Below, piece after piece: positions 1 to 45,880 of a stretch of 45,880 nucleotides of DNA (position 1 is its first letter; each line of letters starts with the position of its first letter). The notes beneath the pieces were generated by a model that saw only the letters and a list, made by a program, of their open reading frames with translations, made no database searches and was not told the DNA's origin. Origin of the DNA: Thermoguttaceae bacterium. Its GTDB lineage: Bacteria > Planctomycetota > Planctomycetia > Pirellulales > Thermoguttaceae. The position numbers were made by a program, and so were the translations under genes. The stretch lies in NCBI GenBank assembly GCA_017652805.1, contig JAGCAH010000020.1, positions 1 to 45,880 on the forward strand, in the 5' to 3' direction.

Positions 1-1
1 C

Positions 2-2794
2 GATTTCGACCGGCGGCCGATCGTCATTACCGAAAAGACCGACACCGCGTCGATCCCCGGATTTCGGCAGATCACCTTTTTGGACGGAGTCTCGGATATC
101 GACCCGATCTATCTGCCCGACGGGCGGATCCTTTTCTCCTCAACGCGCGAGCCGAAATACTGTATGTGCAACCGCCACATTATGGCGAACCTCTGCGTGA
201 TGAATTCCGACGGCTCAAACGTCGAACAGATCGGCCGAAACACACTTTTTGAAGGGCATCCTTCGCTGATGTCCGACGGCCGAATTCTGTACGACCGCTG
301 GGAATACGTCGACCGCGACTTCGGCGACGCCCAGGGGATCTGGGTCGCGAACCCGGACGGAACCAAACACGAAATCTACTGGGGAAACAACACGGCCTCT
401 CCCGGCGGAGTTATCGACGCGCGGGTTCTCCCCGGCTCGGACTCCGTCTTTATCTGCATCTTTTCCTCTTGCCACGACCGCCCGTGGGGCGCTGCCGCCC
501 TGGTCGACCGCCGCGCGGGGATCGACGGGAAAGACGCGGTTTTAATGACCTGGCCCCCCGAAACGCGCGAGTGGGTCGTGACCGACCCCCATCCGGCGGA
601 TCCGATCCGGCCGATCACGATCTACGACACGTTCGGCGGTTCGCCGCGCAAATTCGAAGACCCCTGGCCGATCACCGACGATTTCTTCCTTGCCGCCGGC
701 GTCGTCGAGGGGGAACAGACGGGAATATGGGGGCTCGACACCGACGGACGAATGGTCCTTTTGCACGACGATCCCGAATCCTGTTTCGATCCGATGCCGA
801 TCGCGTCTTCGACGCCTCCGCCCGTCATCGGCAACCGGGTGGATCTCTCAAAAAAGACCGGCACTTTCGTCGTCTCGAACGTCTACGAAGGTTTCGGAAT
901 GAACGGGGTCGCCCCGGGAAGCGTGAAATATCTCCGAATCGTCGAGTCGCCGGAAAAGCGGGTCTGGACCCGCGAATATTGGGAGACGACCGGAGCCCAG
1001 GCGCCGGCGATGGCGTGGAACGACTTCAACAACAAACGGATTCTCGGCACCGTTCCGGTCGCCGCGGACGGGAGCGTCGCGTTCGAGGTTCCCGCCGAAC
1101 GGTTCGTCTATTTCCAGCTTCTCGACGAAAACAAAATGCTGATCCAGTCGATGCGCAGCGGGATTATGGTTCGTCCCGGCGAAACGAACGCGTGCGTCGG
1201 CTGTCACGAAGACCGGCTTACCGCCCCCGCCTCGGCCAACCTTTCGGCGTCGTCGATCGCAAGAAAAACCGAAAAGCCGGTTCCGTGGTACGGACCGGAA
1301 CGGATGTTCAGCTATATCGACGAGGTTCAACCCGTTTTCGACAGGTACTGCGTCTCGTGCCACGATTACGACAAACCGGCCGGAAAGAAGCTCGTTCTGG
1401 CTCGGGACCGCGGCGTTGTCTTCAACGCGTCGTACAGCGCGATTCGGCTGAACGACTATGTCCGCGTTCCGGGCGCCGGTCCGCACAACACCCTAAGACC
1501 GTACGAGTGGGGCTCTACCGTCAGCCGTCTGGGTAAAATTCTCATGACCGGCCACCCCGACCCGATGATCGACCGACAGCGCCGCGAAATGGGGCTTTGG
1601 CTCGACAAGAACTCCGATCCGGAGGCGTTCGAACGGGTCGTAACCTGGATCGATATCAACGCCCCGTATTACCCCTACTACGGTTCCGCGTATCGCGATC
1701 ATGATTACGGCCGCTCTCCGATCTCTCCCGGCGCGCTCCGCCGTCTGATGGAACTGACCGGCGAAAACCGTTGGGACATTTCGCTCGACGTTTCGTTCGA
1801 CCGGCCAGAAATGAGTCCCTGTCTGGCGAAGATCGAAACCTCTTCCGGACGGGACGAGGCGCTGGCGATCATCCGTGAGGGGAAAAGCGCGCTCCGGCGG
1901 AACGACCGCGGCGAATCGCTCGACTGGCGGGCGACGTCTCCGGTCGAAATATTCCAGGAAGCGAAATACCGCGAACTCGCCCGTCTTCAGACGGACGTGC
2001 GACGCGCGATTCTCGACGGCGAGAAAGTCTTCGACCGCGATTCGACGATTTCCCTTCCCCCGCCGTCGGTCGCCGACGCCGTCGTGCGCACCCCGTCCGA
2101 AACCAATATCCCCCGCGGGAAAGAGGCGGGAGAACTTCTGGTTCTGAACCTGGCCGGTTCGGAATATCGACTCCGATGGTGTCCGCCGGGAAGTTTCGTT
2201 GCGGGAAGCCCCGCCGACGAGCCGGGTCACAACAGCGACGAAACCGAACGGGAGGTTCGTCTTGATGGATTCTGGATTCTCGAAACCGAACTCCTCCAAT
2301 CCATGTGGTGGGGGGTGATGACCGAGATCCCCGCGCCCAGCTACTTTGTCGGCGACGATATGCCGGTCGACTGGGTCTCGTGGGAAGAGTGCCGGGATTT
2401 CTGTCGTGAGCTTTCCGAAAAGGAAGGTCTCTCGGTCCGCCTCCCCACCGAAGAGGAATGGGAATACGCCTGCCGCGCCGGAAGTACCGGACCCTATGCG
2501 GGAAGCGGCAGTCTGGCCGAGACGGGCTGGTCCTGGAACGACCGGCGTTTCGCCCCTCTGGCGGCGCGCGGAAAAGCTCCGAACGCCTGGGGAATTTACG
2601 ATATGCACGGAAACGTCTGGGAATGGTGCGAAAACCTCTACGCCGACCGACGCGCCGACGGGGCGCGGGTGATCCGGGGAGGGAGCACGCTCAGCGGGGC
2701 GGCGCAGTGCCGAAGCGCCTACCGCGCCCCGTCCAATCCCCTGACGGGTTTCTACAACCTCGGTTTCCGCATCGTGATTGATCCGAGTCACTGA
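2..2794 (+). CDS. HzsA-related c-type cytochrome/propeller protein fused to FGE-sulfatase-like domain (5' partial)
   Basis: The reading frame is open to the left edge, so the N-terminus and any signal peptide lie outside the window; an internal TTG at 80 is not needed as a start. The first ~350 residues carry propeller-like repeats (for example DPIYLPDGRILFSSTREP). Two CXXCH c-type heme motifs follow (CVGCH from about base 1193, CVSCH from about base 1349), as in the hydrazine synthase alpha-related family common in non-anammox planctomycetes. From about base 2130 a formylglycine-generating-enzyme (FGE-sulfatase) fold follows: RLPTEEEWEYACRAG, MHGNVWEWCEN, RVIRGGS and a C-terminal NLGFRI. Compared with human FGE, the position of the first catalytic Cys (336) is Ser and the second (341) is Cys, so classical formylglycine formation is doubtful. 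Heme attachment implies a periplasmic or extracytoplasmic location. Substrate unknown. Confidence 0.8.
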   Translation, partial: DFDRRPIVITEKTDTASIPGFRQITFLDGVSDIDPIYLPDGRILFSSTREPKYCMCNRHIMANLCVMNSDGSNVEQIGRNTLFEGHPSLMSDGRILYDRWEYVDRDFGDAQGIWVANPDGTKHEIYWGNNTASPGGVIDARVLPGSDSVFICIFSSCHDRPWGAAALVDRRAGIDGKDAVLMTWPPETREWVVTDPHPADPIRPITIYDTFGGSPRKFEDPWPITDDFFLAAGVVEGEQTGIWGLDTDGRMVLLHDDPESCFDPMPIASSTPPPVIGNRVDLSKKTGTFVVSNVYEGFGMNGVAPGSVKYLRIVESPEKRVWTREYWETTGAQAPAMAWNDFNNKRILGTVPVAADGSVAFEVPAERFVYFQLLDENKMLIQSMRSGIMVRPGETNACVGCHEDRLTAPASANLSASSIARKTEKPVPWYGPERMFSYIDEVQPVFDRYCVSCHDYDKPAGKKLVLARDRGVVFNASYSAIRLNDYVRVPGAGPHNTLRPYEWGSTVSRLGKILMTGHPDPMIDRQRREMGLWLDKNSDPEAFERVVTWIDINAPYYPYYGSAYRDHDYGRSPISPGALRRLMELTGENRWDISLDVSFDRPEMSPCLAKIETSSGRDEALAIIREGKSALRRNDRGESLDWRATSPVEIFQEAKYRELARLQTDVRRAILDGEKVFDRDSTISLPPPSVADAVVRTPSETNIPRGKEAGELLVLNLAGSEYRLRWCPPGSFVAGSPADEPGHNSDETEREVRLDGFWILETELLQSMWWGVMTEIPAPSYFVGDDMPVDWVSWEECRDFCRELSEKEGLSVRLPTEEEWEYACRAGSTGPYAGSGSLAETGWSWNDRRFAPLAARGKAPNAWGIYDMHGNVWEWCENLYADRRADGARVIRGGSTLSGAAQCRSAYRAPSNPLTGFYNLGFRIVIDPSH

Positions 2795-2841
2795 ATCGTC
2801 CGCCATGGCCGCAAATTAGATTGAGAGGAGACAACTTCCAG

Positions 2842-4398
2842 ATGAGCAGAAGCGACACGCCGCACCGTGCGCCCTACGACGCCGCCTTCTTCCTGAAGAC
2901 GGTGATCCCCTTCGCGCTCATCTGGACCTTTGCCCCCCTTCTCTTTCTGCCGAATTACTGGCTCGATATCATCGAGCAGCTCTTTGTCGGCAAGGAATTT
3001 GTTTTGAGTACCGGAAAACATCCGGCGCTCACAGCGATCATTCTCTACCTTTTCCGCACGATGCTCGGAAACGCGCCCTTCGCGCCCTTTCTGCTCAGTC
3101 AGCTGATGATGGGAACCGTTCTCTGGACGGTCTGGCGGTTGGGACGTCTCTTTCTCGACCCGCCCCGAGCCGCCGCGGCGCTGATTGTCTCGCTGAACTA
3201 CTACTGGATGAACTTCGGTTCGGCCGACTACAACAACAATATCACCCTCATCTTCGGGTGGGGACTTTCGTTCTATTTCGGCTTGGAGGCACTCCGCACG
3301 AACCGGTGGCGCGACTGGATCGGATTAGGGCTCGCGGTCGGGATCGGACTTCATCTGAAATACACCGAGATCTTTTTTCCCGTCTCGCTGATTCTCTTTC
3401 TGGCGTGGAATAAAGAGCGCCGTCGCTTTTTGCGCAGCGGGCGGTTTTGGCTCGCCGCCGCGATCGGTTTTCTGATCTTTCTGCCCCAGACGCTCTGGAT
3501 ACTGAAAGGGAATATCCGGGCGATTCAGTACGCCCTGACGCTCGAGGGGGACGAAAACCCCGCCATTTTCCACCTCTTGTGCCCGTCGTTCTTCTCGTTC
3601 ATTCAGCTGACGTTTTGGATCCTCCCGATCATTTTTCTCTTTCCGCTCTTTTGGGGTAAGTCGAAAGAGAAAAGGTCGATCCGTCCGCCAAAAAGCGCCC
3701 TCTCGACCGAAGAGAGTTACCTTTTGGCGATGACCTTTCTGCCGTTCCTGATGCAGGTCGTCTACGCGGCCGTCAGCGCCCATTACGTTCGCCTTTCGCT
3801 CGGTTGTCATCTCTGGATTTACGTTCCGATCATTCTTCTGTATTTTTTCCCGAGTCGAAACAAAGATTCGGCGGTCAGGATAACAATCGGCTGGAATTTG
3901 ATCGTCGCCGCCTGCGTTCTCCTCGGAAGCGCGGCGGTCTCTCTGATCTACCCCCTGGCAACCGAAAAATGCAGTCGCTACCTCTTCCCCGGAAAGAAGC
4001 TGGCCGCCCACGTCGAAGATGTGTGGCACGGCCGTTATCAAGCCCCGATCCCCTGGGCGAGCGGCCAATGGTGGCTGGCGGGAAATCTTTCCGTCTATGG
4101 GAACGATCACCCGCGGGTTCATTACAGCCGCGGTCCCGATATCTTCTGCGGCGAATGGCAGGCGACCACATGGGGCACTTACGACGACATCAACCGGCAG
4201 GGCGGAGTCCTCTTGTGGGAAATCCGTGACGGGGAGCCGGAAGAACCCCCTCGGCTCCGCGAACTCTTCCCCGACGCGGTTCGCGCCGAGGACTTCTCAC
4301 TCAACGGGCTTCTGACGGCGCGGAATATCCGTATGCAGTTCGGAATGGCGATCGTCCCGCCCCCCGACGAGCCGCCGGTCAACGCTGATCGCCAATGA
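2842..4398 (+). CDS. Membrane glycosyltransferase, GT39/ArnT-like (GT-C fold)
   Basis: A 518-residue integral membrane protein with roughly ten hydrophobic segments. It begins with a short cytoplasmic tail, then FFLKTVIPFALIWTFAPLLF. A lumenal-type loop has GKHPAL, and a later segment has SADYNNNITLIFGWGLSFYF, the pattern of PMT/ArnT-like GT39 proteins, which move sugars from polyprenyl phosphate carriers to lipids or proteins on the outer face of the membrane. The C-terminal ~130 residues are soluble and lie outside the membrane. The ATG at 2842 is preferred over the TTG at 2821 because GAGAGGAG (2823-2830) lies 11 bases upstream of it. It follows the HzsA-FGE gene by 47 bases and may be co-transcribed. 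Acceptor and donor cannot be read from the sequence. Confidence 0.72.
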   Translation: MSRSDTPHRAPYDAAFFLKTVIPFALIWTFAPLLFLPNYWLDIIEQLFVGKEFVLSTGKHPALTAIILYLFRTMLGNAPFAPFLLSQLMMGTVLWTVWRLGRLFLDPPRAAAALIVSLNYYWMNFGSADYNNNITLIFGWGLSFYFGLEALRTNRWRDWIGLGLAVGIGLHLKYTEIFFPVSLILFLAWNKERRRFLRSGRFWLAAAIGFLIFLPQTLWILKGNIRAIQYALTLEGDENPAIFHLLCPSFFSFIQLTFWILPIIFLFPLFWGKSKEKRSIRPPKSALSTEESYLLAMTFLPFLMQVVYAAVSAHYVRLSLGCHLWIYVPIILLYFFPSRNKDSAVRITIGWNLIVAACVLLGSAAVSLIYPLATEKCSRYLFPGKKLAAHVEDVWHGRYQAPIPWASGQWWLAGNLSVYGNDHPRVHYSRGPDIFCGEWQATTWGTYDDINRQGGVLLWEIRDGEPEEPPRLRELFPDAVRAEDFSLNGLLTARNIRMQFGMAIVPPPDEPPVNADRQ

Positions 4399-4504
4399 AA
4401 GAGCCGTCCGCCGCGGACCGCGAAAAACGTCAATCCCTTGCCCAAGCCGCCCAACGAAGCGGCGCGGCGCCCCCGCCGAATACACGTCGGGAAAAACACA
4501 TCCC

Positions 4505-4520
4505 GCCGCGGTTCCGCGGC
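4505..4520. repeat. Perfect short palindrome GCCGCGGTTCCGCGGC
   Basis: Seven complementary bases either side of TT, lying in the 200-base gap between the GT39-like gene and the rhamnosidase gene, directly before the candidate rhamnosidase promoter. No T-run follows, so it is a poor intrinsic terminator. An operator or a simple GC-rich stem are both possible. Confidence 0.35.
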
Positions 4521-4521
4521 C

Positions 4522-4550
4522 TTGAAAATCGTATCCGGAATCGGTATCAT
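4522..4550 (+). promoter_or_regulatory. Candidate sigma70-type promoter of the GH78-like gene
   Basis: TTGAAA (4522-4527), 17-base spacer, TATCAT (4545-4550). Predicted start of transcription near 4557 gives a leader of about 43 bases before the ATG at 4600. Confidence 0.5.
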
Positions 4551-4599
4551 CAGGGAGTCGTCTTCCGTCATTTTCACTTAACCCTCCACGGAGTCAGTC

Positions 4600-7020
4600 A
4601 TGAAAAAGATCGAGCTTTCCCGCCGTCATTTCCTCGGAATGACCGCCCTCACCCCGATGGCCGCGATGATTTCCCGAGAAGCGCTCTTCGCCGCCGAAGC
4701 GGATGCCGTCCCCCGTTTCAAAGCGGCCAAACCGGTCTGGGCGTCGGAACGGGAAGAAGAAATGAACGTCTCGCTCGTCTTCTCGGCCGATATTGACATC
4801 GACGACCCCGTAGGTGTGATTCTGCGGGTAACCGGTTCGACGATCATGCGGATCCGCGTCAACAACGAGTTCGCCGGTTACGGCCCGGCGCGCGGCCCGC
4901 ACGGGTGGTTCCGAATCGACGAGTGGGACCTCTCCCGCCGCCTCGGCAAGGGGCATAACACCGTTCAGATCGAAGTTTCCGGATACAACAGCAACAGTTA
5001 CTACCTTCTCGATCAGCCCTCATTCCTGATCGCCGAGATCGAAGATACCGACGGAAACATCCTGGCTGCGACCGCCGTGTCGGAATCGGACGGCGCGCCC
5101 TCCCTCTTTTCGGCGATTGATCAGACTGGCCGCCGTCTTCAGAAAGTTCAACGGTTCAGTTTTCAGCGTCCGTTCGTTGAAGTCTACGACGACCGCCGTC
5201 CCTACGGTGCCGTGTCGCTTGCCGAGCAGCCGCCCGTTCGCTTCCTTCCCCGCCGCGTTCCATATCCCGAATTCGCCGTTCTCAGGCCGACGGCGTGGCT
5301 CCGGCGTGGGAAACTCTCCGAGCGAACCGTCGAAAAGCCGTGGCGGGATCGGAGTCTGACCCATATCAGCCCGAAACTCAAGGGATACAAGATGGACGAA
5401 CTGGAAGTCATCCTTTCCGACGAGGTACAGGCGCTCGAAACGACCTATCCCGACGACGCCGAGCCGCTCGGCGAAGGGGCGGTCTTTACCGCGTCCGACG
5501 CCCAGCTCGTCGATTTCGGCGCGAACCGTTGCGGCTTCTTCGGATTCGAACTCGACGACGTCGAGGAGGGAACCGAGATTCTCCTCACATTCGACGAAAT
5601 CCTGATGGAAGAGAGCGGAGACATTCTCTTTAACCGTCTGACAACCTGCAATGCGATCAAATGGACCCTTCGTGGGGACGAAAAGAATATCGAAGCGTTT
5701 GAACCTCAGGTCGGCCGTTACGCGAAAATCCACTGTCTGAAAGGTTCGTTCAAACTCAGAGGGTTCTACCTGCGTGAATACGCCTATCCCGAAATCCGAG
5801 AGGCCGCGTTCGCCTGTTCCGACCCGCGTCTTGAAAAACTCTTCCGGGCGGGAGTTTTGACGTTCCGCGAAAACGCGGTCGACGCGTTCACCGACTGCCC
5901 GCACCGCGAACGGGCCGGCTGGCTCTGCGACAGCTTCTTCACGGCGCGCACGGCGTTCGATCTGAGCGGCGTGACCGACGTCGAAGACACCTTCTTCGAA
6001 AACTACATGCTCCCCGACTCGTTCAAGGCGCTCCCCGACGGAATGCTCCCGATGTGTTACCCCGCCGACCATTACGACGGCATCTATATTCCGAACTGGT
6101 CCCTCTGGTTCGTAGTCGAACTGTCCGAATACGCCCGGCGCGGTGGGGATCAGGTGATCGTTTCCGGTCTGAAAACGAAAATCGAAAAGCTGATGGCGTT
6201 CTTCACTCAGTTCGAGAATTCGGACGGTCTTCTCGAAAAGCTCCGGAGCTGGGTCTTCGTGGAATGGTCCAAAGCGAACAGTTTCGTGCAGGACGTCAAC
6301 TATCCGAGCAACATGCTCTACGCGGCGGCGCTCGACGCGGCGGGAAAGCTGTACAACCGCGGCGACTGGCGGAAAAAAGCGGAGGCGATCCGCGAGACGA
6401 TCAACCGCCAGTCCTTCGACGGGGAATTCTTCGTCGACAATGCGATCCGCAAAGAGGACGGTTCCCTTGAAGTGACCCGAAACCGTTCGGAGGTCTGTCA
6501 GTATTTCGCCTTCTTCTTCGGTACCGCGACCCCCGAGTCGCATCCCGGACTCTGGAGCACCCTTCTGAACGACTTCGGTCCGCACCGCGTCGAAGAGGGA
6601 AAATATCCGGAAATTCATAAGGCAAACTCCTTTGTCGGGAACGTCCTGCGTCTCGAACTCCTCTCCCGGGCCGGTCGGGGCGCCCAGCTCCTCGAAGAGT
6701 CGGTCGCCTACAACGAATACATGGCGGATCGAACCGGAACACTCTGGGAAAACGACGGCGCTTATGCCAGCTGCAATCACGGATTCGCCTCGCACATCTG
6801 CCACGTACTCATCCGCGACGTGGTCGGGATCGCCGAGGTTGATGCGCAAAGCAAAACCGTCGTCGTTCAGTTTCAGGATTTCGCGGACCTCGACCGCGCC
6901 GCCGGCGTTCATCCGACTCCGGATGGGGCGGTCTCCCTCTCCTGGGAAAAGAGCGGCGGCGAATTCGGTTACACGCTCGACCTTCCCGACGGCTGGAAGG
7001 CGTCCGTCGCCGAGATTTAG
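4600..7020 (+). CDS. Exported alpha-L-rhamnosidase-like glycoside hydrolase (GH78 type)
   Basis: 806 residues. The N-terminus is a Tat signal: SRRHFLG followed by a hydrophobic stretch ending near ALFAAEA, so the protein is exported folded. An N-terminal beta-sandwich region (about 40-160, with GYGPARGPHGWFRIDEW) precedes a second sandwich and an (alpha/alpha)6 barrel from about residue 400. The barrel contains DCPHRERAGWLCD, the GH78 signature, with the three carboxylates at D432, E437 and D444 in the same spacing as the catalytic/sugar-binding acids of BsRhaB. A C-terminal sandwich closes the protein. Expected to release terminal L-rhamnose from glycans such as pectic rhamnogalacturonan or plant glycosides. 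GGAG lies just upstream of the ATG. A GH106-type rhamnosidase is encoded 6 kb away. Exact linkage is inferred from the family only. Confidence 0.82.
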   Translation: MKKIELSRRHFLGMTALTPMAAMISREALFAAEADAVPRFKAAKPVWASEREEEMNVSLVFSADIDIDDPVGVILRVTGSTIMRIRVNNEFAGYGPARGPHGWFRIDEWDLSRRLGKGHNTVQIEVSGYNSNSYYLLDQPSFLIAEIEDTDGNILAATAVSESDGAPSLFSAIDQTGRRLQKVQRFSFQRPFVEVYDDRRPYGAVSLAEQPPVRFLPRRVPYPEFAVLRPTAWLRRGKLSERTVEKPWRDRSLTHISPKLKGYKMDELEVILSDEVQALETTYPDDAEPLGEGAVFTASDAQLVDFGANRCGFFGFELDDVEEGTEILLTFDEILMEESGDILFNRLTTCNAIKWTLRGDEKNIEAFEPQVGRYAKIHCLKGSFKLRGFYLREYAYPEIREAAFACSDPRLEKLFRAGVLTFRENAVDAFTDCPHRERAGWLCDSFFTARTAFDLSGVTDVEDTFFENYMLPDSFKALPDGMLPMCYPADHYDGIYIPNWSLWFVVELSEYARRGGDQVIVSGLKTKIEKLMAFFTQFENSDGLLEKLRSWVFVEWSKANSFVQDVNYPSNMLYAAALDAAGKLYNRGDWRKKAEAIRETINRQSFDGEFFVDNAIRKEDGSLEVTRNRSEVCQYFAFFFGTATPESHPGLWSTLLNDFGPHRVEEGKYPEIHKANSFVGNVLRLELLSRAGRGAQLLEESVAYNEYMADRTGTLWENDGAYASCNHGFASHICHVLIRDVVGIAEVDAQSKTVVVQFQDFADLDRAAGVHPTPDGAVSLSWEKSGGEFGYTLDLPDGWKASVAEI

Positions 7021-7077
7021 CCGTTTGTCCGCTTTCGGTGCGAACCCGCGTATAAAACGCGTATAAAACCGCTTCGA

Positions 7078-8268
7078 TTGGGGATCGTTTTCGTTTTACT
7101 CTCCTTCCTTTTCCTGACCGGAGCCGGAGGGTAGCTCCCCCCGATCGTCTGGTTCGTGCACGGGATGGTTTTGGAAAACGAGTGTCACGAGCTCCCGCTC
7201 GAAAAACTCCGGCAGATCTTTCCGAATGCCGAAAAGATTGAATTGGTCGAATGGAACACCCCGCCGATCGCCAACAAGCTGAAAATCGGTGTCTACTGAA
7301 ACGATTCAGTTCCGCTCGCCGATCAGTTTGTCAATGAACTGACCAAACGGGTCAGGGAACTCTCTCCTGACGATCAGAAACGGCTTGTCCTGGTCGCACA
7401 TTCGCTCGTCGGGCGGATTGTGATCAAAACCGCAGCGCTCTACGCCCAAGAAGGGATCACCGTTCGACAGATCGTCACCGCGGGCGCCGCCATCGATAAC
7501 GACGATCCCGCCATTGCCGCGGCGATCGGCGTCTCGGGCGAAACCTTCTTCAATCTCATCAATCCCGATGACTACGCGATGGGCGCCTACAAACTGTCTC
7601 AGCGTCATTACCCGCTCGGAACCGGCTACCTCTACACTCAGCCTCCCGAGGAATTCCTCGAGGTGGTCGTCGAAGGAACCAAATCTCACCTGAGTTCGAA
7701 TTATTTTCAGCGTCTCTACGACGGTCTGGTCGAAAATCTTCCGCTCGAATACGAGGGGATCATCGTCCCCCGGGAAGGTTCGCAGATCGACTTTCCGACA
7801 ACCGGAGGATATCTCCTTTACGATTACATTACGCTCGACTCGTGCCGGGGCTGGCAACTTCAGCAGCACCGTCTGGACGGTCATTGCCGGATCATCGACC
7901 CGAGAGGGATCCGACGCGCCAGCGGACACCGCCAGGAGATGAGCTGCGCGTTTGAAAAGGTCCGCGACCAGCTCGACCGGAAAGCGAAGGAAAGCGAAAT
8001 TCCCCCTCTTTCGATCGAAGTCATTCAGGACGTCGAAACGGTTCCCTCTCCGACCATGGGGGGGCATATCTGGCGGAAGCAGCTTGACGAAGAAGCCGGT
8101 TGGAAACATCAAAAAAACATCATCGATCAGCATTGCCGGATCCTTGATCCTTCCGACATCTGCCGCGCTCACGGCCGGGAAGAAATGATGCGCGTCTCCT
8201 TTAACCGGATCCGCGAACAGCTGCGCGGCGGCGATCACTTGACGGGGAACCCCGCGCCGATACAATAG
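7078..8268 (+). pseudogene. Decayed alpha/beta-hydrolase (lipase-like) gene with two in-frame stops
   Basis: One continuous frame reads through TAG (7132-7134) and TGA (7297-7299). Before the first stop is a signal-like stretch (GIVFVLLSFLFLTGAGG). Between the stops comes PIVWFVHGM, the strand and HG oxyanion motif of lipase-like hydrolases. After the second stop comes LVLVAHSLVGRIVIK, where intact relatives have GHSxGG around the nucleophile Ser: the serine remains but the first and third small residues are changed. The frame then stays open to 8268, ending in two copies of a 42-residue motif. An annotator could call 7420-8268 as an intact gene, but that start falls after the nucleophile. 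The 5' end is uncertain; TTG 7078 is the first start codon of the frame after the rhamnosidase stop. Function of the ancestor unknown. Confidence 0.7.
7849..8223 (+). repeat. Two copies of a 42-residue motif, 249 bases apart
   Basis: Bases 7849-7974 and 8098-8223 encode 42-residue segments that align without gaps, with 19 identical positions: GW at the start, HCRI, DP, RA, M, F, and R-x-QL at the end. They form the 3' end of the decayed hydrolase gene and look like an old internal duplication. I do not recognise the motif. Confidence 0.65.
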
Positions 8269-8303
8269 CGATAGAATTGTGTCGAACGCGGAAAAGACAC
8301 TTT

Positions 8304-8332
8304 TTGCCGGGCAACATCCGATTTTGTATTTT
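8304..8332 (+). promoter_or_regulatory. Candidate promoter of trpB-gmd
   Basis: TTGCCG (8304-8309), 17-base spacer, TATTTT (8327-8332), in the AT-rich gap between the decayed hydrolase and trpB. The leader would be about 22 bases. Confidence 0.45.
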
Positions 8333-8360
8333 ATAAAAACGTAAAGAAAGACATTCCGAT

Positions 8361-9578
8361 ATGGACTACAAAACATATTTTCACAACTACCCAAACCATG
8401 AGGGACGGTTCGGCGAATACGGCGGAGTCTACCTCCCCGACGATCTCAAAAAGGCGTTCGAAGAGATCGACTACGCCTATCAGACAATCTGCCGCTCATC
8501 TCAATTCATCAACGAGCTCCGACGTATTCGCAAAGAGTTTCAGGGACGGCCGACCCCCGTTTACCATTGCAATCGTCTTTCGCGGAAAATCGGCGCCTGT
8601 CAGATTTACCTCAAACGGGAAGACCTGAACCATACCGGGGCGCATAAACTGAATCACTGTATGGGAGAGGGGCTTCTGGCCCACTTTATGGGAAAGAAAC
8701 GCCTCATCGCCGAAACGGGCGCCGGCCAGCACGGCGTGGCGCTGGCGACCGCCGCCGCCTATTTCGGGCTGGAATGCGAAATCCACATGGGGGAAGTCGA
8801 CATTGTCAAACAGGCGCCGAACGTCGCGCGGATGAAAGTTCTCGGCGCCAAGGTGGTTCCGGTTTCGTTCGGGCTCAAAACGCTCAAGGAAGCCGTGGAT
8901 TCGGCCTTCGATTCTTACCTGAAATCTTACAAAGAGAGCATCTACTGCATCGGTTCGGTCGTCGGTCCCCACCCGTTCCCGATGATGGTGCGCGATTTTC
9001 AAATGTGTATCGGGATCGAAGCGCGCGAACAGTTTCTTGAGATGACGGGGCTTCTTCCCGACGCGATTTGCGCCTGCGTCGGCGGAGGAAGCAATTCCGC
9101 CGGAATGTTTTCTGGCTTTTTGGCCGATCCCGTCGAGATCTACGGGGTCGAGCCGCTCGGCCGCGGTACGAATCTCGGCGACCACGCCGCTACGATCACC
9201 TATGGAAAGAAAGGCGTTCTTCACGGTTTTGAAAGTCTTCTCCTCCAAGACGCTGAGGGGAATCCCGCCCCGGTCTACTCAAACGCCAGCGGTTTGGATT
9301 ATCCCGCCGTCGGGCCGGAACACGCGTTCTGGGCAAAGGAAAAACGCGTCAACTACGTCACCGCGTCCGACGAGGAGGCGATCGCCGCGTTCTTTAACCT
9401 TTCCCGCTACGAGGGGATTATTCCCGCCATCGAAAGTTCGCACGCCATCGCCTACGCCATGCGGTGGGCGAAACAGCATCGCAGCGGCGCGATCCTGGTC
9501 AACTGCAGCGGACGGGGCGACAAAGACATCGACTACGTCATCGAAAAATACGGAACGGGAGAAAACTACCTCTTATGA
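8361..9578 (+). CDS. trpB: Tryptophan synthase beta chain
   Basis: 405 residues, normal length for TrpB, a PLP enzyme that condenses indole with L-serine. Signatures in order: [25 protein letters not shown] with the PLP lysine K96, [11 protein letters not shown] with the catalytic glutamate E118 (spacing of 22 as in known TrpB), the phosphate-binding loop [12 protein letters not shown], and [10 protein letters not shown] near the C-terminus. The length and motifs fit the TrpB1 class. No trpA or other trp gene is in the window, so the alpha partner must be encoded elsewhere or the enzyme works alone. Only a weak AAAGAAAG lies before the ATG. The stop overlaps the gmd start (ATGA), so the two genes are probably translationally coupled although their pathways are unrelated. 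Confidence 0.93.
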
Positions 9579-10612
9579 GTAAAACCGCGCTGATCACCGG
9601 TGTCACCGGTCAGGACGGAACCTACCTCGCTCGCCATCTGCTCGAGTTGGGTTATCGCGTTTACGGCGTGGTCCGCCGCGCCTCTCTCCCGAATACTGCG
9701 CGAATCGACTCGCTCCTGGCTCGCGCTCAGACGGGGGAAATCCCCTTCACCCTCATGTCGGGGGATATGACCGACAGCGGCGGTCTGCACCGAATCCTGG
9801 AAAAGACCGAGCCGGACGAAGTCTATAATCTTGCGGCACAGTCGCATGTGCGGGTTTCGTTCGACACTCCCGAATACACCGCCGACGTCGACGGGCTCGG
9901 CCCTTTGCGGATGTTGGACGCGATCCGCACCCTCGGTTTTACCGAAAAGACCCGTTTCTATCAGGCGTCCACCTCCGAACTGTTCGGAAAGGTTCGTCAG
10001 ACGCCGCAGTCCGAAACGACCCCGTTCTATCCCCGTTCCCCCTACGCGTCAGCAAAGCTTTTCGCCTACTGGACCGTGATCAACTACCGCGAGGCGTACG
10101 GGATGTTCGCCTCGAACGGCATTCTCTTCAATCACGAGTCCCCCCTGCGCGGCGAGACGTTTATCACACGAAAGATCACGCGCGCCGCCGCTCAGATCAA
10201 ACTCGGTCTTGCCGAAAAGGTCTCGGTCGGGAATCTCGACGCCTACAGGGACTGGGGGCATGCCGCCGATTACGTCGAGGGAATGCATCTGATCCTAAAC
10301 GCCGAAAAGGCGGACGACTTCGTCCTGGCGACCGGCGAGACCCACTCGGTACGCGAACTGGTCGAAACGGCGTTCCGCCTGGCCGGATTCGACCTGGTCT
10401 GGAAAGGAACCGGGATTGACGAGAAGGGACTCGACCGCGAAAGCGGCAAAGTCCTGATCGAGATTGATCCGAAATTCTTCCGGCCGACCGAGGTCGAACT
10501 TCTCTGCGGCGACGCGACGAAAGCGCACGAAGTCCTGGGGTGGAAGCCGAAACGGACGTTCCGCGACATTGTCGAAGAGATGTACCGCGCCGACCTGGCC
10601 GCGCTCTCTTAA
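9575..10612 (+). CDS. gmd: GDP-mannose 4,6-dehydratase
   Basis: 345-residue short-chain dehydratase of the extended SDR type. It makes GDP-4-keto-6-deoxy-D-mannose, precursor of GDP-fucose, GDP-rhamnose and related sugars. Seen in the sequence: the nucleotide loop [29 protein letters not shown], the catalytic region ASTSELFG (T133, E135), YASAK with Y157 and K161, [17 protein letters not shown], and [19 protein letters not shown]. These are diagnostic of Gmd rather than a generic NDP-sugar epimerase. The start at 9575 overlaps the trpB stop; GGGAG lies about 13 bases upstream. A longer reading from 9464 would overlap trpB by over 100 bases and lacks family similarity in that part. No fcl/GMER-type gene is beside it. 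Confidence 0.92.
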
Positions 10613-10693
10613 TGCGAAGGGCGGCAGGCCTTCCCCCTCCCTCTTTGCGCCGTGGCCGGATTCGGCGTAAGCGGTAGAAAAAGCGTCCGGCGG

Positions 10694-12550
10694 CTAGTCT
10701 TCGACAATGGTGCTGATCCGAATCCCGGGGAACCGGGATCGGAGCCCCGATTCCAGCTCGCGAAGCTGCGATGAGCCGGGGTTCATTCCCTGAATATAAA
10801 ACTCATCGAACGTGATATTCATTCGGCTCAAGCCGTCGAGGAGGGAAGCGACCCGCTGATTAAATTCGCGGGACGATCCGGTCTGAATCTTCTGCATCGG
10901 ATAGAGCTGGGCGGCGAAGTCGGGCTCGCCGACCGATGTATAGCGCATAACCAACATCCCGTGGCCGTTCCCGCGGAGCGTTCGGCGGAGGAGCTGGTAT
11001 TTTTCGTCCAGGTCGTCCCGCGCGGAGGTCATTTCGTCGAGTTTTTCCGCGGTCTGTCTCGCCCGGGACGCCGTATCGGCAAGGTTTTGAGAAAGTTTGC
11101 GATTCTCACCTTCCGTGCGGGTAAGGCTTTCTCGAACCGAGGCCAGATCGTCGGCGGCCGATTTCACCTGGGCGTCTTTCATCGCCAGAGAACGGGTCAG
11201 TTCCTCGCTTCGCTCATCGGCGCGGGAGAGTTCCTCCTTAACACGGGCCAGTTCCGCCTCGCCGGTCTGAAGGGCGGCGTCCCGTTCGGCCACCGTCCGG
11301 AGAAGTTCGTTGTTCCGCGCGTCGGAGTCGGCGAGTGTCGCGCGAACCGAAACGATCTCCGCGTCTTTTTCGGCCAGTCCCTGAGCGAGCTCATCGTTCC
11401 TCCGATTCGCCTCGGAAAGGCTCTCTTTGACCTGAACCAACGCCGCCGCGCCCGCTTGGATCGCCGAGTCCTTCTCGGCAAGCGAGGCCGCCAGTTCTCC
11501 GCTGCGGAGATTGGCGGCGGCCAGCGCCTCCTGCGCCTCGGTCAGCGCCGCGGCCCCTTGTTCGAGGGCGGCGGCCTTTTCGGAAAGGGCGCGCGAAAGT
11601 TCGCTCTTTTCGGCATTGGTGCTCGCCAGGGCGGCGTTCACCTCGGCCAACGCCGCGGCGCTCCGCTGAACGGCGCTCTCTTTTTCGGTCAGCGTACGGG
11701 AAAGTTCACCGTTTCGGGCGCTGACATCTTCGAACGTAGCCTTGAGCTGAGAGAGCGCGGCGGTTCCCGCCTTGATCGCCGCGTCCCGTTCGGCGAGAGT
11801 CTGCGTTAACTCGGTGTTCCGCTGACTGGCGCTGGCCAATGATTCCTTCGTCTCGCTGAGCGTGTCGGTCACCGTCCGAATTCGCTCGTCCCGTTCCGAA
11901 ATGGCCTGCGAGAGCTCGTCATTCTGCGCGTTGGCGCTCTCCAAAGAATCGATTGTCTCGGAGAGGGAATCGCCGAGTTTTCGGAGTGCGGCTTCTTTTT
12001 CGGCAAGCGAGCTCGAAAGCTCACTGTTTTTCACATTACCGCTGGCAAGATCCTCTTTGATTTCGGAAAGCGAGTCGACCGTCGACTGGAACGCCAAGTC
12101 CTTTTCGCCCAGAACGCGGGTAAGTTCGATATTGCGCGCGGTCACCGTTTCGAGTTTCTGCCGCGTCTGCGCCAGTTCGTCCGAAACATTTTTGATCGAG
12201 GCGTCTTTTTCGCTGATCACTCGATTCATCTCCGAAAGGGTCGACTCGGCTCCCGCCAGACGGCCGCTGTTCTGATCGAGACTGGTGCGGAGATTCTGAA
12301 CCAGCCCCGACTGCCGGCCAAACCGAATTCGAAGCGAGCTTAAATCGTTCAGGGAATGGAGAAAGATTCTTCCCCCGACGATATTCACCGTAACCGAAAG
12401 AACGAAGAGAAACGTCATCAGTGAAGTCGGGCAGATCTTCACAAAACGATAGACAAGATAGACGGTCGCAAACGACGCCGCCAGGACAGCCGCCGCAAAA
12501 AGGATCAGATGAACGGTCAGTTCCGTGATGACCACTTCCGCCATGATCAT
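10694..12550 (-). CDS. Membrane-anchored coiled-coil protein with 35-residue repeats
   Basis: 618 residues, not a family I recognise. Two hydrophobic segments at the N-terminus (about 9-35 and 43-60) should anchor it in the cytoplasmic membrane. Residues ~105-517 form a long coiled coil built of 35-residue (five-heptad) units, each with a pattern like NxELSxSLAEKDAAI. A ~100-residue C-terminal globular domain follows (GMLVMRYTSVGEPDF to ISTIVED). The AAGGAA before the ATG could serve the start at 12550 or the ATG two codons later. The shape suggests a membrane-tethered spacer, envelope scaffold or sensor, but no function can be assigned. It is convergent with gmd. Confidence 0.75.
   Translation of the reverse strand: MIMAEVVITELTVHLILFAAAVLAASFATVYLVYRFVKICPTSLMTFLFVLSVTVNIVGGRIFLHSLNDLSSLRIRFGRQSGLVQNLRTSLDQNSGRLAGAESTLSEMNRVISEKDASIKNVSDELAQTRQKLETVTARNIELTRVLGEKDLAFQSTVDSLSEIKEDLASGNVKNSELSSSLAEKEAALRKLGDSLSETIDSLESANAQNDELSQAISERDERIRTVTDTLSETKESLASASQRNTELTQTLAERDAAIKAGTAALSQLKATFEDVSARNGELSRTLTEKESAVQRSAAALAEVNAALASTNAEKSELSRALSEKAAALEQGAAALTEAQEALAAANLRSGELAASLAEKDSAIQAGAAALVQVKESLSEANRRNDELAQGLAEKDAEIVSVRATLADSDARNNELLRTVAERDAALQTGEAELARVKEELSRADERSEELTRSLAMKDAQVKSAADDLASVRESLTRTEGENRKLSQNLADTASRARQTAEKLDEMTSARDDLDEKYQLLRRTLRGNGHGMLVMRYTSVGEPDFAAQLYPMQKIQTGSSREFNQRVASLLDGLSRMNITFDEFYIQGMNPGSSQLRELESGLRSRFPGIRISTIVED
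11000..12238 (-). repeat. Tandem 105-bp (35-residue) coiled-coil repeats
   Basis: Units begin at residues 105, 140, 175, 210, 245, 280, 315, 350, 385, 413, 448 and 483 of the coiled-coil protein. All are exactly 35 residues except the one at 385, which is 28, i.e. one heptad shorter. The copies have diverged at the DNA level but keep register. Confidence 0.8.
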
Positions 12551-12639
12551 GGATTTCCTTCGTCAAATCGAGCCTGCCGCACGGGCACGCTATGGACATC
12601 TTGCCCATTTTAACGAAAAGTCAGACTTTCAGAAATATG

Positions 12640-12673
12640 AAAAAAGAAAGCCCGGGGATCGGCGTCCCCGGGC
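12640..12673 (-). terminator. Intrinsic terminator after the GH106-like gene
   Basis: GCCCGGGGA (12650-12658), 6-base loop, TCCCCGGGC (12665-12673). Read on the minus strand the 9-bp stem is followed by TTTCTTTTTT. It starts 8 bases past the stop of the GH106-like gene. Confidence 0.8.
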
Positions 12674-12681
12674 GAAAAAAC

Positions 12682-15549
12682 TTATTTCACGAGACGAACC
12701 GGCCCGACCAGCCCGCTTTCGCGGAGAGGTTCGTCGGCGGCGTATCCCTGCCACGGATAAAATTTCTCACCGGCGGGATAAAACTGCACGTTCGTTTTGG
12801 TCAGGCGTTCTTCCGGCGGAAGTTGCGCGTCCCGAATCAGACGGTTCGACCAGGTATTGGTCACCCGGATCTTCAGTTCGTTCTTCCCTTCCCGCAACAA
12901 CTCGGCGGCGAGTCCTTTCCCGAGTGGCAGTCTCCAGGGGAACGTCCAAAGGACGCCGATGTCCGACCCGTTGATCTCGATCCGGGCGATCACCGCGGCG
13001 CGGCCGATATCGAGCGCCAGATTCTGATTTGCCAGATCTTCCGACGAAAGGGTAAAGGTCGTTTCGTAGTCCGCTGAACCGCTGTAATAGCGGATATTCG
13101 GATCGGCGTCTTCGTTCCAGAGCGTTAGCTTCTCAAAGACGGTCTCGGCGGGACCGCCACGGTCCGGATCGAACCGGACGCGCCACGGCCCGCTGAGTTC
13201 AATCCCCTCGTCCAATGACTTAAACTCGGAATCTTCAGCTCCTTCCAGAGGGGTGTCGGTAAAGAAAACGAAGGCGGAACCGTATTCGGGAAGAGAAACG
13301 GAAAGTGTCGTCAGATTCCCCTCAACCCGTTCCGGTTTCAGAGAAATGATTTCATCGGTTACCGGATTCCAGAGACTGATATACTGATTTTGAGCGCGGA
13401 ACGAACACTCGGCGCCGCAAGGAGTTCCCCGGGTGTTCACCACGAAATAGATATCCCCGTCGGCACAGCGGCGATGATGATACTCAAGCGGTCCGCTGAA
13501 ATCGGGCGACGCGTCTTCGGCCTGCATGACTTCCTGCGGGGTCATTCCGGTATAGACCGTTCCCTGGCCGAAAGAGCGGGAGCCGGAAGCGCCGTCCCCC
13601 CAGAGCCGGTCGACGATTTCGGCAAACCGCCGATCGCCGTCCTCCCCGTCCGAAAGGCCGACCGTCCGTTTCGGCCGATTCGGACCAAGAACGACCCGCC
13701 CGCCCGACTCAGCCAGAGCGAGGATCTTTTCAAGCGCCGCCAGAGGGAGTTCGTCATCTTCCGGATCGAAGACCAAAAACGTGTAACTCATCCCATCGGG
13801 GAGGGCGAACCGACCGTCTTTCCATTCCAGACGCTCGACGAGCGCCCGTGTATCGAAAAGGTCATACGCCGTCCCCGTCGGCGCGCCCCAGCCGGAACGC
13901 TCGTTCCATTTCGCGCCCCGCCCCCACATGCGGTAGTTCCGATCGCTGGTATAGACGGCGAAGTCCGCCACATAGAGCCCGGCGCGCAGAAGAGCCTGAC
14001 ACCGTCCCAAATAGGAAATGAAAGGCCCGGCGTCCTTTTGCCAGGTCACGTTCGAATTGATATGCGTTCCGGCGAAATACTCGATTCCCGGTTCGCCGTA
14101 CTCGGGAACGGGAGCCGTGTAGGTGTGCCAGATGAACATGTTCCCGCCGTCGATGAAATTCTGATCCGCCGAAGGTTTAAGCAACGTGGGCGAGAGAGAC
14201 CAGTGGCGCGTCATATGGGTAAACGCTTCCAGAGCGGTAAGGCCGCGCCCGTAGATATGTGAGGCCGAGGCGGCGAATTTGGCGTTGCTCTGCTCAGTGG
14301 GGGAATACCCTTCCTGCACCCAGAACTCCCCCTGCGGAATATCGTTCTCACCCCAGAACGTTAGCATATCGGCTTCGGTAAACATCGGCGCGCGGCGGTT
14401 CCAGGGACCGCCGTCTTCGGAATGCCAGAACGTCCCGTTCTGATGGCAGAGTTCGCCGATCTTTTGGTAACAATTCTCGCGAAACGCATCGGCCACCGTC
14501 TTGTGGAAATCGGTCATAAAACGTCGCGTCGTCTCCGGATCCTTAACCGTCATCCCCGCCAGAACCGGCATATAGGGGAGGATGTCGTATCCCCGCTTCT
14601 TCGCGAAGAAGCGATCGAACCGGTCGGTCCAGTTCGGATTCGCCCCTTCCCAGCTCACGTTATAGAAACCGGTTAACGTGTTGCCGACAAGAGGTTTGTC
14701 CGACTCCTTTTCGATCTTGGCGGCCCGACGTATGAGCGCGCCGGCCATCTTATCAAAATAGGAGGCGGTAATCCTGGAATTGAGAATATCGACGCTTCCG
14801 ACGTCGCCGGTCACCACCGAACCGATCCGGATAACCGTCCAGCCGGACTGCTCGGCGGGGGGAATCCAGTCGATCCGTCCGCGACGGAGCGCATCGGTCA
14901 GATCAATCGTCTCCAACGCCACCGGCGCGCCGTCGGCGGGGGGAGCGGCGGGCTGAAACGCCGAAAAGCCGTCGGTCGGTTTCAGATCGCGATCAACGCG
15001 GATCGCCAGGAGCGCCACGTCGCGGTAGTACCGCTGATAGACCGGCTGGCGAAGAAGGAGCTCGATCGGCTCGCCCGGGGTCGGCACCAGGGTCTGGGTA
15101 ATCAGGGTCCGGGGACCGTCGGCGGCAAGATCCCACGGGCCTCGAAGGGAACCGCCGGTATTCGAAAGGTTGAGACTGACCTTCAGTCCGAGCCGGTCGG
15201 CCTCGGTGATCAGATGGAGAACAAGCTCCTGCCACGGGACCGACATGAACTCATGACGAACCGGAACCGGGACGGGGATGTGATTCTCGGCATCTTCGTG
15301 ATACCCGCGCGAGTCGATAACGAGGACTCCGCCGAACCCGAGCTCTTTCATTCGGGTCAGATCGGCGGTAATCGACTCCATCGAAACGTTCCCCTTAATC
15401 CAAAAGTAATACGCCCAGGGGCGGCAGTCGTCGGGAACCGACCGAAACTCGGACGGCGCTGGAACTCTCTCGCCTTCGGCCGCAAACACCGCGGACAGAA
15501 GGATCAGAGAATAGGCCAAAAGAAGCAAAGGAAAAAAACGACGCGGCAT
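12682..15549 (-). CDS. Secreted alpha-L-rhamnosidase-like glycoside hydrolase (GH106 type)
   Basis: 955 residues. The N-terminus is a Sec signal (MPRRFFPLLLLAYSLILLSA, cleavage near VFAAEG). The mature protein opens with RPWAYYFWIKGNVSMESI and LTRMKELGFGGVLVID, the strand and helix that open the TIM-barrel of GH106-type enzymes. The C-terminal region has the jelly-roll pattern SGPWRVRFDP, YETTFTL and NTWSNRLIRDAQLPPEER, also typical of that group. Expected to cleave alpha-L-rhamnosyl bonds in pectic side chains; the substrate is inferred. The start at 15549 is chosen over an upstream ATG because GAGGTTG lies 6 bases before it and it begins the signal peptide. It lies 160 bases downstream of metY, beyond a likely terminator, so it probably has its own promoter, which I could not place with confidence. 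Confidence 0.8.
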   Translation of the reverse strand: MPRRFFPLLLLAYSLILLSAVFAAEGERVPAPSEFRSVPDDCRPWAYYFWIKGNVSMESITADLTRMKELGFGGVLVIDSRGYHEDAENHIPVPVPVRHEFMSVPWQELVLHLITEADRLGLKVSLNLSNTGGSLRGPWDLAADGPRTLITQTLVPTPGEPIELLLRQPVYQRYYRDVALLAIRVDRDLKPTDGFSAFQPAAPPADGAPVALETIDLTDALRRGRIDWIPPAEQSGWTVIRIGSVVTGDVGSVDILNSRITASYFDKMAGALIRRAAKIEKESDKPLVGNTLTGFYNVSWEGANPNWTDRFDRFFAKKRGYDILPYMPVLAGMTVKDPETTRRFMTDFHKTVADAFRENCYQKIGELCHQNGTFWHSEDGGPWNRRAPMFTEADMLTFWGENDIPQGEFWVQEGYSPTEQSNAKFAASASHIYGRGLTALEAFTHMTRHWSLSPTLLKPSADQNFIDGGNMFIWHTYTAPVPEYGEPGIEYFAGTHINSNVTWQKDAGPFISYLGRCQALLRAGLYVADFAVYTSDRNYRMWGRGAKWNERSGWGAPTGTAYDLFDTRALVERLEWKDGRFALPDGMSYTFLVFDPEDDELPLAALEKILALAESGGRVVLGPNRPKRTVGLSDGEDGDRRFAEIVDRLWGDGASGSRSFGQGTVYTGMTPQEVMQAEDASPDFSGPLEYHHRRCADGDIYFVVNTRGTPCGAECSFRAQNQYISLWNPVTDEIISLKPERVEGNLTTLSVSLPEYGSAFVFFTDTPLEGAEDSEFKSLDEGIELSGPWRVRFDPDRGGPAETVFEKLTLWNEDADPNIRYYSGSADYETTFTLSSEDLANQNLALDIGRAAVIARIEINGSDIGVLWTFPWRLPLGKGLAAELLREGKNELKIRVTNTWSNRLIRDAQLPPEERLTKTNVQFYPAGEKFYPWQGYAADEPLRESGLVGPVRLVK

Positions 15550-15690
15550 TTCAACCTCACGAAGCGGTCTAATCGACAAAAGAAAAGAAACAACAACGGC
15601 ACGCCAGACGCGGCCGACGGAAACGAAGCGCGGGAACCGGCCGCGCCGCCCAATGAGGCGGCACCTTCGCCCGATCCGCGCGCTCCGACG

Positions 15691-15720
15691 GAAAAACTCT
15701 CCGTCCTTTTCAGCGGACGG
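15691..15720 (-). terminator. Probable terminator overlapping the metY stop
   Basis: On the minus strand CCGTCC, an 8-base loop and GGACGG are followed by AGAGTTTTT. The stem contains the metY stop codon (15710-15712). Confidence 0.45.
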
Positions 15721-17002
15721 CTTTCAGCGCGTTTTCAACATCTTCGATGATGTCGCGGACGTCTTCGATCCCGACCGAAAGGCGGATCAGATCCGGCCCG
15801 ACCCCGCAGGCGACCAGTTCTTCATCGGTAAGCTGGCGATGCGTCGCGTTGGCCGGATGGAGGATACAGCTGCGCGCGTCGGCGACGTGCGTCGCGATCG
15901 TGGCGACTTTCAGCTCTTTCATAAACGCCTCGGCCGCCTTGCGGCCCCCATGGAGCCCGAACGAAACAACGCCGCACGAACCGTTCGGCATGTACTTCTT
16001 CGCGAGGGAATAATAGGGACTCGACGGAAGATCGGGGTAGTTCACCCAGGCGACCTTATCGTTCGATTCGAGAAACTGAGCCACCGCCAGACCGTTGGCG
16101 CAATGCCGTTCCATCCGAACGTGGAGCGACTCAAGCCCCATGTTCAGGAGGAAACTGTTGTGCGGCGAGGGAATACTCCCCAGATCGCGCATCAGTTGCG
16201 CCGTCGCCTTGGTGATAAACGCCCCTTCCAAACCGAACTTCTCGGCATAGACGATCCCGTGATACGATTCATCGGGCGTCGTGAACCCGGGGAACTTATC
16301 AGCGTGGGCGAACCAGTCGAACTTCCCGGCATCGACGATCGCCCCGCCGACACAGGTACCGTGCCCGTCCATATATTTGGTCGTCGCGTGGGTGACGATA
16401 TCGGCGCCCCACTCGATCGGACGGCAGTTGATCGGGGTCGGAAACGTGTTGTCGACGATCAGGGGAACCCCGTGCTCGTGAGCGACCTTGGCGAAACGTT
16501 CGATATCCAGAACCGCCAGAGCGGGATTCGCCACCGTTTCGCCAAAAAACGCTTTGGTGTTCGGCCGAACCGCGGCATGGAGTTCGTCGTCGGTCGCATC
16601 GGGTGCGACAAAGGTAAAATCGATTCCCATCCGCCGCATCGTGACGTTGAACAGATTGAACGTACCGCCGTAGATCGCCGATGAGGCAACAATATGGTCA
16701 CCCCCCGAGCAGAGATTGAAGGCGGAAAAAAAGCTGGCGGCCTGTCCGGACGAGGTCAGCATCCCTGCGGCGCCCCCTTCGAGCGCGGCGATCTTTGCGG
16801 CGACGAAATCGTTCGTCGGGTTCTGGAGACGCGTATAGAAATATCCCGCCACTTCCAGATCGAAAAGTTTCCCCATATCCTCGGAAGTGTCGTACTTGAA
16901 CGTGGTACTCTGGATAATCGGAATCTGACGCGGCTGGCCGTTCGTCGGCTCATATCCCGCGTGAATACAACGTGTTCCTAGTCTCTGCTCTTTTTCAGCC
17001 AT
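15710..17002 (-). CDS. metY: O-acetylhomoserine sulfhydrylase/aminocarboxypropyltransferase
   Basis: 430 residues, the length expected of MetY and longer than most MetB/MetC proteins. This PLP enzyme makes homocysteine from O-acetylhomoserine and sulfide. Motifs: TRCIHAGYEP, YTRLQNPTND, the cofactor-binding SSGQAA, IVDNTFPTP, and THATTKYMDGHG with the PLP lysine K209. The C-terminal region has HPANATHRQL and RLSVGIEDVRDI. AGAGGA precedes the ATG. The gene follows the HzsA-related gene by 38 bases on the same strand and is probably co-transcribed with it; no link in function is evident. Confidence 0.92.
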   Translation of the reverse strand: MAEKEQRLGTRCIHAGYEPTNGQPRQIPIIQSTTFKYDTSEDMGKLFDLEVAGYFYTRLQNPTNDFVAAKIAALEGGAAGMLTSSGQAASFFSAFNLCSGGDHIVASSAIYGGTFNLFNVTMRRMGIDFTFVAPDATDDELHAAVRPNTKAFFGETVANPALAVLDIERFAKVAHEHGVPLIVDNTFPTPINCRPIEWGADIVTHATTKYMDGHGTCVGGAIVDAGKFDWFAHADKFPGFTTPDESYHGIVYAEKFGLEGAFITKATAQLMRDLGSIPSPHNSFLLNMGLESLHVRMERHCANGLAVAQFLESNDKVAWVNYPDLPSSPYYSLAKKYMPNGSCGVVSFGLHGGRKAAEAFMKELKVATIATHVADARSCILHPANATHRQLTDEELVACGVGPDLIRLSVGIEDVRDIIEDVENALKAVR

Positions 17003-17040
17003 TATCTCTGTGTCCTCTTTCTAATCAATCGGTGATTTGA

Positions 17041-19461
17041 TTACTGCAATTCGGGAAGACCGACCTTTTCGCCGACCTGTTGCTTCTCCTGCTCTCCGGC
17101 GTCGTAAACGCCGTAGAACGGGGCGTTCGCGTCAAGCCAGAGGTAGATCGTCCGGCGATCCTCATCGGAAAGGGAAATCTTCGCGCCGTGATTCTCATCG
17201 TCCAGAATCCGGGTAAGCGGACTCATATCGGCACCGACCATTCCGGGTAAAGTCGACATATAGCGGATGTTGTTCCCGCCCCACTCGTAGTAGCGGAGCG
17301 AAGGTTGTAAGGCGTTGTACGATTCGGTGTAATGGCCGCTGACCGCGCCGGTCAGGTTCGGAACGGGATCGCCTTCTTTCCCACCGTGGCAGGAAACACA
17401 CGAACGGTCAAGGATCGGCTGAATCAGGCGGGGATAGGAGATCGGAGCCATATCGGCGGGGGGAGACGTCAGCTGCGAAGGCCGGCGGCGCGAGGCAATC
17501 GATTGAACGGCAGTGTTCTTCCCGATCGTCTGCGCCTGTTCGTGGCAGCCGACGCACCCGCGGTTTTCCCCCGGCTGGAGGTAAACTTCACTCCGCATCG
17601 ACTGAACCGCTTTCCCGTCGGCGTCAACCGCCTGGAAATAGAGCGGCTTTTCGGCCGGCGCGGTGAAATAGGCGGAGCCGTCCTCCTCGACCGGAACGGT
17701 ACCGATCAAAAGACGAGCGTTCTGCGCAAAGGCATGACCGATCGCCGGAACATTTGACCTGTGATCGGGAAACTTCGGCAGGAGCTGGAAGATGCGCAAC
17801 TCCTTGATCGGCCGGTCTTCCGGCAGAGGGGTGAGCGCCTCGTAGACGTCGGAAAGCATAAAGGTTCCGGTCTTCGGCTCTTTGGGCTCCTTCGGAAGGG
17901 ACGATGGGATCACCGGCGGGATCGGCGTTTCGGCGACGGGGATCGGATACTGGCAGGAGAACTTCTCGTCTTCGTACATCAGTTCGAGATTCCCGAACCG
18001 GTCGCGGTAATACAAGCCGGTCTTTCCGGTCGTGTTTGGTTTATGCGCGTAGTGCATCCCGCCGATCGTGTCGTGACTGTAGGCGGTCAGATAGAAATCC
18101 TCGGAGAGAGGGAACGGGCTGAAATAGTATTGATCGCACCGGAAATCTGGCCGGTCCTCCGCCGTTTCGGGGAACGGGAGCTCCGGCGTGAGGCGCTCGA
18201 TGCAGTCGAGCGTATCCTCAGACTTTTCGGGATCGTAGCGTACCTGCTGCGGGTCGAGCAGCACGAGAGGCCCGCCGACGTCGAGATGATGCGCCCCGGC
18301 AACGAACATGATCTTATTCGAGCCGGGGACCGCCTTCGGCTGATAGAGGGCGCAGATATCGATGGTATAGTTCCCGAAGAGGGAAACAACGCCGGTCCCG
18401 TCCGGATTTGAAAGCCAGATTCCGTGGTGACGCGCCGCGTCGCGGTCGACATAGTCCCAACGGCAGTAGAGGATCCGCCCGTCGTGCGAAATCGAAGGCT
18501 GCCACTCGTTCGTCTCATGCCACGAGAGGGTCGTGATCTTATCGTCCGGGTCAAGACGATGGAGCGTATGAACCGCCAAAGGTTCCCACGAGCCGTGGCA
18601 GCGGCCGAACCCGCCTCGGCGGGTCGACATAAAGACGATCCCTCCGTCGGGGAGTTCGACGGGGTCAAAGTCGTCGTCGCATCCGGTCGTCAGCTGGGTG
18701 ATTTCACGCGTTGCCAGATCCATCTTGAAGAGGTGGAATTTTCCGTCCTCCTCCTTCATGAACTTCGAGACATAGTCGGAAGAATAATCTTCAAAGCCGG
18801 CTCCCGCGAGCTTGATCGGTCCCTTGCCGTCGGTAAACTTCGATAAGTCGGCATACGAAAAGTAAATCGTCTTGGCGTCGTAGGAAAGACTCATCGTCGA
18901 GATCGTGCCGAGCGGAAACTTCCCTTCAGTCAGATCGTCCGTCTCAAAAGAGCGGCCGGGATCTTTCAAAAGGTAGATCCCCCCCCCGCAAATGCCGGAA
19001 TGTCGGTAGTAGTACGAGAGATACTCGTGGAGCATCTGACAGACGAACCGCTCACGTTTCACGAAAAGCAACGGGGTCTTCGCAAAGAGCGAATTCTGAA
19101 ACAGAAGGTCGCGAAGTTCCCAGCGGAGTTTCATATAGAGGTCGCGCCGCTCGATTTCGGACAGATCGGCAAGCGTGTCAGGATCGACTTCGCCGAACGC
19201 ATCTTCGCACCTCTTTAAAGCTTCCGGGGGAACCAGTTCTTCTTCGTCGAGACAGGCAATCACATCTCCGCCGCGGTCAAGAAGCGCCCGCAGGGCATCG
19301 ACGGTGTCAACCGTTCGATTGAAATGAGATTCCTGCAGTTCCCAATCGGCCTCGATTTTGGCGCGAAACGCGTCATCGGCGGAAAGGTTCCCCGCGGTCA
19401 GAAAAAAGAGGGCGGACAAGCAGACCGCCGCGCGCTTTAGAAGGGTCAACCCGTTTTTCAT
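17041..19461 (-). CDS. Secreted HzsA-related c-type cytochrome/propeller protein
   Basis: 806 residues. Signal peptide MKNGLTLLKRAAVCLSALFF ending near NLSADD. An alpha-helical N-terminal part (to about 150) is followed by TolB/WD40-like propeller blades (LPDGGIVFMSTRRGGFGRC, ISHDGRILYCRWDYVDRD, LSNPDGTG). Two CXXCH heme motifs follow, at residues 636 (CVGCH) and 688 (CVSCH). It aligns in overall plan with the protein at the left edge of the window but lacks the FGE-like tail. This family is named after the hydrazine synthase alpha subunit, but the window has no hydrazine synthase beta/gamma genes. Start 19461 is preferred because AGAGGA lies ~9 bases upstream and it begins the signal peptide; an upstream in-frame ATG at 19593 would add a non-signal leader that overlaps the candidate promoter. 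Substrate unknown. Confidence 0.82.
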   Translation of the reverse strand: MKNGLTLLKRAAVCLSALFFLTAGNLSADDAFRAKIEADWELQESHFNRTVDTVDALRALLDRGGDVIACLDEEELVPPEALKRCEDAFGEVDPDTLADLSEIERRDLYMKLRWELRDLLFQNSLFAKTPLLFVKRERFVCQMLHEYLSYYYRHSGICGGGIYLLKDPGRSFETDDLTEGKFPLGTISTMSLSYDAKTIYFSYADLSKFTDGKGPIKLAGAGFEDYSSDYVSKFMKEEDGKFHLFKMDLATREITQLTTGCDDDFDPVELPDGGIVFMSTRRGGFGRCHGSWEPLAVHTLHRLDPDDKITTLSWHETNEWQPSISHDGRILYCRWDYVDRDAARHHGIWLSNPDGTGVVSLFGNYTIDICALYQPKAVPGSNKIMFVAGAHHLDVGGPLVLLDPQQVRYDPEKSEDTLDCIERLTPELPFPETAEDRPDFRCDQYYFSPFPLSEDFYLTAYSHDTIGGMHYAHKPNTTGKTGLYYRDRFGNLELMYEDEKFSCQYPIPVAETPIPPVIPSSLPKEPKEPKTGTFMLSDVYEALTPLPEDRPIKELRIFQLLPKFPDHRSNVPAIGHAFAQNARLLIGTVPVEEDGSAYFTAPAEKPLYFQAVDADGKAVQSMRSEVYLQPGENRGCVGCHEQAQTIGKNTAVQSIASRRRPSQLTSPPADMAPISYPRLIQPILDRSCVSCHGGKEGDPVPNLTGAVSGHYTESYNALQPSLRYYEWGGNNIRYMSTLPGMVGADMSPLTRILDDENHGAKISLSDEDRRTIYLWLDANAPFYGVYDAGEQEKQQVGEKVGLPELQ

Positions 19462-19585
19462 CGTCACTGTTTCCTCTTCTGTCGGAACAACCGCAGGGAA
19501 CCTTCTCCCGGCTCCCGCAGCCAAAAGAACAATCAAATCATCGCGGAGCCTTTTCCCCCCCGAAAAAGGCATCAAGTGTGAGCTA

Positions 19586-19614
19586 ATTATCACCTATTTC
19601 AAATGCACGCGCAA
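19586..19614 (-). promoter_or_regulatory. Candidate promoter of the HzsA-related gene and metY
   Basis: On the minus strand TTGCGC (19609-19614), 17-base spacer, GATAAT (19586-19591). Leader of about 120 bases to the ATG at 19461. It sits in the 354-base divergent gap (19462-19815) shared with argJ; I see no RNA gene there. Confidence 0.5.
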
Positions 19615-19669
19615 GAGGTTCAAACGGAGAAAAGAAAAATCGCGGAAGCAGAAAACGAAGCAATTCATC

Positions 19670-19697
19670 TTGAAATTTTAACTCCCCGGGGTAAAAT
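19670..19697 (+). promoter_or_regulatory. Candidate promoter of argJ operon
   Basis: TTGAAA (19670-19675), 16-base spacer, TAAAAT (19692-19697), giving a leader of about 110 bases before argJ. The spacer contains the short palindrome CCCCGGGG. Confidence 0.5.
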
Positions 19698-19815
19698 AAG
19701 GGGGTTGAATTCTCGGTAGGGAACCGGTTGTTCCCAAAGGGGGAAATTTAGCCTGTCCCGAATGTCGGCTTCGTCGAAAATCGATGTTCGTTAACCGTAA
19801 TTTGAGGAATATGTG

Positions 19816-21012
19816 ATGGACCTGTATCTTCCGAAAGGGTTTAAGTTCGCCGGAGTTCACTGCGGCGTAAAACCTAATACCACCAAGCTCGACGTCGCGC
19901 TGATCGTCTCGGATTTCCCGGCGACCGCCGCGGGGATCTATACCCGCAATCTCGTCTGCGGCGCGCCGGTTCAGCTTGACCGCGCTCGGACCCCCGGCAA
20001 AGATTTCCGCGCGATCGTCGTCAACTCGGGGGTCGCCAACGCATGCACCGGAGAGAACGGTTTCAACAACGCGCACCAGATGGCCGAATGGGCCGCTGAT
20101 ACGGTCGGGGCGAACGACGAGGCCGCTCTGGTGATGTCCACCGGCGTGATCGGCGTTCAGCTGCCGATGGATCGAATTAAACAGGGAATCGAAGCCGCCG
20201 GCAAAGAGCTTGCCGCGACCAAAGACGCTTTCCATAACGCCGCCCACGCCATGATGACGACCGATACGGTTGAAAAGGTCGCGTCGCGGAGGATCACCCT
20301 TTCGAACGGAAATGAAATCACCCTGACCGGTATGTGCAAGGGAGCGGCGATGATCGGTCCGAATATGGCAACGATGCTCTGCGCCATCCTGACCGACGCG
20401 GCGCTTTTGCCCGAGCAGGCGCAGGATCTCCTTCGACGGGCGGCCGACCGCACCTTCAACTGCATCAGCGTCGAAGGGCATACATCGACCAGCGACACCG
20501 TCCTTCTGATGGCGAACGGAATGGCCAATCCGGACCCACTCCCCGAGGCGGACTTCTTCCCGTTTGCCGACGCTCTGACCGATATCTGCGCCGAACTGGC
20601 CCGCATGATCCCCAACGACGGTGAAGGGGTCACCCATCTGATCACGGTCAACGTTCTCGGATGCGACACTCAGGCCGATGCCAAGGCGATCGCCAAAACG
20701 ATCGCCAACGACGTGCTGGTCAAGACGGCAATCTGCGGCGCCGACCCGAATTGGGGCCGAATCGTTTCGGCGGCGGGGCGCGCGGGGGTCGATTTTAATC
20801 CGGCGTACGTTTCACTGAAGATCAACGGCTATTCCCTCTATCGGGACGGAACCCCGTTGGATTTCGATAAAAAGGAAGTTTCCGAATCGATCCGCGCCAA
20901 CCGCGAGACCGTCTTCGAAATCCATTTCGAAGAGGGGGACGCCTCGGCGCGTTTCTGGACGTCCGACCTGACGACGGAATACGTTCATCTGAATGCCGAT
21001 TACACGACCTGA
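19816..21012 (+). CDS. argJ: Glutamate N-acetyltransferase / amino-acid acetyltransferase
   Basis: 398 residues, the usual size. ArgJ moves the acetyl group from N-acetylornithine to glutamate in the cyclic arginine pathway. It is made as a precursor that cuts itself before a threonine that becomes the nucleophile: here MCKGAAMIGPNMATML with cleavage expected between A185 and T186. Also seen: FRAIVVNSGVANACTGENG, STGVIGVQLPMD, and the C-terminal TEYVHLNADYTT that is diagnostic of the family. Whether it is bifunctional (also using acetyl-CoA) cannot be told from sequence. GAGGA lies 7 bases before the ATG at 19816; a GTG directly before it is less likely. It heads a three-gene run with the Fe-S carrier (18-base gap) and the DnaJ-like gene. 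Confidence 0.94.
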   Translation: MDLYLPKGFKFAGVHCGVKPNTTKLDVALIVSDFPATAAGIYTRNLVCGAPVQLDRARTPGKDFRAIVVNSGVANACTGENGFNNAHQMAEWAADTVGANDEAALVMSTGVIGVQLPMDRIKQGIEAAGKELAATKDAFHNAAHAMMTTDTVEKVASRRITLSNGNEITLTGMCKGAAMIGPNMATMLCAILTDAALLPEQAQDLLRRAADRTFNCISVEGHTSTSDTVLLMANGMANPDPLPEADFFPFADALTDICAELARMIPNDGEGVTHLITVNVLGCDTQADAKAIAKTIANDVLVKTAICGADPNWGRIVSAAGRAGVDFNPAYVSLKINGYSLYRDGTPLDFDKKEVSESIRANRETVFEIHFEEGDASARFWTSDLTTEYVHLNADYTT

Positions 21013-21030
21013 TACCGGAAAGGAATAACG

Positions 21031-21363
21031 ATGGCTGTCGTCTTAACAAAATCCGCGGTTGACGAAATCAAAAAAGTCAAAGAGGCGCAGTCGCTGGGTC
21101 CCGAAAGCCGCATTCGCGTGGTGATCGTCGGGGGCGGGTGCAGTGGAATGCAGTACTCTCTCGGTTTCGATCAGGAATATGACCCCGCGGCTGATATGAA
21201 ATACGATTATGACGGGATTGAAGTCGTCGTGAAAAAAGAGTTTGACCTCTTTCTCGACGGCACCGAAATTTCATTCGTCGACACCCCGACCGCAAAAGGG
21301 TTCGCGATTGACAATCCCAATTTCCCCGCCGGAGCGGGGTGCGCCGGATGCGGAGGACACTGA
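21031..21363 (+). CDS. A-type iron-sulfur carrier (IscA/ErpA/HesB family)
   Basis: 110 residues. A-type carriers hold an Fe-S cluster or iron and pass it to apoproteins in the cytoplasm. The first ligand region is VGGGCSGMQYSLGF (C37) and the C-terminal ligands are in GAGCAGCGGH (C104, C107). The last pair is spaced CxxC, whereas E. coli IscA has CxC, so the ligand geometry may differ. RBS: GGAAAG before the ATG. It sits between argJ and a DnaJ-like gene with gaps of 18 and 15 bases. A nearby J-domain protein recalls HscB-assisted Fe-S transfer, but that neighbour is of the CbpA type, so a direct partnership is only a guess. Confidence 0.88.
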   Translation: MAVVLTKSAVDEIKKVKEAQSLGPESRIRVVIVGGGCSGMQYSLGFDQEYDPAADMKYDYDGIEVVVKKEFDLFLDGTEISFVDTPTAKGFAIDNPNFPAGAGCAGCGGH

Positions 21364-21378
21364 AACAGGACACGTTTT

Positions 21379-22359
21379 ATGGCCAACTATTACAAGGTGC
21401 TGGGGATCAGCAAAACGGCCTCTCAGGAGGATGTCGATAAAGCGTATCGGAACATGGCACGAAAGTACCATCCCGACCTCAATCCTGATGATCCCGAAGG
21501 AGCGAAAAAAAAGTTTCAGGAACTCCAGGAGGCGTACGACACGTTGAAAGATCCTGAAAAGCGGAAGCTCTACGACCAGTTCGGCTCCGGATACAAACAG
21601 TACGGCGGCGGTCCTGGCGCCGGGGCCGGGCCGTTCGGTTCCGGTTCCTCCTATACCTGGAGCTCCTCGGGGGGCGACCCCGGAATCGATATCAACGAAA
21701 TTCTCGGACAGATGTTCGGCGGCCGTGGTGCCAACCCGTTCGGCAGCGGCGCCGGTCCATTCTCGGGTCGGGGAACCGGCGGAAATCATCGTACCCGTTC
21801 CGCCATGCCGGGGCAGAATGTCACCAGCACCATCCGCGTTCCTTTCAAGATCGCCGCTTTCGGCGGAACGGTTCCCCTCACCTACCAGATGCCTTCGGGT
21901 CGGCGCGAAACGCTCGACGTCAAAATTCCCGCGGGAATCGACACCGGCAAAAAGATCCGCCTGCGCGGCAAGGGGGAAGAAAGCCCGATGGGAGGGGTTG
22001 CAGGCGATCTGATTCTGGAAGTTCAGGTTGAACCGCACAAGTACTACACCCGCGAGGGAAAAAACATCTACGTCCATATTCCGATCACTCTCAAAGAGGC
22101 CGCGCTTGGCGGAAAGGTCGACGTTCCGACCCCGACGGGTACCGTCACCGTAACGATTCCTGCCGGTTCAACCACCGGCACGAAGCTCCGAATCAAAGAG
22201 CATGGCATCACCTCCGTGAAAAAAGGAGAAAAGAAAGGCGATCTTTTCGTCGTCTTCGATGTGGCGCTCCCCGCCAAGTGGAGCAAAGAGGACCTCAAAC
22301 TGATCGAACAGCTCGCGCCCCAGTCCGAGCCCCCCGAACGAGGTTCCATTCAGTTTTGA
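21379..22359 (+). CDS. CbpA-like J-domain co-chaperone (DnaJ without zinc finger)
   Basis: 326 residues. J-domain at 1-70 with HPD at 31-33 (KYHPDLNP), which stimulates DnaK ATPase. A Gly-rich linker (about 75-145) follows, then the two substrate-binding beta domains (VPFKIAAFGGTVPLTY, VDVPTPTGTVTVTIPAG) and a short dimerisation end. The four CxxCxGxG repeats of classical DnaJ are absent, as in CbpA and DjlA-like class II J-proteins. Expected role: substrate delivery to DnaK in the cytoplasm; DNA binding as in E. coli CbpA is not implied. Third gene of the argJ run; the stop codon overlaps the start of a strong bidirectional terminator. Confidence 0.9.
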   Translation: MANYYKVLGISKTASQEDVDKAYRNMARKYHPDLNPDDPEGAKKKFQELQEAYDTLKDPEKRKLYDQFGSGYKQYGGGPGAGAGPFGSGSSYTWSSSGGDPGIDINEILGQMFGGRGANPFGSGAGPFSGRGTGGNHRTRSAMPGQNVTSTIRVPFKIAAFGGTVPLTYQMPSGRRETLDVKIPAGIDTGKKIRLRGKGEESPMGGVAGDLILEVQVEPHKYYTREGKNIYVHIPITLKEAALGGKVDVPTPTGTVTVTIPAGSTTGTKLRIKEHGITSVKKGEKKGDLFVVFDVALPAKWSKEDLKLIEQLAPQSEPPERGSIQF

Positions 22360-22402
22360 GACATAAAAAAAGAGCCCCTTACGGTGCTCTTTTTTTATGT
22401 CT
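22359..22402. terminator. Bidirectional intrinsic terminator between cbpA-like and asnA
   Basis: A perfect 17-bp inverted repeat AGACATAAAAAAAGAGC (22359-22375) and GCTCTTTTTTTATGTCT (22386-22402), with a 10-base loop. The A7 and T7 tracts give a T-run after the inner stem in both directions. Genes converge on it from both sides. Confidence 0.88.
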
Positions 22403-22423
22403 TTTTCGGAAAACCGCCTCGGC

Positions 22424-23458
22424 TCAGCGAAGGATAATCCCCGCTTCCGCCGCCCGGGCAATCATTTCGTCCGGCCAGATCGAAACCTGAACCTCGCCGA
22501 TATGCGCGGCGCGGAGCATAAACATACAAAGGCGTGACTGACCGATCCCCCCGCCGATGGAAAGGGGCATCTCGTCGTTCAAAAGCATCCGATGGAAAAG
22601 CAGGTTCGCCCGTTCCGGACACCCTTCAAGGTCGAGCTGGCGAATCAGCGCGGTTTTGTCGACCCGAATTCCCATCGAGGAAATTTCAAAGCCCCGCTCC
22701 AGAACGGGGTTCCAGAGGATAAGATCGCCGTTCAGACCGTTGCAGCCCGGCTTGGTTGGGGTGCTCCAATCGTCGTAGTCGGGTGCGCGCCCGTCATGCT
22801 TCTTCCCGTCGGCGAGCCGACCGCCGATCCCGATCAGAAAGATCGCGCCGTATTTACGCGCGGCTTCGGTTTCCCGTTCCTGAGGAGAAAGGTCGGGATA
22901 GTTCCGAAGAAGATCTTCGGAATGGATAAAGGTCACCTTAGAAGGAAGAACGGGAACGATATGGGGATAATGGTAGTAGACCGTCTGTTCGAGCGCGCGG
23001 ACACAGTCGTAGATCGATTCGACCACGTCGCGAAGATAATCGAGGTTCCGATCTTCGGCGGAGATTGTCCGCTCCCAGTCCCACTGATCGACGTAGAGGG
23101 AATGAAGGTTGTCCAACTCCTCGTCGGCGCGGATGGCGTTCATATCCGTATAGAGTCCGTAACCGGGCTTCATCTTGTACGCGCCCAGCTTCATTCTCTT
23201 CCATTTGGCCAGCGAATGAACCACCTCGGCCCGAACATCACCCAGGTCTTTGATCGGAAACGAGACCGCTCGCTCGACACCGTTCAAATCGTCATTGATA
23301 CCTGTTCCGGAAAGAACAAAAAGGGGCGCGGTGACGCGTCGAAGATTCAACGCGTCGGACAGGGTCTCTTGAAACTCTTCTTTGAGAAGAGAGATCGCCT
23401 GCTCCATCATTTCGGGGACCAGCATCGGAACGTAGTCTTTCGGAATCGTCAGTTTCAT
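22424..23458 (-). CDS. asnA: Aspartate-ammonia ligase (asparagine synthetase A)
   Basis: 344 residues, typical of AsnA (E. coli 330). It makes asparagine from aspartate, ammonia and ATP in the cytoplasm, with a class II aminoacyl-tRNA synthetase fold. Characteristic stretches are LSGTGINDDLNGVERAVSF, VVHSLAKWKRMKL, YTDMNAIRADEELDNLHS, VDQWDWERTI, and the C-terminal SIGGGIGQSRLCMFML motif 3. These separate it from AspRS and glutamine-dependent AsnB. AGGGAGA lies 7 bases before the ATG. It is a single-gene unit bounded by the bidirectional terminator and a promoter upstream. Confidence 0.95.
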   Translation of the reverse strand: MKLTIPKDYVPMLVPEMMEQAISLLKEEFQETLSDALNLRRVTAPLFVLSGTGINDDLNGVERAVSFPIKDLGDVRAEVVHSLAKWKRMKLGAYKMKPGYGLYTDMNAIRADEELDNLHSLYVDQWDWERTISAEDRNLDYLRDVVESIYDCVRALEQTVYYHYPHIVPVLPSKVTFIHSEDLLRNYPDLSPQERETEAARKYGAIFLIGIGGRLADGKKHDGRAPDYDDWSTPTKPGCNGLNGDLILWNPVLERGFEISSMGIRVDKTALIRQLDLEGCPERANLLFHRMLLNDEMPLSIGGGIGQSRLCMFMLRAAHIGEVQVSIWPDEMIARAAEAGIILR

Positions 23459-23541
23459 CGAAATCTCCCTTTAGCGATATCAATGTGGTTGGGAAACAAA
23501 AGGAGTACGCCAAGGGCGCGCCCCTGAAACAACACTAGGTC

Positions 23542-23569
23542 ATTATAGCAACGCCGGGGGTTGTGACAA
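23542..23569 (-). promoter_or_regulatory. Promoter of asnA
   Basis: On the minus strand TTGTCA (23564-23569), 16-base spacer, TATAAT (23542-23547), close to consensus. Leader of about 80 bases. It lies in the 353-base divergent gap 23459-23811, which otherwise holds only AT-rich sequence and the glucokinase promoter. Confidence 0.62.
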
Positions 23570-23755
23570 TGAGAAAAACCGCGATTCGGCGCTCTCAGAA
23601 CGCAGAAAGAGGAAAATTACCAAAAATTTTTGATTTCGATAAAGAGGGGTAATATGAGAATTAACAAGGCTTAACGGTAATGATAATTTCGGGCGGATAG
23701 GGCCTCCGATTTTTCGGAAAAACGACTCAGCAAGCTATGGAAAAGCCGAAAGATA

Positions 23756-23764
23756 TGGTATGAT
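23756..23764 (+). promoter_or_regulatory. Extended -10 promoter of the glucokinase gene
   Basis: TGGTATGAT: an extended -10 (TGn) plus TATGAT. No good -35 is seen at 16-18 bases. Leader of about 40 bases before the ATG at 23812. Confidence 0.4.
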
Positions 23765-23811
23765 AGTGGGGATTTCTGTCGCGGTGCCCCTCTTTTAAGA
23801 AAGGATCAAAT

Positions 23812-24828
23812 ATGAGTTCAAAGGACAACCCCTATTTCGTCGGCGTCGATCTCGGCGGAACCAACATGAAGATCGGCGTGATGGACAATCACGGCGAGAC
23901 GCTTGTGTATGACTCGATTCCGACGCTGGTCGAACGGGGTCCCGACGACGCGGTTCGTCGGATGGCCGCGGGGATCCATAAAGCGGTTAAGAAAGCCGGA
24001 CTCACCCCAAAAGATATCGCCCGGGTCGGGCTCGGTTCCCCCGGAACGATGGATATTCCGGCGGGGATGCTCGTCCGCCCGTCAAACCTCCCCGGTTGGG
24101 ATTTTTTCCCGATTCGTGATAGGCTTGCCGCAGAATCCGGGTTCGGCGTAACGTTCGCCAACGACGCGACCGCCGCCGCCTTCGCCGAATATTGGGTCGG
24201 CGCCGGAAAAGGAGAACAGGGTCTGGTCGTTCTGACGCTCGGTACCGGGATCGGTTGCGGCATCATCTTAGAGGGAAGACCCTGGGACGGCTGCCACAGC
24301 CATGGCGGCGAGGCCGCGCACAACCTGATTGATATCTCCCAAAACGCCCGCTGGTGCAAATGCGGTCAGCGGGGGCATTTCGAGGCGTACGCCAGCGCCA
24401 CGGGAGTGGCCAACCGAACGATCGAGATGGTCAATGCCGAGCTGAAAACCACCCTGGCTCCGCGGGTACGTAAAGCCCCTCGCCGCGACATGGTTCCGAA
24501 AATCGTCTTTGAAGAGGCGGAAAAGGGCGACAAACTCGCCATCCGGATCGTCGAGGAAACCGCCTACTATCTCGCAATCGGGATGGTTTCGCTCACCCAT
24601 ACGATCGACCCGTCCTGTTTTTTGATCGGCGGGGCGATGACGTTCGGCGGCAATGCGTCCAAGACGGGGCGTCTTTTCCTCAGAAGAACCAAGGCGGAAC
24701 TGAAGTCCCGCATTTTCCTCCATCTGGCCGAACGGCTTCGGGTGAAGTTCGCGCTCCTCGGCGGTGACGCCGGGTATATCGGCGCCGCCGGTCTGGCCCG
24801 CCAGGAATGGGCGAAGGAAGAGCGGTAA
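23812..24828 (+). CDS. ROK-family glucokinase
   Basis: 338 residues. ATP loop GVDLGGTNMKIGV at the N-terminus, catalytic aspartate D118 in FANDATAAAFAEY, second phosphate loop TLGTGIGCG, and HSHGGEAAHN with E167 and H170. The ROK zinc motif CxCGxxGCxE reads CKCGQRGHFE here: the third cysteine is His189, which could still bind zinc. C-terminal LIGGAM matches the adenosine motif. Probable reaction: ATP plus glucose to glucose 6-phosphate; other hexoses or N-acetylated sugars are possible. No HTH domain, so it is a kinase rather than a ROK repressor. RBS: AAGAAAGGA before the ATG. queE starts 8 bases after its stop, suggesting co-transcription. Confidence 0.88.
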   Translation: MSSKDNPYFVGVDLGGTNMKIGVMDNHGETLVYDSIPTLVERGPDDAVRRMAAGIHKAVKKAGLTPKDIARVGLGSPGTMDIPAGMLVRPSNLPGWDFFPIRDRLAAESGFGVTFANDATAAAFAEYWVGAGKGEQGLVVLTLGTGIGCGIILEGRPWDGCHSHGGEAAHNLIDISQNARWCKCGQRGHFEAYASATGVANRTIEMVNAELKTTLAPRVRKAPRRDMVPKIVFEEAEKGDKLAIRIVEETAYYLAIGMVSLTHTIDPSCFLIGGAMTFGGNASKTGRLFLRRTKAELKSRIFLHLAERLRVKFALLGGDAGYIGAAGLARQEWAKEER

Positions 24829-24836
24829 GCCGCCCG

Positions 24837-25517
24837 ATGAGAGTCGTGGAATACTTCGCCTCTCGCCAGGGAGAAGGGCTCTGGACCGGCACCCGCTCGA
24901 CTTTTATCCGGCTGGGGGGGTGTAATCTCTTCTGCCGCTTCTGCGACACAGCTTACGCCTCTTGGAAATGCGAGGCGGGAGTTGATCTTTCGCCGGAAGA
25001 GATCGTCGGAATCGCCATTCTTTACGGGTTGCCCCACGTAGTTTTGACCGGCGGGGAACCGATGGCGTTCGGCGCGACGGTTCGTCTGACGAGACTTCTC
25101 GCCGAGCGGAATTTCATCGTCACGATCGAGACAAACGGCACCTGCGACCTTCCGGTGCAATGCGCTCTGATGTCGATCAGTCCCAAGATGAGTAACTCCG
25201 CCCCGGCCGACCCGCTTCTTCATGACCGGCACGAGACAGTTCGATTTCGTCCCGACGTGGTACGTTCCCTTTTGAGCCGATATTCCGGTCAGTTGAAATT
25301 TGTCATCGACACTCCCGAAGACCTCGGCGAGGTTGACGGTTACCTCGCCCGGCTCGGCTCGTTCGACCCCAGCTGTGTCTTTCTGATGCCACAGGCGGTC
25401 ACTCTCGAAGAAATGCGTGGGAAAGAAGAGTGGATCCGGCACGCCTGCCGGATGCGCGGATTCCGATACGCCCCCCGGATGCAGCTGGAATGGTACGGCG
25501 CCGTCCGCGGAAAATAA
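24837..25517 (+). CDS. queE: 7-carboxy-7-deazaguanine synthase (radical SAM)
   Basis: 226 residues. QueE rearranges 6-carboxytetrahydropterin to CDG in the pathway to queuosine and other 7-deazaguanines. N-terminal RVVEYFASRQGEGLWTG is the QueE signature and positions the start at 24837. The radical SAM cluster motif CNLFCRFCDT has Cys29, Cys33 and Cys36 (CX3CX2C). The SAM-binding VLTGGEPM, IETNGT and SISPKMSNS follow. An in-frame ATG at 24807 inside the glucokinase gene is less likely. No queC, queD or queF lies nearby, so the other steps must be encoded elsewhere. Confidence 0.88.
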   Translation: MRVVEYFASRQGEGLWTGTRSTFIRLGGCNLFCRFCDTAYASWKCEAGVDLSPEEIVGIAILYGLPHVVLTGGEPMAFGATVRLTRLLAERNFIVTIETNGTCDLPVQCALMSISPKMSNSAPADPLLHDRHETVRFRPDVVRSLLSRYSGQLKFVIDTPEDLGEVDGYLARLGSFDPSCVFLMPQAVTLEEMRGKEEWIRHACRMRGFRYAPRMQLEWYGAVRGK

Positions 25518-25550
25518 TCGCAACACAAAAAAAACTGATGGGAGAGCTCC

Positions 25551-26390
25551 ATGAAAATCACCCGACGCAAAATGATCAAATCGTCCCTTCTGACTCTCGG
25601 CGCCGCGGCGCTCGTACCAAGCCTTTCGGCAAATGAGAAACACGTCTACGAAGTCGGCGCCTGGATGAGCAGCCTGAGCGACTTCGAACGGGCAAAAAAT
25701 ATCGGTCTGGACGTAATTCAGGTCAGTTTTCCCCTCCGCCCCAACGGTGCGGAATACGATTTCCGCTCGCCCGAAGCGCGCGCCAAATACCTCGACAAAT
25801 CGGCGCAGACCGGCGTACGGATTGAAGCTTTCGCGATGGGGGAATTCAACGAAAAACCGTTCTGGGCCCAAGACGACACCATCGAGCAGGTTTCGGCGTG
25901 TATCGACGCGATGAAAGCGATGAACGTGAAATACGTGTTGATCTCCTATTTCGGCTCCGGCGATCCGAAGACCGACGACGAGTGGGATGAGATCATCCGC
26001 CGCTACAAGATTTTGGCGCCGAAAGCCGAAGACGCCGGCGCGGTTCTGACAATCGAAGCGCCCTGGAACGCCGAAGGACACCATCGTGTCGTTGACGCGG
26101 TCAATTCTCCGGCGGTGCAAGTCTTCTACGATCCGGGAAACATGGTTAATATCTTCGGCGATACCGACTGGATCTGCAATGACATCCGAAAGCTCAAAGG
26201 CCTGATCAAGGCGTGCCACATCAAAGACGACAATATCATAGGAAAAGGAAAGATCGATTACCGGAAAGTCCTTGACACCTACCGGGAAATCGGCTTTTTC
26301 GGCCCGCAGATCGTCGAGGGTTCCGTCGTCGGCGAACTCGGGTGGGAAGAGAGCATGAGACAGAACATCGCCTATATCAAGTCTGTCTGA
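25551..26390 (+). CDS. Exported xylose-isomerase-like TIM-barrel protein (sugar phosphate isomerase/epimerase family)
   Basis: 279 residues. The N-terminus has RR followed by a hydrophobic stretch (TRRKMIKSSLLTLGAAALVP), a probable Tat signal. The remainder is an AP-endonuclease-2/xylose-isomerase-like barrel: VGAWMSSLSDFERAKNIGLD, VLISYFGSGDPK, AGAVLTIEAPWN with a metal-ligand-type glutamate, FYDPGNM, and IKACHIKDDN with aspartate and histidine in ligand positions. Such exported proteins are abundant in planctomycetes and act as sugar epimerases, 3-keto-sugar hydrolases or isomerases; the exact activity is unknown. GGGAGAG lies 4-5 bases before the ATG. It is 33 bases downstream of queE and convergent with comF, 18 bases away. 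Confidence 0.8.
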   Translation: MKITRRKMIKSSLLTLGAAALVPSLSANEKHVYEVGAWMSSLSDFERAKNIGLDVIQVSFPLRPNGAEYDFRSPEARAKYLDKSAQTGVRIEAFAMGEFNEKPFWAQDDTIEQVSACIDAMKAMNVKYVLISYFGSGDPKTDDEWDEIIRRYKILAPKAEDAGAVLTIEAPWNAEGHHRVVDAVNSPAVQVFYDPGNMVNIFGDTDWICNDIRKLKGLIKACHIKDDNIIGKGKIDYRKVLDTYREIGFFGPQIVEGSVVGELGWEESMRQNIAYIKSV

Positions 26391-26408
26391 TCCCTCTTTC
26401 CGCATTTG

Positions 26409-27248
26409 CTATTCCGAAGATTGACCGGCGCGCCGTGGAAGAGGAATACCCGAAACGACCTCGGCGCGGGCCAGCACGGCGGCATGGACCGCGGCGGCTC
26501 CTTCCTGCCGCAACACACGCGCGATTTCACTGCAGGTCGATCCGGTCGTCATCACGTCGTCGACCAGGAGAATCGTTTTTCCCTCGATATCTTTTCGGCG
26601 ACGGGAAACAACTTGAAAAGCTCCCAGAAGATTCGTTCGACGCAGATTCCCCGGGAGAGTCGCCTGCCGAACCGTCCAACGGCTTCGTCGAATGATATTC
26701 GTCCGGCATTCGATCCCGATCTTCGCGGCAAGAACGCGAGCAATCTGTTCCGCCGAATTGACACCCCTTATCAAGTGTCGCAAAGAGTGCATCGGTACCG
26801 GGATTACCAGATCGGCGCCAATCGACATCAGCCGGTCCTTCCGCTCGCAATAAAGGAGTCTTGCAAAGACTTCGGCCGATATGCCGCTTGTCTCACGCTT
26901 CATTGAAAGGATCTGTTGTGAAAAAGGGGGACGGTATTCCCCGATCGCGACGGCGGAATCGAAACAGAATTTCTCGCCTTTGCAGTTCCCGCACCCAACC
27001 GTCTCGGGACAGGGGTAGGCAAGAGGCCCGGCGCAACGGCGGCATTGAAGACGTTCTTCCTCAACGATGAACCGACGGCAATTATCACAGAGAAGAAGAC
27101 GATCCGCATCGCTCCGGCCGAAATAGGAAGAATCCGCCGCCCATTCGGGGAACGAACCGCACACAACGCACAGCGGGGGGCAGAGAAGGTCGACGACAGA
27201 CTCCGCCGCAGAAAAAAGTCGGGAAAAAGAAGATGAAAACCATTTCAC
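26409..27248 (-). CDS. ComF family phosphoribosyltransferase-like protein
   Basis: About 279 residues. An N-terminal zinc-ribbon-like region has pairs CPPLCVVC, CDNC, CRRC and CGNC. A type I phosphoribosyltransferase fold follows, with VIPVPMH and the PRPP loop ILLVDDVMTTGST. ComF proteins take part in DNA uptake and recombination in naturally competent bacteria, but many carriers are not competent. The start is uncertain: the frame extends up to a TTG at 27305, but that part lies in the terminator stem and T-run of the next operon. I therefore prefer the GTG at 27248, which gives VKWFSSSFSRLF. Neither has a clear Shine-Dalgarno site. Confidence 0.82.
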   Translation of the reverse strand: MKWFSSSFSRLFSAAESVVDLLCPPLCVVCGSFPEWAADSSYFGRSDADRLLLCDNCRRFIVEEERLQCRRCAGPLAYPCPETVGCGNCKGEKFCFDSAVAIGEYRPPFSQQILSMKRETSGISAEVFARLLYCERKDRLMSIGADLVIPVPMHSLRHLIRGVNSAEQIARVLAAKIGIECRTNIIRRSRWTVRQATLPGNLRRTNLLGAFQVVSRRRKDIEGKTILLVDDVMTTGSTCSEIARVLRQEGAAAVHAAVLARAEVVSGIPLPRRAGQSSE

Positions 27249-27290
27249 GGGAAGGCCGTTTGTGAGAGTCTCTCCAGATGGGAAAGAGGG

Positions 27291-27329
27291 AAAAAGGGGG
27301 AACAAATCCGAAAGGACTCTTCCCCCTTT
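27291..27329 (-). terminator. Terminator of the SDR-to-Gfo/Idh operon
   Basis: AAAGGGGGAA (27293-27302) pairs with TTCCCCCTTT (27320-27329) across a 17-base loop. On the minus strand the stem is followed by a T-run. It begins 7 bases after the Gfo/Idh stop codon. Confidence 0.65.
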
Positions 27330-27335
27330 ACCGCT

Positions 27336-28412
27336 CTAGTTCAATTCAATCCACTTCCCGCCGGATTGAGCCGACTGATGAGCGGCATAACAGAGCCGGA
27401 CATTCCGAAGACCGTCCGAACCGTCGAGGGGTCTCTTTTCAATGATCGAAAGAGCGTGGCAGCGAATCATCTCCTGATAGATGTTCGGCGTCGGCTCGTC
27501 GGCGAGCGTGATCGTCTCCTGAGAGGAGAAGCGGTCAAGCTCCAGACGCATCGGAACCGGCTCGTCGGGATACCCGGAGAGCTGGAACATCGAACCGAAA
27601 CTCCGCAGTACTGCATCGCTGCCGTAAAGTTCATAGCCGAGATTCGAAAGTGTTCCGCCCAAACCGCCCCGCAGTTCGCTGAACGCCACGCGAACCGAAC
27701 CGGCAAGCGCTCCGTCCATTTTGAAACGGATGTAAGCGCCGTCTTCGGCCTCGATCCCGAGCGTCTTGGGGTAATAGACCGCCGCCAGGGCATCGATCTT
27801 TTTGCCGAAGATGAATTCGGCCATATAGAAGCAGTGACTGGCGACATCGCCGATCGGTCCGCCGAGTTCGGAAACATTGGCGCACCGCCAGGTCGCGGCC
27901 TCTTCCGGAGTAAACCCGTAGGCGAACTCCATGTGGAAACAGGAATCGTTGACCGCGCCGAGTTTCCTCTGCGCGACGAGCTCGCGGGCAAAGCGGTTCA
28001 GCTTGTTGTGAACCATCATATGGTCGACACCGAGCGAAAGACCTTTTTCGACCGCGAGTTTCGAGATCGATTCCGCATCGGCCACCGTCGGAGCCAGCGG
28101 TTTTTCCAAAAGGGCGTGTTTCCCGGCCCTGAGCGCCTTTCCGGCCAGAGGGGCGTGGGTGGTGTTGTTCGTCGCGATATAAACCGCATCGATCTCCGGG
28201 TCGGCCAGAACGGCGTCGACGTCGGAATACCAGCGGAGCCCGAGCGATTCGGCGGTCTCGCGGCGCGCGGGATTCACGTCACACGCGCCGAGAAGTTCAT
28301 ATTCCGCCGGCGAGACGGTGAAACGAGTCTTATCGCACGCGAATCCCTCTTTGGCGATCCGGTTTTCGGCAATCCCGCCGAAGCCGATCAGGGCATATTT
28401 AACCTTACTCAT
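27336..28412 (-). CDS. Gfo/Idh/MocA family NAD(P)-dependent sugar oxidoreductase
   Basis: 358 residues. Rossmann fold with the dinucleotide loop LIGFGGIAENR at 8-17, then YIATNNTTHAPLAGKAL and the EKPLA motif (EKP at 103-105) that carries the catalytic lysine of this family. The C-terminal alpha/beta domain has ELGGPIGDVASHCFYMAEF, with the DxxxH-type pair common in active members. No Tat signal, so it acts in the cytoplasm. Substrates in the family are sugars, inositols and amino-sugar nucleotides; this one is unassigned. Last gene of a five-gene minus-strand run, 22 bases after the DegT gene. RBS AAAGG lies before the ATG. Confidence 0.85.
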   Translation of the reverse strand: MSKVKYALIGFGGIAENRIAKEGFACDKTRFTVSPAEYELLGACDVNPARRETAESLGLRWYSDVDAVLADPEIDAVYIATNNTTHAPLAGKALRAGKHALLEKPLAPTVADAESISKLAVEKGLSLGVDHMMVHNKLNRFARELVAQRKLGAVNDSCFHMEFAYGFTPEEAATWRCANVSELGGPIGDVASHCFYMAEFIFGKKIDALAAVYYPKTLGIEAEDGAYIRFKMDGALAGSVRVAFSELRGGLGGTLSNLGYELYGSDAVLRSFGSMFQLSGYPDEPVPMRLELDRFSSQETITLADEPTPNIYQEMIRCHALSIIEKRPLDGSDGLRNVRLCYAAHQSAQSGGKWIELN

Positions 28413-28434
28413 AAAAGCCTTTCTTTGCTGACGT

Positions 28435-29700
28435 TTATTTCATGTAGGCGTCGGCCACTTTCTTGAACGCGTCAATACAGGCCTGAATGTGCCGCGGTTC
28501 ATAAACCGGATGGGTGAAGAACGAAATGGTGCGGTCTGTCATCCAGTTCGCCTGTTTGCAGTTGAACTGCGTGTAATCAATATGGCGCGCCGCCGGATCC
28601 TCGAACGGATATCGTTTTTCACCGAAGCCAAACCGGTCGACGAAAGCTTTCTCTTTGTACATCTCGGGCCAGAGAACCGAATAGACCGGAACACCCTCGG
28701 CAGCGACCGCGGCGATGAACTTTTTAATATCGACGCCGTCGATAAATTTGTCCGTATCGAGGACGAACGGAGCCCACCAGAAGGCGTTCTGACGTTCATC
28801 AGTATCGGGCGGACAGTAGAGAACGAGCGGATGATCTTTGAACGCGTCTATCAGCATCCGGCCGTTGCGGCGGCGGTTCGGCAGGTTCCACGTGTCGAAC
28901 CGCTCCAGTTCGCACAGGCCGATCTGAGACTGCATTTCGGTCATACGGAAATTATACCCGACCCGGCGGTGGATATACATCAGTTTCCCTTCCATCTCGA
29001 GAAGGTTCAGCCGTTCGCGAACGTCGTAGCCGTGATCGCGGAGCGAACGGCACTCCCAGGCGACTTCGTCGTTGTCGGTCACCACCATGCCCCCTTCGCC
29101 GCCGGTGGTAAAGTGTTTGCTCTGGCAGAAGCTGAAACAGCCGACGTCCCCGATCGTCCCGGCTTTCTTCCCCTTGTAGACACCGCCGAAGCACTGCGCG
29201 CAGTCTTCGATGATCTTCAGATTGTACTTTTTGGCCAGGGCGATGATCGGATCCATATCGACGACGATCCCGTAAAGGTGAACAAGAAGGATCGCCCTCG
29301 TCCGTTCGGTGATCTTATGTTCGATATCCTCCGGCGAAAGAACATGGTCCGTCCCGACGTCGGCAAAGACCGGAAGGGCGCCGGCCTGAAGAACCGCGAA
29401 ACTCGAAGCGATAAAGCTGTAACTCGTACAGATCACCTCGTCGCCGGGGCCGATCCCGAGCGCCGAAACCGCGACATGGAGCGCCTCGGTACCGTTGCCG
29501 ACGCTGATCGCGTTCTTCGTCCCGAGCCATTCGGCCCACTTCTTTTCAAATTCCATTCCGATCGGTCCGGTCCAATAGTTGACCTTTCCGGAACGGAGGA
29601 CGTCTGCCGCCTTCTGAATAGTTGACTCTTCAAAACTGGGCCATCCGGGAAACGGTTCGTTAAAGGTCTTTTCGCCGCCATCGATTGCAAGTTTACTCAT
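28435..29700 (-). CDS. DegT/DnrJ/EryC1/StrS family PLP aminotransferase
   Basis: 421 residues. Fold type I sugar aminotransferase: SVGNGTEALHVAVSALGIG, CTSYSFIASSFAVLQAGA, IIEDCAQCFGG, and the cofactor lysine K195 in SFCQSKHFTTGGEGGMVVT. These enzymes convert keto-sugars or keto-cyclitols to amino forms, or (DegT-like) act as dehydratases; the lysine argues for aminotransfer. AAGGAG is 6-7 bases before the ATG at 29700, so the ATG five codons upstream is unlikely. It is followed by a Gfo/Idh gene. DegT plus Gfo/Idh pairs occur in kanosamine, aminocyclitol and diacetamido-sugar routes, which suggests but does not prove amino-sugar chemistry here. Confidence 0.87.
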   Translation of the reverse strand: MSKLAIDGGEKTFNEPFPGWPSFEESTIQKAADVLRSGKVNYWTGPIGMEFEKKWAEWLGTKNAISVGNGTEALHVAVSALGIGPGDEVICTSYSFIASSFAVLQAGALPVFADVGTDHVLSPEDIEHKITERTRAILLVHLYGIVVDMDPIIALAKKYNLKIIEDCAQCFGGVYKGKKAGTIGDVGCFSFCQSKHFTTGGEGGMVVTDNDEVAWECRSLRDHGYDVRERLNLLEMEGKLMYIHRRVGYNFRMTEMQSQIGLCELERFDTWNLPNRRRNGRMLIDAFKDHPLVLYCPPDTDERQNAFWWAPFVLDTDKFIDGVDIKKFIAAVAAEGVPVYSVLWPEMYKEKAFVDRFGFGEKRYPFEDPAARHIDYTQFNCKQANWMTDRTISFFTHPVYEPRHIQACIDAFKKVADAYMK

Positions 29701-29777
29701 TGAGGTCTCCTTCACATTTCATTCAGGTATTTAAATACAGTTACATTTGTGTTGCAGTTTAAAAATGGACGTCCCGA

Positions 29778-31133
29778 TCATCCTTCTGCGTTGAGCCGGT
29801 TCAGCATACCGTAAACCAGCTTTCGCACTTTCCGTTCTGCGAGCGGTTCAAGGCAACTCGTCCGTGCCCGCCATGTCGTGTATCCGCCGAGACGGAACGA
29901 CTCTTCGGTCGGCATATAGCCGTTACAGCCGTTCGCCAGAGAAATGACGATCGTGTGCGGGAACGGGCTCATAAAACGGATTTCCCGGCCGGTCGCGGTA
30001 TAAACCTCCATCGGAAGCGCGACGATCGCGGTATCGCCGACACGGAGGGTCTGAATTTTCACCTCGCGCGTCGAGGGAAGCTTGCTCAAAGCGACCGATT
30101 CCCACGCGTAGGCGTCGTCGTAGTCCTTCAGCCCCTTGATCGAATCGATCCCCCGATCGGCCAGGTACGCTTCTGCCTGCCGGAGCTGATCGGCCGTCGG
30201 CTGACGAATCGCCAGTGTCAGCTTCTCTTCTATCATCGCAAGACGCGGGGTCGGATTGAACTCAATCTCCCGATAGGCTCCGAGCGCCACTTTGGCGACC
30301 GATTCGCCGACCGAGATCTTTCCGAACTCCCGTTTAGGATTTCCGAGAAAATCGATACTGTTGCAGTCGCCGCTGGTTCCGTTCGACATGATCGCGGTAA
30401 ACCCTTCCTGCGCGTTAAGCCCTTTGGCCATTCGGTCACAGAACACGCCGAAATAGTCCGCCGAAATCGCTTTCTCCTCGGCATAGTGGGTCGAATAGTT
30501 CCCCAGAAGCGCGTAAGCAGCGCCGTCGGGAGTACGCAGGGCCAGAATCCGAACGCCGGGATCCGCTTTGTCAGTCGGACAGACGACGTTTTTTTCAATC
30601 CCGAACGGGTTCATCTGCGCGATATCGCCGGGCGAGCCGGTAAACTCGGGATTGACGGTCCAGGCTGTTCCCGGTTTCATGATGAACCGACGGCAGAAGA
30701 CGTTTTTCGGATCTTCCCCCTGTCCGAACCCGGCTTCCACCTCCGAAAAGCTTTCAGACGCCTTTTGAGCGGCCTCGACAATCTTTCCGGAAAGGAAGGC
30801 CGCGTACTCTTCGTCAACTCCGGTTCCCAGAATCGCCTCGACGCTCGGCGCCGAATGGCAGTGTGTCGCGGAGATGAGAATACGATCCTCCGGGATGCCG
30901 GTTGTCTGCTGAATTCTCGCTTTTGCCGCGTCAAGAAAGGTTCCCGACATCATACAGGTGTCGACCACCGCCAGCATGACTTTTTCATTCCCCTGACGAA
31001 ACACAAACGCGCGAACCGAAAGAGGATCGCCGATTTCGTTAAACCAGCGTTCCTCAAACTGACCGTTCACCATCACCGGTAATTTTGTCGGGGTCACATC
31101 GACTCGAGCCCGACCGGCATAAAGTTTTTCCAT
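29778..31133 (-). CDS. Neutral/alkaline ceramidase-like N-terminal domain protein
   Basis: 451 residues. It begins LYAGRARVDVTP and continues with RAFVFRQGNEKVMLAVVDT, ISATHCHSAPSVEA (the THTHSGP-like metal-site motif of neutral ceramidases), FGVFCDRMA and SNGTSGDCNSIDF. The family's second, C-terminal domain is missing. Such short versions are common in planctomycetes and usually of unknown function, so ceramide cleavage should not be assumed. No signal peptide is seen. The ATG at 31133 is chosen over one 16 codons upstream because GGAG lies about 9 bases before it and similarity begins there. Gaps of 77 and 72 bases separate it from the DegT and AKR genes on the same strand. Confidence 0.78.
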   Translation of the reverse strand: MEKLYAGRARVDVTPTKLPVMVNGQFEERWFNEIGDPLSVRAFVFRQGNEKVMLAVVDTCMMSGTFLDAAKARIQQTTGIPEDRILISATHCHSAPSVEAILGTGVDEEYAAFLSGKIVEAAQKASESFSEVEAGFGQGEDPKNVFCRRFIMKPGTAWTVNPEFTGSPGDIAQMNPFGIEKNVVCPTDKADPGVRILALRTPDGAAYALLGNYSTHYAEEKAISADYFGVFCDRMAKGLNAQEGFTAIMSNGTSGDCNSIDFLGNPKREFGKISVGESVAKVALGAYREIEFNPTPRLAMIEEKLTLAIRQPTADQLRQAEAYLADRGIDSIKGLKDYDDAYAWESVALSKLPSTREVKIQTLRVGDTAIVALPMEVYTATGREIRFMSPFPHTIVISLANGCNGYMPTEESFRLGGYTTWRARTSCLEPLAERKVRKLVYGMLNRLNAEG

Positions 31134-31205
31134 CACTTGCTCTCCAAAGATGATCGGAAAGGAAAACCGTCGCGCCCCCAATGGGCGGCGGAGAGAATAA
31201 TAACG

Positions 31206-32147
31206 TTAAGGTTGGTCGTGAACCGATATCCTCGTCTTCCCGTGAAGCTCCTCGGCGCGACGCGGCCAGAGGAAGGGACGGATGAGACTCTCTTCCAGGA
31301 GAGGAATCTCGGTTCGAATCCGTTCGACCGCACCGCCGGGAAGAGCCCCCTTCCCGGCGAAAGAGCAATTCTCGGCAAGCTGCTTTTTATTATCGACTCC
31401 GAAAACGACGCTCGCAACCCCCGGAAGGGAGATGAGATATCGAAAACAGAGCTCCTTGACCGAAATACCGAGCGAATCGGCAATTTTCCGCGCCTTTTCG
31501 CGCCAGGCGAGGAGCTCCCGCAGATGCGGAGGAACATCAGCGTCGGGCATCAACAAAAGCCCCTGAAGACAGGCGCTCCGGGTGAAAACGAACGCCCCCC
31601 GCTGCGGTGCGCTGTCGATGAACTCGTCAAACCGCCGATCAAGCAAATTCGAAGGGAGCTGTACATACTTGGCGCGCCCGACAACCTCCCGAAAATCCGT
31701 GAGCGCGCGTTGTGAGTCGAGCGAGATTCCCGCGCCGTCGGCATACCCCTCCGCACAAACGCGTTCCAAAACGGTGAAATGGGGAAGGTTCTGTTCATTG
31801 TGTATCAAAACCGCCCGGAGCTTCGAACGGCGAAGCCGTCTGAGCGATCGCTCGAGGGATTCCCGAATCAAACGCTCGGCGTCTTTTTCGGACGTCTCGG
31901 CGGGAAAGATCGGCACCTTGGTAATGATCTGGAATTTGTCGGCGAGCCCCGACTCTTCCAGAGCCCGACCGAGAACTTCTTCGCTGGTACCGTAGGCAGC
32001 GGCGGTATCGAGCGTGTTGACGCCGAAATCGGCGGCGGCGCGAAGAATCCCAATCACCTTTTCAAGGGAAGGCTGACCTTCTTTGTTGGCAATTCCGTAG
32101 TTGAGACCGAATTGAACCGTTCCCAACATCATTTTTGAAAAGATCAT
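31206..32147 (-). CDS. Aldo/keto reductase
   Basis: 313 residues. All four catalytic residues are visible: D47 and Y52 in NTLDTAAAYGTSEEVLG, K77 in IITKVPI and H116 in AVLIHNEQN. The N-terminus KMMLGTVQFGLNYG resembles bacterial AKRs encoded near sugar-modification genes. The C-terminal SVVFGVDNKKQLAEN fits the NADPH-binding end. Expected to reduce or oxidise a sugar aldehyde or ketone in the cytoplasm. The ATG at 32147 overlaps the SDR stop (ATGA), so the two are translationally coupled; the frame reaches further upstream inside the SDR gene but that part shows no AKR similarity. Confidence 0.87.
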   Translation of the reverse strand: MIFSKMMLGTVQFGLNYGIANKEGQPSLEKVIGILRAAADFGVNTLDTAAAYGTSEEVLGRALEESGLADKFQIITKVPIFPAETSEKDAERLIRESLERSLRRLRRSKLRAVLIHNEQNLPHFTVLERVCAEGYADGAGISLDSQRALTDFREVVGRAKYVQLPSNLLDRRFDEFIDSAPQRGAFVFTRSACLQGLLLMPDADVPPHLRELLAWREKARKIADSLGISVKELCFRYLISLPGVASVVFGVDNKKQLAENCSFAGKGALPGGAVERIRTEIPLLEESLIRPFLWPRRAEELHGKTRISVHDQP

Positions 32148-32914
32148 CGGGCCGTATACCCTCCGTCGACGGGAATGTTCGCACCGGTAATATAGGCCGA
32201 AGCTTCGGACGCCAGAAAGACGATCGCCCCTTTCAGATCGTTCTGACCGGCCAGGCGGCCCAACGGAGTATTCTTGCAATAGTTCCGAACGAACGCCTCG
32301 GGCTGATGATTCGCCAGCCCCCCCGGATGAATGCAGTTGACACGGATGTTAAACGGCCCGAGTTCACTGGCGGCCCAGCGGGTAAAGTTCGCCATTCCCC
32401 CTTTTTCGAAAAAGTAAATCGGCGAGGGGGTTCCCATCCCTTCGGTTCCCTCGTAATTCGTCGGATTCCCCCCGACGAGTCCCATATACGAGCCGATGTT
32501 GATCACCGAACCGGAGGAGTTTTTCTTCATCCATTCCACCGCGCGCCGTGTGATATGAAAGAGGGACGAAACATTGATCCGCAGACTCTCGTCGAAGATA
32601 TCCATCGACTGATCCCAACGGGCGCAGGCGCACCGGGTCACGGCGTTATTGACCAGGATATCGATCCGCCCCGATTTCTCGGCGACCGTTTCAATCAGAC
32701 GATCGATCGACTCCTCCGAAGCGAGATCGAGTTCGAAGGCATGAGCCCCGAGCGGATCGGCGACTTTTTTGAGAGCATCAAGGTTGCGAGAGGCAATCCA
32801 GACATCGGCGCCTGCTTCGCAAAGAGCCTCGGTAATCTGACGCCCATACAACCCGGCGCCCCCGGTCAGGATCGCGGTTTTCCCTTTGAGTGAAAAGAGA
32901 TCCATTACGTTCAT
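32144..32914 (-). CDS. Short-chain dehydrogenase/reductase
   Basis: 256 residues, classical SDR. Cofactor loop TGGAGLYGRQI (17-27), NNAV, catalytic S142 in INIGSYMG, and Y167/K171 in YFFEKGGMAN. The C-terminus IVFLASEASAYITGANIPVDG is standard. It probably acts on a sugar or polyol; it is first in a five-gene run with AKR, ceramidase-like, DegT and Gfo/Idh genes. AGGAGA lies 9 bases before the ATG, and a good promoter is found 160-190 bases upstream. Confidence 0.88.
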   Translation of the reverse strand: MNVMDLFSLKGKTAILTGGAGLYGRQITEALCEAGADVWIASRNLDALKKVADPLGAHAFELDLASEESIDRLIETVAEKSGRIDILVNNAVTRCACARWDQSMDIFDESLRINVSSLFHITRRAVEWMKKNSSGSVINIGSYMGLVGGNPTNYEGTEGMGTPSPIYFFEKGGMANFTRWAASELGPFNIRVNCIHPGGLANHQPEAFVRNYCKNTPLGRLAGQNDLKGAIVFLASEASAYITGANIPVDGGYTAR

Positions 32915-33075
32915 CTTTGAAATCTCCTGTTCCTAATCGATGATTCGGGTCTCGTCGACCTCCCGACGGAATCGTCCCGGTTCAAAGAAGCCAAACTCCG
33001 CCGAAAAGGTTCAGGCAAACCCAAAACGGGGCAGCCCGAAAGCGGGGCAGGCACGGAGGATCCCCGGCTCCCCTT

Positions 33076-33104
33076 AATATACCATCTTCGTTTTCGGTTC
33101 GCAA
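33076..33104 (-). promoter_or_regulatory. Promoter of the SDR-to-Gfo/Idh operon
   Basis: On the minus strand TTGCGA (33099-33104), 17-base spacer, TATATT (33076-33081), starting directly after the YdjY stop codon. The leader would be about 155 bases (32915-33069); it is GC-rich with short CCCG/CGGG stems but no riboswitch I recognise. Confidence 0.55.
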
Positions 33105-33833
33105 TTACTCTTTTTCGTCTGATTCAATTTCAGCGCGGGTCAAAATGAGCGTCACCTCGGTCTCCAGCGGAGGAATCTTTTCAGTGTTCGGTTCAAAGGC
33201 GAGATTCTCGTTATCCGCGGTACTCTCGAACGGAACATCGAGAATCGTCGCGGCAAAGTTGGAAACGCCGATCAGCTCCCCTGTAATATTCGCCATATAG
33301 TAGGGGTTCCCTTTCTGATCTTTTCCGGAAACGCTCCCGGTAAAAACCCACGGGCTGGAAAGGGTCTTCCCCGTCTCGACGCTGCGAATCAACTCACCGG
33401 CGGGAAGCTCACAAGTCTCTCCCCCTTCCCCCTTCCACCGAACGAAAATATTGATCTTATCGCCGTCGGGGGGAACAAATTCTGGGTTGAAACGGACGGG
33501 ATGCCCTTTCTTGGCGCCGATCACAAGGAGTCCCGCATGAATCAGGTACGGCTTGACATCAACCGCGACAATCGATTCATATTCTTTACTCCCCACCCTG
33601 CACGCAAAAAATTCAAGAAGTCCTTCCCGAAGGGTAATCTTCCCGACGATCACAAGCGACGTGCGATCAGCGGTCACCCAAATCGGTTCGGTCGGATCGA
33701 GGGGTTTGAGCGTTTCGGGAGAATCGCAGAGAGGGATCACTTCCGACTTGGCGACATCCGACTCGTCGGCAAACAGAGTCGCGGCGCCCAGAAGAACAAA
33801 AAGCCCAAAAACGGAAAGACGTTGACCGATCAC
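33105..33833 (-). CDS. Secreted YdjY-domain protein
   Basis: 242 residues. Signal peptide RLSVFGLFVLLGAATLFADE. The rest matches the YdjY domain seen in many planctomycetes: VIVGKITLREGLLEFFACRV, KEYESIVAVDVKPYLIHAGL, VIGAKKGHPVRF, PWVFTGSVSG and ILDVPFEST. Function of the domain is unknown. The GTG start overlaps the stop of the cohesin-like/dockerin gene (GTGA), with no separate Shine-Dalgarno site, so translation is probably coupled and the two products may act together outside the cytoplasm. Confidence 0.8.
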   Translation of the reverse strand: MIGQRLSVFGLFVLLGAATLFADESDVAKSEVIPLCDSPETLKPLDPTEPIWVTADRTSLVIVGKITLREGLLEFFACRVGSKEYESIVAVDVKPYLIHAGLLVIGAKKGHPVRFNPEFVPPDGDKINIFVRWKGEGGETCELPAGELIRSVETGKTLSSPWVFTGSVSGKDQKGNPYYMANITGELIGVSNFAATILDVPFESTADNENLAFEPNTEKIPPLETEVTLILTRAEIESDEKE

Positions 33834-35098
33834 AACAGATCAAACTCCGCGTCCGCAAGGGAAACGAACAGCGCGTCAACAGCGATCGCCGCCCTGGCCG
33901 GGGGATAGACGAATTCGTCATGATCGGATTCAATCGAAAGGAGCCAGTTGGCGGAAAGAAAACCGCGGTCAATCCCCGTAACGTCCCCGTCTCCGTTGAC
34001 ATCGGCATAGTAGGCGAAATTGTCTTCTCCTTCGCTGGTGAGCCATTTCGAGGAAAGTATAGCCCGGTCCCCTCCGGAGACATCGCCGTCGCCGTTCAGA
34101 TCGACCGGACAGACGTAAAACGACCTGACCGCGCTCCAATTCGAATTCGTGTAGCTTCCGCTGCCGAGCGCGCGAACGCGGTAACTTTCCAAACGGCCGT
34201 AAGTCAGTCCGGTGACAACCGCCGAGAGATCAGTCGTCACCAGGCTGTTCCACGAGAGTCCGTCGGCCGACCAGGCCAATTCGTAGGACGAGGCATTGGC
34301 GACGGCGCTCCAGGTGATCTCATGGCGATTTGCACCGTGCGAGACATAAAGTCCTCCCCGACCGGTTCTGATGGAGGGAACGGCTAACGGTTCCGCTCCA
34401 CCGGTAACCGTCACCGAGGCGTCTCCGAATGAGATCTCCGACGATGCGAGCGTACCGACGCCGAGCCGCGCCAGGTTGAACGCTTCATTCTCAGCGCCGT
34501 TATAGGTCGGCGTTCCGGCCTGGATCGAACCAACCCCCTCCCCGGTCGCCATAAAACTGACCGTTCCCAAAAGAGCCCAGGAATCGACGGCCAACGACGT
34601 CTCTCCCGGAGAGGACATCCCGCCGGCCATCGCCACCCGGCCAGATTGTTCAAGAACGGCATAGTCGGCCAGATTCGAAAACAGTTCGCCGGGAATCCAG
34701 AGACCGGCTTCAAAAACCGATTCGGTGTAGGTCAGATCAAGATACCCGCCAACCGCCGCCTGAGAGCTTCCGTCGGTATTTTTAATCCAGATCTGGGCGT
34801 AAAGAATATCGTCAGTTTGGGCAACCGTCACCGACTCCTCGAGTACGTCGGTCTGCGAGACAACGGAAGTGGAATAGGAAATCACGAGTGCAACGTCCAG
34901 CTTGGAGGTCGAATCCGCCTCCGTCATCTGGGGGAGATCGGGTTCCGGAACGCTTTGAGAAACAAGTTCGACCGGGGCACAGTCTTCACCCCCTGCCAGA
35001 ACGGCCGGGAGGACTCTTGTTTCGAGCTCTTCGAGACGGCATCGGCGGGGACGGTAATTTTGGGAACCGGATTTGAAAGAATCAAAGAGTTTCGGCAT
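33830..35098 (-). CDS. Surface protein with LEPR-like motif, cohesin-like, Fn3 and dockerin modules
   Basis: 422 residues. The N-terminus RRCRLEELETRVLPAV (about 18-33) is a variant of the LExLExRxLLA motif that marks many exported planctomycete proteins. A beta-rich region (about 70-235: ILYAQIWIKNTDG, YLDLTYTESVFEAG, LLGTVSFMATGEG) resembles cohesin-type sandwich domains. A fibronectin type III domain follows (EITWSAVANASSYELAWSAD). Two dockerin type I calcium loops come at about 332-386 (DLNGDGDVSGGDRAIL, DVNGDGDVTGIDRGFL). Likely exported and surface-associated; no catalytic domain seen. AGGA lies 8 bases before the ATG at 35098; the longer frame to 35203 lacks an RBS. Confidence 0.82.
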   Translation of the reverse strand: MPKLFDSFKSGSQNYRPRRCRLEELETRVLPAVLAGGEDCAPVELVSQSVPEPDLPQMTEADSTSKLDVALVISYSTSVVSQTDVLEESVTVAQTDDILYAQIWIKNTDGSSQAAVGGYLDLTYTESVFEAGLWIPGELFSNLADYAVLEQSGRVAMAGGMSSPGETSLAVDSWALLGTVSFMATGEGVGSIQAGTPTYNGAENEAFNLARLGVGTLASSEISFGDASVTVTGGAEPLAVPSIRTGRGGLYVSHGANRHEITWSAVANASSYELAWSADGLSWNSLVTTDLSAVVTGLTYGRLESYRVRALGSGSYTNSNWSAVRSFYVCPVDLNGDGDVSGGDRAILSSKWLTSEGEDNFAYYADVNGDGDVTGIDRGFLSANWLLSIESDHDEFVYPPARAAIAVDALFVSLADAEFDLL

Positions 35099-35221
35099 AA
35101 AGATTCCTGCAGAGCTTCTCAGAACCGGGCTCGGCAACAGAACACACCGACGCGAAACGCCCAGTAGCGCAAGATTGGAGTGCGGCGAACCCGTAAAACG
35201 CACCCTTAAGTCCTTCTAGCT

Positions 35222-35249
35222 ATTCTATAAAAAAAACCGCGCCTTGCAA
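35222..35249 (-). promoter_or_regulatory. Candidate promoter of the dockerin-YdjY pair
   Basis: On the minus strand TTGCAA (35244-35249), 16-base spacer, TAGAAT (35222-35227), giving a leader of about 120 bases. Confidence 0.4.
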
Positions 35250-35319
35250 GTGATTTTCAAGCCGTCACGACGCGAAAGGCGAAAAACAGTCTTTTGCGGA
35301 GGAGAACGGTTTCAGGGAC

Positions 35320-35347
35320 TTGCGCAAACTTTCAGCCGTTATATAAT
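35320..35347 (+). promoter_or_regulatory. Promoter of the acidic-protein/HD operon
   Basis: TTGCGC (35320-35325), 16-base spacer, perfect TATAAT (35342-35347). Leader about 40 bases to the ATG at 35394. Confidence 0.62.
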
Positions 35348-35393
35348 CCTCCTGGGTTTTCTGGTTCCACTCAACACCGGATCAGTAGCAGAA

Positions 35394-35735
35394 ATGAAAA
35401 AAGATACTTCCAAGCATAATTCTCATCGGTCGTTCGACGAGGCATCTGAGTTTGAAATTTCAACACACGCCGATCATATCAGCGCCTACTACAACGATCC
35501 TTCCGCAATCAACGACGGCGATAACGAAGACGACGGGCTCGACGACTTTGATGACGACGATTTCGACGACGACTTCGACGCCGATTTCGAGGAGCTCCCC
35601 GACGACGAAGACGATGATCTTTTCGACGACGATGAAACGGAATCCGAAGATGACGACGAAGACGAAAACTACGACGAGGATTTCGACGACCTGAACTCCG
35701 ACGAAAACACCTTTGACGACGAAGACGACGAGTGA
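35394..35735 (+). CDS. Small, extremely acidic protein of unknown function
   Basis: 113 residues. The first 40 residues are mixed and hold all the basic residues (K2, K3, K7, R12). From residue 41 to the end, 49 of 73 residues are Asp or Glu, with regularly placed Phe/Leu (DDFDDDDFDDDFDADFEELP). It should be disordered or bind cations or basic proteins. Superficially like the acidic tail of the Firmicutes RNA polymerase delta subunit, but no delta domain is present. The start at 35394 follows a good promoter; a longer frame from 35244 would run across the promoter and is rejected. Its stop overlaps the GTG start of the HD gene. The one-sided GAC/GAT codon use makes the antisense strand look open too. 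Confidence 0.68.
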   Translation: MKKDTSKHNSHRSFDEASEFEISTHADHISAYYNDPSAINDGDNEDDGLDDFDDDDFDDDFDADFEELPDDEDDDLFDDDETESEDDDEDENYDEDFDDLNSDENTFDDEDDE

Positions 35736-37186
35736 CACTTTCCCCTTTTAATGCGCTCGCTATTCCCGAAATCGCGGGGCTCGATTCACGTGTCTCCCTG
35801 ATCCGCATTCCTCCGGAACTTGATGTCCCGCTGACGCCGAGGGTTCGGAAAATCATCGACGCTCCCGAATTCCGGCGTCTGGCCGAAATCACCCAGCTCG
35901 GGCTGGTCTCCCTCGTCTATCCCGGCGCCCGGCACACCCGATTCGAACATTCGCTCGGCGTTTACCGTCTTTCCCTTCTTTTCCTCCGCCGCCTGGCCAA
36001 CGATCCGCGCTTCGCACAGACCGTGCATCTTGACGACGTCCCGGTTCTGATCGCCGCGGCGCTTCTTCACGATATCGGACACTGGCCCTGCTGCCACCTG
36101 ATCGAAGACCTTGAACTTCCGGGAATCCGCCATCACGAATCGATCGCCGAACGCTTCATCACCAGAGGAAGAATCGGAACGATTCTCCGTAACGATTGGA
36201 ATATTGATCCGCAAGACGTTCTGACCCTTCTCGAAAAGGCTCCGGTCAAACGCCGTCCCGACGATACCGATTCCGAATATCAGCGGAGGAGTAAGGTGTA
36301 TCGGCTCTTTATGTCGATCATCTCCGGTCCGATCGATATCGATAAGATGGACTACCTTCTGCGCGACAGTATCGGTTGCGGCGTCCCCTACGGCCACCAT
36401 TTCGACCAGGAACGGCTGATCGGCTGTCTCTGTCTCAACGAGGCCGGCGACGGTCTTGCGATCAGCGACAAGGGAAGAACCGCCGCCGAGCTGATGGTCT
36501 TCGCGCGGTATGTGATGTTCAGCGAAGTCTATTGGCATCACACCGTTCGCGCCGCTACCGTCATGTTTCAACGGGCCTTCGAGATTCTGTGGTCTCACTA
36601 CCCGAAAAGGGAATCGTTGGTCGAAACCGCGCTGGAAACCCCTTTTGAAAACTGGCTTCAAATCTTGCGAAGCTTTTGCGAATCATCCCTTCAGGACGCC
36701 ACCCTTCCGGAGCGGACCCGGCTCGACTGCGCCGACGCACTCCGCCTTCTCGGAGGGATCTTCTCGGCGCGGCGGACTATTTACAAGAGAGTTCGTCAGA
36801 TCAGTGTCATGGAAGCGCCCGAGATTTACGCGATCCTGGCGGGCCGTCCCTATCCCGTCCTTCGTCAGTTCACCAATTACCTGGTCGAGGAGATCCGTCA
36901 AAGCGCTCCCGAAACCCTCGGCGGGCGTGAGAGCGACATTCTCGTCGACTCCCCCCCGCTGGCAAAAGAGATTGAATTTCGAATTTCGGTCTTCTATCCC
37001 AACGAAAAGAAATATCGGCCGCTTCAGGATGTCTCGCCGGTCGTTCGCGCCCTGGCCGACGAACAGTTTGAACACCACGTCAAAAAGATCCGCATCTTCG
37101 CCGCGATCGAAATTGCCGAGTCGCTCCGCAAAATTCCGAATCTTGACGACCTGATCCGAAAAGCCGCCGCGAAAGTCGCTCAGTAG
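35732..37186 (+). CDS. HD-domain phosphohydrolase (dNTPase/SAMHD1-like)
   Basis: 484 residues. The HD metal site is seen as HTRFEHSLGVYRL (H73), AALLHDIGHWPCCH (H113, D114) and, further on, SGPIDIDKMDYLLRDS with the late aspartate and the DKxDYLxRD signature of COG1078-type proteins. These hydrolyse dNTPs or other phosphoesters in the cytoplasm. The substrate is unproven, and roles in dNTP balance or nucleotide signalling are both possible. Starts with GTG inside the acidic protein's stop (GTGA), so expression is tied to that gene. Its 3' end overlaps an inverted repeat. Confidence 0.85.
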   Translation: MTLSPFNALAIPEIAGLDSRVSLIRIPPELDVPLTPRVRKIIDAPEFRRLAEITQLGLVSLVYPGARHTRFEHSLGVYRLSLLFLRRLANDPRFAQTVHLDDVPVLIAAALLHDIGHWPCCHLIEDLELPGIRHHESIAERFITRGRIGTILRNDWNIDPQDVLTLLEKAPVKRRPDDTDSEYQRRSKVYRLFMSIISGPIDIDKMDYLLRDSIGCGVPYGHHFDQERLIGCLCLNEAGDGLAISDKGRTAAELMVFARYVMFSEVYWHHTVRAATVMFQRAFEILWSHYPKRESLVETALETPFENWLQILRSFCESSLQDATLPERTRLDCADALRLLGGIFSARRTIYKRVRQISVMEAPEIYAILAGRPYPVLRQFTNYLVEEIRQSAPETLGGRESDILVDSPPLAKEIEFRISVFYPNEKKYRPLQDVSPVVRALADEQFEHHVKKIRIFAAIEIAESLRKIPNLDDLIRKAAAKVAQ

Positions 37187-37216
37187 ACATAAGTCGGTTT
37201 TCGTTTACTGAGCGAC
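37175..37216. repeat. 11-bp inverted repeat between convergent HD and foldase genes
   Basis: GTCGCTCAGTA (37175-37185) and TACTGAGCGAC (37206-37216), perfect, with a 20-base loop; the left arm contains most of the HD gene stop codon. Neither side has a strong T-run, so it may be a weak two-way terminator or an RNA 3'-end stabiliser. Confidence 0.5.
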
Positions 37217-37230
37217 AGACAAGTCTCCCC

Positions 37231-39153
37231 TCACTTTGTGTCCTGATCCGCCGCACGGCTCTCTTGCAGGGATTCGGGAGCAGGCTGTCCCGCCGTTTGC
37301 GGGGTACTTTTCTGCCCAGTGAGGAAGTTGTTGATCGTCGAACGCTTGTACAGATCGGCGACATACTGCCGAGCGGCAAGAAACTCTTTCTTCTGGCGGA
37401 CGCTCGTCTGCAACGTCTCTTTCGCATCGTCGAACGAAATTTCCTGCGGAGGAATAATCTCCTGGCAGTAGAGGATGACAAACGAGTTTCGGTCGATCTG
37501 AATCACACCCGAAAGTTCGCCCGGCTTGAGCGAAAACGCCTCTTCTTCCAAGGTCGGCATTCCGCCGTTTTTCACAATCGGCGCGATCCGGCCGCGCATC
37601 TGCCGGCTTCCCGGTTCGGCGGAGTATTTCGCAGCCAAATCGCCGAAGACCTCTTCAAGAGATCGGTTCTCCTTTGCCGGAAGCGTTCGCGCTTTCTGCC
37701 AGGCCTCCTGGGCCAGACGCTGATCCTGAACAAAGATCCCGAGGCACTGAACTTTTTCTCCGAAGTTCGCCTCGAAGCTCTTCTGTAGGTCCTCGTCGGT
37801 CACCTTCACCAACGGCTCCGAGAGTTTACGAATCGCCACCTCGGGCCAGACAATGTTCGTCCGATAAACTTTCTCCGAAAAGTGGGTCGCTTCAAGCTCT
37901 CGCTTCAAATACGCCTCGATGTTCGGTTTCCCGTCTGGGAGAGGGTAAGTCGTTTCGGCGGCTTTGATCCAAATTTCGGTGTCGATATCCTGTTCGGTGA
38001 TCGTCACATTCAGTTTTTTGAGTTCCTGACGGAGAAGGGCAAAAAGGATCAGTCCTTCCAAGTCTTGCCGGGCATAAAGTTCAAGACTCTTATCGACAAC
38101 CGATTCGAGCGAGATCGACTGACCGCTGACCAACGCCGCGGTATTCGGATACTTTTGCATCAGTTCCGGATCCCCCAGCACGTTAACCACGTCCGCTTCC
38201 TTTCCCAACTTTTCAAAGAGGGCATTGGCGACCGATTTGAGCTTTTCATCGGCCGCACGCGAACGGAGAACGCTTTTGATCTCATCGATCTTCTCCTGCG
38301 GCACAACTGAATCGTAACGATTCTCGCACTTAAAGATGATATACTCATTTTCCGGTCCGTACGGGCCGACCACATCCGAAATATCGCCGGGGTTCATCGA
38401 GAAAAAGAGATCTTCGAGCTTGGGATCCGAAAATGTGTAGCGACGGATCGGCTGCATCCGTCCCTTGTTCGAAGCGGTCAGCATATCGGTCGACTCATTC
38501 TTGGCGACGTCGCCGAACGAATCGGGATCGGCGGCAACCCGCGTATGAATCTCATCGGCCTTTTCTTTGGTTTTGACCGTGATCTGCTGAATCACGACCG
38601 AAGGGCCGTAACTTTTTAGATATTCCCGTTCGAGCTCTTCATCGGAAACTTCGATCTCCGGGGCGACCAGTGCCTGCAATGCAAGCCGGGGCCAAATCAC
38701 CTCGTCGGCATACTGTTTCGGCGGCATCCCGTTCTGATCCTTGATCAGTTCGGTAAACTGATCAACGGACAGATGGTTTGACTTGGCGAGCCGCTCGATC
38801 TCGGCGTTGACTTCATCGCGGGTGATCGTCACCTGTCGTCTTTTGCATTCGGCCAGCACCAGGGCGCGGTTTTCGATCCGTTCCAGGACTTCCGCCCCAT
38901 GGACGCGCAGGGACTCAGCCTCCAGGTCGTCGGCGGTGATCTTCTGACCGTTCACCTCGGCAACCACCTCGGGAAGGAGCGTCTTTTTCTGCTGATGAAT
39001 CGGATTTGAATCGGCCACGCGGGAAACGGCGTTTTCCGCCGGTGTTCCACCCTGTGCCAGAAGGCACGTCGTCGGCAGCGCAAACAAAATCAAAAAGAGG
39101 AGCATCGCCGAAAGAGGCAAGCGCCAGAGAGAGCGACTTTGATATTTCCGCAT
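37231..39153 (-). CDS. Exported SurA/PpiC-like peptidyl-prolyl isomerase with two parvulin regions
   Basis: 640 residues. Signal sequence RLPLSAMLLFLILFALPTTC with a possible lipobox-like Cys at its end (TTCLLAQGG). A SurA_N-like helical region (VVAEVNGQKITADDLEAES) is followed by a parvulin-like region (VVIQQITVKTKEKADEIHTR to DVVGPYGPENEYIIFKCE). A second helical plus parvulin-like unit follows (VQCLGIFVQDQRLAQEAWQK to GELSGVIQIDRNSFVILYC). Likely a periplasmic foldase or chaperone for exported proteins. Isomerase activity is uncertain because parvulin active-site residues are not clear in either copy. Start 39153 has AAGGA about 9 bases upstream; an ATG seven codons before it does not. Confidence 0.78.
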   Translation of the reverse strand: MRKYQSRSLWRLPLSAMLLFLILFALPTTCLLAQGGTPAENAVSRVADSNPIHQQKKTLLPEVVAEVNGQKITADDLEAESLRVHGAEVLERIENRALVLAECKRRQVTITRDEVNAEIERLAKSNHLSVDQFTELIKDQNGMPPKQYADEVIWPRLALQALVAPEIEVSDEELEREYLKSYGPSVVIQQITVKTKEKADEIHTRVAADPDSFGDVAKNESTDMLTASNKGRMQPIRRYTFSDPKLEDLFFSMNPGDISDVVGPYGPENEYIIFKCENRYDSVVPQEKIDEIKSVLRSRAADEKLKSVANALFEKLGKEADVVNVLGDPELMQKYPNTAALVSGQSISLESVVDKSLELYARQDLEGLILFALLRQELKKLNVTITEQDIDTEIWIKAAETTYPLPDGKPNIEAYLKRELEATHFSEKVYRTNIVWPEVAIRKLSEPLVKVTDEDLQKSFEANFGEKVQCLGIFVQDQRLAQEAWQKARTLPAKENRSLEEVFGDLAAKYSAEPGSRQMRGRIAPIVKNGGMPTLEEEAFSLKPGELSGVIQIDRNSFVILYCQEIIPPQEISFDDAKETLQTSVRQKKEFLAARQYVADLYKRSTINNFLTGQKSTPQTAGQPAPESLQESRAADQDTK

Positions 39154-39253
39154 AATCCATCCTTCGAATCGCATTAAAGAAACAGCCGCGTCCTCACTCC
39201 GTGTGCGGGCAAACGACGAGGGATTTTAGTCAATTGAGAAAAAAAGGGCAAGG

Positions 39254-39493
39254 TCAATTGCTTCTCTTCAGAAGTCGTTCGGCAGCCAGAAAAAGGATCA
39301 AGCCCCAGAGAACCGCCGCCCACAAAACAAAAAAGATTTTTGCCGAGCAGAGAAAAAAACTTTTCGCGGCGAGATCTCCCGCACCGCCGAAAATAAATCC
39401 CAAAGCGCCGAGAAAAACTCCGATAATGGGAAACGTAACGGCCAAAAGCCAGAAAACGAGAAGCAAGCGGTGTAAAAAACGGGAGAATTCCAT
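39254..39493 (-). CDS. Possible small membrane protein
   Basis: 79 residues with two long hydrophobic segments (LLLVFWLLAVTFPIIGVFLG and FFVLWAAVLWGLILFLAA) and basic ends (RFLHRL, ERLLKRSN), as expected of a real two-pass membrane protein. GCAGG lies about 5 bases before the ATG. It fills most of the 430-base gap between the foldase and the esterase-like gene, upstream of the foldase on the same strand. No family recognised. Confidence 0.42.
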   Translation of the reverse strand: MEFSRFLHRLLLVFWLLAVTFPIIGVFLGALGFIFGGAGDLAAKSFFLCSAKIFFVLWAAVLWGLILFLAAERLLKRSN

Positions 39494-39521
39494 TTTACCT
39501 GCGTCCCGATTATCCTATAAT
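39493..39521 (+). promoter_or_regulatory. Candidate promoter of the esterase-like gene
   Basis: TTTTAC (39493-39498), 17-base spacer, TATAAT (39516-39521). Leader about 55 bases. The -35 is weak but the -10 is perfect. Confidence 0.45.
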
Positions 39522-39583
39522 GGTCCCTATACCGGAGTCCGAACAACAACATCGTCCACCAACCGACAGTACCGGCAGATGAC

Positions 39584-42004
39584 ATGACGATTATACAAAA
39601 ATTCCTAAATCCTCTCCATACCCCCCTTTTTATCATTCTGGGAGGGTTCGCGCTCTTGTTTCTTTCCGAAACGGGCGACGCGGCCTCGTCGCGCGTCACC
39701 ATGAAAGACGGCCGGGTTCTGACCGGTGAAATCGCTCCGATCGAAAGTGTCGCGGTCAATCCGAACAACCGAAAGTCCGGCGGCGATCAGACCGTTGAAA
39801 AGATCGTGGTCATTGACGATCAGCTCCGTCTGATCTACGTCCCGAAAAATCTCATTCTCGATATCGCCCAAGACGATCTGGGCGCCTCGGCCGAGATTTT
39901 TCGGTTCCGTCAGCCGATCTTCCGGTCAAGCTCTCAGGCCGCCGTTTCACTTGGCGCCTACAAAACAACCGAACCGTTCGACCCGTTCGGACGACGGACC
40001 ATCTATTTTAACGGGACTCCGCTGATCCAGGGGATCACCGAAATCGCTCCGGGCTACGTCCGTGCGCAGGGAATCAACATGGGGATCGATATGCGCTTCT
40101 CTCCCCATTCGTTTCGGCGTGATTTCCTCTCCTCCATGATCCGCAAGGCGATCGATCCCGAATCCCTTTCCGACCGACTTCGGATCTATCTTTTCTACAC
40201 CCAGGCCGAACTTTTTGAAGAGGCTGCCGCCGAACTGGAAGAGATCATCCGCGATTTCAAAGACAAGCCGGAAAACACCGAACAGCTGGACGCCGGACTT
40301 CGAATGATCCGACAGCTTTCCGCCACGCGTCTGGTTGACGAACTGAAACTTCGACGCGACGCCGGGCAGCACCGGAACGTCCGCTCTCTGATTGAGGAGT
40401 TCTCGAATGAAAATATTTCTACCGATCTGACCCAGTCGGTCCGTGCGCTGGCCCGCCAGTACGACGAAGAGGACGAAAAGAAGGGGCGGATTCTGGACGA
40501 ACTCCGTCGGATGACCGACACTCTGACGAACGAGGATCAGAAACGGGAGGCCTCGGCGATTCTCGACGAAATCGCCCGTGAGCTCAATCCGAACACCTCG
40601 AATCGATTTGCGGAATTCCTCCTTTCCCTAAACGACGAAAGTCTCAGCGACGAACAACGCCTGGCAATCGGAATCTCGGGATGGCTCGCCGGAAACGCGG
40701 GGACGGACAATCGTCTGGAACTGGCACTTTCGATGGTTCGCCTCCGGGATAAAATCAACGCCTACCTCATCGAGACCGCCCCGACGAAGCGTGCCGCGAT
40801 TCTCGAAGAGATCAAATCCGAAGAAGCGTCGACTCCTCTGGAAAACCCTGCGCGCGTTCTTCGGTACATGAAGCCTCCCCTCGAAACCGAACCGACCGAC
40901 CCGAGTCTCACGGGATTCTATCAGATCGAAGTTCCGTCGTTCGAAGAGGGAAAAACTTTCCAGTACCTGGTTCAGCTTCCTCCGGAATACGACCCGAACC
41001 GGAAATATCCGACGGTCGTCACCCTTCACGGAGAAAAGACAACCCCCCAAATGCAAATCGACTGGTGGGCCGGTTCCTGGAACGAAAAAACCGCCGATGA
41101 CGGGACGACACTGAAACAACGTTTCGGTCAGGGAACGCGGTTCGGCTATATCGTCGTCGCCCCCCGTTGGGCGAATGAGGAGGAGACGTATCACGGTTCG
41201 GGTGCCGAAACCGGAGCTGTCCTTTACGCGCTTCGCGACGCGATGCGCCGTTTTTCGATCGATACCGACCGCGTTTTTCTGAGCGGACATTCTGCCGGAG
41301 GAGACGCGGCATGGGATCTGGGACTTTCTCATCCCGACCTCTGGGCGGGGATCATCCCGATTTGCGGCAAGGCGATCCGCTACCCGTTCTATCTTCGTAA
41401 AAACGCCCGCTACGTCCCGGTTTATGCGGTCAACGGTGAACTCGACGGCGGAAAGACGTCGTTGAGCAAAGGGGTTCTCGACCCGGGAATGAATCAGGTT
41501 CACCCCTTCGACATGACATGCGTCGTCTTCCGCGGGCGCGGAAACGAGTCGTTCTCGGACGAGCTGATCCGTATCTTCGAATGGATGGGTTCCCGATCGC
41601 GCAACTTCTTCCCGAAAGAGCGTCTGACCGTCTATTCGATGCGTCCCTGGGATTACTACTTCTGGATGGCGGAGCTGGGAGATTTTCCGGAAAAGACGAT
41701 GATTCTTCCGATCAACTGGACTGTCGGAAAACTCCCGGCGAAATACTCCCCGGCCAAGACCGACATCATACCCGTTGCCGAAAATAAAATCAAAATCATC
41801 TCGTCGGCTCAAGCCTGTTCCATCTATCTCGCCCCTGAAATCGTCAATTTTGACCAAAGGATTGAAGTCACGTTCAACGGAAAACGGATGTCTCCCCCCA
41901 ACGGTGAAATCACGCCGAGTCTTGACATTCTTCTGGACGACGCGCGAACGCGCGCCGATCGCCTCCACCCGTTCCGCGCAAGACTCGATTACGAAAAAAA
42001 ATAG
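39584..42004 (+). CDS. Exported multidomain alpha/beta-hydrolase (esterase/PHB-depolymerase-like)
   Basis: 806 residues. Signal sequence LHTPLFIILGGFALLFLSET ending near GDAASS. Residues ~35-180 are beta-rich (VTMKDGRVLTGEIAPIESV), resembling planctomycete domains that read DGRxLxGxI. A helical stretch (~190-430) comes next. From ~445 an alpha/beta hydrolase has LPPEYDPNRKYPTVVTLHG, GTRFGYIVVAPRW, and the nucleophile elbow FLSGHSAGGDAAWDLGLSHP (GHSAGG), with YAVNGELDGG for a possible acid residue. Likely acts on an ester substrate outside the cytoplasm; the substrate is unknown. It is a single-gene unit: AT-rich spacer follows. Confidence 0.78.
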   Translation: MTIIQKFLNPLHTPLFIILGGFALLFLSETGDAASSRVTMKDGRVLTGEIAPIESVAVNPNNRKSGGDQTVEKIVVIDDQLRLIYVPKNLILDIAQDDLGASAEIFRFRQPIFRSSSQAAVSLGAYKTTEPFDPFGRRTIYFNGTPLIQGITEIAPGYVRAQGINMGIDMRFSPHSFRRDFLSSMIRKAIDPESLSDRLRIYLFYTQAELFEEAAAELEEIIRDFKDKPENTEQLDAGLRMIRQLSATRLVDELKLRRDAGQHRNVRSLIEEFSNENISTDLTQSVRALARQYDEEDEKKGRILDELRRMTDTLTNEDQKREASAILDEIARELNPNTSNRFAEFLLSLNDESLSDEQRLAIGISGWLAGNAGTDNRLELALSMVRLRDKINAYLIETAPTKRAAILEEIKSEEASTPLENPARVLRYMKPPLETEPTDPSLTGFYQIEVPSFEEGKTFQYLVQLPPEYDPNRKYPTVVTLHGEKTTPQMQIDWWAGSWNEKTADDGTTLKQRFGQGTRFGYIVVAPRWANEEETYHGSGAETGAVLYALRDAMRRFSIDTDRVFLSGHSAGGDAAWDLGLSHPDLWAGIIPICGKAIRYPFYLRKNARYVPVYAVNGELDGGKTSLSKGVLDPGMNQVHPFDMTCVVFRGRGNESFSDELIRIFEWMGSRSRNFFPKERLTVYSMRPWDYYFWMAELGDFPEKTMILPINWTVGKLPAKYSPAKTDIIPVAENKIKIISSAQACSIYLAPEIVNFDQRIEVTFNGKRMSPPNGEITPSLDILLDDARTRADRLHPFRARLDYEKK

Positions 42005-42098
42005 CTTTTCTCTCCTCCTGAAAACCCGTCGTCTGAGAACATTTAAAAAATGCATAAAATAAGCAAGAAAGAATGAATTTCCGGGAAAATTATCGATG

Positions 42099-42126
42099 TT
42101 GACACAGATGTTAAAATACCTATAAT
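42099..42126 (+). promoter_or_regulatory. Consensus sigma70 promoter P1 of the two-component operon
   Basis: Perfect TTGACA (42099-42104), 16-base spacer, perfect TATAAT (42121-42126). It is the best promoter in the window and lies 232 bases before the regulator's ATG. Confidence 0.75.
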
Positions 42127-42197
42127 ATGGTTTATTGGAAAAGATAACAACAATGTAGAGATTATTATTTTTCGATAAAACAGAAGGTTTATTGACC

Positions 42198-42226
42198 TTG
42201 AAAACAATCCGGGAAATAAATAAAAT
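42198..42226 (+). promoter_or_regulatory. Second promoter P2 of the two-component operon
   Basis: TTGAAA (42198-42203), 17-base spacer, TAAAAT (42221-42226), inside the P1 leader. Downstream lies a small symmetrical element, AAACA-GGGGG-TGTTT (42274-42288), that could be a protein-binding site. The whole gap 42005-42358 holds no gene. Confidence 0.5.
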
Positions 42227-42358
42227 AATCCCTATTGGGAGAATGTCCGAAAAAGTATTTTAGGAAACTTTGTAAACAGGGGGTGTTTGTTTCGATCGAT
42301 AAGATCTTTTGTTCATCGGAAGAGAAACCACCTAACGTAACAACACGAAGGAAAGACG

Positions 42359-42940
42359 ATGGCAGTTAAAACTGTATTCACGACCGGAGAAGCAGCGAAG
42401 ATTTGTAAGGTTAGCCAGCAGACAATTATTCGTTGCTTCGATTCCGGGCAGCTGAAGGGATTCAGGGTTCCTGGGAGTCGATTTCGGAGAATTCCGAGAG
42501 ACCAGCTCTTCGCCTTCATGAAAAACAACGGTATTCCGACCGACGCGCTTGAAAGCGGAAAACGGAAGATTCTCGTCGTTGACGACGATCCCGATTTGGT
42601 TCGTATGATCGTCGACGTCCTCGAAAGCGATGGCCGCTTTGAAACGCGATCGGTCAACAACGGTTTCGATGCCGGAATGATGGTCAAAGAATACCGTCCC
42701 GACCTCATCATCCTCGATGTCATGCTTCAAGACATCAATGGAAAAGACGTCTGTATTCGCGTCCGGAACGACTCGTCCCTCGAAGACGTCAAGATCATCT
42801 GCATTTCGGGGATGGTCGAAGAAGACAAAATTCAAGAGCTCAAGGCCGCGGGAGCGAATGTGTTTCTCCACAAACCGTTCGATACCGATGTTCTCATCGA
42901 AAAGATGTGTGCCCTTCTTGAAATCGAGTCATTTGCCTGA
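42359..42940 (+). CDS. HTH-receiver response regulator (excisionase-type HTH fused to REC)
   Basis: 193 residues. Residues ~6-58 form a MerR/excisionase-like winged helix (FTTGEAAKICKVSQQTIIRC, then GFRVPGSRFRRIPRDQL). Residues ~70-190 form a complete receiver domain: acidic pocket D75/D76 in LVVDDDP, phosphorylation site D120 in LIILDVML, S150 in ICISGM and K172 in HKPF. The output domain stands before the receiver, opposite to the usual order. AAGGAAAG precedes the ATG. A histidine kinase gene follows 50 bases later, its probable partner. The AT-rich upstream region with tandem promoters may include its own binding sites. Confidence 0.87.
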   Translation: MAVKTVFTTGEAAKICKVSQQTIIRCFDSGQLKGFRVPGSRFRRIPRDQLFAFMKNNGIPTDALESGKRKILVVDDDPDLVRMIVDVLESDGRFETRSVNNGFDAGMMVKEYRPDLIILDVMLQDINGKDVCIRVRNDSSLEDVKIICISGMVEEDKIQELKAAGANVFLHKPFDTDVLIEKMCALLEIESFA

Positions 42941-42990
42941 CCGAGACCGAACGGTTCGGGCGTCACAATTCAGGACCAACGGCTAACCCA

Positions 42991-43674
42991 ATGCCTGAAC
43001 CGAACGACAAGCTGATGACTGCGCTGGCGGAATTTGCCGCCGGCGCCGGTCACGAAATCAATAACCCGCTGGCGATCATCAGCGGGCACGCTCAGGTTCT
43101 CCTCGAAAAAGCCGAAACTCCGGACCAGCGGCGAAGGCTCGCCTCGATCATCTCCCAGACGAAACGCGCCTATGAAATGATCGCCGATATCCGTCTTTTC
43201 GGTTCTCCCCCCGAGCCGTCGAACTCGCTCTTTAATCTCAAAGCTTTTTTGGAACAGCTCGCTGTCGATTACGACGGGAACGACGCGGAATTCCCCGTCG
43301 CCCTTTCGATTGAGTACGGCGAAAATCCCGTACCGGAAGAGGTAAATTGCGACCGACAGATGCTCCGGATGGTCTTCGATGCCCTGGTGCGCAACGCCTA
43401 TGAAGCGGTCGCTCCGAAAGAAGCCCGGGTGAAGGTCGCTGTTTTTTCAAACCCTCAGACCCGTCAATGCCGTTTTACTCTGACCGACAACGGTCCGGGA
43501 ATCCCCCCTCGGCTTCAATCCCGTATTTTTCTCCCCTACTTCTCGGGCCGAGACGCCGGTCGCGGACTCGGTTTCGGTCTTCCGAGGAGCTGGGCTCTCA
43601 TGAAAAAGATGGGGGGGGATCTTTCGTTAAACGACGAGGGATTTGTGATCACCCTGCCGCTGTCGAAGGATTAA
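42991..43674 (+). CDS. Soluble sensor-less histidine kinase
   Basis: 227 residues, with no transmembrane segment and no PAS, GAF or other input domain: the protein is only a phosphoacceptor/dimerisation helix pair and a catalytic domain. H-box AGAGHEINNPLAII with H21, N-box ALVRNAYEA with N135, G1 box DNGPGIP with D166, and G2 box GRGLGFGLP. It should phosphorylate the receiver protein encoded just upstream. Signal input must come from a partner protein, cytoplasmic ligand or phosphorelay. No good Shine-Dalgarno site is visible before the ATG, so the start is moderately sure. Confidence 0.86.
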   Translation: MPEPNDKLMTALAEFAAGAGHEINNPLAIISGHAQVLLEKAETPDQRRRLASIISQTKRAYEMIADIRLFGSPPEPSNSLFNLKAFLEQLAVDYDGNDAEFPVALSIEYGENPVPEEVNCDRQMLRMVFDALVRNAYEAVAPKEARVKVAVFSNPQTRQCRFTLTDNGPGIPPRLQSRIFLPYFSGRDAGRGLGFGLPRSWALMKKMGGDLSLNDEGFVITLPLSKD

Positions 43675-43716
43675 ATAATTCTCGAGCCGCAGCTCCACCA
43701 ATAGGAGACGAATCGA

Positions 43717-44826
43717 ATGAATCGTATCTTCGCATTCACTTTGTCGTTATTCCTTTCCGCTTTCTTTTGCTCCCCTCTCCTTTCCGATGAACTCATCGAA
43801 GGAGAAGATTATGTTTTCGTCACCCACGACGGGGGGGCCGGGGGATATGAGGCGTTCCCCGACATCTGCCGACTCAAAGACGGACGGCTTCTGTGCGTCT
43901 TTTATGACGGGTACGGCCATATCGCGTTTCCGAACGCCGAAATCTTTAAAACCGGCGGACGAATTTCGGGATGTTATTCTTCCGACGAAGGAAAAACGTG
44001 GAGCGAACCGTTTGTCATTTTCGATTCCCCCTTCGATGACCGCGACCCTTCGGTAACCGCTCTGGACGACGGAACCCTTCTCTGCGCGTTTTTTATTCTC
44101 GATAAGCCGATCGACCCGAAGGCGAGATACCGAAAGCTGGGATCCTGGTACATCCGATCCAATGACGGGGGAGCGTCGTGGAGTGAACCGACGCCCATTT
44201 CGGACCGATTTTGGGGATCCTCGCCGATCCGGATTCTCAAAAACGGACGATGGATCGCCGGGCTCTACAACCAGAATCAGGAAATGAAGGCGGCGGTCGG
44301 AATTTCCGACGATCAGGGGAAGCATTGGCAAGTCGTCATCGTCCCAATGTCAGGCCGTCCCGACGGAGACGAAACCGACCTGATCGAGCGGAGTGACGGT
44401 TCGCTTCTCCTGTATATCAGAAGCCGCAAAGGAGCCGAGCCCCACCCCATGCTTGTCAGTCGTTCCTATGACGGCGGTCAGTCGTGGACGGAGGCGGAAA
44501 GCGCCGGCTTTTCGGGACATTGTCCCTATTTTTATAAGACACCCGAAGGGGTTTTCGTGCTGGGAACAAGAACGGGAACAACCGTTCTGAGCGGAGACGG
44601 GGTCATTCCCGAAACAACCACCATCCGAATCAGTTTTGACGAGGGAGAGACCTGGAGTGCTCCCGTAACGGTTGATCACTGTTTGGGCGCCTACCCCTCG
44701 ATGGTCACGCTCCGCGACGGATCAACCCTCATCGTTTACTATGAGGAAAAAGAGGGCTCGAATATCCGCGCCCGAAAATACCGCATTTCAAACGGCGGGG
44801 TCGAGTGGCTGAAGTTCGACAGGTAA
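43717..44826 (+). CDS. Secreted sialidase-like (BNR/Asp-box) protein
   Basis: 369 residues. Signal peptide RIFAFTLSLFLSAFFCSPLL, cleavage near LSDE. The mature part is a single six-bladed propeller with five Asp boxes (SSDEGKTW, SNDGGASW, SDDQGKHW, SYDGGQSW, SFDEGETW) and blade starts such as FPDICRLKDGRLLCVFYDG. The fold is that of sialidases and related glycoside hydrolases. The RIP arginine motif of GH33 is not seen, so sialic acid as substrate is uncertain. AGGAGA lies before the ATG. It follows the kinase gene by 42 bases and could be in the same transcript, which would tie glycan use to the two-component pair. Confidence 0.8.
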   Translation: MNRIFAFTLSLFLSAFFCSPLLSDELIEGEDYVFVTHDGGAGGYEAFPDICRLKDGRLLCVFYDGYGHIAFPNAEIFKTGGRISGCYSSDEGKTWSEPFVIFDSPFDDRDPSVTALDDGTLLCAFFILDKPIDPKARYRKLGSWYIRSNDGGASWSEPTPISDRFWGSSPIRILKNGRWIAGLYNQNQEMKAAVGISDDQGKHWQVVIVPMSGRPDGDETDLIERSDGSLLLYIRSRKGAEPHPMLVSRSYDGGQSWTEAESAGFSGHCPYFYKTPEGVFVLGTRTGTTVLSGDGVIPETTTIRISFDEGETWSAPVTVDHCLGAYPSMVTLRDGSTLIVYYEEKEGSNIRARKYRISNGGVEWLKFDR

Positions 44827-44868
44827 AACTCCCCTTCTCAGCAAATTCTCCAAAAAAGAGAGTCTGCC

Positions 44869-45880
44869 TCACGAGAGTGTCGTGAACCAGTAGTCGACAA
44901 GCCAGGTGAGATCGGCATTGTCCACATAGTCGTCGCCGTTGATATCGCAGTCTTCATTCCACGCGACATCGCCGGGCGCCGTGTGCCAGGCGCTGAGGAG
45001 AAGTCCCCAATCCCCGGTCGAAACGATTCCGTTGCCGTCAATGTCGGGGGTGTGGGCCCAGAGGCGCGAATAGGAAGGAACGCCGACCGATTCGATCAGA
45101 GCGTCAGCCAGGGGATACGTTTCACCGCTTCTGACGTAATAGTAGCCGTAAACGAAGGGCGAAACGGGATCCGTAATTCCCGAAACGGAAATCGAAGGGG
45201 TCGTCTGCGAGGAACTGTCGAGCGAAACGACAAAACGGGCCAGAAGCCATGAATTTTCGCCGCCTGTGATCGGTTGCAAAAGGCTCCAATCCTGAGTGGA
45301 CGAGAAGAGCCACGCCACCTGGACACCTTTGATGCGGGTTTGACCGGTGTCGTAATACAGATATTCACTCATGGTAACTTTCCCGGCGTAGATGTCCTCA
45401 AGATCGAGGAAAACCACCTGATCGGGATCATAGTCGAGCTGAATCTGAATGCTCGAGATAAACTTTCCGTTGGCATTAAAATCGGAAACCCAGACTTCAA
45501 GATAGAACTCGTTGCTGCCGACGACCGCCTCACGGGTCGAAACGGGAACCTCGTCGTTCGGCAAATAGTAGAACGTCCCGAAGTTACGGCTCCCTGTTGC
45601 GAGAACCTGGTAATTTTCGGTCGGTTCCGAAAGAGCCGCCAAAGTAATGGTCACTTCCGGATCATCCAGAGCCGTATCCTGCGGCACCCCACCGTCTTCG
45701 GGAAGCGGAACGGTGTCCGTCGATCCGACGGAGAGAACGGCCGCGCCCGGGGGGTTGACGAAATCGGGATCGCCGACCGATTTCATCCAATTCGCTCTGA
45801 TATACGTCAGATCTCCCGGGCCGATCACGCCGTCGGCATCGATATCATACGACGGATTCCAATTTTCCTCATCGGCCGAG
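44869..45880 (-). CDS. Dockerin-type surface protein with cohesin-like domain (5' partial)
   Basis: The frame is open through the right edge, so the N-terminus is missing; the GTG at 45828 is not the start. At the edge the reading frame gives DIDADGVIGPGDLTYIRANW, a dockerin-type calcium repeat. A beta-sandwich region in the middle (EFYLEVWVSDFNANGKFISS, IQLDYDPDQVVFLDLEDIY, LARFVVSLDSSSQTTPSIS) resembles cohesin-type domains. The C-terminus has two more dockerin-like loops (DIDGNGIVSTGDWGLLLSAW and DINGDDYVDNADLTWLVDYW) and ends four residues later. Probably secreted or surface-bound. It shares its plan with the dockerin protein 10 kb to the left but is not a close copy. It converges on the sialidase-like gene. 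Confidence 0.75.
   Translation of the reverse strand, partial: SADEENWNPSYDIDADGVIGPGDLTYIRANWMKSVGDPDFVNPPGAAVLSVGSTDTVPLPEDGGVPQDTALDDPEVTITLAALSEPTENYQVLATGSRNFGTFYYLPNDEVPVSTREAVVGSNEFYLEVWVSDFNANGKFISSIQIQLDYDPDQVVFLDLEDIYAGKVTMSEYLYYDTGQTRIKGVQVAWLFSSTQDWSLLQPITGGENSWLLARFVVSLDSSSQTTPSISVSGITDPVSPFVYGYYYVRSGETYPLADALIESVGVPSYSRLWAHTPDIDGNGIVSTGDWGLLLSAWHTAPGDVAWNEDCDINGDDYVDNADLTWLVDYWFTTLS

Follow-up and report, generated by a model that had tools for sequence, protein, structure and literature searches.

The window, a 45,880-nucleotide stretch (positions 1 to 45,880 of contig JAGCAH010000020.1) from a Thermoguttaceae bacterium, belongs to the draft assembly of a gut planctomycete (2.68 Mb in 286 contigs, 87% complete) whose nearest named relative in the collection searched is the uncultured planctomycete RUG695, with 98% identity in the aminotransferase described below. 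It contains an operon of five genes, predicted to be a single transcription unit, with the following components.

33076..33104, minus strand: predicted promoter, TTGCGA (-35), 17-base spacer and TG-extended TATATT (-10), from a consensus scan and conservation in the genus
32144..32914, minus strand: SDR-family oxidoreductase (SDR), 256 aa, Pfam PF13561, 157 bits
31206..32147, minus strand: aldo/keto reductase (AKR), 313 aa, Pfam PF00248, 110 bits
29778..31133, minus strand: single-domain ceramidase-like putative zinc amidase (CER), 451 aa, Pfam PF04734, 38.5 bits
28435..29700, minus strand: DegT/DnrJ/EryC1/StrS aminotransferase (DegT), 421 aa, Pfam PF01041, 293 bits (cut-off 19.8)
27336..28412, minus strand: Gfo/Idh/MocA oxidoreductase (Gfo/Idh), 358 aa, Pfam PF01408, 90 bits
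27293..27329, minus strand: predicted intrinsic terminator hairpin after the Gfo/Idh gene, -28.9 kcal/mol, z -4.2

The first-pass annotation, made from the sequence alone, had described five same-strand genes of these families with translational coupling between SDR and AKR, and the open reading frames and Pfam matches bear this out: all five proteins score above their family cut-offs, CER barely (cut-off 32.1 bits), and the SDR stop and AKR start share the four bases ATGA. The remaining genes are separated by 72 (AKR-CER), 77 (CER-DegT) and 22 (DegT-Gfo/Idh) bases, using the ATG at 31133 as the start of CER and the ATG at 29700 as the start of DegT and setting aside upstream alternatives in the list of open reading frames. 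None of the five N-termini resembles a signal peptide by eye, in agreement with the earlier view of a single cytoplasmic set, and the products are probably cytoplasmic. Elsewhere in the window are genes for a BNR-repeat (sialidase-like) protein (43717-44826), a GH106 alpha-L-rhamnosidase (12682-15579) and a second rhamnosidase-like protein (4600-7020).

The predicted promoter lies directly 3' of the stop codon of a ydjY-like gene, where it had been proposed. A consensus scan alone gives four promoter matches where 3.3 are expected, which is the level of chance, and the weight that we place on this promoter comes from its conservation in the genus and not from its consensus match: three further genomes, making four in the genus with that of the window, retain the -35 and -10 elements and their spacing, L093 differing at a single base of the -10 region, and the intergenic DNA around them has diverged. 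The terminator that had been placed after Gfo/Idh is a strong hairpin, more stable than any of 200 shuffled sequences; by eye, such a hairpin is also present in the three further genomes, and a scan for short-loop hairpins did not pick it up at 27329-27293. Given this predicted terminator, the ComF-like gene downstream of Gfo/Idh is probably a separate unit.

All five enzymes look active, judging by their intact catalytic residues. SDR has Ser142, Tyr167 and Lys171, and its closest NCBIfam models are gluconate 5-dehydrogenase-like, with scores under their cut-offs. AKR has Asp47, Tyr52, Lys77 and His116, and Gfo/Idh has Lys104 (of an EKP motif), Asp189 and His193; the closest NCBIfam model to the latter is IolG, at 76 bits against a cut-off of 355. 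DegT has Asp166 and the PLP lysine Lys195, which is invariant in 17 orthologues.

CER matches the profile of the neutral ceramidase 2zws (E 4e-27) with the His, Glu and Tyr metal ligands in register, and its zinc-ligand residues (H91/H93, H216, E376 and Y406) are invariant in 26 relatives. A structure model of CER (pLDDT 93.9) aligns with 2zws across the whole protein (Z 40.4, rmsd 3.6, 398 residues aligned), and the end of the model falls at residue 490 of the 2zws chain, of which 630 residues were solved, such that the C-terminal domain is absent. CER has the catalytic-domain fold (Z 37-40) and metal ligands of neutral ceramidases (PDB 2zws, 2zxc and 4wgk; PF04734) in common with them; unlike them it has 451 residues, no C-terminal domain and no evident signal peptide, and it is encoded in a probable sugar operon. 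It scores 18.1 bits on the neutral-ceramidase equivalog model, for which the cut-off is 1200, and by the tests made here CER is a single-domain relative of the ceramidases and not a ceramidase. Such proteins are abundant in Planctomycetes, a single genome having as many as 22 matches, and we found no description of their function in open-access full texts.

The solved protein closest to DegT is 7L7X (Pcryo_0638), a UDP-4-keto-6-deoxy-GlcNAc C4 aminotransferase, the product of which is UDP-2-acetamido-4-amino-2,4,6-trideoxy-glucose (PMC8040287). In an alignment of the two, the residue of 7L7X that binds the 2-acetamido group, Gln183, is matched by DegT Gln193, the UDP contacts Lys215 and Tyr229 are replaced by Tyr225 and Leu240, and the position of Phe335 is occupied by an aromatic residue; Gln193, Tyr225 and Leu240 are each invariant in 17 orthologues. 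The DegT pocket would thus fit an acetamido sugar without UDP, although the authors of the 7L7X structure caution against inferring ligands from alignments. The replacement of two UDP contacts sets DegT apart from nucleotide-sugar C4 aminotransferases only weakly, given that PglE and DesI also bind the ligand differently. DegT scores 207 bits on the PseC model against a cut-off of 423 and likewise falls under the cut-off for LegC. It shares with Pcryo_0638, PseC and LegC the DegT fold family, the PLP lysine and the glutamine for the 2-acetamido group, and it is unlike them in the replacement of the two UDP contacts and in having recurrent gene neighbors that do not include nucleotide-sugar genes.

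These relatives raise the alternative that the operon is biosynthetic, in which Gfo/Idh would oxidize a sugar or nucleotide sugar and DegT would aminate it, CER would trim an acyl group, AKR and SDR would add modifications, and the product would enter a surface glycan or small molecule. We regard biosynthesis as unlikely. In its favor, the closest solved or named relatives of DegT (7L7X, PseC and LegC) are biosynthetic, and nonulosonate-like clusters that contain DegT genes (L269-L271, found in a survey for AKR, their gene content judged by eye) also encode relatives of AKR with 31-33% identity, such that AKR is a weak marker of the set. The replaced UDP contacts argue against it, as do the gene neighborhoods of DegT orthologues, where no family of glycosyltransferases, nucleotidyltransferases or 4,6-dehydratases recurs among the 25 families listed. 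The NeuB matches in the genus are weak (34-37 bits for frames of 334-338 aa in four genomes, whose assemblies are incomplete, versus 144 bits in G034) and may also count against it; we take them as putative DAHP synthases.

A tree of 86 DegT proteins puts the DegT of the window in a clade (support 99/95) whose other members come from Lentisphaerota, Kiritimatiellota, Omnitrophota and further lineages, separate from DegT proteins of the window's own family such as that of L176. Within the genus its identity is 98%, compared with 83-88% for AKR and 87-94% for CER. The high identity within the genus and the grouping outside the family suggest that this DegT may have spread horizontally among gut bacteria, for which a single gene tree is no proof. 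Carriage as viral cargo was considered and rejected, the only match on a viral contig being a 25% relative.

The exact order of the five genes, whose conservation across planctomycetes had been put forward as a check, occurs, among the genomes searched, in this genus alone: synteny is seen in four of its seven genomes (G000, G002, G004 and G006) and is missing from all further relatives covered by the search, and we rejected the five-gene order as a planctomycete-wide feature. G001, G003 and G005, also of the genus, contain no close orthologue of CER, AKR, DegT or Gfo/Idh. Of nine genomes compared, six have both DegT and its Gfo/Idh and three have neither; the two genes are on separate contigs in G057. 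Among planctomycete relatives from beyond the genus, a Gfo/Idh gene stands beside DegT in 11/17 loci, versus 0/40 for control DegT genes (p 7e-8), and the enrichment of CER is not significant (2/17 versus 1/40 controls); because of this, the association of CER with DegT rests on a set drawn from across phyla. The sole CER-positive locus among the 40 controls (L227:5067-13667, in G057) has two other DegT genes flanked by two ceramidase-like genes.

This set was obtained by a scan of one genome per species for 84,980 species, from which the best 80 DegT relatives, of 54-98% identity and from many phyla, were taken. Within 5.5 kb on the same strand, 50/80 have a Gfo/Idh gene, 31/80 have a CER gene and 22/80 have both, in a census that used profiles derived from these 80 loci and in which several contigs are short. 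With the genus member L112 removed, the counts are 49/79 for Gfo/Idh and 30/79 for CER among orthologues of 54-80% identity, versus 0/40 and 1/40 for control DegT genes drawn only from the family and order of the window (Fisher p 8e-13 and 1e-5, respectively), which rules out an association common to any DegT gene. A DegT-Gfo/Idh pair as the core of the operon is therefore supported by its recurrence in many phyla, and the ceramidase-like protein, proposed as a new member of such a set, recurs with both and retains its amidase metal site. Where DegT is more distant, the neighboring Gfo/Idh proteins share only 24-30% identity with that of the window, for which reason their role may differ.

SDR and AKR join the pair, which outside the genus is often accompanied by CER, in only a few distant genomes. 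All five families occur together in L158 and L161, from Clostridia MAGs, and in L187, from a Hydrogenedentota MAG in which CER and AKR are on the opposite strand; by tblastn, the SDRs of these loci are 47-52% identical and the AKRs 31-33% identical (128-160 bits) to those of the window. Among 99 relatives, the best AKR outside the genus scores 57 bits against the AKR of the window, and in a survey of the phylum AKRs as close as 128-160 bits were found in 8/392 genomes, that of the window included. This distribution bears on the possibility that one promoter serves two modules, with SDR and AKR, often with a second Gfo/Idh (labeled Gfo-x), belonging to one sugar pathway and CER, DegT and Gfo/Idh to another. 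SDR accompanies Gfo-x in L124, L158, L161 and L187, the AKR survey returned a locus (L268) with AKR, SDR and CER together and DegT absent, and most DegT-CER-Gfo/Idh loci include neither SDR nor AKR. However, the five families co-occur in three distant genomes, and a single promoter and a single terminator enclose all five genes in four genomes of the genus, and we consider the division into two modules improbable.

The genes beside DegT orthologues are of the kind expected for uptake and breakdown and not for nucleotide-sugar biosynthesis. The operons of L158 and L161 begin with a ROK regulator, CER, two small proteins, DegT, a PIG-L protein, a NagB-like protein and a NagA-like amidohydrolase, and continue with Gfo/Idh, a GNAT protein (in L158 only), a DHDPS-family aldolase, AKR, SDR and Gfo-x. 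The pair of small proteins (approximately 150-190 aa) accompanies the set at L158:8032-8945, L161:7949-8925 and L187:17166-18271 and has no Pfam match. The NagB-like proteins of the Clostridial operons match solved glucosamine-6-phosphate deaminases by profile (E 1e-17), and their family assignment rests on these profile matches, the structure model being moderate (pLDDT 78). The DegT operons of L116, L124 and L128 encode SSF transporters, and that of L134 encodes a sugar-type MFS transporter. A Pfam scan of 78 operon neighbors of DegT orthologues, chosen by hand, is led by PIG-L (9), ROK (7), Gfo/Idh (6) and DHDPS (5), and none of the 25 families listed from it is a glycosyltransferase or nucleotidyltransferase. 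The association with uptake and with deacetylase/deaminase genes that marks an amino-sugar catabolic operon is thus found at the orthologous loci and not in the operon of the window itself, within which there is no transporter, kinase, PIG-L or NagB gene. A NagB-like orthologue is present in 7/7 genomes of the genus and adjoins PIG-L genes in L246, L247 and L249; in L246 (8959-10707) the NagB-like gene, whose sequence has diverged strongly, precedes the PIG-L gene. Four genomes of the genus, the assembly of the window not among them, encode Gfo-x with a transporter in which a NanM-like domain is fused to SSF, together with secreted-looking beta-helix proteins, in what is probably a glycan-utilization locus (L241-L244).

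The first-pass annotation had left the substrate as an amino sugar or an aminocyclitol. Our analyses favor the amino sugar, and nothing favors an aminocyclitol over it. In aminocyclitol catabolism, an inosamine or its N-acyl form would be converted by DegT to an inosose and Gfo/Idh would be an inositol dehydrogenase, consistent with IolG as the best named match of Gfo/Idh, with inosose aminotransferases among the best solved matches of DegT, and with a TIM-barrel protein and a PfkB kinase beside DegT orthologues. We consider this highly unlikely given that the NagA-like and NagB-like companions favor a hexosamine and that the IolG score is far under its cut-off.

We hypothesize that the operon degrades an N-acylated amino sugar, or a close analogue of one, that the cell imports, a reading to which we assign an even chance; this N-acyl amino sugar route is probably for eating rather than making the sugar. 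Catabolism had been the last alternative of the first-pass annotation, which envisaged the pathway run in reverse, and it fits the wider evidence best, since DegT orthologues adjoin PIG-L, NagA-like, NagB-like, ROK and DHDPS genes and sugar transporters. It is also supported by the DegT sequence, which keeps the 2-acetamido glutamine of 7L7X and not its two UDP contacts, and by the amidase metal site and ceramidase fold of CER. Counting against breakdown are the characterized close relatives of DegT, which all make amino sugars, the absence of uptake, kinase and deacetylase/deaminase genes from the operon itself, the non-significant enrichment of CER among planctomycete relatives, the choice by hand of the neighbors in the census, the low identity of the distant Gfo/Idh proteins noted above, and the consideration that relatives of neutral ceramidase could hydrolyze something other than an amide. 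We infer the substrate, the direction, the sequence of reactions and the parts played by SDR and AKR as follows. The sugar would be imported by a transporter encoded elsewhere in the genome, and CER, as a cytoplasmic zinc amidase, would remove the N-acyl group. DegT would then transfer the freed ring amine, probably not that at C2, to a 2-oxo acid to give a keto-sugar, which Gfo/Idh would reduce with NAD(P)H, and SDR and AKR may perform additional redox reactions on that sugar or on the released one. An amine at C2 would fall to the PIG-L and NagB-like pair that genomes of the genus encode at other loci. More tentatively, we speculate that CER as deacylase, a deaminating DegT and Gfo/Idh might form a widespread amino-sugar dissimilation pathway of gut and sediment bacteria from many phyla that removes a non-C2 ring amine, for example from the 3-amino, 4-amino or diamino hexoses of microbial surface glycans.

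Several known systems resemble parts of this set. Families of the Nag pathway (NagA, NagB and a ROK regulator) and PIG-L deacetylases recur beside DegT orthologues, but the operon of the window contains none of those genes and has CER, DegT and Gfo/Idh in their place. The kanosamine operon ntdABC pairs a DegT aminotransferase with a Gfo/Idh dehydrogenase, as here, and differs in its phosphatase gene and in lacking CER, SDR and AKR. A kanosamine operon is ruled out by the absence of a phosphatase among the five genes in Pfam and by NtdA being a distant match of DegT (E 2e-35). Rhizopine (moc) and inositol (iol) catabolism employ a Gfo/Idh dehydrogenase in the breakdown of a sugar or cyclitol, and to our knowledge DegT and CER are not part of either; the Gfo/Idh of the window is unlike the inositol-pathway dehydrogenase in scoring under the IolG cut-off. 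Open-access full texts, including those on kanosamine and inosamine catabolism and on ceramidase-like proteins in sugar loci, contain no account that we found of the CER-DegT-Gfo/Idh core or the five-gene set, in keeping with the earlier suggestion that the set is undescribed. Every family in the set is already known.

The finding is worth following up, and the set, being compact and apparently soluble, is amenable to direct work with purified enzymes. We know of no DegT aminotransferase with an assigned role other than making amino sugars. If our hypothesis is correct, a conserved clade of DegT proteins that dismantles amino sugars would give a large enzyme family a new function, and the operon would provide the first metabolic setting for the single-domain ceramidase-like proteins.
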